From the NCBI GenBank assembly GCA_903889565.1, contig CAISYC010000004.1, forward strand, positions 1-40,912: a DNA stretch of 40,912 bases, read 5' to 3'. The stretch comes from an uncultured beta proteobacterium. Its GTDB lineage: Bacteria; Pseudomonadota; Gammaproteobacteria; Burkholderiales; SG8-41. The notes beneath the pieces were generated by a model. That model was not told where the DNA came from. It searched no databases and saw only the letters and a program-made list of their open reading frames with translations. Positions 1 through 40,912 of this stretch are shown here, piece by piece. The stretch's first letter is position 1. Each line of letters starts with the position of its first letter. A program made the translations under genes and the position numbers.

Positions 1-36
1 CACCACAAGGTCAACACCTCGAGCTGGCAATACCGT

Positions 37-999
37 CTACGGCTTGATGCCCGACGTCTGAAAAAACTTCTCCAACCGCGCAAATTCGCGCTCGAAAATC
101 GCGCGGCATTCCGCCGGCGTGTTCGGCGCCGCCGGCTCGACGCCGTCGGCGGCGAGTTTCTTCTGCACCTCGGGCAACAACGCAATCGCACCGACTTCGC
201 GATTGAGCTTCGCCACGATTTCCGCCGGCACCGCCGCCGGCGCGAACAACGCGTACGAATTGCTCCACTCGAAGCCCGGCAGACCCGATTCGGCAACCGT
301 TGGTATGTCCGGATACGCGAGCGAGCGTTTCGCGCCGCCGGTGGCGAGCGCGCGCAGGCGGCCGCTCCTCACATTCGGCGTCACAATAATTGCGGCGCCG
401 AACACCAGCTGGATTTGGCCCGCGATCACATCGACCATCGCCGGCCCGAGGCCGCGGTAGGGCACGTGCACGATCTGGATGCCCGCCATCGATTTGAAAA
501 ACTCCATGCCCAGATGCGAAGCCGAGCCGATACCGGTCGAGGCGTAGTTGAGTGCATTCGGTTTCGCCTTCGCATAGGCAATCAGCTCGCGCAGCGACTT
601 CACCGGCAGCGACGGCTCGGCCGCCAGCACATAGGGCTGCGTATACATCTGCAGCACTGGCGCATAGGCGCGGCGCGTGTCGAACGAAACTTTTTTCAGC
701 AGCGTCGCGGTCGCCACCGTGCCGGTGCTGCCGCCCAGCAGCGTGTAGCCGTCGGGCGCGGCCTGTGCGGCGACCTCCATCGCAATCGCGCCGCCGGCGC
801 CGGTGCGGTTGTCGATAATCACGGGCTGGCTCCAGCGCTCCGCCAGCGACTGTCCGATCGCGCGCGCCACCGTGTCGATGCCGCCGCCGGGCGGAATGCC
901 GACAAGCACGCGGATCGACTTGCGCGGATAATCGTCAGTCATTGCCGCGTGCGCGGACATTGCTGCGCAGGCGAGCACGATAAAACCAATGCGATGCAT
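37..999 (-). CDS. Bug/TctC-family tripartite tricarboxylate transporter substrate-binding protein
   Basis: Periplasmic solute receptor of the Bug family (usually about 320 residues; this one is 320). The chosen ATG at 999 gives a short Sec signal peptide (MHRIGFIVLACAAMSAHA) followed by the mature start. The family ligand loops are visible: PPGGGIDTVAR near residues 42-52 and IIDNRTGAGG about 25 residues later. The C-terminal VAESGLPGFEW segment is typical. An upstream in-frame start at 1083 would add an unlikely leader that overlaps the next gene. It resembles the receptor at 7932-8933 (both have an IAME motif after the Gly-rich loop and a FDTR segment), so the two are probably paralogues. 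The gene diverges from the Bug gene at 1013 with almost no spacer. The ligand cannot be read from sequence; carboxylates are usual for the family. Confidence 0.92.
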   Translation of the reverse strand: MHRIGFIVLACAAMSAHAAMTDDYPRKSIRVLVGIPPGGGIDTVARAIGQSLAERWSQPVIIDNRTGAGGAIAMEVAAQAAPDGYTLLGGSTGTVATATLLKKVSFDTRRAYAPVLQMYTQPYVLAAEPSLPVKSLRELIAYAKAKPNALNYASTGIGSASHLGMEFFKSMAGIQIVHVPYRGLGPAMVDVIAGQIQLVFGAAIIVTPNVRSGRLRALATGGAKRSLAYPDIPTVAESGLPGFEWSNSYALFAPAAVPAEIVAKLNREVGAIALLPEVQKKLAADGVEPAAPNTPAECRAIFEREFARLEKFFQTSGIKP

Positions 1000-1012
1000 G
1001 ATGTGAGGAGGC

Positions 1013-1996
1013 GTGAACGAAATGCGGTGGCGTTTGAAAAACGGATTGTGGCACAGCACTGCGCTAATGTTGTGCGTCAGCATGACCGCCTTCGCGCAGA
1101 CCTACCCAAGCAAGCCGGTGCGCCTAATCGTGCCGCAGCCACCCGGCGGCGGCGCCGACATCGTCGCGCGGCTGATCGGGCAAAAACTCGGCGAAGGTTT
1201 GCACCAACAAGTGGTGGTGGACAATCGCGCCGGCGCCGGCGGCATCGTCGGCACCGAACTCGTTACACACGCCCAGCCCGACGGCTATACGCTGCTGATC
1301 GGCATCACCGGCAGCCTCACCATCACGCCCAATCTCCACAAAGATCTGCCCTATCGCCCGGTCGAGGATTTCGATCCGATCAGCCTCGCGGTGGTGAGCC
1401 CCTTTTTGCTCGTCGTGCATTCATCCGTGAACGCCAACAGCGTGGCCGAACTGATCGCGCTCGCCAAATCGAAAGCCGGCCCGCTCAACTACAGCACGCC
1501 GGGCAACGGCTCGCTCGCGCATCTGTCGATGGAATGGTTTCGCACAATCACCGGCGCGCCGCTGACGCATGTGCCGTACAAGGGCTCGGCGGCCTTCGGC
1601 GCGGTAGTCGCCGGCGAAGTGCCGGTAACGCTGGTCAGCGTAGTGAGCGGCATGCCGCAGATCAAAAGCGGCCGCGTCAAGGCGCTCGCCATCACCAGCA
1701 AAACGCGTTCGCGCGCCATGCCCGAGTTGCCGACGGTCGCCGAATCCGGCGTGCCGGGATTCGAAGCCAGCAACTGGTTCGGCGTGCTGGCGCCGCGCGG
1801 CACGCCGCCAGCGATCATTCAACAAATCTACAAACTAATGGCGAGTTCCGCGCGTAGCAATGATGTAAAAGAACGCCTGCTGCGCGACGGCGCCGACGCC
1901 GTCGGCGGCACGCCACAGGAATTTGCAACGTTGATTAAAACCGAATTGAAGCGCTGGGGTGAAGTGGTGAAGTTGTCGGGCGCGAGGGTCGATTGA
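1013..1996 (+). CDS. Bug/TctC-family substrate-binding protein
   Basis: Periplasmic Bug receptor. Either GTG 1013 (327 aa) or ATG 1022 (324 aa) can be the start. The SD-like GAGGAG at 1005-1010 is too close to 1013 and better spaced for 1022. A hydrophobic signal segment ending in TAFAQ precedes YPSKPVRLIVPQPPGGGADI, the first family ligand loop, and VVVDNRAGAGG is the second. VAESGVPGFEASNWFG is the conserved domain-2 segment. The stop TGA (1994-1996) overlaps the TTG start of the next Bug gene, so the two are probably cotranscribed and translationally coupled. No membrane subunits are nearby. Ligand unknown. Confidence 0.92.
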   Translation: MNEMRWRLKNGLWHSTALMLCVSMTAFAQTYPSKPVRLIVPQPPGGGADIVARLIGQKLGEGLHQQVVVDNRAGAGGIVGTELVTHAQPDGYTLLIGITGSLTITPNLHKDLPYRPVEDFDPISLAVVSPFLLVVHSSVNANSVAELIALAKSKAGPLNYSTPGNGSLAHLSMEWFRTITGAPLTHVPYKGSAAFGAVVAGEVPVTLVSVVSGMPQIKSGRVKALAITSKTRSRAMPELPTVAESGVPGFEASNWFGVLAPRGTPPAIIQQIYKLMASSARSNDVKERLLRDGADAVGGTPQEFATLIKTELKRWGEVVKLSGARVD

Positions 1997-2952
1997 AAAA
2001 TATTCCCGCTGCGCTGTTCGCCTGCGCTGCGCTGTCCTGCGCGCACGCTGCAGAACCCTACCCCACCAAACCCATTCGCCTCATCACTCCCGCCCCGCCC
2101 GGCGGCGCCACCGACATCATGGCGCGCTCGCTCGCGCAGAAACTTTCCGAAGCGCTCGGCCAGCAGGTTGTCGTCGACAACCGCGGCGGCGGCGGCACCA
2201 TCATCGCCACGCAACTCACCGCGCGCGCCCTGCCCGACGGCCACACGCTGCTGCTCGCCAACGCCGCCTTCGGCACCAACCCCGCGCTGATCAAAGATCT
2301 GCCCTACGACACGCTGCGCGATTTCGCGCCCATCACGCTGGTCGCCGATTCGCCGCTGGTGTTCGTCGCGCATCCATCGCTCAACGTCGGCAGCATCAAG
2401 GAACTGATCGCCGCCGCCAAGGCCCGCCCGGGGCAGATCAACTACGGCTCATCGACGCCGGGCACCGGCGGCCATCTCTCGGTGGAAATGCTGAATTGGA
2501 TGGCGGGCATCGACCTCGTGCACATTCCCTATAAGGGCGCAGGCCCCGCGCTGACCGCGCTGCTCGCCGGCGAAGTGCCGCTGATGTGCACCAGCCCCTT
2601 GCCGACGCTGCCGCATATCAAAAGCGGAAAGTTGAAAGCGCTCGCCATGACCGGCCGCGCGCGTTCGCGTGCGTTGCCCGAGGTGCCGACAGTGGCCGAA
2701 TCGGGGCTCACGGGTTTTCAGTCGTCGCTGTGGTACGCGCTAATGGCGCCCGCCGGCACGCCGACCGCGGTGATTCAGCGCCTCAACACAGAGACCGCGC
2801 GTATCGTGCGCCTGCCCGCGGTCAGCGAACAACTGCTGGCGCAGGGCGCCGACCCGATCGGCAACAGCCCGCAGGAGCTGACGGCGTTTTTACGCGCGGA
2901 TATCGAGCGGTGGAAGAAGGTGGTGCGGGAGGCGAAGATCACTTCGCATTAA
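1993..2952 (+). CDS. Bug/TctC-family substrate-binding protein
   Basis: Second receptor of a tandem pair, 319 aa. Translation starts at TTG 1993, which shares TTGA with the stop codon of the upstream gene; no better start gives an intact signal peptide. MKNIPAALFACAALSCAHA is a clear Sec leader. Family loops are PAPPGGATDIMAR and VVVDNRGGGG, followed by the usual PDGHTLLLANAAFGTNPAL stretch. It belongs to the same receptor family as its upstream partner but has diverged, so the pair may bind related ligands. A dispersed palindromic repeat begins 18 bp after the stop and may act in transcript termination. Confidence 0.92.
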   Translation: MKNIPAALFACAALSCAHAAEPYPTKPIRLITPAPPGGATDIMARSLAQKLSEALGQQVVVDNRGGGGTIIATQLTARALPDGHTLLLANAAFGTNPALIKDLPYDTLRDFAPITLVADSPLVFVAHPSLNVGSIKELIAAAKARPGQINYGSSTPGTGGHLSVEMLNWMAGIDLVHIPYKGAGPALTALLAGEVPLMCTSPLPTLPHIKSGKLKALAMTGRARSRALPEVPTVAESGLTGFQSSLWYALMAPAGTPTAVIQRLNTETARIVRLPAVSEQLLAQGADPIGNSPQELTAFLRADIERWKKVVREAKITSH

Positions 2953-2969
2953 CCCCCGTAGCGCAGCCC

Positions 2970-3006
2970 GTAGGGTGGGTTAGGCGCGCAGCGCCGTAAC
3001 CCACCG
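2970..3006. repeat. dispersed imperfect-palindrome repeat, copy 1
   Basis: The segment reads GTAGGGTGGGTTAGGCGCGC then AGCGCCGTAACCCACC. The outer arms GGTGGGTTA and TAACCCACC are complementary around a GGCGC...GCGCC core, so it can form a hairpin. A close copy in the opposite orientation lies at 6058-6096. Elements of this type are scattered between genes in many proteobacteria. This one follows the stop of a Bug gene and precedes the toxin operon. Confidence 0.75.
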
Positions 3007-3040
3007 TCCAGCGTCATTACACCGCGCACGATTGCGTATT

Positions 3041-3058
3041 TGTATCTATTTGGATACA
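3041..3058. promoter_or_regulatory. inverted-repeat operator of the toxin/antitoxin operon
   Basis: TGTATC-TATTTG-GATACA is a perfect 6-6-6 inverted repeat ending 9 bp before the preferred toxin start codon at 3068. Toxin-antitoxin operons of this class are normally repressed by the HTH antitoxin binding such a palindrome over its own promoter. The right half (GATACA, 3053-3058) could double as part of a -10 region. Inference from position and symmetry only. Confidence 0.5.
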
Positions 3059-3067
3059 CTGCAAACG

Positions 3068-3367
3068 GTGAATATCTTTGAGCGCTCCGATGAATTCGAC
3101 GCTTGGCTTGCGGGCCTGAGAGACAAAACGGGCCGTGCCCGCATCATCCATCGCATCCGCTCGGCCGAGCACGGCAATTTCGGCGACTGCAAACCAGTGG
3201 GTGAAGGTGTTTCCGAAATGCGCGTCCATGTCGGGCCGGGCTATCGCGTCTATTTCACGCGGCGCGCCAAAGTGATTTATTTGCTTCTGGTCGGCGGCGA
3301 CAAGTCGTCACAGAAGCGTGACATCAAACGTGCCATCGAAATGGCACGGATTCTGAAAAAGGATTGA
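3068..3367 (+). CDS. RelE/HigB-type addiction-module toxin
   Basis: Small basic protein of the RelE/ParE superfamily, in the subgroup annotated as putative addiction module killer protein; such toxins are usually ribosome-dependent mRNA endonucleases. GTG 3068 is preferred because it gives the usual compact start (VNIFERSDEFDAWLAGL, 99 aa); an in-frame TTG at 3032 would place the N-terminus across the operator. Family hallmarks seen are R-A-R-I-x-x-R-I-R, GNFGDCKPVGEGVSEMRVHV and GYRVYFTRR, followed by LLLVGGDKSSQKRDI. The antitoxin gene begins 3 bp after the stop. No strong Shine-Dalgarno is visible, as is common for toxin genes. Confidence 0.85.
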   Translation: MNIFERSDEFDAWLAGLRDKTGRARIIHRIRSAEHGNFGDCKPVGEGVSEMRVHVGPGYRVYFTRRAKVIYLLLVGGDKSSQKRDIKRAIEMARILKKD

Positions 3368-3370
3368 ATC

Positions 3371-3658
3371 ATGACCAAATTTGCCCGCTTCGACGCTGCT
3401 GATTACCTCGACGATGAGGACACCATCGCGGAATATATTACCGCCGCGCTCGAAGATCCCAATCCCGCGGTCTTCCTCGCTGCCGTGCGCGATGTTGCGC
3501 GCGCGCGCGGCATGGCACAACTGGCCAAGGATGCCGGTCTCGGGCGTGAAAGTCTTTATAAAGCACTTACTCCAGGCGCAAAGCCGCGCTATGACACAAT
3601 GCTCAAGCTGCTGCATGCGCTTGGCGTCAAGCTTTCGGCCTCACCTGTTCATTCCTGA
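3371..3658 (+). CDS. HTH antitoxin of the addiction-module antidote family
   Basis: 95-residue partner of the upstream toxin, starting at ATG 3371, 3 bp after the toxin stop. The N-terminal [20 protein letters not shown] segment is characteristic of the antidote family paired with RelE-type killers. The middle carries a Cro-like helix-turn-helix ([19 protein letters not shown], residues about 50-70). It should neutralise the toxin and bind the palindrome at 3041-3058. Toxin first, antitoxin second is the HigBA-type order. Confidence 0.87.
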
Positions 3659-3672
3659 GTTACGAGAATTTC

Positions 3673-3957
3673 ATGCTGATGCACTACCCTCCGCATCCCG
3701 GCGAAGTGCTGCGCCAACTCTGTCTTGAGCCGCTTGGCTTAAATATCACCGACGCCGCCGAAGGACTCGGCATCAGTCGCAAGACCTTGTCGGCGATCTT
3801 GAATGGTCGCGCCGGCATCAGCCCGGAAATGGCGGCGCGCCTTTCGATGGCTTTCGGCACCACCTCCGAAAGCTGGCTCAATCATCAAGTGCAGTACGAT
3901 TTGTGGCAGGCGGAGAAACGGCGCAAAAGCATGCGGGTGATGAAGCTTGCAGCGTAA
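3673..3957 (+). CDS. HigA-family addiction-module antitoxin (second antitoxin)
   Basis: 94-residue XRE-type HTH protein of the HigA class: [20 protein letters not shown] then [20 protein letters not shown] (helix-turn-helix) then [18 protein letters not shown]. Start ATG 3673 or ATG 3679. It follows the first antitoxin by 14 bp on the same strand but belongs to a different antitoxin subfamily, whose usual toxin is an approximately 90-residue HigB encoded immediately upstream. No such second toxin is present, so this is either an orphan antitoxin or a third component of the operon. Confidence 0.85.
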
Positions 3958-4115
3958 TGAAAAAAAAACGGTGGTCCGTCCCCTCGTGCTTTCTATTAAG
4001 GCGGGATGCTACTTTAGTCGTAGAAAGAGTGAACAGGCTTGGGGCTTATTGCATTTAGGCGGATAATTTTAAGCATCTATTCCCCAGCCATACCTTACCG
4101 CATTTGGAGAACGTA

Positions 4116-4298
4116 ATGGGTTGCGGAGTCGCTGCGCTTGCAGGTTTGAATCCATCTGAATTCGTCGTCAGCGGTAACGAAATAACGTTTTATCTATATG
4201 GAAAAAAGAAGCGGGTCGGAAAGTATTCCGATCAAAACAATGAGGGGCACTACTCGACGCGCTACGCGTATCGCGTTCAAATTCCTAACACCCCATAG
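4116..4298 (+). CDS. small hypothetical protein
   Basis: 60-residue reading frame from ATG 4116, preceded by a good Shine-Dalgarno (GGAGA at about 4106-4110). The product (start MGCGVAALAGLNPSEFVVSG, basic middle KKKRVGKY, end YRVQIPNTP) is not recognised. Base composition here is clearly lower in G+C than in flanking genes, as in the whole 3958-4330 stretch, suggesting acquired or decaying DNA. It is small enough that it might not be expressed. Confidence 0.4.
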   Translation: MGCGVAALAGLNPSEFVVSGNEITFYLYGKKKRVGKYSDQNNEGHYSTRYAYRVQIPNTP

Positions 4299-4418
4299 AA
4301 GCGTATTAAGGGGGCCAGGCTCAACATCTTCTTGCGCGTTAATGTTGCCCGCTCACTAATCTGCCACGCCAAACCAGCAAAGAAACAATCCCTGGCGCCA
4401 CTCAAGAGAGGTTTACCG

Positions 4419-4682
4419 TTGAATCCGCGGAAAATCATTGCGGTGCTTTGCCCGTGCTGTCGCAAGCCCTTGTATCGCACAACGCCGATAGCTGGCATTC
4501 ATGGCAAGGCCATGAATTCGGGAGACGCCACCAATCCGTCCATCGACCACGACAGCAATGGCGAATTTGTGAAATGCCTTCACTGTCATCTGCGCATTTC
4601 GATGATTCGCCTTTCTGACGAGGACCACGGCGCGAGGTGGGCCATCAACAAGATCCAGAAATGCGATTGCAGGCTTCCGTAA
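4419..4682 (+). CDS. small Cys-rich protein with zinc-ribbon-like Cys pairs
   Basis: 87-residue frame from TTG 4419, preceded by AGAGAGG at 4405-4411, a well-placed Shine-Dalgarno; the frame is open further upstream to 4332. The product has CPCC near residues 11-14 and CLHC near 51-54, spacing that could hold one zinc, plus a terminal CDC. Function unknown. It sits next to another Cys-pair protein on the opposite strand (4692-5018), with the 3' ends only 9 bp apart. Confidence 0.45.
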   Translation: MNPRKIIAVLCPCCRKPLYRTTPIAGIHGKAMNSGDATNPSIDHDSNGEFVKCLHCHLRISMIRLSDEDHGARWAINKIQKCDCRLP

Positions 4683-4691
4683 TTTTGAACG

Positions 4692-5018
4692 TCAATGCCC
4701 CGCAGCCGGCGTGATATCGATAAACGCGTACCTGTCGGTTTGCCCGACGATAGTCAGCGGATCGTGGTGGTGCGTCAGTTCTTCGTCATGCGAATGGCCG
4801 TGGGCTTCGATCGACAGCGCCAGCGCGAAGGCGGCGATGCCTTCCGCCGTGCCGACCGTGCGGAAGTAGCGCTTGTTGCAGGGAAAACAGCGCAGGTAGC
4901 CGACGCCGTCAACGCCACGCGGCACGTGGGACAGTTTCTCCGTCTTCAGGCGGGTGCGCTTGCCGCAGCTCGGGCAGGCGGAAATGGTCGGAAAAAGCGG
5001 TTCGGGTTTGATGGCCAT
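4692..5018 (-). CDS. hypothetical zinc-ribbon protein
   Basis: 108-residue protein with CPSCGKR (residues 15-21) and CFPC (44-47), a likely zinc ribbon, followed by an alanine-rich segment and a His-rich stretch (HGHSHDEELTHHHD) that could also bind metal. Start is ATG 5018. Family not recognised. It is on the same strand as the Bug gene at 5108-6052, with 89 bp between them, and could be the last gene of that transcript. Confidence 0.6.
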   Translation of the reverse strand: MAIKPEPLFPTISACPSCGKRTRLKTEKLSHVPRGVDGVGYLRCFPCNKRYFRTVGTAEGIAAFALALSIEAHGHSHDEELTHHHDPLTIVGQTDRYAFIDITPAAGH

Positions 5019-5107
5019 TGGGTTTTCTCAATTCAACAATAAAAAGTTTTGATAGTGCAGCAGCGTTAAAGGCGTTTAAAGGAGCCGGCTCGATATAACA
5101 GACGCAA

Positions 5108-6052
5108 CTACTCCTCGCGTATTCCAGCGTCTTTTATGACCTTCCCCCACTTCACCGTCTCCGCCTTCATCGTCGCCGCCAGTTCCGTCGGCGTGCCGGC
5201 GACAACTTCGACGCCGCTGCCGAACAGGCGCTCGGCGACATCGGGCCGCCGTAACGCGGCGACCATTTCGCGGTTGAGACGCTCGATGATTGAAGGTGGC
5301 GTGCCCGCGGGTGCGAGCAGCGCGAACTGCGAGGCCGATTCGTAACCGCGCACGCCCGAGGCCGAGAGCGTCGGCAGGCCCGGCGCCAGCGCCGAGGGTG
5401 CGAGCGTGGTGACGGCGAGCGCGCGCACGCGCGTGGATTTCAGATGCGGCGCCACCGTGCCGGCGTTCGGAAACATGATGTGGACCTGGCCGCCGATCAA
5501 CGCGACCAGCGCCTGGCCGCTGCCCTTGTAGGCGACGCGCACGATGTTGATGCCCGCCATGCTCTTCAAAAGTTCCGCAGCAAGATGCGGCGAGGCGCCG
5601 GTGGAGCTCGACGAGTAATTGAGTTCGCCGGGCCGCTTCTTCGCCAGCGCTATCAGCTCGGGCACCGTCTTCGCCGGCACCGAGGGATGGATGGCGAGGA
5701 TGTTCGGCGAGCTGCCGGCGAGCGTGATCGGCGCGAAATCGTGCAGCGGATCGTACGAAACCTGACGCAGCAAGGGGGTCAGCCACAGCGGCGGACCGTA
5801 CGACAGCAGCGTGTAACCATCGGGCGCCGACTTCGCCACCATGTCGACGGCAACGAGGCCGCGGTTGTCGACAACGAATTGCTGGCCGAAGGCGTTGCTC
5901 AGGTGCGAAATGATCAGGCGCGCGATAAGGTCGTTGCCGGTGCCGGGTTCGGCGGTGACGATGCGGACGGGTTTGGCCGGCCAGGGTTGGGCGTGGGCAT
6001 AACCGGCGAACAAGACCGCAATCGAAAAAAATAATGCGCTGAGTTTTGCCAT
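5108..6052 (-). CDS. Bug-family substrate-binding protein, divergent ligand-loop subtype
   Basis: 314-residue periplasmic receptor; the ATG at 6052 gives the Sec leader MAKLSALFFSIAVLFAGYAHA. The first ligand loop is TAEPGTGNDLIAR instead of the usual PPGGxxD, and the second is DNRGLVAVD rather than DNRxGAGG. The same two changes occur in the receptor at 12417-13367, which also shares the VRVAYKGSG and ALAPGLPT segments, so the two are close paralogues. It is downstream of the UGSC selenoprotein on the same strand, with a 47-bp gap holding a dispersed repeat, and may be its cotranscribed receptor. Confidence 0.9.
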   Translation of the reverse strand: MAKLSALFFSIAVLFAGYAHAQPWPAKPVRIVTAEPGTGNDLIARLIISHLSNAFGQQFVVDNRGLVAVDMVAKSAPDGYTLLSYGPPLWLTPLLRQVSYDPLHDFAPITLAGSSPNILAIHPSVPAKTVPELIALAKKRPGELNYSSSSTGASPHLAAELLKSMAGINIVRVAYKGSGQALVALIGGQVHIMFPNAGTVAPHLKSTRVRALAVTTLAPSALAPGLPTLSASGVRGYESASQFALLAPAGTPPSIIERLNREMVAALRRPDVAERLFGSGVEVVAGTPTELAATMKAETVKWGKVIKDAGIREE

Positions 6053-6057
6053 GACGG

Positions 6058-6096
6058 GCGGTGGGTTACGGCGCGTTGCGCCTAACCCACCCTACG
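6058..6096. repeat. dispersed imperfect-palindrome repeat, copy 2
   Basis: Inverted copy of the element at 2970-3006: GGTGGGTTACGGCGCGTTGC then GCCTAACCCACCCTACGG. It fills almost the entire gap between the selenoprotein gene and the downstream Bug gene, so any read-through message would carry this hairpin. Confidence 0.75.
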
Positions 6097-6099
6097 GAC

Positions 6100-7695
6100 C
6101 TAGGTAATTAACTTCGTCACCGACCGCACATGCCCCGACATCGGAATGTAAACCGAATGCGTACCGGTGCCGCCGGCGACGAGGATGCCGATTTCTTCAG
6201 GCTTCTGCGTGATCGGCAACAAAACGTCGCGAGTGATTTCGCCGAGCTCGGCCTTGCGGCCGCTTTGCGTGCGGCCGAAGTCTTTTGCCGACAGGCGCTG
6301 GCATGACAGACGCGCCTGCTCCCACAACAACCGTTTGACATCGGCCTTGCTCAAGCCCTCGCCGTGCAGCACGTCGGCGTGTTCGGGCGAAAGGATCAGC
6401 CACGGCTCACCCGCATAGATGAAATCGCTGCTCGCCGGAAAAGTCATGGTGTCGGCGATGATGCGCAGCAGGTCTTTCGAATCCTTGGCATGCGAATTCA
6501 TGTTCCAGGTGCCGAGCGCGCCAACGGTGGTAACGGTGCTTTGTTCCTTTTTGAAACCGCGCTCGACGTGCAGCGGCTCCCACGGGCTGGCGTCTTCGTT
6601 TTCCGCGCAGCAGAAGGTGTACTTGCCGGGCTGGCCCTGCGTCGATCGATCCATTTCGCCGGCCTGCGCGCCGCCGATGTTCTGTTGAATGAGGCGCATG
6701 GCGCGGCCGAGCGTGGCATTCGCCCACGCGCCGGGCCCGAGGCAGTTGCCGCCGCCGTTCACACACAGCTGTTTGGCCATCGGGCCGTTGACGATCAAAA
6801 ACACCGCAGCCGGATTGGTCGTCGCCTGAATGCCGCGCAGATTGAAGCGCGGATCGGAAATCGCTTCGGTCGCCGCGATCAGCACCGGCAGGTATTCGGG
6901 GTAACAGCCCGCCATCACCGCATTGATTGCGATGCGCTCAACGGTGGCCACGCCGAAAGCCGGCGCCACCGCACCGACCACTTCGTCGGGTTTGCGCGTG
7001 GTGTGCTTCAGCATGGCTTCGACGCGCTCGCGCGTCGGCGGAATCGCCGGCAGGCCGTCGCTCCAGTGACGTTCGAGCAGCATGCGGTTGAAGGCATCGA
7101 TGTCGTCGGCAACTTCAATTTCGTTCGCACGCGCGCCGGCGGCGCTTTTCGTCGCAGCCGTGGCAGCCGGCGCTTCGCATAGCAAGCGCGCGATGTCGTC
7201 GATAACGTCGACGGCGATCTGCTTGATCTCGGCGCGCGTGCGCGTGCCGAACGGATGCGGAATCAGCGCGACGGGCAACGTCGGAAATCCGAGCGCGCGC
7301 GACTGGCCGTGGCCAAGCCCCTTGAATGCCGTCGAGCAGATGGTGACGGCGGCAAGCCCCCGCTTGGCGGCTTCAACACTGTCGTGGACACTCCACGACG
7401 TGCAGGACCCTCAGTCGCCGGAGCCGGTGATGACGGCGTCGCAGCGTTCCTCGTAGTCTTTCAGCACCGCTTCGTCGACCGGCACCTGACCGGACTTGCG
7501 GTGCTTGATCACCGCGGCGACCTTGTATTTGCTTACCAGCAGCTCGGCGAGTTCATCGACGAGGTACTGGAAATTCGGTTTGGCGTTGTCGATGAAGCCG
7601 ACTGTTTTGCCGGCGAGACCGTCGAGCACCGTCTGCGTGCGCGCGGCATGCTGCAGCGGCGCGACCGGATCGAGAACCATCATTGTTGAAGCCAT
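6100..7695 (-). CDS. UGSC-family selenoprotein with fused C-terminal domain (in-frame UGA = Sec)
   Basis: One continuous 531-codon frame from ATG 7695 (Shine-Dalgarno AGAGAGGA about 8 nt upstream) to the stop at 6100, interrupted only by TGA at 7411-7413. Read as selenocysteine (residue 95), it gives U-G-S-C followed by TSWSVHDSVEAAKRG, the recognisable core of the UGSC (seleno)protein family; selenium-free homologues carry Cys at this position. Residues 1-94 hold a FIDNAKPNF segment and VITGSGD just before Sec. Residues 140-531 are a long second domain (WSDGLPAIPP, GIQATTNP, NGGGNCLGPGAW, DRSTQGQPGKY, ASPWEPLHVERGF). A SECIS-like hairpin follows the UGA. The biochemical role of the family is not established; the U/CxxC-like motif suggests redox chemistry. 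A default gene caller would report a 94-aa fragment and a TTG-started 392-aa fragment. Confidence 0.88.
7381..7413 (-). promoter_or_regulatory. selenocysteine UGA codon and bacterial SECIS-like hairpin
   Basis: In the transcript, UGA (7413-7411) is followed by 11 nt (GGGUCCUGCAC) and then GUCGUGG-AGUGU-CCACGAC, a perfect 7-bp stem with a 5-nt loop containing GU. Bacterial SECIS elements lie inside the coding region just after the UGA, with an apical helix about 11 nt downstream and conserved G and U in the loop for SelB binding (known from E. coli fdhF). The spacing fits exactly; no bulged U is seen in the stem. Confidence 0.8.
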
Positions 7696-7785
7696 GCGAA
7701 ATCCTCTCTGAAAACTTGCCGAAAATATTCTTCGCCACCGAAAACACGGGAGACCGGATCGTTGGTATCGAACACAGCGGAAAAC

Positions 7786-7820
7786 CCCGGTATTCCTGCA
7801 GGGGCGGGAACGACGTTTCT
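7786..7820. repeat. possible degenerate copy of a short intergenic repeat
   Basis: In the 236-bp gap between divergent genes (7696-7931), the stretch CCGGTATTCCTGCAGGGGCG then GGAACGACG resembles, in reverse, the start of the element at 35106-35190 (GTCGTTCCCGC...GGGAAT). The arms here are imperfect. Nothing else with coding character was seen in this gap. Confidence 0.35.
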
Positions 7821-7918
7821 CAGAACGCTTTGGAATATCGTGCCGGTTTTCAATACGGATCGTACTCGGAGGCGCGCCGTCTGTCCATGCCGGCGGTCGA
7901 GGCGCGGGATGGTTCGCG

Positions 7919-7924
7919 TAAAAT
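7919..7924 (+). promoter_or_regulatory. possible -10 box of the downstream Bug gene
   Basis: TAAAAT lies only 7 bp before the ATG at 7932. If used, transcription would begin at or beside the start codon, giving a leaderless message. The -35 region (GTCGAG, 17 bp upstream) is poor. Confidence 0.25.
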
Positions 7925-7931
7925 CCAGCGC

Positions 7932-8933
7932 ATGATGAAATTCATCTCGGCGCTGCGGCGTGGCTTCAAAACCGGCCTGCTGTGCGCAAGCGCTGCATGC
8001 ACCTGCGCGCATGCGCAAACGCCGCCGCCGGGTTATCCCGCGCGACCGATCCGCATCATCGTCGGCTCCGCGCCGGGCGGCGGCGCCGATATCATGGCGC
8101 GCGCGGTCGGCACGCAACTCACCGAACGCTGGGGCCGCGCCGTGGTGGTGGACAACCGCGCCGGCGGCGGCGGCGTGATCGCGATGGAACTGCTCGCGCA
8201 GGCGCCGCCCGACGGTTACACGCTGTTCGGCGGCGCGTCGCTTATCATCACTGCCACGCCGATGAGAAAAGTGCGCTTCGACACGCGCGTGGCACTCGCG
8301 CCGATCGTGCAGCTGACGACCTCGCCATACCTCGTGCTGGTACCGCCGGCGCTGCCGGTCAATTCGGTGCGCGAACTGATTGCCTATGCCAAGGCGAGGC
8401 CGAATGCGCTGAGCTATGGCTCGGCGGGTATAGGTTCCTTCGCGCATCTGGGCACCGAGCTCTTCAAGTTCATGGCCGGCGGCATCGACATGGTGCATGT
8501 GCCGTACAAAGGCTACGGTCAGGCACTCACCGATCTGATGGGCGGCCAGATCCAGTTTCTGCTCACCAGCGGGCTTGGCGGCGCACCTTATCTGAAGAGC
8601 GGACGGTTGAAGGCGCTTGCCGCGACCAGCGCGCGGCGGCTCGCCGCGTTTCCAGAGGTGCCGACCGTGATGGAAGCCGGCATCGCTGATTTCCAGCTCG
8701 AGAACATGCATGCGCTCTATGCGCCGGCCGGCGTGCCGGCGGCGATACTCAATGCAGTAAATGTCGAAGCGCACCGCCTGATGCATTCGCCGGAGATGAC
8801 CTCACGGCTGGCCGCCGAAGGCGCCGAAGCGGCGCCGGCGAATACACCCGAGGAATTCCGGCGGACCTTCGTCAAGCAGGTGAATTTGTGGGAGCACTTT
8901 ATTCAGCGCTCGGGGATCAAGATCGAGAATTGA
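7932..8933 (+). CDS. Bug/TctC-family substrate-binding protein
   Basis: 333-residue periplasmic receptor. The frame is open further upstream, but the ATG at 7932 starts a sensible Sec leader (basic MMKFISALRRGFK, hydrophobic core, cleavage after CAHA) and is adopted. Ligand loops are SAPGGGADIMAR and VVDNRAGGGG, followed by VIAMELLAQAPPDGYTLFGG. It shares the IAME and FDTR segments and a C-terminal SGIK ending with the receptor at 37-999, its probable paralogue. It diverges from the selenoprotein gene and converges on the MmgE/PrpD gene at 9120. Confidence 0.92.
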   Translation: MMKFISALRRGFKTGLLCASAACTCAHAQTPPPGYPARPIRIIVGSAPGGGADIMARAVGTQLTERWGRAVVVDNRAGGGGVIAMELLAQAPPDGYTLFGGASLIITATPMRKVRFDTRVALAPIVQLTTSPYLVLVPPALPVNSVRELIAYAKARPNALSYGSAGIGSFAHLGTELFKFMAGGIDMVHVPYKGYGQALTDLMGGQIQFLLTSGLGGAPYLKSGRLKALAATSARRLAAFPEVPTVMEAGIADFQLENMHALYAPAGVPAAILNAVNVEAHRLMHSPEMTSRLAAEGAEAAPANTPEEFRRTFVKQVNLWEHFIQRSGIKIEN

Positions 8934-8973
8934 GCCTGATTGATCGTCAGGCGCAGATCACGAAGTGCCGGTG

Positions 8974-9098
8974 TTGTGGCGCAGGTGCCTCGCCTGCGAA
9001 CAATGCATGCACCCGCGAAAAGGCTAGGTTTATTGCGACCAGATCGATCGCCATTGGCGAATCTGGAAAGCTCCGCAGGCGGGGCACCTGCGCCACAA
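8974..9098. repeat. 25-bp near-perfect inverted repeat at a convergent gene junction
   Basis: Left arm 8974-8998 (TTGTGGCGCAGGTGCCTCGC CTGCG) and right arm 9074-9098 match as inverted repeats in 24 of 25 positions, with 75 bp between. It fills the junction between converging genes ending at 8933 and 9120. The long arms look like a small non-autonomous element or a bidirectional terminator. A related CGCAGGCG-rich element is at another convergent junction (25137-25192). Confidence 0.7.
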
Positions 9099-9119
9099 AA
9101 GCGGTGCGCCCAAACTGCG

Positions 9120-10529
9120 TCAGGCGATCACGAACCCCGGCGGAATCGCCGACACATCCTTCATCTCGTCGAGCTTCCACAACTGCGCGAGCAGCGCGTT
9201 GCACTGCTTCACGCCCAGCGGCTCTTCGCACAGCATGCGGAATTTGTCTTCGATCTCCTGATCGGTCTTCGGCGCCGACAACTCGTCTTTCGCGCCGCCG
9301 GCCTTGCCGACCAGCTTTTCGCCGTTGGCGAGCGTGACGGTGACGCGCGTGTGGTGTTCAACCGGCAGCTTGATGTAAGCCCTGGTGAATTCCTCGTTCT
9401 CGACGACCTCGATCTTGTGGATCAGCGCGCGCAGCGCCGGGTTCCACAGGTGCTGGTCGTTGAACGAGCGCGGCGTCACGGTGCCGTCCATCAGGGTGGC
9501 GGCGACGACATACGGAATACTGTAATCGGCGGTTTCGCGCGTATCCGGATTCCAGCGGTGTTCGCCGGTGCCGACGCGTTCCTTCGCTTTCTTGTAAACC
9601 TCGACGGTGATTTTTTCGACCGCATCGAGATCGCGAAACGGTGCGATATGTTCAGCGGCGAGCACGCTCGAGATCGTAGTGCCGCAGCAGGCGCGCGGCT
9701 TGATCAGCGAATGCTCGATCTTGAACGGCGCGCCGTAGCCGCCGAGCGCGATATCGATCTTGTCGCGCGCGACATGGTCGCACCAGCCGCCCTTGCCCTC
9801 GAACGGCAGATGCGGGCCTTCCATGCCGGCGCGTGCAAGGATCGCCGCGAATACGCCGGCGCGCCCGGCATGGCCCGACGCCACCGCCTTGTACATCGAG
9901 TAATGGCCCATGCGCACCTGGCGCAGGATCACGTTCGGCACCGCCGCCATCGAAATGCACTGCGACAGCTGGTCGGCCGGCAGATCGAACAGGCGGCCGG
10001 AGGCGACTGCGCTGCCGAGCGTGCAGAAGTTGGTGTGGTCGAAACCCATGCCGACGTTCTTGAACACATCGGAAAAACTCTGATAGACCTCGTAGGCGAG
10101 CACGACCGCGGTGATGAAATCGCGGCCATTGGTTTTGACATGCTCGGCCGCCGCGAGTGTAGGTGTCAGCACGTCGCTCGGGTGGCCGCCGAAGGCGCCG
10201 GGCCAGTGATAGATGTCGTTCATCTCGACGTAACGCGCAGTGGCGGCGTTGACGTAGGCGGCCATCTCCGGCGTGGTCTTCATGCGCGTGCCAATGACGG
10301 TGGCGCCGTTGTCGTTCGGCATCGCCGCCGCGACGTCGCGCGCGATACGGCAGGGATCAGCGAAAAATCCGCCGATGAGAGAACCCAGGGTGTCGATCAC
10401 GCGCACCTTGGCGGTGTGCACGGTCTCCGCGGGCAGATCTTCGTAACGGAGCTTTTGGGCGTATTCGGTCAGCTTCAGTTGAATGCCATCGACTGCGCGT
10501 GCCAACATTTTTTCCACCGGCTTGTTCAT
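9120..10529 (-). CDS. MmgE/PrpD family protein
   Basis: 469-residue member of the MmgE/PrpD family, the fold of 2-methylcitrate dehydratase and cis-aconitate decarboxylase. N-terminal helices (LKLTEYAQKLRYEDLPAETV, then VIDTLGSLIGG) are followed by NDIYHWPGAFGGHPSDVLTP, the family active-site region with the conserved His-Pro-Ser-Asp, and later by RACCGTTISSVLAAEHIAP. Start ATG 10529. It is divergent from a second family member at 10622 with only 92 bp between. The substrate cannot be deduced; a hydroxy-acid or unsaturated acid (de)hydration is the family expectation. Confidence 0.9.
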   Translation of the reverse strand: MNKPVEKMLARAVDGIQLKLTEYAQKLRYEDLPAETVHTAKVRVIDTLGSLIGGFFADPCRIARDVAAAMPNDNGATVIGTRMKTTPEMAAYVNAATARYVEMNDIYHWPGAFGGHPSDVLTPTLAAAEHVKTNGRDFITAVVLAYEVYQSFSDVFKNVGMGFDHTNFCTLGSAVASGRLFDLPADQLSQCISMAAVPNVILRQVRMGHYSMYKAVASGHAGRAGVFAAILARAGMEGPHLPFEGKGGWCDHVARDKIDIALGGYGAPFKIEHSLIKPRACCGTTISSVLAAEHIAPFRDLDAVEKITVEVYKKAKERVGTGEHRWNPDTRETADYSIPYVVAATLMDGTVTPRSFNDQHLWNPALRALIHKIEVVENEEFTRAYIKLPVEHHTRVTVTLANGEKLVGKAGGAKDELSAPKTDQEIEDKFRMLCEEPLGVKQCNALLAQLWKLDEMKDVSAIPPGFVIA

Positions 10530-10553
10530 GCCTTGCTCCCCGCTGCGTTAGAA

Positions 10554-10582
10554 TTGTTCAAAACAAGACCGAAAATTATAGC
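10554..10582 (+). promoter_or_regulatory. sigma70-like promoter for the rightward MmgE/PrpD gene
   Basis: TTGTTC (10554-10559), a 17-bp spacer, and TATAGC (10577-10582) lie 40 bp before the ATG at 10622 in the divergent intergenic region. TTGTT and AACAA around the -35 box form a small inverted repeat that could be a regulator site. Confidence 0.45.
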
Positions 10583-10621
10583 CTCGGCAACCCGACCCGC
10601 CAAACGCTTTCCGGAACCGCC

Positions 10622-12028
10622 ATGACCATCGCACGCGAATTTGCCAAACGCATCGTTGCCATGCGCGCCGACGATCTGCCCGCCCAAGCCATGGCGTGGA
10701 GCAGGGTCGGCCTGCTCGACACGGTCGGCGTGACGCTTGCCGGCGCGCGCGAAGACGCCACCCGCATCGTCGAGGAAGTGCTGGCCTCGCCGTCCTCGGG
10801 ACCGAGCCTGGTATTCGGCGGCCGGCGCCGCGTCGGCGCGCTCGACGCCGCGCTGATCAACGGCACCGCCGCGCATGTGCTCGATTACGACAATGCGACC
10901 AACACCATGTTCGGCCACGCTTCGGCGACCATGATGCCGGCCTTGATTGCGGCGGGCGAAGCGTTCGGCGGCAGCGGCCGCGATCTGCTCGCCGCGCATG
11001 TCGTCGGCTTCGAAGCCGGCGCGCGCCTCGGCCGCGGCGTCAACATGCATCACTACGAAAAGGGCTGGCACCCGACCTCGACGCTCGGCGTATTTGCGGT
11101 GGCGGCGGCCTGCGCACATTTTCTCAAGCTCGACGAAGAACAGACGGCTACCGCGATGGCGATGGCAACTTCGCTCGCTGCAGGCATCAAGGCCAATTTC
11201 GGAACCATGACCAAGCCGCTGCATGTCGGCCAGTGCGCGCGCGGCGGCCTGATGGCGGCGCTGCTGGCGAAAAAGGGCTTCACCGCCAACCACAGCGCGT
11301 TCGAACACAAGCAGGGCTTCTTCAACGTGTTCAATGGCGCCGGAACGTTTGATGCCGCCAAAATTTTCGACGGCTGGGGCGAACCGCTCGACATCGTCGC
11401 ACCGGGCGCCTGCTACAAACAATATCCCTGTTGCGCGAGCACGCATGCGGCCGTCGATGCCGCGCTCGACATCCGCAAGCAAATAACCGAAATGAGCGGC
11501 CCCATCGACGCCGCGCAGATCATGCGCGTCGAATCGTGGACCTCGGCACAGCGCCTCGCGCACACCAACCGGCCGCTGCCGGCAAGCGCACTCGACGCCA
11601 AATTCAGCGTGCAGTATTGCGTGGCGCGCGCGCTGCTCGACGGCCGCGTGCAGTTCAAGGATCTCGAAGGCGATGCCTATCGCGAACCGCGCGTCGTCGA
11701 CCTGTTGCAACGCACGCATGCGACGCCGTTTGCCGACGGTGCGTTTTCGTCGGGCAATCACGTCGGCGCCGAGCTGAAGGTAACGCTGGCCGACGGCCGC
11801 GCATTCACGTCGAAGGTCGCCAAACCGCTCGGCCGCACCTCGGCGAACCCGGTGTCCGACGCCGGCATGCGAGCTAAATTCGAAAGCTGCGCCGCGCGCG
11901 CCCTGCCGGCGGCGCAGATCAAAACCGTGCTGCAGGCGATCGATAACATCGAGCAATGCCGCGCCATCCGCGACTTCACAGCACAAATCGAAATCGCCGC
12001 GCCGCTGCGGGCGGCTTCAGCAAACTGA
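10622..12028 (+). CDS. MmgE/PrpD family protein
   Basis: 468-residue MmgE/PrpD protein from ATG 10622 (an upstream open extension to 10499 overlaps the divergent gene and is rejected). N-terminal VGLLDTVGVTLAGARED, then HVLDYDNATNTMFGHASATM (the catalytic-region His/Asp segment), GWHPTSTLGVFAVAAACAHF, and YPCCASTHAAVDAALDIR, matching the PrpD-fold lid region. It differs clearly from the divergently oriented neighbour, so this is not a recent duplication. Probably dehydrates or isomerises a carboxylic acid delivered by a nearby Bug system. Confidence 0.9.
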   Translation: MTIAREFAKRIVAMRADDLPAQAMAWSRVGLLDTVGVTLAGAREDATRIVEEVLASPSSGPSLVFGGRRRVGALDAALINGTAAHVLDYDNATNTMFGHASATMMPALIAAGEAFGGSGRDLLAAHVVGFEAGARLGRGVNMHHYEKGWHPTSTLGVFAVAAACAHFLKLDEEQTATAMAMATSLAAGIKANFGTMTKPLHVGQCARGGLMAALLAKKGFTANHSAFEHKQGFFNVFNGAGTFDAAKIFDGWGEPLDIVAPGACYKQYPCCASTHAAVDAALDIRKQITEMSGPIDAAQIMRVESWTSAQRLAHTNRPLPASALDAKFSVQYCVARALLDGRVQFKDLEGDAYREPRVVDLLQRTHATPFADGAFSSGNHVGAELKVTLADGRAFTSKVAKPLGRTSANPVSDAGMRAKFESCAARALPAAQIKTVLQAIDNIEQCRAIRDFTAQIEIAAPLRAASAN

Positions 12029-12060
12029 GATTCGAATGACGAAGACGCGCCGATTCTCCC

Positions 12061-12208
12061 CCCTGAGAGCCGCCGAGCAGCACAGCCGCGCCGGGGACAG
12101 TTGGCGAGGACTGTCTGAGCCCTCGCAGGTTCATCGCGAGGGCGAGTTCCGCAGCCGCCCGGCGTGGCGAGCAGCGCAGGGAAGTCCGCAGGACCGGCGA
12201 ACCGGGGG
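12061..12208. repeat. dispersed GC-rich repeat block, copy A
   Basis: This stretch shares long identical blocks with 40524-40764, including GAGCCGCCGAGCAGCACAG, GGCGAGGACTGTCTGAGCCC and AGTTCCGCAGCCGC. Copy B carries about 90 bp of extra sequence in the middle. It lies in the 388-bp gap before the Bug gene at 12417. The open frame through it is not considered coding because it consists of the repeat. The rest of the gap holds the hairpin at 12344-12377. Confidence 0.75.
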
Positions 12209-12343
12209 CAGCTGTGCCCCGTTAGCCGCAGGCCCGTTCGCGGGAACAGCTGCAATGCGCCCCGTTAAATTTTTGTATTCACAGCTGCTGCGCCCCTCCC
12301 GCACCGGCGCTTCGCGATTCCGCGTCGGGGCGCTCCTTCTTTT

Positions 12344-12377
12344 GGTTACTTTTCTTGGCGAAGCAAGAAAAGTAACC
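12344..12377. repeat. perfect 14-bp stem hairpin, conserved tail of the dispersed repeat
   Basis: GGTTACTTTTCTTG - GCGAAG - CAAGAAAAGTAACC is a perfect inverted repeat preceded by CTCCTTCTTTT. Such TTACTTTCTTGGCGAAGCAAG-type hairpins recur in betaproteobacterial and xanthomonad intergenic regions. It ends 39 bp before the TTG start of the downstream Bug gene. It could be a terminator for the upstream gene or a mobile repeat end. Confidence 0.75.
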
Positions 12378-12416
12378 AGCCGCCGGGCTGCCCCCGGCGA
12401 ATTTGATCTTGGTCGT

Positions 12417-13367
12417 TTGATAAAAAATATCTACCTTACGATTGGCGCAACTGCGCTACTCACCGCATTCACTGCCAACGCACAACCCTACCCGTCGAAG
12501 CCAATACGCATACTCACCAGCGCGCCCGGCAACAGCGACGATCTCGCCGCGCGCCTGATCGCAGTTGGCGTCACCAGCGGTCTCGGCCAGCAGGCCATCG
12601 TCGACAACCGCGGCGTGGTTGCTGTCGAAATTGCCGCCAAGTCGCCGCCCGACGGCTACACGCTGCTGTTGTACGGCAGCCCGATGTGGCTGGCGCCCTT
12701 CATGCGCGACAACCTGCCCTACGATCCGGTCAAGGATTTCACGCCGGTGACCTGGGCCACCAGTTCGCCGAATCTGCTGGTGGTGCATCCGTCGCTGCCG
12801 GTGCGTTCGGTGCGCGAGCTGATCGCCCTCGCCCGGGCGCGGCCCGACGAACTCAATTACGGTTCAGGCTCCGCAGGTTCGACACCGCATCTCGCCGGCG
12901 AATTATTCCGCGCCATGGCCGGCGTGCGCATCGTGCGCGTCGCCTACAAGGGCAGCGGCCCGGCGCTGACCGCGCTGCTGGGCGGCGAAGTGCAGTTCAT
13001 GTTCCCCTCGACCGGTTCGGCCAATGCGCTGCTGAAATCCGGCAAGTTGCGGCCATTGGCGGTGACTGCACTGAAGCCGACCGCGCTGGCGCCCGGCCTG
13101 CCGACGGTCTCCGAGTCCGGGCTGCCCGGCTACGAATCGGCGTCGCTGCTGGCGGTGTTCGCGCCGGCCGGCACGCCCAACGCCATCGTGCAGCGACTCA
13201 ATCAGGAAATGGCCAAAGCTTTGCAGCGCGCCGATGCGAGGGAACGCCTCTTCAATGCCGGTGTCGAAGCCGTGGGCAGTACGCCGGAGCAATTTGCGGC
13301 AACGCTGAAAGCGGAAATGGGCAAATGGGGCAAGGTCATCAGGGATGCAGGTATCCGCAGTGAATAG
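12417..13367 (+). CDS. Bug-family substrate-binding protein, divergent ligand-loop subtype
   Basis: 316-residue receptor started at TTG 12417, the only start giving a normal Sec leader (MIKNIYLTIGATALLTAFTANA) rather than translation through the upstream repeat. Ligand loops are TSAPGNSDDLAAR and IVDNRGVVAVE, lacking PPGG and GAGG, as in its paralogue at 5108-6052. Other shared segments are YGSPMWLAPF, VRVAYKGSGPAL and ALAPGLPTVSESGLPGYESA. The 3' end overlaps the next Bug gene by about 8-23 bp, suggesting one message. Confidence 0.9.
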   Translation: MIKNIYLTIGATALLTAFTANAQPYPSKPIRILTSAPGNSDDLAARLIAVGVTSGLGQQAIVDNRGVVAVEIAAKSPPDGYTLLLYGSPMWLAPFMRDNLPYDPVKDFTPVTWATSSPNLLVVHPSLPVRSVRELIALARARPDELNYGSGSAGSTPHLAGELFRAMAGVRIVRVAYKGSGPALTALLGGEVQFMFPSTGSANALLKSGKLRPLAVTALKPTALAPGLPTVSESGLPGYESASLLAVFAPAGTPNAIVQRLNQEMAKALQRADARERLFNAGVEAVGSTPEQFAATLKAEMGKWGKVIRDAGIRSE

Positions 13368-14319
13368 GCTTGCGGCCGGCTTGGCCGGCACCGTGGCACT
13401 GCAATTCACGGTCGCTGCGGCAGCGCCCTATCCCGACCGCCCGATCCGCATGATCGTGCCGCTCGCCGCCAATGGCGCCATGGACACCGTGGCGCGCGGA
13501 CTCGCCATCAAGTTGAGCGACAGCCTCGGCCAGACCGTGGTGGTGGACAATCGCGGCGGCGGCGGCGGCAGCGTCGGCGCCGAACTCGCGCGCTTCGCCG
13601 CGCCTGACGGCTACACCCTGCTGATGATCAGCGCGAGCTCGGTGATCCATCCGTTGATGTACAAGGCCGAGTACAACGCCGTGCGCGATTTCGCGCCGGT
13701 GACGCAGATCACCAGCCAGCCCTATCTGGTGGTGGTCAATCCGTCGGTGCCGGTAAAAACGCTGCCCGAGTTGATTGCGTATGCGAAAGCGAATCCGAAC
13801 AAACTCAATTACGCCTCGGCCGGCAACGGCAGCCTGATTCATCTCACCGGCGAACTGTTCAAATTCGTCACCGGCACCGAGATGACGCATATCCCGTACA
13901 AGGGCATCGGCGCCGCCTATCCGGATCTGATCGGCGGCCAGGTTCAACTGACCTTCGGCAGCATCATTTCCGCGCTGCCGCAGGTGCGTGCAGGCCGCCT
14001 GCGCGCGCTGGCGGTCACCGGCCCCAAACGCGCCAAGCCACTGCCCGATGTGCCGTCGGCCGCCGAAGCCGGCGTGAAGGATTTCGTGATGACACAGTGG
14101 TACGGCATGCTGGTGCCGGCAAAGACGCCGCAACCGGTGATCGACCGTCTCAATGCTGACATCAAAAAAGCGCTCGACAATCCGGCGGTGCTGGCGCGCC
14201 TCACCGATGACGGCGCCGAAGCCATGCCCGGCACGCCGCAGCAGTTCCGCGATCACCTGATCGCGGAACGCAACAAGTGGGCGGGCGTGATCAGGCAGGC
14301 GAAGATCAGGGGTGATTGA
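13345..14319 (+). CDS. Bug/TctC-family substrate-binding protein
   Basis: 324 aa from ATG 13345; GTG 13360, which overlaps the upstream stop region, is an equally reasonable start. Leader residues through FTVAAAA precede PYPDRPIRMIVPLAANGAMD, where PPGG is replaced by LAANGAMD, followed by VVVDNRGGGGG with canonical Gly residues. FVTGTEMTHIPYKGIG and KDFVMTQWYGMLVPAKTP are typical family segments. It forms an overlapping tandem pair with the divergent-type receptor upstream. No transporter membrane genes follow; a glycosyltransferase gene begins 72 bp later. Confidence 0.91.
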   Translation: MQVSAVNRLAAGLAGTVALQFTVAAAAPYPDRPIRMIVPLAANGAMDTVARGLAIKLSDSLGQTVVVDNRGGGGGSVGAELARFAAPDGYTLLMISASSVIHPLMYKAEYNAVRDFAPVTQITSQPYLVVVNPSVPVKTLPELIAYAKANPNKLNYASAGNGSLIHLTGELFKFVTGTEMTHIPYKGIGAAYPDLIGGQVQLTFGSIISALPQVRAGRLRALAVTGPKRAKPLPDVPSAAEAGVKDFVMTQWYGMLVPAKTPQPVIDRLNADIKKALDNPAVLARLTDDGAEAMPGTPQQFRDHLIAERNKWAGVIRQAKIRGD

Positions 14320-14391
14320 ACATTTCCCAGACCACCCGCTTGCAGGCGCAGTCATCATGATGCACATGACGACGCCTTGCGATTGCGCTCG

Positions 14392-15525
14392 ATGAAGACA
14401 TTGCTGATCGAGGGCTGGCGCGGCATCAATCATTCATTCGCGCTGGTCAATCAGCACCAGTTGCTGCAGCTCGCGGAACAAGCGGATTTCAAAATCTATC
14501 ATCGCGACATGCCGTTCCCCGATCCGGCATGGAAAAATACCATGTCCGGATTCGATGCCGACGACGAAGCGACGATCAATGCCTTCGGCCCGCCGGGCAA
14601 TGCCGCGATCGACGTGATTTACCGGCTGGATTTTCCATTCCGGCTTTACGGCGGGGCGGCAAAACGGATTTTCGTCTTTGCGACCTCGGAATTGGGCAGC
14701 ATTCCGGCCAATTTCATCGATCGCGAACCGGCATCGAATTACGCGCTGGCGAACAACAACTTCGAAATCATCGCGCCCTCGCGCTGGTCCGCTGAGGGCA
14801 TCCGCAGCACCGGCTACGACTGTCCGATCCACGTGGTTCCGCACGGCGTGGATCCCGATTTGTACTGGCCGGCCGCCGCGGACGAAAAACGCGCGCTGCG
14901 GCGCCGGTTCGCACTGCCGGAGCATGCCTTCGTCTTTCTCAATATCGGCGCCATGATGTGGAACAAGGGCGCGGTCGAATTGCTGTGCGCATTCGCCGCG
15001 CACAAGGCGGCGTTTCCGGATTCGCACCTGGTTCTGAAAAGCACGGATTTTTTGTACGGCGGGCATGTCGATCAGGCCGTGCGTTCTGCGATCGGCCGCC
15101 ACGGCAGCGAAGTCACCGCCGCGCTTTCATCCGTGCACATCCTCAGAGACAATCTCTCGCACGACGAACTGGCCTGCCTCTACCGCGCCTGCGATGCTTA
15201 TGTCTCGCCCTATCTTGCCGAGGGCTTCAACCTGCCGGTGCTTGAAGCCATTGCCAGCGGATTGCCGGTGCTCGTCACCGCCGGCGGGCCGACCGACGAC
15301 TTTTGCGACGAGAGCTTTACGCTGAAGATTGCGAGCACGATCGTGGATACCGGCAACAAACATTATCTCAAGCCCGACCTCGACAGCGCCGTCGCGCAAA
15401 TGGCGCGGGTCGTCAACGACAGGGCATGGCGCGAAGCGGCGGCGGTCGCGGGCCCGGAGCGGGTCAGGGAACGTTACTCGTGGCGGGCGGTGACCGCGAC
15501 CCTTTCCGGGGTGCTGCGCGCCTAA
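14392..15525 (+). CDS. GT4-type glycosyltransferase
   Basis: 377-residue cytoplasmic glycosyltransferase of the GT-B fold, started at ATG 14392 (MKTLLIEGWRGINHSF). The C-terminal donor-binding domain shows LNIGAMMWNKGAVELLCAFA and EGFNLPVLEAIASGLPVLVT, the GT4 E-x7-E motif, followed by GGPTDDF. The N-terminal half carries IAPSRWSAEGIRSTGYDCPI and VVPHGVDPDLY. Acceptor and sugar are unknown. It is isolated among receptor genes and its 3' end overlaps the convergent Bug gene by 4 bp. An FkbM methyltransferase lies 3 kb away, the only other hint of surface-polysaccharide modification. Confidence 0.88.
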   Translation: MKTLLIEGWRGINHSFALVNQHQLLQLAEQADFKIYHRDMPFPDPAWKNTMSGFDADDEATINAFGPPGNAAIDVIYRLDFPFRLYGGAAKRIFVFATSELGSIPANFIDREPASNYALANNNFEIIAPSRWSAEGIRSTGYDCPIHVVPHGVDPDLYWPAAADEKRALRRRFALPEHAFVFLNIGAMMWNKGAVELLCAFAAHKAAFPDSHLVLKSTDFLYGGHVDQAVRSAIGRHGSEVTAALSSVHILRDNLSHDELACLYRACDAYVSPYLAEGFNLPVLEAIASGLPVLVTAGGPTDDFCDESFTLKIASTIVDTGNKHYLKPDLDSAVAQMARVVNDRAWREAAAVAGPERVRERYSWRAVTATLSGVLRA

Positions 15526-16499
15526 TCGACGCGCATGCCCGATTTCTTCACGACCTCCGTCCACAGCGTAATTTCATTGCGGATGCGCTGCGCGAGTTCC
15601 TCCGGCGTGCTGCCGGCGGGGTTCGCCCCCTGGCTAAGAATGTAGTCCTTGACCTCCGCGCTGCCGAGTATGTTGTTGATCTCGGCATTGAGCCGCGCAA
15701 TCACCGCTGCAGGCGTGTTTGCCGGCGCGATGATGCCCTCCCAATCATAGAGTTCGAAGCCCGGGTAGCCGCTCTCGGCGATGGTCGGCACCGCGGGCAG
15801 CAGCGACACCCGCGCGGCGCTGGTCACGCCCAGCGCGTGAATGCGGCCCGATTTGATGTGTTGCAGGGCCGGCGGCCCCGGAATGAACATGATGGCGAGC
15901 TGGCCGCCCAGCACGTCGCTCAACGCGGGCGCCGCGCCTTTGTACGGAACATGCAGGATATCGACGCCGGCCACCGCCTTGAAGCGCTCCATGGTCAGAT
16001 GCAGCAGGCTGCCGTTGCCCGCCGAGGCATAACTCAACTGGCCCGGTCGCGCCTTCGCCAGCGCGACAAGTTCGCGCACGGAATGCACCGGCAGCGACGG
16101 ATGAACGACCAGAAAGCTCGGCAGCAAGGCGACCAGGCTCACCGGCGCAAAGTCCTTTACGGTGTCATAGGACAGACGCGCAACCAGCGCAGGATTGGCG
16201 CCGAACGCGATGTTGGCCATCAGCAGCGTGTAACCGTCAGGCGCCGACCGCGCGACGAGTTCGCTGCCGATGACGGTGCCGCCGCCGGGCCGGTTATCGA
16301 CGATCACCTGCTGTTTAAAAATTTCAGAGAGCTTGCTGGAGACGATGCGCGCCATGAAATCAACTGTGCCGCCGGGCGGGTAACCGACGACGATGCGCAC
16401 CGGACGGGCGGGATAACTCTGCGCGCAGCACAACGCGGAAGCAGCGCACACGCACAGTGTTGCGAAAACAAGCACGGACTGGCGGAATGCCTTCAGCAT
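15522..16499 (-). CDS. Bug/TctC-family substrate-binding protein
   Basis: 325-residue periplasmic receptor from ATG 16499 with leader ending CAASALCCA before QSYPARPVRIVVGYPPGGTVD. The second loop is VIVDNRPGGGTVIGSEL. LSYDTVKDFAPVSLVALLPS and AESGYPGFELYDWEGIIAP are family-typical. It is the last gene of the leftward run beginning at 22509, 103 bp after the YrdC-like gene, and converges on the glycosyltransferase. Confidence 0.92.
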   Translation of the reverse strand: MLKAFRQSVLVFATLCVCAASALCCAQSYPARPVRIVVGYPPGGTVDFMARIVSSKLSEIFKQQVIVDNRPGGGTVIGSELVARSAPDGYTLLMANIAFGANPALVARLSYDTVKDFAPVSLVALLPSFLVVHPSLPVHSVRELVALAKARPGQLSYASAGNGSLLHLTMERFKAVAGVDILHVPYKGAAPALSDVLGGQLAIMFIPGPPALQHIKSGRIHALGVTSAARVSLLPAVPTIAESGYPGFELYDWEGIIAPANTPAAVIARLNAEINNILGSAEVKDYILSQGANPAGSTPEELAQRIRNEITLWTEVVKKSGMRVD

Positions 16500-16602
16500 G
16501 AACTCCCCCCGTAAATTCTCGTTGTCGGCGGGCCGGTCCAGCGGACAGTCGTGTGCCGGCCGGCTTTGCCGCCATTATAGGTGAAACGCCGCGCGCCGCC
16601 GT

Positions 16603-17307
16603 TTAAGCCGGTTTCGCTTTCAGTTCGACATCGAACTCCTCGCGGATGACGTCGCGAATGCGCTCGAAACAAACGCCCTCGCGCACGATGCTCATGTCGC
16701 GAAAATCGATCATGGTGCTCGAACGACCATGCGGATTGTGATAACGCGATTGCCCGTAATCGATCACGATATCGGCGGCGGCGATCATTTCCGGCTCGAT
16801 GTCCTCGACCCGGTATTTGCTGCCGGTCAGCGAAACATTGGCCGACGAACCAACCAGCGGCGTCATCGCGTCAAAACTGATCCGCGAAATCCGGTTGCGC
16901 AGCCGTCCCGCGTTGAGCAGCAGATTGAGCGTGTCGTCTTTGACGGCATTGCCGAGCACGAATGGCGACAGATTGCCGAGAAAGGGATGTTCGCGACGAA
17001 ACGGCGCGATCACCGCCAGCGGCAGATCGTGCTTCACCGTGACCGCGCGCACGATGGCTTTGCCGCGCGCATCCATGCGGTGGATTTCATCGTGCAGTTC
17101 GAGGCAGCCGACGATGCCGGTCGGGCGACCGAAACTGCGCGCCTTCGCCGCATAAATGCGGAGCACCGAGGCCTCGGAGCGGCCGAGGATGGCATAGGCG
17201 ACATCGAGATAAATGATGGCGGTGCCGCCGCCGGCGACGACATCGAACACGCGCTGCGCATCGCGCTCGATGGTTTCCTGCGCCAGCGCGCTTTCCGGGC
17301 TTTGCAT
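16603..17307 (-). CDS. YrdC/Sua5-family protein (threonylcarbamoyl-AMP synthase-like)
   Basis: 234 residues. The YrdC fold signature is present: a K-A-R-S-F-G-R-P run followed by TGIVG, LAVIAPFRREHPFL, TPLVGSSANVSLTGSKY near residues 150-166, and a C-terminal GRSSTMIDF (the STI/V-D motif). Family members bind ATP and threonylcarbamate for tRNA t6A synthesis, but the N-terminal region here (AIIYLDVAYAILGRSE) departs from the usual PTDTVYG motif, so it may be a paralogue with another carbamoylation role. It sits between a cytochrome and a Bug gene, an unusual context. Confidence 0.8.
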   Translation of the reverse strand: MQSPESALAQETIERDAQRVFDVVAGGGTAIIYLDVAYAILGRSEASVLRIYAAKARSFGRPTGIVGCLELHDEIHRMDARGKAIVRAVTVKHDLPLAVIAPFRREHPFLGNLSPFVLGNAVKDDTLNLLLNAGRLRNRISRISFDAMTPLVGSSANVSLTGSKYRVEDIEPEMIAAADIVIDYGQSRYHNPHGRSSTMIDFRDMSIVREGVCFERIRDVIREEFDVELKAKPA

Positions 17308-17328
17308 CAGTGCCGATTCACATCGAAA

Positions 17329-17937
17329 TTATTGCGGACAGGGTGCGCCCGCGTTCATCCATGTTTTGAACGCCGCGACGGTTTGCGCGCGCGTCGCCGG
17401 CGGCGCTTTGCGCAGCCCGCCCGGCGCCCAGCCCCAGGCCACCTGCCGGTTGTCGCGAATATGCGCCATCATCGCGGCGAGATTGCGGCCCCGGGTCAGG
17501 CGCGGGTCCTTGATCGACACGCAGAGTTCGCGCGGCGTCAGGCCGTAAAAAACCATTTTCAATGCGGGCGGCGGCAGATGCCAGTCGGGCGAACCCGGCG
17601 GCGCCTGCGGCCCGTAACTGAGCGGCAGGTTGCGATCGAGGTGGCAGGACGAGCATTCGTTGGCCGGCGCGCCATGCCCGTCAGCGCCGCGCACGATGCC
17701 CTGATCGTGCGGGACACTGTCGTCGCCCTGCAGCGGCGCATCGCCGGGCACGTGGCAGTTGCGGCAGCGCGGATGCTGCAGCACCGAGCGCACGGTCTCG
17801 AACGCGCGCAGGCCGTCGTCCGCGGAGAGTGCGGCTTGCGCCGCCGCATTGGCGCTCACCAGCGATGCCGCGATGCCCGTCGCAATCATCAGGCACGCGA
17901 AACAACCGGCAGCGCGTTTCGTTTTCAGTTTCATCAT
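17329..17937 (-). CDS. exported dihaem c-type cytochrome-like protein
   Basis: 202 residues from ATG 17937, with an N-terminal leader (basic KLKTKR, hydrophobic core, cleavage near ANAAA). Two covalent haem sites are visible: CRNCH (residues 58-62) and CSSCH (95-99). Met residues in LKMVFYGLTP or AAMMAHIRD could be axial ligands. Periplasmic electron carrier by inference; no partner oxidase or dehydrogenase is adjacent, although the TcuA-like flavoprotein is 5 kb away. It is 21 bp upstream of the YrdC-like gene on the same strand. Confidence 0.82.
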   Translation of the reverse strand: MMKLKTKRAAGCFACLMIATGIAASLVSANAAAQAALSADDGLRAFETVRSVLQHPRCRNCHVPGDAPLQGDDSVPHDQGIVRGADGHGAPANECSSCHLDRNLPLSYGPQAPPGSPDWHLPPPALKMVFYGLTPRELCVSIKDPRLTRGRNLAAMMAHIRDNRQVAWGWAPGGLRKAPPATRAQTVAAFKTWMNAGAPCPQ

Positions 17938-18003
17938 TTCCCGATCGACGTGGTTTACATCCAGGAACTAGCTGGCAATTCGCCGTCTGTCAGCGTCAAG
18001 ATA

Positions 18004-18699
18004 TCACTTGCGCAAAATGCGGTGCAATGCTTTCTTCCGGTAGGTAACGTCGTAATAGCTGCCGCCCTGCGGGCGTTCGGCGAATTTCTTGCGCGCGACC
18101 TCGCGATAACCGTGCTTTCGCATGAAGGCCTGAATATCGGCAAGCCGGCAGCAACCGGCGTAGGCTTCGAAATCGGACACCTCGGTCTTGATGTATTCAA
18201 ACGCGTGCAACAACGGAACGCAGCCCTCCAGCACCATCAACTCCGAGCCCTGCGTATCCATGACCAGCGCGCCGTAGTCCGCCGGGTCGATCGCTGCCTG
18301 TTCGAACAGCGCCGTCAGCGTAGTGCTCTTCAGCGTGATCGTTTCGACATAATCGACCTCGGGCCAGATATCCCGGTGATCCTTGAGATCGAGGATCGAG
18401 GACGAACGCCCTTCGTTGTTGGCAATATTAAAACGGTATTCCGCGCCGTTGCGATCGGTGATGAGCGCGCACAATGCGCGCTGCCGCGCAAACGGTTTGA
18501 TATTCGCCGCCAGCGTTTCGAATATTGCAGGAATCGGCTCGATCCAGAGTACCTGCAAGCCGAGCTGGTCATAGATTTCACGCTCCTGGCCGGTATTGGC
18601 GCCAATGTGCACCACGCCGCGCACGCATTCGAGAAAATGCCGGTTCTCCGCACCGGGTTGCTTGAGGAAATTCCGCGCCAGATTGCCGAGCATGCTCAT
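18004..18699 (-). CDS. FkbM-family methyltransferase
   Basis: 231 residues. The SAM-binding Rossmann start VVHIGANTGQEREIY (about residues 29-43) and the FkbM motif MDTQGSELMVLEGC are clear, with IEPIPAIFETLAANI between them. These enzymes O-methylate sugars or polyketides in the cytoplasm. Starts are ATG 18699 or ATG 18693. The gene follows prpD by 56 bp on the same strand but has no obvious link to organic-acid metabolism. The glycosyltransferase 2.5 kb downstream could be a functional partner. Confidence 0.88.
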   Translation of the reverse strand: MSMLGNLARNFLKQPGAENRHFLECVRGVVHIGANTGQEREIYDQLGLQVLWIEPIPAIFETLAANIKPFARQRALCALITDRNGAEYRFNIANNEGRSSSILDLKDHRDIWPEVDYVETITLKSTTLTALFEQAAIDPADYGALVMDTQGSELMVLEGCVPLLHAFEYIKTEVSDFEAYAGCCRLADIQAFMRKHGYREVARKKFAERPQGGSYYDVTYRKKALHRILRK

Positions 18700-18755
18700 C
18701 CCGCCCTGTCCTCGCAGTTCCCGCCGGCGCGCAACGCGGCATCCATGCGCATGAT

Positions 18756-20198
18756 CTAGACCACAAGCAAATCGACAAATTCATTGACCGGCGTCGCCGC
18801 CAGTCGCGCCTTGTCGGCGCAAAGGTCAAGGATCGCCTGCTGCTGTTTCGCCGGAAAGCGCCGCGCCAGATTGGTTTTGAATTTCTCCAGCAACAATGGA
18901 ATGCCGTCTTTGCGCCGGCGCGGATGGCCGAGCGGGTATTCGATTTCGACCTTGGCGGTTTTGCTGCCGTCCTTGTACGTCACCCGGATGGCGGCACCGT
19001 TGGAGCGGCGTTTCGGATCAAACAGGCTTTCGGTCAGCTTCTTGTCCATGGTCACCGTCATTTTCGCGCGCAGAACATCGATGCGCGGATCGGCGGCGGC
19101 GGCGTCTTCGTAGTCCTGCGCGGTCAGGCGGCCGAAGATCAGGCCGATTGCCGCGATGTACTGGATGCAGTGATCGCGGTCGGCCGGATTGTGCAGCGGG
19201 CCCTCTTTGATCAGATGAAAGGATTTGTCGTGCGTCCACAACTCGACTTTCGCGATGTCGCCAAGCCGGTCTTTGATCTGCGGATGCAGTTTGATCGCGC
19301 ACTCGGCCATGCTCTGGCCGTGAAAGCCCGCCGGATAGGCGATTTTGAACAGCACGTTTTCCATCACATAGGAACCGAAGGGCCGCGTGTATTTGAACGG
19401 CTTGCCCTCGAACAGCACGTCGTAGAAGCCCCACTGCTTAGCGCTGAGCGCCGACGGGTAACCCATCTCGCCTTTGAGCGCCATCATGGCCAGGCGCACC
19501 GCGCGGCTGGTCGCATCGCCCGCCGCCCATGATTTCCGAGAGCCAGTGTTGGGTGCGTGACGGTAAGTACGGATGGCCTGACCGTCGATCCACGCATTCG
19601 ACACCGCGTTCAAAATCTCGTCGCGCGTGCCGCCCATCAACTGCGCCACCACCGCGGTCGAGGCGATTTTGACGAGGATAACGTGGTCGATGCCGAGGCC
19701 GTTGAAATTGTTTTCGAGCGCGGTGATGCCCTGGATTTCGTGCGCCTTGATCATCGCGGTGAGCACATCGCGGATTTTCAGCGGTGCCTTGCCGGCGGCG
19801 ACATTGCAGCGCGAAATGTAATCGGCGGTGGCCAATATGCCGCCGAGATTGTCCGAGGGATGCGCGCCGTTGCGGCCGAACCATGCGTCGTTGTAATCGA
19901 GCCAGCGGTTCATGCTGCCGATGTTGAACGCCGCCGTCACCGGATCGAGCACGTATGACGTGCCCGGAACGCGCGCGCCGTTGGGCACGATGGTGCCGGA
20001 CACGGCGGGCCCCAACAGCTTGGTGCAGGCCGGATAAGACAGGGCTTCGAGGCCGCAGCCCAGCGTGTCCATCAGGCAGTAATGCGCGGTCTTGTAGGCA
20101 AGCGCGCTTTTGATTTTGTAGTTGGCCGCGTAATCGGCAATAGCGACGATTTCGCGGTCGAAGGGCGGGCGTTTGCCGGCTTTGGTTTTGGCTGTCAT
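18756..20198 (-). CDS. prpD: 2-methylcitrate dehydratase-like protein (PrpD)
   Basis: 480 residues, the closest of the four MmgE/PrpD proteins here to true PrpD, which dehydrates 2-methylcitrate in propionate catabolism. Seen are [20 protein letters not shown] (active-site His-Pro-Ser-Asp), [40 protein letters not shown] and [23 protein letters not shown] 20198 is chosen; it overlaps the stop of the upstream Bug gene as TGATG, indicating coupling. No prpB or prpC is in the window, so a dedicated role with the adjacent receptor, on citrate-like acids, is possible. Confidence 0.85.
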
Positions 20199-21142
20199 CA
20201 ATCCACCTTGATATTGGCTGCGCGCGCGACGCGGGTCCAGCGCGCGATCTCGGCTTTGAGAAAAGCCGCGTATTGCTCGGGCGTGCTGCCGACGGCCTCG
20301 GTCGCGTCGGCAGCCAAACGCGTGCGGACCTCGGGCATCTGCACGATGCGCGCGACTTCGCGTGACAGTTTGACCACGATGTCGTTCGGCGTGCGCGCCG
20401 GCAACAGCGCGCCGATCCAGCCGGTGAATTCATAACCGGGCACGCCCGATTCGGCGATGGTCGGAACGTCGGGCAGCGCCGGCGAACGCTTCGGCGTGGT
20501 GACGGCGAGCAAACGAAGCCGGCCGTCGCGCGCCGCCGGCAGTGTCGAAGACGGGCTGCCGAACACGATCTGCACGCGGCCGCCGAGGAGATCGGTCACC
20601 GCCTGCGGCAGGCCTTTGTACGGCACATGCACGATGTTCACCTTCGCCAGCAGCTTGAACAGCTCGCCGGCCAGATGGTTCGAACTTGCGTTGCCGCTGG
20701 AGCCGTAGTTGAGTTCGCCCGGATGCGCCTTCGCGTAGGCGATCAGGTCCTGCACCGATTTGACCGGCACGCCCGGATGGGCGACGAGAATATTCGACTG
20801 CGACACCACCTGCCCCACTGGAACGAAATCGCGCAGCGTGCTGAACGGCAGCTTGTTGTAAACGCTTTCGCGGATCGACAGCGCCGAGGTGGCGAACATG
20901 ATGGTGTAACCGTCGGGCGCCGAGTGCGCGGCGATTTCGGCGCCGACAATGCCGTTGCGGTTATCGACGATCACGGGTTGGCCCCAGGCATCGGTCAGTT
21001 TCTGGCCGACCGCGCGCGCGACAAGGTCGCCGGCGCCGCCGGCGGCCGACGGCACGATGATGCGCAGCGGATGCAGCGGCCAGTCCTGCGCGGCGACGGC
21101 GCTTGCTGCAGCAAGCGCCGTCAGCAATGCAACGAAGCGCAT
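20198..21142 (-). CDS. Bug/TctC-family substrate-binding protein
   Basis: 314 residues, leader [18 protein letters not shown]. The first loop is [14 protein letters not shown] and the second [13 protein letters not shown], a variant without [22 protein letters not shown] and [20 protein letters not shown] are typical. It is the middle gene of a tightly packed trio: its ATG shares one base with the upstream stop (TGATG) and its stop shares one base with the prpD start (TGATG). This locks the receptor to two PrpD-fold enzymes and suggests it binds their substrate. Confidence 0.92.
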
Positions 21143-22509
21143 CAGATAAATTCCAGCGCGCCGATGTCCTTCACGGTTTCCAGCGCCGAGAACTGTTCGA
21201 ACAGGCGCGCCGCGGTTGCCGGCGCGATACCGCTGACCACGCGATCGAATTTTTCACGCAGCTCGGCGTCGGTCAGCGGTCGCCGCGGCATCCCCGGAAA
21301 CACCTCCGCAAGATGTTCGATGACCTGTCCGTTCTTCAACGTCACGGTCATGCGCGTGGCGAACTGGTTGTCGCGCGTGAGTTCGTTGTCCGACTGGAGC
21401 CTGACCTTGCGGCAGAGCGCACGGATTTCCGCATCGGCGATAGCCGCGTCGGAAAACTGCGCCGGATCCCGCGGATCGCGATAAAAGGCGAGTGCGACGC
21501 AGAACGGCGTGCTGTATTGCGCCATCGTGATGTCCTGCGGCTCGGTGATGTTGTGATGGCTGACCATCTTCTCGCTGCTTGCCACCGTGATCGACTCGAT
21601 GTCGCCGCCCTTGAGGCCGTGCGCCGCTTTCAGCTCCAGCACCGCCGTCACCGGCACGTGCGCGGTGATGTGGCAGGAATAGCGTTTCATCATGATTTTC
21701 ATGGTGTGCCAGGTGCTACCGAAACCAGCGGTCAGGCGCGGCGCATCGAATTCGTCGCAGAACACCTTAAAGACGCCGAACTTGCCCTCGAACACCTCGG
21801 ACGGACCGGTGAAGCCGTCGCGCGCAAACGATGCAGCCATCACTGCACCCTCGGCGGCGCGGCCCAGATGCATGCGCTTGACCATGCCACCGCCCGATTT
21901 CGAAAACTCGAGCAGGCCGGAACACAGCGAACCGCCGATGCCCAGCGCCTGCGCCATGCGCGCGGTGTCGAGCTTCATCAAGAGACCCGCGGTGATGGCG
22001 CCGCCGAACACGCCGGTGATGCCGGGCGCATGAAAGCCGACTTTCTCCGGCGAATGGCGTGTCGAGTCGCCAACGCGGTAGGTAATTTCGGAGCCGGCGA
22101 CGAAGGCGGTCAGCAGATCGCGCCCGCTGGCGCCGACCTCCTGTGCGATCGCCAGTCCCGGTGCCAGCAGCGCGGTGCCGATATGCGCGCCGACGCCGGG
22201 CTGCACCAGGCTGTCCATTTCAAAGGCGTGACCGGCCGCACCGTTGGCGAGCGCGGCGTAGGGCGCGGCAAGTTTGAGTTTGGTGCCGAGCACGCTGGCC
22301 TTGCCGGCGGCACCGTTGCGCAATGCGTATTCATTGATGATGCGGCACCACGGCATCGATGCGCCGAAGCTGGCCACCGCGATGGTGTCGATGATGCAGG
22401 CCTTGGCACGCGCAATCACCTCGGCGGGAATGTCTTCGTATTTGAGCGACGTGGCGTAGGCTGCCAGCGTGTGGGCGGCCGACGCGCTGCCTGCGGTTGC
22501 GGTATCCAT
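21142..22509 (-). CDS. MmgE/PrpD family protein
   Basis: 455 residues from ATG 22509. Seen are TLAAYATSLKYEDIPAEVI, IIDTIAVASFGASMPWCRII, a GHAFEMDSLVQPGVGAHIGT segment at the usual active-site position, GVFGGAITAGLLMKLDTARM and YSCHITAHVPVTAVLEL. It is the first gene of the operon MmgE/PrpD - Bug - PrpD. It differs from the canonical PrpD downstream, so the two probably act on different intermediates. The usual HPSD motif is replaced by GVGAHIG. Confidence 0.9.
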   Translation of the reverse strand: MDTATAGSASAAHTLAAYATSLKYEDIPAEVIARAKACIIDTIAVASFGASMPWCRIINEYALRNGAAGKASVLGTKLKLAAPYAALANGAAGHAFEMDSLVQPGVGAHIGTALLAPGLAIAQEVGASGRDLLTAFVAGSEITYRVGDSTRHSPEKVGFHAPGITGVFGGAITAGLLMKLDTARMAQALGIGGSLCSGLLEFSKSGGGMVKRMHLGRAAEGAVMAASFARDGFTGPSEVFEGKFGVFKVFCDEFDAPRLTAGFGSTWHTMKIMMKRYSCHITAHVPVTAVLELKAAHGLKGGDIESITVASSEKMVSHHNITEPQDITMAQYSTPFCVALAFYRDPRDPAQFSDAAIADAEIRALCRKVRLQSDNELTRDNQFATRMTVTLKNGQVIEHLAEVFPGMPRRPLTDAELREKFDRVVSGIAPATAARLFEQFSALETVKDIGALEFI

Positions 22510-22584
22510 TGCGATCTCCGGAGTTTTCGTGGGGTCGGCCGATTTTAGCGCGCCTCGACGCGGCTATCGGCGGAATCGCTGTTG

Positions 22585-22590
22585 TAAAAT
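22585..22590 (+). promoter_or_regulatory. possible -10 box in the divergent mmgE/tcuA intergenic region
   Basis: TAAAAT lies in a locally A+T-rich spot of the 142-bp divergent gap, 62 bp before the GTG of the TcuA-like gene. The -35 region is not convincing. Confidence 0.25.
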
Positions 22591-22651
22591 AACACTCAAA
22601 CGCGCAGGTCCGTCAAAAGCGCGCAGCCATTTCTGATTTGCGGGGAGCAGC

Positions 22652-24136
22652 GTGCAACAAACGGATGTGATCGTCGTCGGCAAGGGCAACGCCGCCCTCT
22701 GCGCGGCACTGGAGGCGCGTGCCAACGGCGCCCGCGTCGTCATTCTCGAAGCAGCCCCCGAAGAAGAGTCCGGCGGCAACAGCCGTTTCGCCGGCGGCAT
22801 GCTGCGCTTCGCCTACAACTCGGTCGAAGACCTGCGCACGCTGCTCGAAATCACCGACGAAGAAGCCGGCATGACCGACTGGGACAGCAACACGGTCGAT
22901 GAGTTTTACGACGATCTCTATCAGGTCACCAATTACCGCACCGATCCGCAGTTGAGCGAGCGCCTCGTCACGCAGAGCTTCGCAGCGATGCAGTGGCTGC
23001 GCAAACAGGGCGTGCGCTTCGTGCTGAATTACCGCGCCTCGGCGGTGGTCGAGGGACGGCGGCGATTTTTCGGCCGCGTGCCGGTCGAGGTTTCGGGCGG
23101 CGGACCGGGCCTGGTGCAGTTTCTCGATCAGGCGGCGCTGAAGGCCGGCATCGATATTCAATACGACACGCGCGCAGTCGAACTGATCTACGACGGCGAA
23201 AAAGTGTCCGGCGTCAAAGCCAAGCGCAAAGGCCGCCTGCTCGAATTTCACGCGCCTTCAGTGATCCTCGCCTGCGGCGGCTTTGAGGCGAATCCGGAAT
23301 GGCGCACGAAATATCTGGGACCCGGCTGGGAACTGGCCAAGGTGCGCGGCACCCGCTTCAATGTCGGTGAGGGTCTGCAGATGGCGCTCGACATCGGCGC
23401 CTGCCCCAATGGCAACTGGTCGGGGCGGCACACCACCTCGTGGGAGCGCCATGCGCCGGAGTTCGGCGATCTCGCGCTCGATCACGCCTGCCACCGCCAC
23501 AGCTATCCGCTGTCGCTGATGATCAATGCCGACGGCAAACGCTTCGTCGATGAAGGCGCCGAGTTCTACAGCTATACTTACGCGAAGTACGGCGAACAGG
23601 TGTTCAAACAACCAGAGCAGTTCGCGTGGCAGGTGTTCGATGCGAAGACGCGCCACCTGCTGCGCGCCGAATATCTCGGCAAGGTCGCCACCCGCGTCAG
23701 CGCCGACACGCTCGAAGCGCTGGCAGAAAAACTCGAAGGCGTGAACACGCGGGGCTTTCTCAAAACCGTGCGCGAGTACAACGCGGCGGTGCGCCGCGAC
23801 CTGCCGTTCAATCCGGGCATCAAGGACGGCAAATGCACGACCGGCATCGAGCCGCCGAAATCGAACTGGGCCAATGTGCTCGATACGCCGCCCTACGAGG
23901 CATGGCACGTCACCGCCGGCATCACGTTTACCTTCGGCGGACTGCGCATCGATCCGGATTCTGCCCAGGTGCTCGATGTCAGTCTGCAGCCGATCCCCGG
24001 CCTGTATACCGCCGGCGAAATGGTCGGCGGCGTGTTCTACTTCAACTATCCGCTCGGCTCGGGTCTCGTTTCGGGCACGGTATTCGGCCGCATTGCCGGC
24101 CGCGCTGCTGCCACCGCCGCGCTCACGCAAGCCTGA
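22652..24136 (+). CDS. tcuA: FAD-dependent tricarballylate dehydrogenase-like protein (TcuA)
   Basis: 494-residue flavoprotein of the fumarate-reductase/succinate-dehydrogenase flavoprotein superfamily, closest in appearance to TcuA, which oxidises tricarballylate to cis-aconitate. It starts at GTG 22652 after GGGGAG (4-nt spacing). The N-terminal dinucleotide fold is VIVVGKGNAALCAALEARAN; next come NSRFAGGMLRFAYNS, CGGFEANPEWR, an active-site region around HRHSYPLSLMINADGKRFVD, and the C-terminal FAD segment GSGLVSGTVFGRIAGRAAA. No TcuB is present, so re-oxidation must come from elsewhere. A Bug receptor starts 14 bp downstream, probably its cotranscribed uptake receptor. Confidence 0.85.
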   Translation: MQQTDVIVVGKGNAALCAALEARANGARVVILEAAPEEESGGNSRFAGGMLRFAYNSVEDLRTLLEITDEEAGMTDWDSNTVDEFYDDLYQVTNYRTDPQLSERLVTQSFAAMQWLRKQGVRFVLNYRASAVVEGRRRFFGRVPVEVSGGGPGLVQFLDQAALKAGIDIQYDTRAVELIYDGEKVSGVKAKRKGRLLEFHAPSVILACGGFEANPEWRTKYLGPGWELAKVRGTRFNVGEGLQMALDIGACPNGNWSGRHTTSWERHAPEFGDLALDHACHRHSYPLSLMINADGKRFVDEGAEFYSYTYAKYGEQVFKQPEQFAWQVFDAKTRHLLRAEYLGKVATRVSADTLEALAEKLEGVNTRGFLKTVREYNAAVRRDLPFNPGIKDGKCTTGIEPPKSNWANVLDTPPYEAWHVTAGITFTFGGLRIDPDSAQVLDVSLQPIPGLYTAGEMVGGVFYFNYPLGSGLVSGTVFGRIAGRAAATAALTQA

Positions 24137-24150
24137 AAGGACAAGGTCCG

Positions 24151-25116
24151 ATGATTCATCGCCATCTGTTCGCCGCACCGGCTGCACTGCTGATTGCAGC
24201 GGCCGCCTGCGCGCAGTCGTACCCGAGCAAACCGATCCGCTACATCGTGCCCTTCCCGCCCGGCGGCGGCACCGATATCGTCGCGCGCGCGCTGGCGCCG
24301 CGCCTGCTTGAAACCAGCGGCATTACGCTGATCATCGACAACCGCGGCGGCGGCGGCACCGTGGTCGGCGCCGATCTCGCCGCACATGCGCCGCCCGACG
24401 GCTATACCGTGTTCATGGGCACCAATACCTCGCACGCGATCAATCCCAATCTGCCGACCAAATTGCCGTACGACGCGATACACGATTTCCAGCCGGTGAC
24501 CAGGCTCGCGCTGATTCCTTATATGGTGACAGTGCATCCGTCGCTGCCGGTGCACAACATACGGGAACTGGTCGCGCTGGCGAAAGCGAAGCCGGGGCAA
24601 TTGAATTTCGCCTCGTCGGGCAGCGGCACGCCGGGTCACCTCGCAGGGCTCATGCTCAACGAAGCCGCCGGCATCGACATGACGCACATCCCGTACAAGG
24701 GCAGCGCGCCGGCGCTGACGGCGATGGTCAGCGGCGAGACGCAGTTGATCGTCAGCAGCCTGACCTCGACGCTGCCGCTGGTGAAAACCGGCCGCCTGCG
24801 CGCGATCGCGATGTCGAGCCTCAAGCGCTCGCCGCTGATGCCGTCGTTGCCGACGGTCGCCGAGTCGGGTTATCCGGGCTTCGAAGCGATCACCTGGTTC
24901 GGCGTGTTCCTGCCGGCCGGCGCGGCACCGGCGATCACAGCGAAACTCAATACCGAGTTCGTGAAAGTGCTGAATCTTGCGGAGTTCAGGGCGCGGCTGG
25001 CCGAACAGGGCGCCGAGGCGGCGCCGACGACACCGGAGGAATTCGGCGCCTTCGTCAAAGCGGAGATCGCGCGCTATGCGCCGCTGGTGAAAAAATCCGG
25101 CATGAAGCCGGATTAG
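24151..25116 (+). CDS. Bug/TctC-family substrate-binding protein, likely partner of tcuA
   Basis: 321 residues from ATG 24151, 14 bp after the tcuA stop, with an SD-like GAAAGGACAAGG just upstream. The frame extends into the flavoprotein gene but ATG 24151 gives a proper leader (IHRHLFAAPAALLIAAAACA). Loops are VPFPPGGGTDIVAR and IIDNRGGGGTVVGADL. It also has THIPYKGSAPALTAMVSGET and AESGYPGFEAITWFGVFLPA. By context a tricarballylate/citrate-like ligand is the best guess. The canonical Tcu system uses a TcuC permease, which is absent here. Confidence 0.93.
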   Translation: MIHRHLFAAPAALLIAAAACAQSYPSKPIRYIVPFPPGGGTDIVARALAPRLLETSGITLIIDNRGGGGTVVGADLAAHAPPDGYTVFMGTNTSHAINPNLPTKLPYDAIHDFQPVTRLALIPYMVTVHPSLPVHNIRELVALAKAKPGQLNFASSGSGTPGHLAGLMLNEAAGIDMTHIPYKGSAPALTAMVSGETQLIVSSLTSTLPLVKTGRLRAIAMSSLKRSPLMPSLPTVAESGYPGFEAITWFGVFLPAGAAPAITAKLNTEFVKVLNLAEFRARLAEQGAEAAPTTPEEFGAFVKAEIARYAPLVKKSGMKPD

Positions 25117-25136
25117 TCTCGCGGCGAAATAGTTTT

Positions 25137-25192
25137 GCAGCGCAGGCGACTCGCCTGCAGGGTTTGGATCGCAGGCGAGCCGCCTGCGCCAC
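25137..25192. repeat. double hairpin repeat at a convergent junction
   Basis: Two adjacent palindromes fill the 86-bp gap between converging genes: GCAGGCGA-C-TCGCCTGC (25142-25158) and CGCAGGCG-AGC-CGCCTGCG (25170-25188). Core sequence and placement resemble the element at 8974-9098. Likely a bidirectional terminator or REP-like element. Confidence 0.65.
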
Positions 25193-25202
25193 CACTCCGC
25201 GA

Positions 25203-25943
25203 TCAGTGGAAGTAAACGCCGCCGTTGACCAGATAACACTGGCCGGTGATGAAGCCGGCGTCTTCGCTCGCCAGATACAGCATCATCGACACCACTTCCT
25301 GCGGCTTGCCCATGCGGCGGATCGGCTGCTGCGCGCGCAGGCCCTTCGGTTTCTGAAAGGCGTCGCGCTCGACTTCGATGGTGCCGGGGCCGATGCAGTT
25401 GGCGGTGATTTCAAACTCGGCGAATTCGCGCGCAAGGCCGCGCGTAAAGCCGACGATGCCGAGCTTGGCCATGCCCTTGCCGGTGCTGCCGCCGAGAAAC
25501 GGCGAAATGCCCGAGAAATTAATGATGCGGCCCCAGCGCTGTTTGATCATGATCGGCAGCACCGCCTTGCAGATGTTGCGCGGGCCGCCGAGGTTGACCT
25601 TGAAATTTTTTTCCCAGGCCTCGTCGCTCTCTTCAAGGAAGGCGCCCTCGCCGCCGCGGTAGACCGCGTTGTTGAGAACGACATGCACGCCGCCGAGTTC
25701 TTTCTCGACCTTGGCAACGAAGGCCGCCACCGACACCGGCTCCGCGACGTCACACTGTTCGGCCATGACCTTGACGCCGAAGGCGCGCGCCTCGTCGGCG
25801 ACCGCGTTCAGCTCTTTCATTTTCGCGCTGGTGCACAGCGCCAGATTGGCGCCTTCCTTCGCAAACGCGATGGCGGCGAGCCGGCCCATGTTGCGGCTGG
25901 CACCGGTGATCAACACGGTTTTACCCTTGAGTCCTGTTTCCAT
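25203..25943 (-). CDS. SDR-family protein with altered catalytic tetrad
   Basis: 246-residue short-chain dehydrogenase/reductase. The cofactor motif TGASRNMG (residues 14-21) and NNAV (91-94, normally NNAG) are clear, and Ser144/Ser147 lie in NFSGIS. The usual Tyr of YxxxK is Lys156 (KGMAK, with Lys160 as the conserved lysine). The C-terminal segment SMMLYLASEDAGFITGQCYLVNGG is classical. NAD(P)-dependent oxidation of a hydroxy acid would be the family role, but the missing Tyr makes activity uncertain. It diverges from the M24 protein gene. Confidence 0.88.
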   Translation of the reverse strand: METGLKGKTVLITGASRNMGRLAAIAFAKEGANLALCTSAKMKELNAVADEARAFGVKVMAEQCDVAEPVSVAAFVAKVEKELGGVHVVLNNAVYRGGEGAFLEESDEAWEKNFKVNLGGPRNICKAVLPIMIKQRWGRIINFSGISPFLGGSTGKGMAKLGIVGFTRGLAREFAEFEITANCIGPGTIEVERDAFQKPKGLRAQQPIRRMGKPQEVVSMMLYLASEDAGFITGQCYLVNGGVYFH

Positions 25944-26011
25944 GAATGTTCTTTGCGTATCGAGGGACGGGGGAATACGGCACGGCAGCGGCAGGCGTTG
26001 CCCTGCTTGCG

Positions 26012-26020
26012 ATTATAGCA
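26012..26020 (-). promoter_or_regulatory. extended -10 promoter of the SDR gene
   Basis: On the minus strand, TGCTATAAT is a perfect extended -10 (TGnTATAAT), about 70 bp upstream of the ATG at 25943. No good -35 is visible, which is tolerated for this promoter type. Confidence 0.5.
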
Positions 26021-26041
26021 GCGGCCAATAACGGCCCGCGC

Positions 26042-26070
26042 TTGACCGTCACTTAACACGGCCGTACGCT
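26042..26070 (+). promoter_or_regulatory. possible promoter of the M24 gene
   Basis: TTGACC (26042-26047), a 17-bp spacer and TACGCT (26065-26070) precede the GTG at 26106. The -35 is good, the -10 weak. Confidence 0.3.
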
Positions 26071-26105
26071 TCGCGCCTTGCTGCGCATTGTCAGGGGAGA
26101 GTGTT

Positions 26106-27272
26106 GTGAGCGAACCGCTGTATCCGCGTTTTTCCGAAGTAGAGTTTGCGCGCCGTCATCGCGCCGCGCGCGCCATGATGGCCGCCGAGCGCGTCGATGT
26201 CATCGCGGTGTTCGGCGACTCGGGCATCTCGCGCCACAACCACGCTGATGTGCATTACCTGTCGGGTTTTCTAGGCAACCGCAACAATTATGTGGTGCTG
26301 CCGGCGACGGGCGAGCCGGTGCTGTTCGTGCAGTCGCACAATCATGTGCCGAATGCGCGCGAAGCGGCCTCGGTGCGCACCGAATCGGGCCGCCTCGATT
26401 CGGCGGTGACGATTGCGAAACACCTGACCGATCTCGGCTTGAAGAACGCGACGCTCGGTTATGCCGGCAACGTGCCGGTGCAGAATTACCTGACGTGGCA
26501 AAAAGAACTGCCGGGCTGGCAATTGAAGGATGTCTCGGCCGCGTTCCGCGCGCTGCGCCTGGTCAAAAGCGGCGAGGAAATCGACTGGCTGAAAAAAGGC
26601 GCCGCGCTGACCGACGCCGCGCTGCAGGCACTGATCGACAACATCAAGCCGGGCTTGCGCGAATATGAACTGGGCGCGATCGTCGAAGCGGCGGCGCTGA
26701 ATGCCGGCGGCCTGCCGCATCTCTGTTATCTGTCGTCGGGCCCGCAGGACGGCGCCGGCGCCTGCGTGCCGCGGCAGAATCTGTCGAACCGCGTCGTTGC
26801 GCGCGGCGATGTCGTCAACACCGAGATCAGCGTTAGCTGGTGGGGTTACTCGGGCCAGATGCACCGGCCGATTTTTTTGGGCGCCCCGCCCAACGATCTG
26901 TACAAAAAACTGTTGGACACCGCGCTCGACGCCTACACACGCTGCGTCGAGGTGCTCAAACCCGGTGCCACCAGCGAGGACATCCTCGATGCCGCCGAGG
27001 TCATCGCCGCGCGCGGCTTCACCATCAACGACGGTTTTCTGCACGGCTTCGGTATCGGTCTGCTGCCGCCGTCGATCGGCACGCGCGAAGCGAAACGCGG
27101 CATTCCGAAACCGCCCTTCGTATTGCAGGAAAACATGTGCGTGGTGGTGCAGCCCAATGTCGTCACGCGCGACGAGTCCGCCGGCGTGCAACTGGGCAAT
27201 CTGTTCCGCATCACCAAAGACGGCGCCGAATGCCTGCACCGGCTGCCGCTTGAATACTGCATCAAAAACTGA
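26106..27272 (+). CDS. M24 (Xaa-Pro peptidase/creatinase) family protein without metal ligands
   Basis: 388 residues from GTG 26106, preceded by a strong SD (GGGGAGA). Two-domain pita-bread architecture: N-terminal creatinase domain (VDVIAVFGDSGISRHNHADV, then YLSGFLGNRNNYVVLP), then the catalytic-like domain from about residue 155. The positions of the five metal ligands of aminopeptidases read VNTEISVSWWGYSGQMHRP (first two Asp lost), HGFGIG (His kept), VVVQPN (Glu lost) and AGVQLGN (Glu lost). This points to a metal-independent creatinase-like hydrolase or a non-catalytic homologue rather than a proline peptidase. Confidence 0.85.
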   Translation: MSEPLYPRFSEVEFARRHRAARAMMAAERVDVIAVFGDSGISRHNHADVHYLSGFLGNRNNYVVLPATGEPVLFVQSHNHVPNAREAASVRTESGRLDSAVTIAKHLTDLGLKNATLGYAGNVPVQNYLTWQKELPGWQLKDVSAAFRALRLVKSGEEIDWLKKGAALTDAALQALIDNIKPGLREYELGAIVEAAALNAGGLPHLCYLSSGPQDGAGACVPRQNLSNRVVARGDVVNTEISVSWWGYSGQMHRPIFLGAPPNDLYKKLLDTALDAYTRCVEVLKPGATSEDILDAAEVIAARGFTINDGFLHGFGIGLLPPSIGTREAKRGIPKPPFVLQENMCVVVQPNVVTRDESAGVQLGNLFRITKDGAECLHRLPLEYCIKN

Positions 27273-27309
27273 GCCGCAACGGTAACGCCACCAACTGCGC
27301 GGCGAGGAA

Positions 27310-27315
27310 TATAAT
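27310..27315 (+). promoter_or_regulatory. -10 box upstream of kup
   Basis: A consensus TATAAT lies 76 bp before the kup GTG at 27391, in the gap after the M24 gene. No clear -35 at 17 bp was found. Confidence 0.4.
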
Positions 27316-27390
27316 GCGGGCCATGTTCATTTGCACGCGCACGCCGCGCCTCCCTGCGGCGACAGCATCCGCCGCGCCCGGGCTGATCCC

Positions 27391-29271
27391 GTGAGAAGAG
27401 CGGATTCCACCCATCAGTCGCTGGCCGCACTGACGGTCGGCGCGCTCGGCATCGTTTACGGCGATATCGGCACCAGCCCGCTGTACGCGGCAAAAGAGGT
27501 TTTCAATCCCGCGCACGGCATCGCATTCAACGCCATGAACATCATCGGCGGCATCTCCGCCATATTCTGGGCGTTGATGATCGTGGTCTCGATCAAATAC
27601 GTGATCCTGATCATGCGCGCCGACAACAAGCACGAAGGCGGCATCATGGCGCTGCTCGCGCTGGCCTCAGCGTCTGTCAGGGAGCACGCCGGCTGGGGCC
27701 GCGGCCTGGCGATACTCGGCGTGTTCGGCGCTGCGCTGTTTTACGGCGACGGCGTGATCACGCCGGCGATCTCGGTGCTCTCCGCGGTCGAGGGTCTCGA
27801 AATCGCCACTCCGCTGTTCAAACCCTATGTGGTGCCGATCACCGTGGTAGTGCTGATCGCGCTGTTCTGGTTCCAGCGCAATGGCACCTCCACGGTGGGC
27901 GCGCTGTTCGGGCCGGTCATGGTGGCGTGGTTTGCGATACTCGCGCTGGCCGGCCTCACCAACATCGCCGGCAATCCGGAAATTCTCGCCGCCATCAATC
28001 CGGTTCACGCAATCCTGTTTCTCAGCCAGCACGGCTGGTCTTCCTTCATCGTGCTGGGTGCAGTGTTCCTCGCCGTCACCGGCGCCGAGGCGCTCTATGC
28101 CGACATGGGCCATTTCGGCAAGCAGTCGATCCGGCTGGCGTGGTTCTGGCTGGTGTTCCCCGCGCTGACGCTGAATTATCTCGGCCAGGGAGCGCTGCTA
28201 CTGCGCGACCCCAAGGCGGTGGAAAATCCGTTTTACCTGATGTTTCCCGACTGGGCGCTGTACCCGATGGTCGGCCTCGCGACCGCCGCCACCGTGATCG
28301 CCTCGCAAGCGGTGATCTCCGGTGCCTACTCGATGACCAAGCAGGCGGTGCAGCTGGGCTTTCTGCCGCGCACGCAAATCATCCAGACTTCTGCGCGGGA
28401 AATCGGCCAGATCTACATCCCGGGCATCAACTGGCTGCTGCTGATCGCGATTGTCGCCGCCGTCATCGGCTTCGGTTCCTCGACCAGCCTTGCGTCGGCC
28501 TATGGGCTCGCGGTGTCGGGCACCATGATGATCACGACACTGATCACGTTCTTCGTCGTCCGCTATGCGTGGCGCTTGAATCTTTCGCTGTGCCTGGTAT
28601 CGACGCTGTTCTTCCTCGTCGTTGACGGCGCATTTTTCCTCGCCAACCTGACCAAGCTGGAGGAAGGCGGCTGGTTCCCGCTCAGCATGGGCGCGATCAT
28701 TTTCACCTTCATGGTAACCTGGCGCCGCGGGCGCGAAATCCTGGTCGAACGCATGCGCAGCGATTCGATTCCGCTGACGCCCTTCCTGGTATCGCTGTTC
28801 GAGGATCCGCCGCCGCGCGTCGCCGGCACCGCCATCTTTCTGGTCGGCGATCCCGATTCGGTGCCGCACGCGCTGCTGCACAATCTCGCCCACAACAAGA
28901 TTCTGCACGAGCGCATCATTTTTCTAACGGTCGTCTACCGCGACGTGCCGTGGGTGCCGCCGGAGGAACGCGTGCACATCGAAAAACTCGGTCACGAGTG
29001 CTACCGCATCAAGCTTTATTTCGGCTTCATGAACGTGCCCGATGTGCCCAAGGCGCTGGAACTGTGCGCGCCCCACGGGCTCGAATTCAACACGCTCGAA
29101 ACCTCGTTCTTCGTCAGTCGCGAAAAAGTGATTCCGACGCCGGGCGACGGCATGGCGTTGTGGCGGGAACGGCTGTTTGCGACGATGGCACGCAACGCAG
29201 GCAGCATCGTCGATTACTTCAATATTCCGTCGAACCGCGTGATAGAACTCGGTACGCAGGTCGAGATTTGA
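27391..29271 (+). CDS. kup: KUP-family potassium uptake transporter
   Basis: 626 residues from GTG 27391, matching the usual length of about 620-630; the frame is open to TTG 27331. Inner-membrane K+/H+ symporter. The family signature GALGIVYGDIGTSPLYA is at residues 14-30, followed by about twelve hydrophobic segments, including GVFGAALFYGDGVITPAISV, GSSTSLASAYGLAVSGTMMI and AWFWLVFPALTLNYLGQGAL. The C-terminal cytoplasmic tail (VFLVGDPDSVPHALLHNLAH-like, DVPWVPPEERV, TSFFVSRE) is intact. A housekeeping-type gene unrelated to its neighbours; a hairpin region follows. Confidence 0.96.
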   Translation: MRRADSTHQSLAALTVGALGIVYGDIGTSPLYAAKEVFNPAHGIAFNAMNIIGGISAIFWALMIVVSIKYVILIMRADNKHEGGIMALLALASASVREHAGWGRGLAILGVFGAALFYGDGVITPAISVLSAVEGLEIATPLFKPYVVPITVVVLIALFWFQRNGTSTVGALFGPVMVAWFAILALAGLTNIAGNPEILAAINPVHAILFLSQHGWSSFIVLGAVFLAVTGAEALYADMGHFGKQSIRLAWFWLVFPALTLNYLGQGALLLRDPKAVENPFYLMFPDWALYPMVGLATAATVIASQAVISGAYSMTKQAVQLGFLPRTQIIQTSAREIGQIYIPGINWLLLIAIVAAVIGFGSSTSLASAYGLAVSGTMMITTLITFFVVRYAWRLNLSLCLVSTLFFLVVDGAFFLANLTKLEEGGWFPLSMGAIIFTFMVTWRRGREILVERMRSDSIPLTPFLVSLFEDPPPRVAGTAIFLVGDPDSVPHALLHNLAHNKILHERIIFLTVVYRDVPWVPPEERVHIEKLGHECYRIKLYFGFMNVPDVPKALELCAPHGLEFNTLETSFFVSREKVIPTPGDGMALWRERLFATMARNAGSIVDYFNIPSNRVIELGTQVEI

Positions 29272-29306
29272 CCGGCTTTCGTTCCGCGATGCAGTGATGC
29301 TTTTTA

Positions 29307-29383
29307 CCTTCCCCATTAAGTGGGAAGGCCGGGATGAAGGGATATTTCCCCCCACCTCAATCCTCCCCCTCAAGGTCGGAGGA
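29307..29383. terminator. two hairpins between convergent genes
   Basis: CCTTCCC-(8 nt)-GGGAAGG at 29307-29328 and TCCTCC-(11 nt)-GGAGGA at 29361-29383 lie in the gap between kup and the converging DUF4124 gene. They probably end transcription from both sides; such CCTTCCCC/GGGAAGG elements are also seen as dispersed repeats. Confidence 0.5.
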
Positions 29384-29433
29384 GGTTCGTGCAGATTATT
29401 TCTCTGCACTACACCTCACTAAAACTCAATGCG

Positions 29434-29892
29434 TTATTTGCACCACTGCGCGACGAGCTGCTGCTGACGCTCGGCCTCGACCGCGCGGTCTTCATCGCCG
29501 AGGTTGATGCGCTCGCCGGTATCCGGATCGATGCGCTGCATGCGCTGGCCTTCAAGCAGGCCGCGCAACTGGGTGCGCGCGATGGTGCAGTTGCGCTCCG
29601 CCTCTTCCGCCTTGATGCGGTCCTCGTTGGCCTTTGCCTCGGCGTCCTGTCGCTCCTGCTGGCGTTTGCGGAATTCAGCATCCTCCTGCGCCGTCGATTT
29701 GGCCTCGACGGGCGGTGGCGGCACGTCGTCGGTGCGCGTGAGCGCGCGCTGCCTGACAGTGCCGGGCGGGCAGACATTGGAATATTCACGCGCGCCACGC
29801 GCATCGGTGCATTCGAACACCTGCGCCGACACCGCAGCGCTCGCCAGCAATAGCGTCGCCAGCAGCAGTCCGCCAGGCGCACGCGCGCTCAT
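29434..29892 (-). CDS. DUF4124-domain exported protein
   Basis: 152 residues from the ATG at 29892, which overlaps the stop of the upstream Bug gene as ATGA. The frame stays open further upstream, but only this start gives a Sec leader (ARAPGGLLLATLLLASAAVSA). After cleavage, QVFECTDARGAREYSNVCPP is the DUF4124 domain. It is followed by a charged, probably helical segment (about residues 65-115, rich in E/K/R/Q) and a C-terminal LVAQWCK. Periplasmic or envelope protein of unknown role, common in beta- and gammaproteobacteria. Confidence 0.85.
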   Translation of the reverse strand: MSARAPGGLLLATLLLASAAVSAQVFECTDARGAREYSNVCPPGTVRQRALTRTDDVPPPPVEAKSTAQEDAEFRKRQQERQDAEAKANEDRIKAEEAERNCTIARTQLRGLLEGQRMQRIDPDTGERINLGDEDRAVEAERQQQLVAQWCK

Positions 29893-30875
29893 TCGGCGCG
29901 GATCCCCGCAGCCTTGATCACCTTGCCCCATTTTTCGATTTCCCTGTTGAGAAAAAGGCCGAATTCCTCCGGCGTCATCGGCGCGGCCTCGGCGCCCTGC
30001 GACAGCAACGCCTCGCGCGCCTCCGGCGTGGTCAGCGCGGCGACGACATCGCGATTGAGTTTGGCGATGATCGCCTTTGGCGTGCCGGCCGGCGCAAAGA
30101 GGCCGAACCACACGTTCGATTCGATGCCGGGCAGTCCGGACTCCGCGGCGCTCGGCACATCGGGCGCAGCCGAAAACCGCTTCGGACTCAGCACGGCGAG
30201 CGCCTTGATGCGTCCGGTCTTGACCTGCGAACTCGCCGTGGTCGTCGACAGAAACGCCGCCTGCACTTCGCCGGCGATCAACGCCGCCAGCGCGAAGCCC
30301 GCGCCCTTGTACGGGATGTGCGTGAGTTTGGCGCCGGTCATCTGGTTGAACAATTCACCTGACAACTGGCTGCTGGTGCCGCCACCGGCGGAACCGTAGT
30401 TGACGCCGCCGGGCTTGGCCTTGGCGTAGGCGATGAAGTCATTCAGATTGTTCGCCGGCACCGAAGCGTTCACCGCCAGTGCGATGCCCGAAACCGACAG
30501 CAGCGTGACCGGCGCGAAATCCCTGACCGGATCGTAGTTGAGTTTTTTGAACAAAAACTGTGGCGCGGCATGCGTGCCGATATGGCCGACCGTCAACGTG
30601 TAGCCGTCGGGCGCGGCCTTGGCGCCGATTTCGGTACCGATGATGCCGCCGGCGCCGGGCCGGTTGTCGACGACGATCTGCTGGCCCCAGATGCCGGCCA
30701 GCTTGTAGGCGACGAAACGCGGCACGATATCCGAAGTGCTGCCGGGGGAACCGGTGATGATGCGCACCGGATGATTCGGATAATCGCGCGCCGGGTCGGC
30801 GGCACCGGCTGCTGCTGCAGCGAGCGCCGCGAGCAGCAGCGACGGCAGTACGACAACTTGTTTGCGAAATCGCAT
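29889..30875 (-). CDS. Bug/TctC-family substrate-binding protein
   Basis: 328 residues from ATG 30875; upstream in-frame starts would add a non-leader extension. Leader RFRKQVVVLPSLLLAALAAA ends near AAGA. Loops are ITGSPGSTSDIVPR (PPGG replaced by SPGSTSD) and VVDNRPGAGGIIGTEI. NASVPANNLNDFIAYAKAKP and AESGLPGIESNVWFGLFAPA follow. It lies 82 bp downstream of the DHDPS/NAL-type gene on the same strand and may serve its pathway. Its stop is translationally coupled to the DUF4124 gene. Confidence 0.92.
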   Translation of the reverse strand: MRFRKQVVVLPSLLLAALAAAAAGAADPARDYPNHPVRIITGSPGSTSDIVPRFVAYKLAGIWGQQIVVDNRPGAGGIIGTEIGAKAAPDGYTLTVGHIGTHAAPQFLFKKLNYDPVRDFAPVTLLSVSGIALAVNASVPANNLNDFIAYAKAKPGGVNYGSAGGGTSSQLSGELFNQMTGAKLTHIPYKGAGFALAALIAGEVQAAFLSTTTASSQVKTGRIKALAVLSPKRFSAAPDVPSAAESGLPGIESNVWFGLFAPAGTPKAIIAKLNRDVVAALTTPEAREALLSQGAEAAPMTPEEFGLFLNREIEKWGKVIKAAGIRAE

Positions 30876-30957
30876 GAACGGAACCCGTGCCGGACTGATG
30901 GCGCCAATTATGGCATTTTTCAGGCGCGCGCCGGCGATCGGCCGGCGACCTGCCGCG

Positions 30958-31947
30958 TTATGCCGCCTTGACCGCCGGCACGCGCGCGAGCAGGCCGCAG
31001 CATTCGAGATCGGCGCGCAGCTTCGCGCGCTCTTCATCGGTCACCTGCAACAAGGGCGCGCGCACCGGGCCCGCGGCGAGCCCCATCAACTCGGTCCACG
31101 CCTTGAGATAGGCGATCGGAATCAATTGCTCCTTCAGCCACGGTTCGCGCATCCAGCGCTCGTGCAAGGTGCGCACCGGCTCGAGCGAATCGCGCACCGT
31201 CAGCGCCTCGTCGAAGCGGCCGGCGAGTGCGAGTTCCGAATACTGGTGGATCAGCTTCCACGACGCGGTCTGCATCAGAAACGGCGCTGCCGAGGACATG
31301 TGCACGCGCATGCCGTGATCGCGCATCAACGTCAGGTATTCGGTTTCCGACGGATGACTCAACACGATCTTGTCGCTGCACAGGCGTTTGACTTCGGCGT
31401 AATGCGGCAGCGGGCGCGATACCTTGATGCCGCAGACGTTCTCGAATTCGGCGATGCGCGCGGTGAGCTTTGCTGACAGGCTCGCGCCGGAAAACGGTGT
31501 GTCGAACATCCAGACGCCGATCTCGACCTTCGACACCACGGCCTTGAACCATTCGTAGACGGCCTGCTCGCCTGCAACCGGGTAGTAGGGGTTGATCACC
31601 ACCGCGAAGTCAGCGCCGACCTCCTGCGCATGCCGCGTCAGATCAACCGTCTCGTTCGGCGAATGATGGCCGGTATGCGCGATCACCTTGCACTTGCCGC
31701 GCGCCTCTTCGACCACGATCTCGACCACGCGCTTGCGCTCTTCCTTGGTCAGCGCCCAGAACTCGCCCATGGTGCCGGTGCAGAAAATGCCGGCGATGCC
31801 GAGGCCGTCGGTGAAGTGGCGCATGTTGCGGCGCAGGCCCGGTTCGTCGAGTGCGCCGTCCGGCGTGAACGGCGTGGCGATCGCCGCCCACACGCCGCGG
31901 AACTGCGTGCGCGCGGCATCCTTGGCTTCCGATTTGCGGTAATTCAT
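30958..31947 (-). CDS. dihydrodipicolinate synthase / N-acetylneuraminate lyase family aldolase
   Basis: 329-residue TIM-barrel class I aldolase-like protein from ATG 31947, with GGAGGAG as Shine-Dalgarno. Family landmarks are GVWAAIATPFTPDGALD (19-35), GIFCTGTMGEFWALTKEER (53-71; TGTMGE instead of GTTGE), NPYYP (119-123) with the catalytic Tyr, and the Schiff-base Lys175 in CGIKVS. The FDTPFSG segment replaces the usual YNxP. It probably catalyses pyruvate-dependent aldol cleavage or dehydration of a sugar-acid or keto acid; lysine biosynthesis is unlikely given the context (Bug receptor downstream). Confidence 0.88.
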   Translation of the reverse strand: MNYRKSEAKDAARTQFRGVWAAIATPFTPDGALDEPGLRRNMRHFTDGLGIAGIFCTGTMGEFWALTKEERKRVVEIVVEEARGKCKVIAHTGHHSPNETVDLTRHAQEVGADFAVVINPYYPVAGEQAVYEWFKAVVSKVEIGVWMFDTPFSGASLSAKLTARIAEFENVCGIKVSRPLPHYAEVKRLCSDKIVLSHPSETEYLTLMRDHGMRVHMSSAAPFLMQTASWKLIHQYSELALAGRFDEALTVRDSLEPVRTLHERWMREPWLKEQLIPIAYLKAWTELMGLAAGPVRAPLLQVTDEERAKLRADLECCGLLARVPAVKAA

Positions 31948-32038
31948 GGCACTGCTCCTCCGGTGTTTTTTGTCAGTGTACGCGGAGGGCACATTACTGT
32001 CGATCCGCGCACCACAATTTGATCTCAATCAGCGCGCG

Positions 32039-33118
32039 TCATTTTGCCGGCAATGCCGCTTTCACAGCAGCGAAATCAACGTCAAGCGCCGGCGCCAGGC
32101 GCGCCGCTTCCGGCAGCACTTTCACCGCGCGTTCGATCGCCTCGAAGCGCTCTTCGCTTGCCGGATGCGTCGATAAAAACGCCGGCACGCCGCCGCCCTG
32201 CGCCGCCATCTTGCGGAAGAATGCCGCCGTTGCCTGCGGCTGCAGGCCCGCCTTCACCAGCAAGCGCAGGCCTTCGCTGTCGGCTTCGCGTTCGTGATCG
32301 CGTGAAAATTTCAGATTGAGCAGATCCGCGCCGGCACTCGCCAGCCGGCCGAAATCACCGAGCAGAATGGCTACCGTCGCATAGAGGCCCGCCGACTGCG
32401 CCATCGCATTGAGGCTGTGACGCTTTTCGACGTGCGAGACCTCGTGCGCCAGCACGCCGGCGACCTCGTCGGCCGAATCGGCGAGTGCCATGAGGCCGCT
32501 GTGCACGACGATGAAACCGCCGGGCATCGCGTAAGCGTTGACCGTTGGATCGGCAGCGACATAAAACTCGTACTGATGCGCCGAGCCTTTGGTCAGGCGC
32601 GCGCCGATTTCGCGTACCATCGCCAGCGGCGGCCCTTCGATCAACTTGAGGCCCGCCTTGTGGCTTTCGAACATGCGGGCGCCGAACTGATGTTCCTGTT
32701 CGATCGAAATGCGATCGACGATCCAGCCAGCCACGCGCTCGTGCTGTGCGATCAACGCCGCCAGCAGCAAAAGCGGCAACACGACCGTGACAAGGATCAG
32801 GCCCCACATCCACGCATGCGTCGCACCGCTGCGGCCGGCTGCACGGACCGCGCGGCTGCCGGCCAGCGCATCCAGCGCCTGCACGGCGGCTGCATCGGCG
32901 ACGCTTAAGGCATAGACACCTGTAGCGCACGTCCATTCCAGACGCAGTTGCGCGCCGTCCCAGCCCGACTTCGCGAGCGTGATTGCAGACCAACGTTGAA
33001 TGCCGTCGGCCGCTTCATGGGTTATCAACCGGATGCCGCCCGCGTCCGCTTCGAACGCGAGCGGCGTACCACGCTCGTTGAAGCCGGGACCGAAGGCGAC
33101 GCCGTTGAATTGCGGCAT
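32039..33118 (-). CDS. M48-family membrane metallopeptidase
   Basis: 359 residues from ATG 33118 (SD GGAACT); an in-frame TTG overlapping the upstream stop could add 9 residues. One membrane segment lies at about residues 104-124 (WMWGLILVTVVLPLLLLAAL). The zinc motif HEVSH is at 225-229, followed by HEREADSEGLRLL with the third ligand Glu. The region before the membrane segment (residues 1-95) is not recognised. Envelope protein quality control is the usual role. It follows the AIM24 gene by 23 bp. Confidence 0.88.
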   Translation of the reverse strand: MPQFNGVAFGPGFNERGTPLAFEADAGGIRLITHEAADGIQRWSAITLAKSGWDGAQLRLEWTCATGVYALSVADAAAVQALDALAGSRAVRAAGRSGATHAWMWGLILVTVVLPLLLLAALIAQHERVAGWIVDRISIEQEHQFGARMFESHKAGLKLIEGPPLAMVREIGARLTKGSAHQYEFYVAADPTVNAYAMPGGFIVVHSGLMALADSADEVAGVLAHEVSHVEKRHSLNAMAQSAGLYATVAILLGDFGRLASAGADLLNLKFSRDHEREADSEGLRLLVKAGLQPQATAAFFRKMAAQGGGVPAFLSTHPASEERFEAIERAVKVLPEAARLAPALDVDFAAVKAALPAK

Positions 33119-33141
33119 AGGCTTAGTTCCGCTGTCGCGGA

Positions 33142-33957
33142 TCAATCATCGTCACCACCGAGGCCGCCAATAATGCTGCCCAGCCCGCCCAGCACGCTGC
33201 CCTCTTCGCGACTGGCGCCGCCACCGCCCTGCGAACGCGGTGCCGCGGCAAAGATGCGCGAGGCAAGCCGCGAGAACGGCAGCGATTGCAGAATCACCGC
33301 GCCAGGTCCGCGCAGCGTGGCGAAGAACAAGCCTTCGCCGCCGAACAGCGCGGTCTTGATGCCACCGACGTATTCGATATCGTAATCGACCGAATTCTGC
33401 AGCCCGACCAAACAGCCGGTATCGACGCGCAACGTCTCACCGGGTTTCAGATTGCGCTGGTGCATGGTGCCGCCCGCATGCAGAAAAGCCATGCCGTCGC
33501 CGTCAAGCTTCTGCATGATGAACCCTTCGCCGCCGAAGAAGCCGGCGCCGAGTTTTTTCTGGAAGGCGATGCCGAGCTGCACCCCCTTGGCCGCGCACAG
33601 GAAGGCGTCTTTCTGGCAGATGAAGCTGCCGCCGACCTTGTCGAGATTGATCGGCACGATCTTGCCCGGATAGGGCGCGCCGAACGCGACCTTGCGCTTT
33701 TCGCGCCCGCTGTTGGTGTAAACCGTGGTGAACAGCGATTCACCGGTCAGCAAACGCTTGCCGGCGCCCAGCACCTTGTCGAGAAAACCGCTTTGCTGCG
33801 CCGAGCCGTCACCGAAGATGGTTTCCATGGTGATGTTGTCTTCCATGTAAAACATGCTGCCAGCCTCGCCGACCGCCGCCTCTGCCGGATCGAGTTCGAT
33901 CTCGACAAATTGCATTTCGGCGCCGTACACCTTGTAATCGACGACATCCATTCCCAT
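33142..33957 (-). CDS. AIM24 / TIGR00266 family protein
   Basis: 271 residues. Beta-rich AIM24-type domain: [56 protein letters not shown], then [20 protein letters not shown]. The C-terminus is Gly-rich ([18 protein letters not shown]) and may be flexible or membrane-associated. Function unknown in bacteria. It is placed directly upstream of the M48 protease gene, with which it is probably cotranscribed. Confidence 0.9.
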
Positions 33958-33982
33958 GCTTGTTCTCCCGCAAATATTTTGG

Positions 33983-34019
33983 TGTAGCCCGGAATACGCG
34001 TTGCTCCTGCCGGGCTACA
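33983..34019. terminator. hairpin in the 71-bp gap upstream of the AIM24 gene
   Basis: TGTAGCCCGG (33983-33992) and CCGGGCTACA (34010-34019) are perfect 10-bp arms with a 17-nt loop. It may terminate the DUF1330 transcript or be a dispersed REP-like element. No U-tract follows on the minus strand. Confidence 0.5.
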
Positions 34020-34028
34020 GGCTCACTC

Positions 34029-34334
34029 TCAGGTCGTGGCGTCGCCGCCATCCACCATCACCTGCTCAACTTCGCCGACGCCCGGCGCGCGGCGGTAGGC
34101 CGCGGCGGCCTGATACTCGGGGGAGCTGTTGCATTTCACCGCCTGCTCCAGCGTCGGGAACTCGATGACGACGAAGCGGTGGAACCGGTCGGTGCCTTCC
34201 ATGATCTGGTACTTGCCGCCGCGCGCGAGCACCTTGCCGCCGTACTTGGCGATGATGCCGGGCACGAGGTCGGTGTATTTCTTGTATTCGACGGGGTCGT
34301 AGATTTTGCAACGCGACAACCAGTATGCAGCCAC
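34029..34334 (-). CDS. DUF1330 family protein
   Basis: 101-residue ferredoxin-like alpha/beta protein: AAYWLSRCKIYDPVEYKKYT, then IIAKYGGKVLARGGKYQIME, FVVIEFPTLEQAVKCNSSPE and YQAAAAYR. These match the DUF1330 core with its YWL start and P-E-Y-Q segment. Function unknown, cytoplasmic. Its upstream neighbour is the exported methyltransferase on the same strand (35-bp gap). Confidence 0.9.
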   Translation of the reverse strand: MAAYWLSRCKIYDPVEYKKYTDLVPGIIAKYGGKVLARGGKYQIMEGTDRFHRFVVIEFPTLEQAVKCNSSPEYQAAAAYRRAPGVGEVEQVMVDGGDATT

Positions 34335-34369
34335 AGCAGTCTCCTTGAGGTAATGGTGAAACAGGAACT

Positions 34370-35074
34370 TTACGGTTTTGCGAAACGCAAAAAATAATTC
34401 TGCTTCATGAAGCGCTTTTCCTCGATCAGCTTGAAACCCTCGCCCTCGGCCTCCCTGATCAGCGTGGCCTTGTCCTCGCGCACATGCTCGAGTATCCGCG
34501 GGCTGCTCACGCCCTCGATGCGGTCGAACTCGACCACCGCCAGCGTGCCACCGGGCTTCAGTGCCTTGAGCATGGCGTGCAGCATCGCCTGCGGATATTC
34601 GAAGTGGTGATAGACGTCCGACAGAAAACAGATATCGACCGAACCCGCCGGCAGCGGCACGTCTTTCGGCGTATTGACCACGCCGGTGATATTGGCAAAA
34701 CCTTCCTTGCGCACGTTGGCCATCGTGTTATCGACAAAGCTTCTCGTGATATCGACGGCATACACCTTGCCGCCGGCACCGACCGCATTGGCGAACAGGC
34801 GCGAAAACAGCCCGGTGCCGGCGCCGATATCGGCGACCGTCATGCCGGGCTTGACCTGGGAGGCGGCGACGATCTCGTTGCGCTTGTCGAAGACTTCGCG
34901 GCCCTCCTTGTGGAAGGACTCCGCCCACGCCTCGAACGGCCGGTCGAGAAAGGGCTGGTTGATGCCCGGAGCGACGCTTTTTTCCTGCGCAGATGCGTTG
35001 TACGAGAATGAGCTGACGCAAACCGCAAGCGACCACAGCAACCCCGCATTTCGAAAACGTTTCGCTGCACTCAT
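34370..35074 (-). CDS. exported class I SAM-dependent methyltransferase
   Basis: 234 residues. A Sec leader (basic SAAKRFRNAG, hydrophobic LLWSLAVCVSSFSY, cleavage after NASA) precedes a complete class I methyltransferase: KPGMTVADIGAGTGLFSRLF (motif I, near residue 78), VYAVDITRSF (motif II), VDICFLSDVYHHFEYPQAML (motif IV) and LKPGGTLAVVEFDR. A SAM-dependent enzyme sent to the periplasm is unexpected because SAM is cytoplasmic, although exported homologues exist. Substrate unknown. It may be cotranscribed with the DUF1330 gene. Confidence 0.85.
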   Translation of the reverse strand: MSAAKRFRNAGLLWSLAVCVSSFSYNASAQEKSVAPGINQPFLDRPFEAWAESFHKEGREVFDKRNEIVAASQVKPGMTVADIGAGTGLFSRLFANAVGAGGKVYAVDITRSFVDNTMANVRKEGFANITGVVNTPKDVPLPAGSVDICFLSDVYHHFEYPQAMLHAMLKALKPGGTLAVVEFDRIEGVSSPRILEHVREDKATLIREAEGEGFKLIEEKRFMKQNYFLRFAKP

Positions 35075-35105
35075 GTTGCTCTCCCCCCTTGACGATTTTT
35101 TTCGT

Positions 35106-35190
35106 GTCGTTCCCGCGCAGGCGGGAATCCGGTTTGTTACATATTAAACAGCAAGGGCCTCTGGACTCGCGCCTGCGCGGGAGTGCCGGA
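35106..35190. repeat. intergenic element with GCGCAGGCG/CGCCTGCGC ends
   Basis: GTCGTTCCCGCGCAGGCGGG (from 35106) and, in reverse orientation, CGCGCCTGCGCGGGAGTG (to about 35187) bracket about 45 bp of A+T-richer DNA between two leftward genes. The ends can pair (CCCGCGCAGGCG with CGCCTGCGCGGG). Typical of small dispersed MITE-like repeats. Confidence 0.6.
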
Positions 35191-35194
35191 AACC

Positions 35195-36286
35195 TTATAC
35201 GCCGTATTTCTTCAGCGCCGCCTGATCGAACTTCAAACCGAGGCCGGGCTTGTCCGGCACTGTGAGCATGCCATCGACCGGCTGCGGCACTTCTTCGTAG
35301 AGTCCCGACGACCACGGCATGTATTCGACCGTGAGGCCGTGCGGAATGGCGGCGACCAGATGCACCGAAATTTCCGGATAGAGATGGTTGACCACCGGCA
35401 CATTGAAGGCCTCGGCCATGCCGGCGATTTTCATCCAGCCGGTGATGCCGCCGGCGCGCAACACGTCGATCATCGCGATATCCACCGAGCGCGCTTCGAG
35501 CATGTGGCGGAAGGGCGCGAGCCCGTAGACGTATTCGCCGCCGGCAATCGGTGTCGCCAGCGCCGCGGCCACGCGCGCGAGGCCCGGGTAATCGTCGTGC
35601 GCCGTGACGTCCTCGAGCCAGAACAGATTGAATTCCTCGACGCGGCTGCCGATCGAGATGGCCTGCCGCACATCCCAGCGCTGGTTGATGTCGCACATCA
35701 GATCGATGTCCGGACCGATCGCCTCGCGCAGCAGGCGAATGCGCTCGACCTCCTTGCCGGGATTGGTGTCGCCGGGCAGCGCCAATTGCGTCTTCATCTG
35801 CTTGAAGCCGCGCTGCACCAGCGTCGGCCCCGCCTTCAACAGATGATCGAGCGGAAAATGCCGCATCAGCGCGCCGCTGGCATAGGTCGGCACTTTTTCG
35901 CGATGGCCGCCGAGCATTTTCGACAGCGGCAGATTGAGTGCCTTGCCCTTGATGTCCCACAACGCGATGTCGATCGCGGAGAGCGCCAGCGTGAAAATAC
36001 CGCCGGGACCGCTCTGCCCCGCCGCCGCGCGCAACCTGGTCACCAGCGCTTCGATCTTCAACGGGTCCAGACCGATTGTGAGTTCGCCGAGTGCCTGCAG
36101 CGCCACGCGCAAGGCACCGGTCAATGCGCCGCCGAAAAACGTCGCGCCGATACCTTCAATACCGGCGTCGGTGCCGATGGCGAGCGTGACGAAGTCGCGG
36201 GTCGCGCCCTTTGCCGCCGGGCCGCCGGCCAGCGGTTCGTCGTCCGGCAGGCGTACGATCTGCGTGTGTATATGCGTAATCTTCAT
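35195..36286 (-). CDS. mandelate racemase/muconate lactonizing enzyme family protein
   Basis: 363-residue enolase-superfamily enzyme from ATG 36286. The N-terminal capping domain is followed by the barrel. Metal ligands are Asp199 (with Asn201), Glu225 and Glu251. The His-Asp dyad typical of the mandelate racemase subgroup is present as Asp274 and His301 (VVNHLYPEIS). The KxK motif of the opposite face reads K165-T-Q167, so the second Lys is lost. This suggests a sugar-acid dehydratase working from one face rather than a racemase. Mg2+-dependent, cytoplasmic. It diverges from the bicupin gene, a possible functional partner. Confidence 0.87.
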   Translation of the reverse strand: MKITHIHTQIVRLPDDEPLAGGPAAKGATRDFVTLAIGTDAGIEGIGATFFGGALTGALRVALQALGELTIGLDPLKIEALVTRLRAAAGQSGPGGIFTLALSAIDIALWDIKGKALNLPLSKMLGGHREKVPTYASGALMRHFPLDHLLKAGPTLVQRGFKQMKTQLALPGDTNPGKEVERIRLLREAIGPDIDLMCDINQRWDVRQAISIGSRVEEFNLFWLEDVTAHDDYPGLARVAAALATPIAGGEYVYGLAPFRHMLEARSVDIAMIDVLRAGGITGWMKIAGMAEAFNVPVVNHLYPEISVHLVAAIPHGLTVEYMPWSSGLYEEVPQPVDGMLTVPDKPGLGLKFDQAALKKYGV

Positions 36287-36383
36287 GGTATTCCCGAGTG
36301 ATGATTGGAATGCCGCATTTTTCGGGCGGCTGCGCTGCCGTCGCCGCATTCACGACGCGACAGCGCTGGTGGCAATCCACGCA

Positions 36384-36392
36384 TGGTAAATT
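36384..36392 (+). promoter_or_regulatory. extended -10 promoter candidate of the bicupin gene
   Basis: TGGTAAATT has the TGn extension followed by TAAATT, 48 bp before the ATG at 36441, in the divergent intergenic region. Confidence 0.3.
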
Positions 36393-36440
36393 ATCGACCA
36401 GCCCCGCACAATCACCGCGTCACTGCACACGGAGAATCCT

Positions 36441-37277
36441 ATGGCCGTCACCCTCAACGAAGACACCGTCGCCGCCGAAGCCGTCAGCGCGGGTGTGAAC
36501 CGCCAGCGCCTGATGACAACGGCAAGCAACAAAAACACCAGCGTGCTGCTCGACCGCATAACGCTGGCCGCCGGCGCCGTGCACGCCTTGCACATTGCCG
36601 CAGGCAACCTCGCGTGGTTTCAGGTGCTCGACGGCGCCGCCACCCTCACGCATGCCGGCGGCACGCTCAAACTCACTACCGCGCACGTCGCCTTCGTGCC
36701 GCCGGGCTTCAACGGCACATTGAAATCAAGGGACGGGGCAGCGCTGCTGTTTGCGGAAGTGCCGGACGCCGCGCGCTTCGACGCCACCTTCACGACCAGT
36801 CCGCCGCAGATGCGCATCGTCGACTGGACGCAGGAACCGGTGCTTGATTCAGCACACGATGCGCGTAAACGCATCTACATGGTCACGCCCAAACTCTTTG
36901 GCACCAAGGCGATCAAGGGCGAAATGATCATCTACCCCGCCGGCACGCAGGCGGCCAATCATCATCACGAAGGCGCCGAGCATTTCATGTACGTGCTGAC
37001 CGGCGCCGGCACCGCGTGGGCGAACGAACAACCGTTTGCGGTGCGCAAGGGCGATCTCATCTGGTACGCCGACCGCGAGCGGCATTACCTCAGAAGCGAT
37101 GACGCCGCCGAAATGCGTTTCGTCGAATTCTTCGTGCCCGGCGTGTTCAAAACCACCTGGGCGCCGGGCGCCTCTGTCTGCACCTGGACGCCAACCGGCC
37201 GCAATATCGGCGGCGGCGCGGCGGCGCGCGAGATTTCGCATCACCGCTCGGATGCGGGGACGCCGCAGGATGTCTAA
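36441..37277 (+). CDS. bicupin-domain protein
   Basis: 278 residues from ATG 36441, with GGAGA as Shine-Dalgarno. There are two cupin beta-barrels: an N-terminal one (about 40-110; AWFQVLDGAATLTHAGGTLK) without an obvious metal-binding His cluster, and a C-terminal one (about 155-235) with NHHHEGAEHFMYVLTGAGTA, KGDLIWYADRERHYLRS. The HHHEGAEH motif is a good 2-His/Glu metal site. Resembles ring-opening dioxygenase or ureidoglycine aminohydrolase-like bicupins, but the substrate is unknown. It diverges from the enolase-superfamily gene. Confidence 0.83.
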   Translation: MAVTLNEDTVAAEAVSAGVNRQRLMTTASNKNTSVLLDRITLAAGAVHALHIAAGNLAWFQVLDGAATLTHAGGTLKLTTAHVAFVPPGFNGTLKSRDGAALLFAEVPDAARFDATFTTSPPQMRIVDWTQEPVLDSAHDARKRIYMVTPKLFGTKAIKGEMIIYPAGTQAANHHHEGAEHFMYVLTGAGTAWANEQPFAVRKGDLIWYADRERHYLRSDDAAEMRFVEFFVPGVFKTTWAPGASVCTWTPTGRNIGGGAAAREISHHRSDAGTPQDV

Positions 37278-37547
37278 AAAGATAATTTTGCTAGCGTCTT
37301 CGGCAATCGCAATTTTTGATTAACGATAAGCCAAACCGAGGCCACGTTGTCTCATATCCTCGATCTCGATGGAGTAATTGAAAATCTGGTTTTGCTCCAG
37401 CATCTATCACATGGAAGCTAACAATACTGTCGCGACCGACTTGCAGGCTCGAAATCAGACACTGGGGACCGCGAGTTTGACGAATCATGGGGATGGATAA
37501 AGGGCATCGCAAGGACTTATGCCCTTGAATGCGCCATTAGAATTCGC
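37278..37547. other. lower-GC stretch without a recognised gene
   Basis: This 270-bp stretch is A+T-richer than its surroundings and has frequent stops. A reading frame without a start codon runs from about 37413 straight into the hypothetical gene at 37548 (it would encode DESWGWIKGIARTYALECA just upstream), suggesting that a longer gene has lost its 5' end. Confidence 0.5.
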
Positions 37548-37907
37548 GTGCTACTCGACATTTTAGAAAGCGGGGATCAGGCCTCAGGCATTAAGGAAAT
37601 GGATAAGGCAGCGCTATCTGGACTTGTAATCGGGAAAATTCTTGAGGGAAATTTCGAACTCACAATGCGCGAAACATGCAATAAGATCATTCACGCACGC
37701 AACGTAGTGCCCATATGGAAATGGGCAACTTTAGGACGTTCAAGATTCCGTTATTGGACCGGAGACCTATCTCTAGCAGGAGAGAAATCTCGAAAGAAAT
37801 GGCGGTTACTCTTGCATGTCGCCCCTTGGGCTCAAAGCGTACAGCGATTTATTGCTTCGGCCGAAGCCAATCAGCTTACGATTTATGTAGGACAAGATTG
37901 GTACTAG
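37548..37907 (+). CDS. hypothetical protein, probably 5'-truncated
   Basis: 119 codons from GTG 37548. Not recognised; the product has AALSGLVIGKILEGNFELTM then RETCNKIIHARNVVPIWKWA and ends QLTIYVGQDWY. The open frame continues upstream without a start for about 45 codons of protein-like sequence, so the real gene may be a remnant of a larger protein. Codon usage is A+T-rich, unlike the rest of the window, suggesting transfer. Confidence 0.4.
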   Translation: MLLDILESGDQASGIKEMDKAALSGLVIGKILEGNFELTMRETCNKIIHARNVVPIWKWATLGRSRFRYWTGDLSLAGEKSRKKWRLLLHVAPWAQSVQRFIASAEANQLTIYVGQDWY

Positions 37908-37941
37908 CGGATTTATCATTTATTCACAACAAGCTTACATT

Positions 37942-38271
37942 TTGTCATTTATAAATAGCCTTAAAAAAAATGGGGGCGCTTTTTTTTGCGCCGTCGCCGT
38001 CACTGCCGCCATCGCGTATGTGGCGTTGTTCGGCAACCACCAGCCCGCCGTCATTCAACTGGTGCATTCCTGCAGCGAGCGCGCCTGCGGCGAATACAAA
38101 CTGCTCGACTGCGATTCCGCGACCGGCGGCTCGCTCTACGTGTACGCGCGCGGCGACGGGCGCTTTCTCGCCGACTGCGATACGTCGAACGCAATGCAAT
38201 TCACCAGTCAGCCGCTGTGTTCGACAGTATTTTCGACGCTGAAGTCCTGCGCGGCGAACAACAAACCGTAG
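37942..38271 (+). CDS. small membrane-anchored hypothetical protein
   Basis: 109 residues from TTG 37942. A short basic N-terminus (SFINSLKKNGG) leads into one hydrophobic segment (AFFCAVAVTAAIAYVALFG, about residues 13-31), then a Cys-containing domain (CSERACGEYKLLDCDS, ADCDTS, PLCSTVFSTLKSC) that could form disulfides in the periplasm. The 5' part contains runs of eight A and eight T, where the reading frame is vulnerable to slippage or base-call error. Downstream codon use looks normal for the genome. Function unknown. Confidence 0.45.
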   Translation: MSFINSLKKNGGAFFCAVAVTAAIAYVALFGNHQPAVIQLVHSCSERACGEYKLLDCDSATGGSLYVYARGDGRFLADCDTSNAMQFTSQPLCSTVFSTLKSCAANNKP

Positions 38272-38297
38272 CTAAAACCCAGCCTTGCGTCCACCGG

Positions 38298-38315
38298 TTA
38301 TTGTATATACAATAA
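38298..38315. promoter_or_regulatory. perfect 18-bp palindrome, operator/promoter of the brnTA locus
   Basis: TTATTGTATATACAATAA is its own reverse complement and ends 4 bp before the brnT ATG (38320). TATATAC could serve as a -10 for a leaderless or short-leader message. BrnA-type antitoxins autoregulate by binding symmetric sites over their promoter, which this fits. Confidence 0.6.
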
Positions 38316-38319
38316 CCTC

Positions 38320-38609
38320 ATGCGTATTACGTTCGATGCGGTCAAGCGGCAGAAAACGCTCGCCGAACGCGGACTCGATTTCGCCGATGCAGCGATCGTG
38401 TTTGCCGGAGTCACGCTGGAGATCGAGGACAGGCGCCGCCCGGGGGGCGCCGCGACTACGGCGAGACGCGCGTGATCTGCTACGGGCTGCTGCAGGGCCG
38501 GATGGTGGTCGTCGGATACACACCGCGTGGCGCGGTTCGCCACATTTTCAGCATGAGAAAAGCCAATGAACGCGAACAAGCCCGCATCGCGCCGTTCCTT
38601 GAAATCTGA
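38320..38609 (+). pseudogene. brnT: brnT toxin gene broken by a frameshift
   Basis: BrnT is a small RelE-like ribonuclease toxin of about 90 residues. The first part is intact (MRITFDAVKRQKTLAERGLD, then FADAAIVFAGVTLEIEDRR), and the second part continues in another frame (DYGETRVICYGLLQGRMVVV, then GYTPRGAVRHIFSMRKANER). Between them, 14 extra nt (around 38432-38453) shift the frame and cause a stop at 38473-38475. GGCGCCGC occurs twice around the insertion, suggesting duplication. In the sequence as given, no full toxin can be made. Confidence 0.8.
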
Positions 38610-38841
38610 TCTGGCCCGCGTCGATGCTCACAAGGTAAAAGCATCGGAATACGAGGAACTGCCCGAACTCACCGAAGAAATGCTCGGCCGCGCGAAGATC
38701 AACAAGGGCGGCAGACCGTTCTCGAAAAATCCGCGCAAGCTGATTTCGCTGCGCCTGCCCGCCGATGTCATCGAACGCTGGAAGGCGTCCGGCCCTGGCT
38801 GGCAAACCCGCATGGCCGATCGCCTCAGCAAGCTGCGCTGA
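38566..38841 (+). CDS. brnA: BrnA-family antitoxin
   Basis: 91 residues from ATG 38566, overlapping the 3' end of the brnT frame by 44 bp, the usual brnTA arrangement. ELTEEMLGRAKINKGGRPF is followed by the ribbon-helix-helix-type segment KLISLRLPADVIERWKASGP and then GWQTRMADRLSKLR, the BrnA signature. It should bind DNA at 38298-38315 and block BrnT, but its partner toxin is frameshifted. Confidence 0.88.
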   Translation: MNANKPASRRSLKSDLARVDAHKVKASEYEELPELTEEMLGRAKINKGGRPFSKNPRKLISLRLPADVIERWKASGPGWQTRMADRLSKLR

Positions 38842-38844
38842 GTA

Positions 38845-40464
38845 TCAGACGCTCTTGAACTTGCTCACCCGCGCGAATAGGATCGCCGCGAACGGCAGCA
38901 CCAATCCGATTACCATGCTGGCGATGAACAGCGAACCCAGCTGGCTGTAATCGGCCGGCGTCTGCACGGCGCCGGCGGCATCCTTGACTTCGCGGGTAAC
39001 GACGAAAATCTCGTTCAGATATTTGGTGCCGAGTTGTGAGAGCGACAACGCTAGATTGGTAAACGACGCCATGATCGCGAAATAGGTCGCCTTCAGATCG
39101 GCCGGCGCCGAGCGTGCGATCCACGCCAGCATCGGGATCATCGCGATCTGGCCGAGCGGCGATTCGAGCGCGGTGTCGATGAGGGCGATAAAACGCGCAT
39201 CGACCACGCCACCCGTCATGGCCGCCGTCCAGTGATGCAGGCCGTAGAACATGCCGAGCGTGGGCAACGAGAGCAGAAAACCGCACAGCGTCAAAAAGCC
39301 GATCACATACGCAATCGAACGCTCGGCCATGAAGCGGCGGAACAGGAACATGCCCGCCAGCGTCAACGCGCTCGAAATGAGCGACAGCACCGACAGAAAC
39401 TGGCCGTCGAAATTCAATTCATCGATCATCCACCAGGTCGAGCCCGACCCCGGCGACGGCGTGGCGCGGAACATGAATATCACGATGGCGGTGCCGATCA
39501 GTGTCGCGCGCGCCTCGGTGGCCAGCGCGCGGGTCAGTTTGCCGATCAGGAACACGATGATGGCGAAGGAGCCGGCGAAGATGACTTCTTCGCTGTAGGC
39601 AAAATCGCTGAGTCCCACCGCCAGCGTGAAAACGACGAAGGCGAAACCGCCGCCGAGGATCCACCAGTTGGGCTGCGTTTTTTCGCCGTGGGATGCGAGC
39701 GCCGCAGCGGCCTCTTGTGCGCTCATGCCGCCGGCGACGAGACGCCGCCGCGCATTGCGCTGCAACCATGCAGCACTGATCACACCCAGCACCGAGATCA
39801 GCGGGATCACCAGCGACATTTCATACACGCTGCTGTAGACGCGCGCCTTCTCGGCGTCGGGCAGCGCCGGCACCCCGGCGAACATGTAGAGATTGATCAT
39901 CGCAACAATCACGCTGCCGCCAATGATGGCCACCCGCCCCAGCGTTTGCATTGTCGTGTGCATCAGCTTGATCGTGTCCGGGTCGATCGCGCGGCCAGCG
40001 TCATCGATCAGCGGCACCGCCTCGACCGTCATCGCGTCGGCCACCGCGTCCTGAATTACGAAGCCGACGGGGGACAGCAGCGTGGAAATCACGAACCAGG
40101 TTTCCGCCGGCAAAATGGCAACCATTGCTTCGCGATCCCCGAGCAGCCCGACCATGATCAGCAGGCTCGCCGCGATCAGCCCCGCGCCGAAAAACACCAG
40201 CGCGCCCTTCCAGCGCCACACCAGATCGACAAAATGCCCGATCGGCATTTTCAGCGCCCACGGAATGCCGGCCCAGAATCCCAGCGACGCGAGCAGCGCC
40301 GCCGACAAACCGAGTTGTTCCTTGACGAAGAAGGTGCCGACAATGCCGGTGAGGCCAGACACGCCGGCGGCGACGTACACCATCAGCGGCGGCAGATACG
40401 ACAGCCGCATCTCGCGGCCGAGTTCAAGGATGTTGCGGTCGATCCAGTGCCATAACGATTGCAT
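38845..40464 (-). CDS. MFS-type transporter (BT1/folate-biopterin-like)
   Basis: 539 residues from ATG 40464, with about twelve hydrophobic segments (for example PPLMVYVAAGVSGLTGIVGT, FFGAGLIAASLLIMVGLLGD, VFTLAVGLSDFAYSEEVIFA). The sequence GIPWALKMPIGHFVD and the VIQDAVADAMTVEAVP segment recall the BT1/folate-biopterin transporter branch of the major facilitator superfamily. Inner membrane; substrate uncertain. The gene is transcribed toward the brnTA locus and ends 3 bp from brnA. Confidence 0.8.
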   Translation of the reverse strand: MQSLWHWIDRNILELGREMRLSYLPPLMVYVAAGVSGLTGIVGTFFVKEQLGLSAALLASLGFWAGIPWALKMPIGHFVDLVWRWKGALVFFGAGLIAASLLIMVGLLGDREAMVAILPAETWFVISTLLSPVGFVIQDAVADAMTVEAVPLIDDAGRAIDPDTIKLMHTTMQTLGRVAIIGGSVIVAMINLYMFAGVPALPDAEKARVYSSVYEMSLVIPLISVLGVISAAWLQRNARRRLVAGGMSAQEAAAALASHGEKTQPNWWILGGGFAFVVFTLAVGLSDFAYSEEVIFAGSFAIIVFLIGKLTRALATEARATLIGTAIVIFMFRATPSPGSGSTWWMIDELNFDGQFLSVLSLISSALTLAGMFLFRRFMAERSIAYVIGFLTLCGFLLSLPTLGMFYGLHHWTAAMTGGVVDARFIALIDTALESPLGQIAMIPMLAWIARSAPADLKATYFAIMASFTNLALSLSQLGTKYLNEIFVVTREVKDAAGAVQTPADYSQLGSLFIASMVIGLVLPFAAILFARVSKFKSV

Positions 40465-40523
40465 GATTCAAACTTTCAATTCATGTCCTCATGCCGCGAA
40501 GTCTACTGCATCACCAGGTTTCC

Positions 40524-40764
40524 CCTTGCGAGCCGCCGAGCAGCACAGCGACGCGGGGGGATGTCGGCGAGGACTGTCTGAGCCCTCGCTTGCGAGGGCG
40601 CGCGAACTCGTTACCGGCGAAGCCGGTCGCTTGCGGGAAGCGCGCCCAGCACTCGCTCCCGCCCCGGATCGCTACGCGAACGCCGTGTCGCGAGTGTAGT
40701 TCCGCAGCCGCCCCGCGTCGCGAGCAGCGCAGGGAAGCCCGAAGGGCCGGCGAACCAGGGGTCG
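40524..40764. repeat. dispersed GC-rich repeat block, copy B
   Basis: Matches copy A (12061-12208) in several exact blocks (GAGCCGCCGAGCAGCACAG, GGCGAGGACTGTCTGAGCCC, AGTTCCGCAGCCGC, GAGCAGCGCAGGGAAG), with about 90 bp extra in the middle, including GGCGAAGCCGGTCGCTTGCG. It occupies most of the 318-bp gap between the transporter gene and the IS element; no gene is seen in it. Confidence 0.75.
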
Positions 40765-40774
40765 CCTTCTTTTA

Positions 40775-40912
40775 GGGCGTGTTCACACAAGTGGATAGCG
40801 AAGGCTTTCAACGATCAGGGCGAAATGGATAAAAGCCAAGAACATTATGTCGAGTTTCTCGAATCGCGAGAAGATGCGACGAAAGCCTTTGAGTCGGCGA
40901 AACAATCGTTCG
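40775..40912 (-). mobile_element. right part of an IS5-family insertion sequence, cut by the window edge
   Basis: GGGCGTGTTCACACAAG at 40775-40791 looks like the terminal inverted repeat of IS5-family (IS427-type) elements, followed directly by the end of a transposase gene on the minus strand. The other end is outside the window. Confidence 0.7.
40783..40912 (-). CDS. IS5-family transposase, C-terminal fragment
   Basis: Partial frame running off the window. It reads ERLFRRLKGFRRIFSRFEKL then DIMFLAFIHFALIVESLRYP and stops at TGA (40783-40785). R-x-K-x-F-R-R-I-x-x-R-F-E-K-L is the well-known C-terminal end of IS427-group DDE transposases. About 43 codons are visible; the catalytic part lies beyond the edge. 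Confidence 0.8.
   Translation of the reverse strand, partial: ERLFRRLKGFRRIFSRFEKLDIMFLAFIHFALIVESLRYPLV

Follow-up and report, generated by a model that had tools for sequence, protein, structure and literature searches.

Does the minus-strand frame from 7695 to 6100 of the window (the whole stretch of 40,912 nucleotides analyzed here) encode one intact selenoprotein, or is it a gene broken at an internal stop codon, and what might its product do? The frame runs for 531 codons from ATG to TAG, and its sole interruption is a TGA at 7411–7413, which corresponds to residue 95. The codons around this residue spell GDUGSCTSW and contain the [U/C]GxC motif of the UGSC family. An SD-like AGAGAGG, recognized by eye, lies immediately 5′ of the ATG. 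Re-reading of the sequence reproduced the frame and the motif given in the preliminary description, and translation with table 11 yielded two ORFs, 7411–7695 (94 aa) and 6100–7278 (392 aa), the pair of false genes that had been expected from default annotation. Another minus-strand ORF (7680–8786) was set aside as a shadow, being without a family match and overlapping the opposite-strand receptor gene at 7887–8933.

UGSC is a known family, to which no function is assigned in the available text of a 2008 paper (PMC2398784). A 2026 review (PMC13188914), in the text available, places it among the selenoproteins of largely uncharacterized function.

Decoding of the in-frame TGA

Membership of the family, as proposed earlier, was borne out by Pfam: model PF24696 covered residues 7–173 (7177–7677, minus strand) with 150.4 bits against a gathering cut-off of 25. 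The NCBIfam UGSC equivalog NF041046 gave 115.9 bits, slightly under its curated cut-off of 125. Because the UGSC match stops at about residue 173, the earlier statement that family similarity continues on both sides of the TGA holds only that far; residues ~190–531 (6103–7128, minus strand) form a second, C-terminal domain, so that 6100–7695 is a fusion gene.

The TGA is shared widely. The source genome (5.04 Mb in 74 contigs, 99.69% complete, with 3.9% contamination) contained 22 UGSC matches, 21 of which carry exactly one in-frame TGA at the identical position of the motif. A homolog with 93% identity (locus L048) conserves it, and so do the UGSC domains recovered from related loci of named genomes, in 94 of 95 cases, with Cys at the site in the remaining one. 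These related loci were the best 80 of 580 confirmed and hence lean to close kin. Comparison with the L048 homolog gave dN/dS values of 0.07 for the 94 codons upstream of the TGA, 0.04 for codons 96–172 (77 codons), and 0.07 for codons 173–531 (359 codons); purifying selection acts on both sides of the TGA. The shared site and the low dN/dS speak strongly against a decayed stop, as had been argued before.

A SECIS-like hairpin follows the TGA at 7381–7399 (minus strand). Pair counting and folding gave 8 of 8 pairs and a GUG loop 19 nt past the TGA, and the hairpin spans nt 14–32 on the gene strand when the U of UGA is counted as 0. The strict hairpin rule identified 19 of the 21 TGA-containing copies of the source genome; copy 3, which it missed, has a stem under the helix rule, and copy 14 is the sole one of them lacking a clear stem by the latter. 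The mean energy at these sites was −16.5 kcal/mol, compared to −8.8 at 264 control codons in the 22 genes. A wider survey covered 115 sites, 21 from the source genome and 94 from the best 80 of 580 related loci. Among the 114 distinct UGSC TGA sites, 110 had a stem of at least 6 bp; the UGSC domains of the relatives had one at 269 of 940 control positions. Furthermore, 77 sites have one register in common, in which the stem persists where bases have changed, for example from G-C to C-G.

The contrast with copies that do not encode Sec was modest. In the register of the window gene, the single Cys homolog (L063) formed 6 of 8 pairs, a hairpin weakened rather than absent, at −6.9 kcal/mol versus −12.6 for the window gene, and the single Met paralog formed 4 of 8. 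This paralog, the 22nd copy (C5:87234; L042:3586–5538), has Met (ATG) in place of Sec, retains the next Cys, and forms the longest branch of the UGSC tree. Copy 9 (L028:6380–8125) reads UGTS; its second Cys is gone, and its hairpin is retained in a different sequence. In view of these two copies, 9 and 22, the UxxC pair is not universal. A known RNA family inside the gene was considered and rejected, as Rfam returned no family over its cut-off in the 40,912-nt window and nothing noteworthy in a scan of the gene itself.

The machinery for selenocysteine, which the preliminary description had proposed to look for and whose absence it had named as a refutation, is complete in the source genome, and the selenoprotein reading thus passed this check. 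The tRNA-Sec scored 75.5 bits (gathering score 47), selB 432.3 (cut-off 242.25), selA 599.8 (cut-off 267.9; L025:11924–13342), and selD 423.6 (cut-off 125); selD also has an in-frame TGA. The genes for tRNA-Sec, selB, and selA cluster in ~5 kb of contig C59, where a UGSC gene lies ~3 kb from tRNA-Sec. A pyridine-nucleotide-disulfide oxidoreductase gene (L025:8272–9177), which we read as thioredoxin-reductase-like, lies between selB and tRNA-Sec on the same contig, and its product is a possible electron donor for Sec enzymes.

In a sample of 300 genomes from the order, with up to 11 UGSC candidates scored per genome, 37 had a UGSC match, 34 of them over the cut-off; one match among those listed (G496:C44) is without TGA. 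When the three genomes below the cut-off were counted as lacking UGSC, the hand-compiled table showed selB over its cut-off in 31 of 34 genomes with UGSC versus 54 of 266 others (Fisher p 3e-16). The three UGSC genomes without selB over the cut-off were G415 and G500, both 84% complete, and G421, which is 96% complete.

We infer the selenocysteine from the machinery, the hairpin, and the conservation of the site, and we put the probability that 7695–6100 is a selenoprotein gene at about 97%. If the TGA were a genuine stop or an error of sequencing, in a decaying or split gene, the two ORFs of standard translation would be accounted for, but this explanation has next to no chance of being right, given the TGA at the identical place in 21 paralogs and in 94 homologs from the best 80 of 580 loci, the selection flanking it, the hairpin 3′ of it, and the Sec machinery.

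Paralogs, relatives, and the partner domain

Multiplication of UGSC genes is not confined to the source genome. All 74 genomes of the same family, the source included, contained UGSC matches, from 1 to at least 40 each, and two others of the family reached at least 40; the matches listed and looked through had one TGA each. A tree of 114 UGSC domains did not unite the copies of the source genome in one clade, and 12 label changes were counted. At least five changes were forced by well-supported branches, in a tree with 60 unlabelled rows and bootstrap values not fully settled. The phylum labels, here and in the neighbor counts below, were assigned by hand from record titles. The copies of the source genome look like members of several old subfamilies common to several phyla, as judged from the tree, rather than the product of a single recent burst. 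A single Chloroflexi MAG (JACPQD01) supplies 10 of the best 80 of 580 related loci (L068, L076, L077, L081, L085, L087, L088, L106, L110, and L112), and the multiplication thus extends beyond Betaproteobacteria.

Among named records, the nearest (L048) is a MAG titled Bordetella parapertussis isolate TrH-03may19-76, and most of the following matches carry the titles of Betaproteobacteria, Burkholderiales, or beta proteobacterium MAGs. Five loci in all (L048, L055, L058, L111, and L115) come from MAG records titled Bordetella parapertussis, and their UGSC genes group with those of Betaproteobacteria MAGs; the species labels of these records look doubtful.

The C-terminal domain is a constant partner of UGSC. 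It accompanied UGSC at all 22 loci of the source genome, as a fusion in 13 cases and as the product of a neighboring gene on the same strand in 9. A genome search with 37 partner-domain sequences found 23 copies; the extra one (C45:58076; L159:4035–5099) is a solo domain, with no UGSC match in the surrounding 9 kb and with PEP-mutase-type and MmgE/PrpD-type genes nearby. Sequence set A1 comprised 12 of the 13 fused copies of the source genome, copy 13 being left out for its over-extended start; set A3 comprised P0001 and 43 of 44 stretches, and set A4 the window stretch and 36 of 94 stretches counted. No Pfam or NCBIfam name could be given to the domain, as searches with the 37 sequences returned matches at chance level only (best E 0.026, in single members). 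Its profile likewise matched nothing above chance among PDB sequences (best E 0.46), and a solved homolog by sequence was rejected.

A fusion of UGSC to a conserved domain called "Unknown_1" is reported from the GOS metagenome in the available text of PMC2398784. Going by position only, the partner domain is probably the same as Unknown_1. Compared by description, both fusions join UGSC to a conserved domain without assigned function; what distinguishes the present case is that the partner is fused or adjacent at every UGSC locus of one genome and lies near receptor genes. Compared to the UGSC family as modeled (PF24696/NF041046), the window protein has the domain match, the motif, and the in-frame TGA with a SECIS-like hairpin, and it differs in falling below the NF041046 cut-off, in its fusion to a second domain, and in being one of 22 copies.

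Gene neighborhood and predicted structure

In the window, the fusion gene is flanked by genes for TctC (Bug-type) solute receptors, one 48 nt downstream (5108–6052, minus strand) and one divergent, 192 nt upstream (7887–8933, plus strand). Two genes for MmgE/PrpD-family proteins lie farther on (9120–10529, minus strand; 10622–12028, plus strand). As a whole, the window holds 11 TctC-type receptor frames and 4 MmgE/PrpD frames; their densities elsewhere in the genome, counted over 15 stretches, are 9.4 and 0.3 per 100 kb. A cluster at 3068–3957, encoding a Gp49-like (DUF891) protein, a probable addiction-module antidote protein, and a helix-turn-helix protein, looks like toxin-antitoxin genes.

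Linkage to receptors was found across the source genome. Of the 22 UGSC modules, 20 have a TctC-type receptor frame no more than 1.5 kb away, and for the other two the distance is 3.3 and 4.1 kb. The same proximity was found for 20% of random placements in the 15 other stretches, of which 8 contain a receptor gene of this type at all; the receptor model was derived from the neighbors themselves, the background stretches were chosen by us, and copies 3 and 9, like copies 2 and 21, share a neighborhood. Receptors of the TctC type are frequent in the source genome in any case, with 28 in 297 kb. Among the best 80 of 580 related loci, a TctC receptor gene was present at 32 of 37 betaproteobacterial loci but at only 1 of 23 Chloroflexota loci. 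Other recurrent neighbors in these 80 were enoyl-CoA hydratase (11 loci), CoA-transferase III (10), and family 5 solute-binding protein (9, with 8 of them in Chloroflexota). MmgE/PrpD genes occurred at several loci of the source genome, including the window, but at 6 of the best 80 of 580 related loci. The largest neighbor cluster (73 loci) was judged to consist of antisense shadow frames and was not used. The genes around the modules suggest that organic acids are taken up and broken down.

AlphaFold2 gave a confident model of the fusion protein with pLDDT 93.8 and pTM 0.93 (Sec modeled as Cys) and of the partner domain alone with pLDDT 93.9 and pTM 0.93. In the predicted UGSC domain, strands alternate with helices, and Sec95 would lie between strand 87–93 and helix 96–111. 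Structure-library scores were TM ~0.1–0.3 (query-normalized) and were used solely for the statement that the domain is alpha/beta and not thioredoxin. Matches of the UGSC domain to PDB structures were weak (TM ~0.2 by query); the 50 best rows included azoreductases and flavodoxin-like proteins and no thioredoxin. The predicted model thus speaks against the thioredoxin-like fold that was guessed for UGSC in the 2008 paper (PMC2398784, available text). The best structure matches of the partner domain were Leishmania fumarate hydratases, at a TM of ~0.25, which is too weak for an assignment.

Possible chemistry and biological meaning

A hint to the chemistry came from the Sec-containing subunits of glycine/betaine/sarcosine reductase (Grd, with selenoprotein B, GrdB) and of D-proline reductase (Prd, with PrdB). 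In an NCBIfam scan of 9 of the 22 UGSC copies, 8 touched a Grd/Prd Sec-subunit model at E < 0.1, the best at 0.00099. Copy 18 matched none of these models, and some matches of copy 19 were off the Sec site, on another part of the GrdF/PF07355 models. All were far under the curated cut-offs, the best being 18.6 bits versus 300 for PrdB and 17.1 versus 65.45 for TIGR01918. An hhalign comparison of the UGSC profile with 13 GrdB-like Pseudomonadota proteins, which themselves fall under the TIGR01918 cut-off, gave P 6.5e-5 and a probability of 64%; the alignment spans 64 columns and sets Sec against the first Cys of CPVC in those proteins. In the controls, 20 column shuffles gave P 0.0096 or worse, a reversed profile 0.44, and six unrelated pairs 0.083–0.46. 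The TIGR01918 cut-off was reached in none of 299 genomes, the bridging GrdB-like proteins included. A PrdB search found no match in the source genome and none in its controls either, and it therefore carries no weight.

These similarities weakly support a kinship of the UGSC Sec site to GrdB/PrdB, and membership of those families is not claimed. The two have a UxxC-type site and a weak resemblance around Sec in common. They differ in that UGSC scores are far under the cut-offs, UGSC is present in many copies per genome, and its partner domain, in 37 sequences, matches no NCBIfam model and hence gives no sign of being a pyruvoyl-forming partner of the GrdE/PrdA type. Grd/Prd catalysis is described, in the available text of PMC10298544, as the making and breaking of a Se-C bond during reductive C-N cleavage. 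Together with the similarity at the Sec site, this description favors a Grd/Prd-like reductive cleavage.

The sequences themselves establish the gene, the hairpin, the machinery, the paralogs, the constant partner domain, and the linkage to receptors; we infer the chemistry, the substrates, and the electron donor of the UGSC enzyme as follows. First, SelB and tRNA-Sec would decode the UGA at 7411–7413 as Sec, aided by the hairpin just 3′ of it. Second, the UGSC domain would present Sec as a nucleophile right before a helix, with the Cys three residues on as a possible resolving residue, and the C-terminal domain would most likely form or complete the substrate site. Third, the selenolate may attack the carbon beside the leaving group of a small organic acid (C-N; possibly C-O, C-S, or C-halogen), and a dithiol system would afterwards reduce the Se-C adduct or a selenenylsulfide; the thioredoxin-reductase-like gene between selB and tRNA-Sec may be cited for such a system. 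Adjoining TctC-type receptors would bring the substrates, which would differ among paralogs. As a whole, this proposal of a Sec-decoded, two-domain, receptor-fed enzyme with Grd/Prd-like cleavage is tentative, and its chances are somewhat below even.

Two other explanations were weighed. A substrate-specific but non-reductive enzyme, such as a hydrolase, transferase, or lyase with Sec as nucleophile or metal ligand, is possible but rather doubtful. The genomic context is equally compatible with such an enzyme, and the fumarate hydratases among the weak structure matches of the partner domain and the genes around its solo copy are in keeping with it; the Grd/Prd similarity at the Sec site, weak as it is, and the use of Sec instead of Cys by 94 of the 95 relatives (best 80 of 580 loci) argue against it. 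A generic thiol or selenol oxidoreductase (peroxidase or disulfide reductase) of thioredoxin-like fold, the guess of the 2008 paper in its available text, is improbable. Its UxxC motif is usual in redox selenoproteins, but the predicted UGSC domain alternates strands and helices, the structure rows hold no thioredoxin and have low TM scores, and twenty-odd divergent paralogs near receptors would better fit substrate-specific catabolism.

It is conceivable, although rather unlikely, that UGSC and its partner form an extensive class of reductive lyases dependent on Sec, a distant Grd/Prd branch beyond the classical anaerobes, with one organic acid for each paralog. If so, the class would have diversified to ~20–40 paralogs per genome in parts of a betaproteobacterial family, with multiplication in Chloroflexota too, and the paralogs in Betaproteobacteria would often adjoin their own periplasmic receptor. 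In genomes of this kind, one class of enzyme on its own would then match the largest complete selenoproteomes on record for bacteria.

The UGSC family and a fusion of UGSC to an unknown domain are already in print, as the available texts show. The literature consulted (PMC13188914, PMC2398784, PMC9312934, PMC5029168, PMC9402790, PMC7539508, and PMC5330540) was mainly open-access and represented by main texts, and within it no function of UGSC, multiplication within a genome, receptor linkage, or kinship to GrdB/PrdB was found. The 22 UGSC copies in one genome, 21 of them with TGA, their constant partner, and their linked receptors were not found described in these texts. For comparison, the largest bacterial selenoproteome in the available text of PMC5029168 has at least 39 genes, and here one family alone contributes 21 of Sec type. 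Since standard translation splits these Sec genes, annotation of the lineage likely misses them. The Sec-type copies with their constant partner and linked receptors make a nameless family testable and suggest classes of substrates. The position of most of these Sec genes near a nutrient receptor is a hint that this lineage may carry out a form of selenium-dependent breakdown of organic acids that has gone unrecognized.
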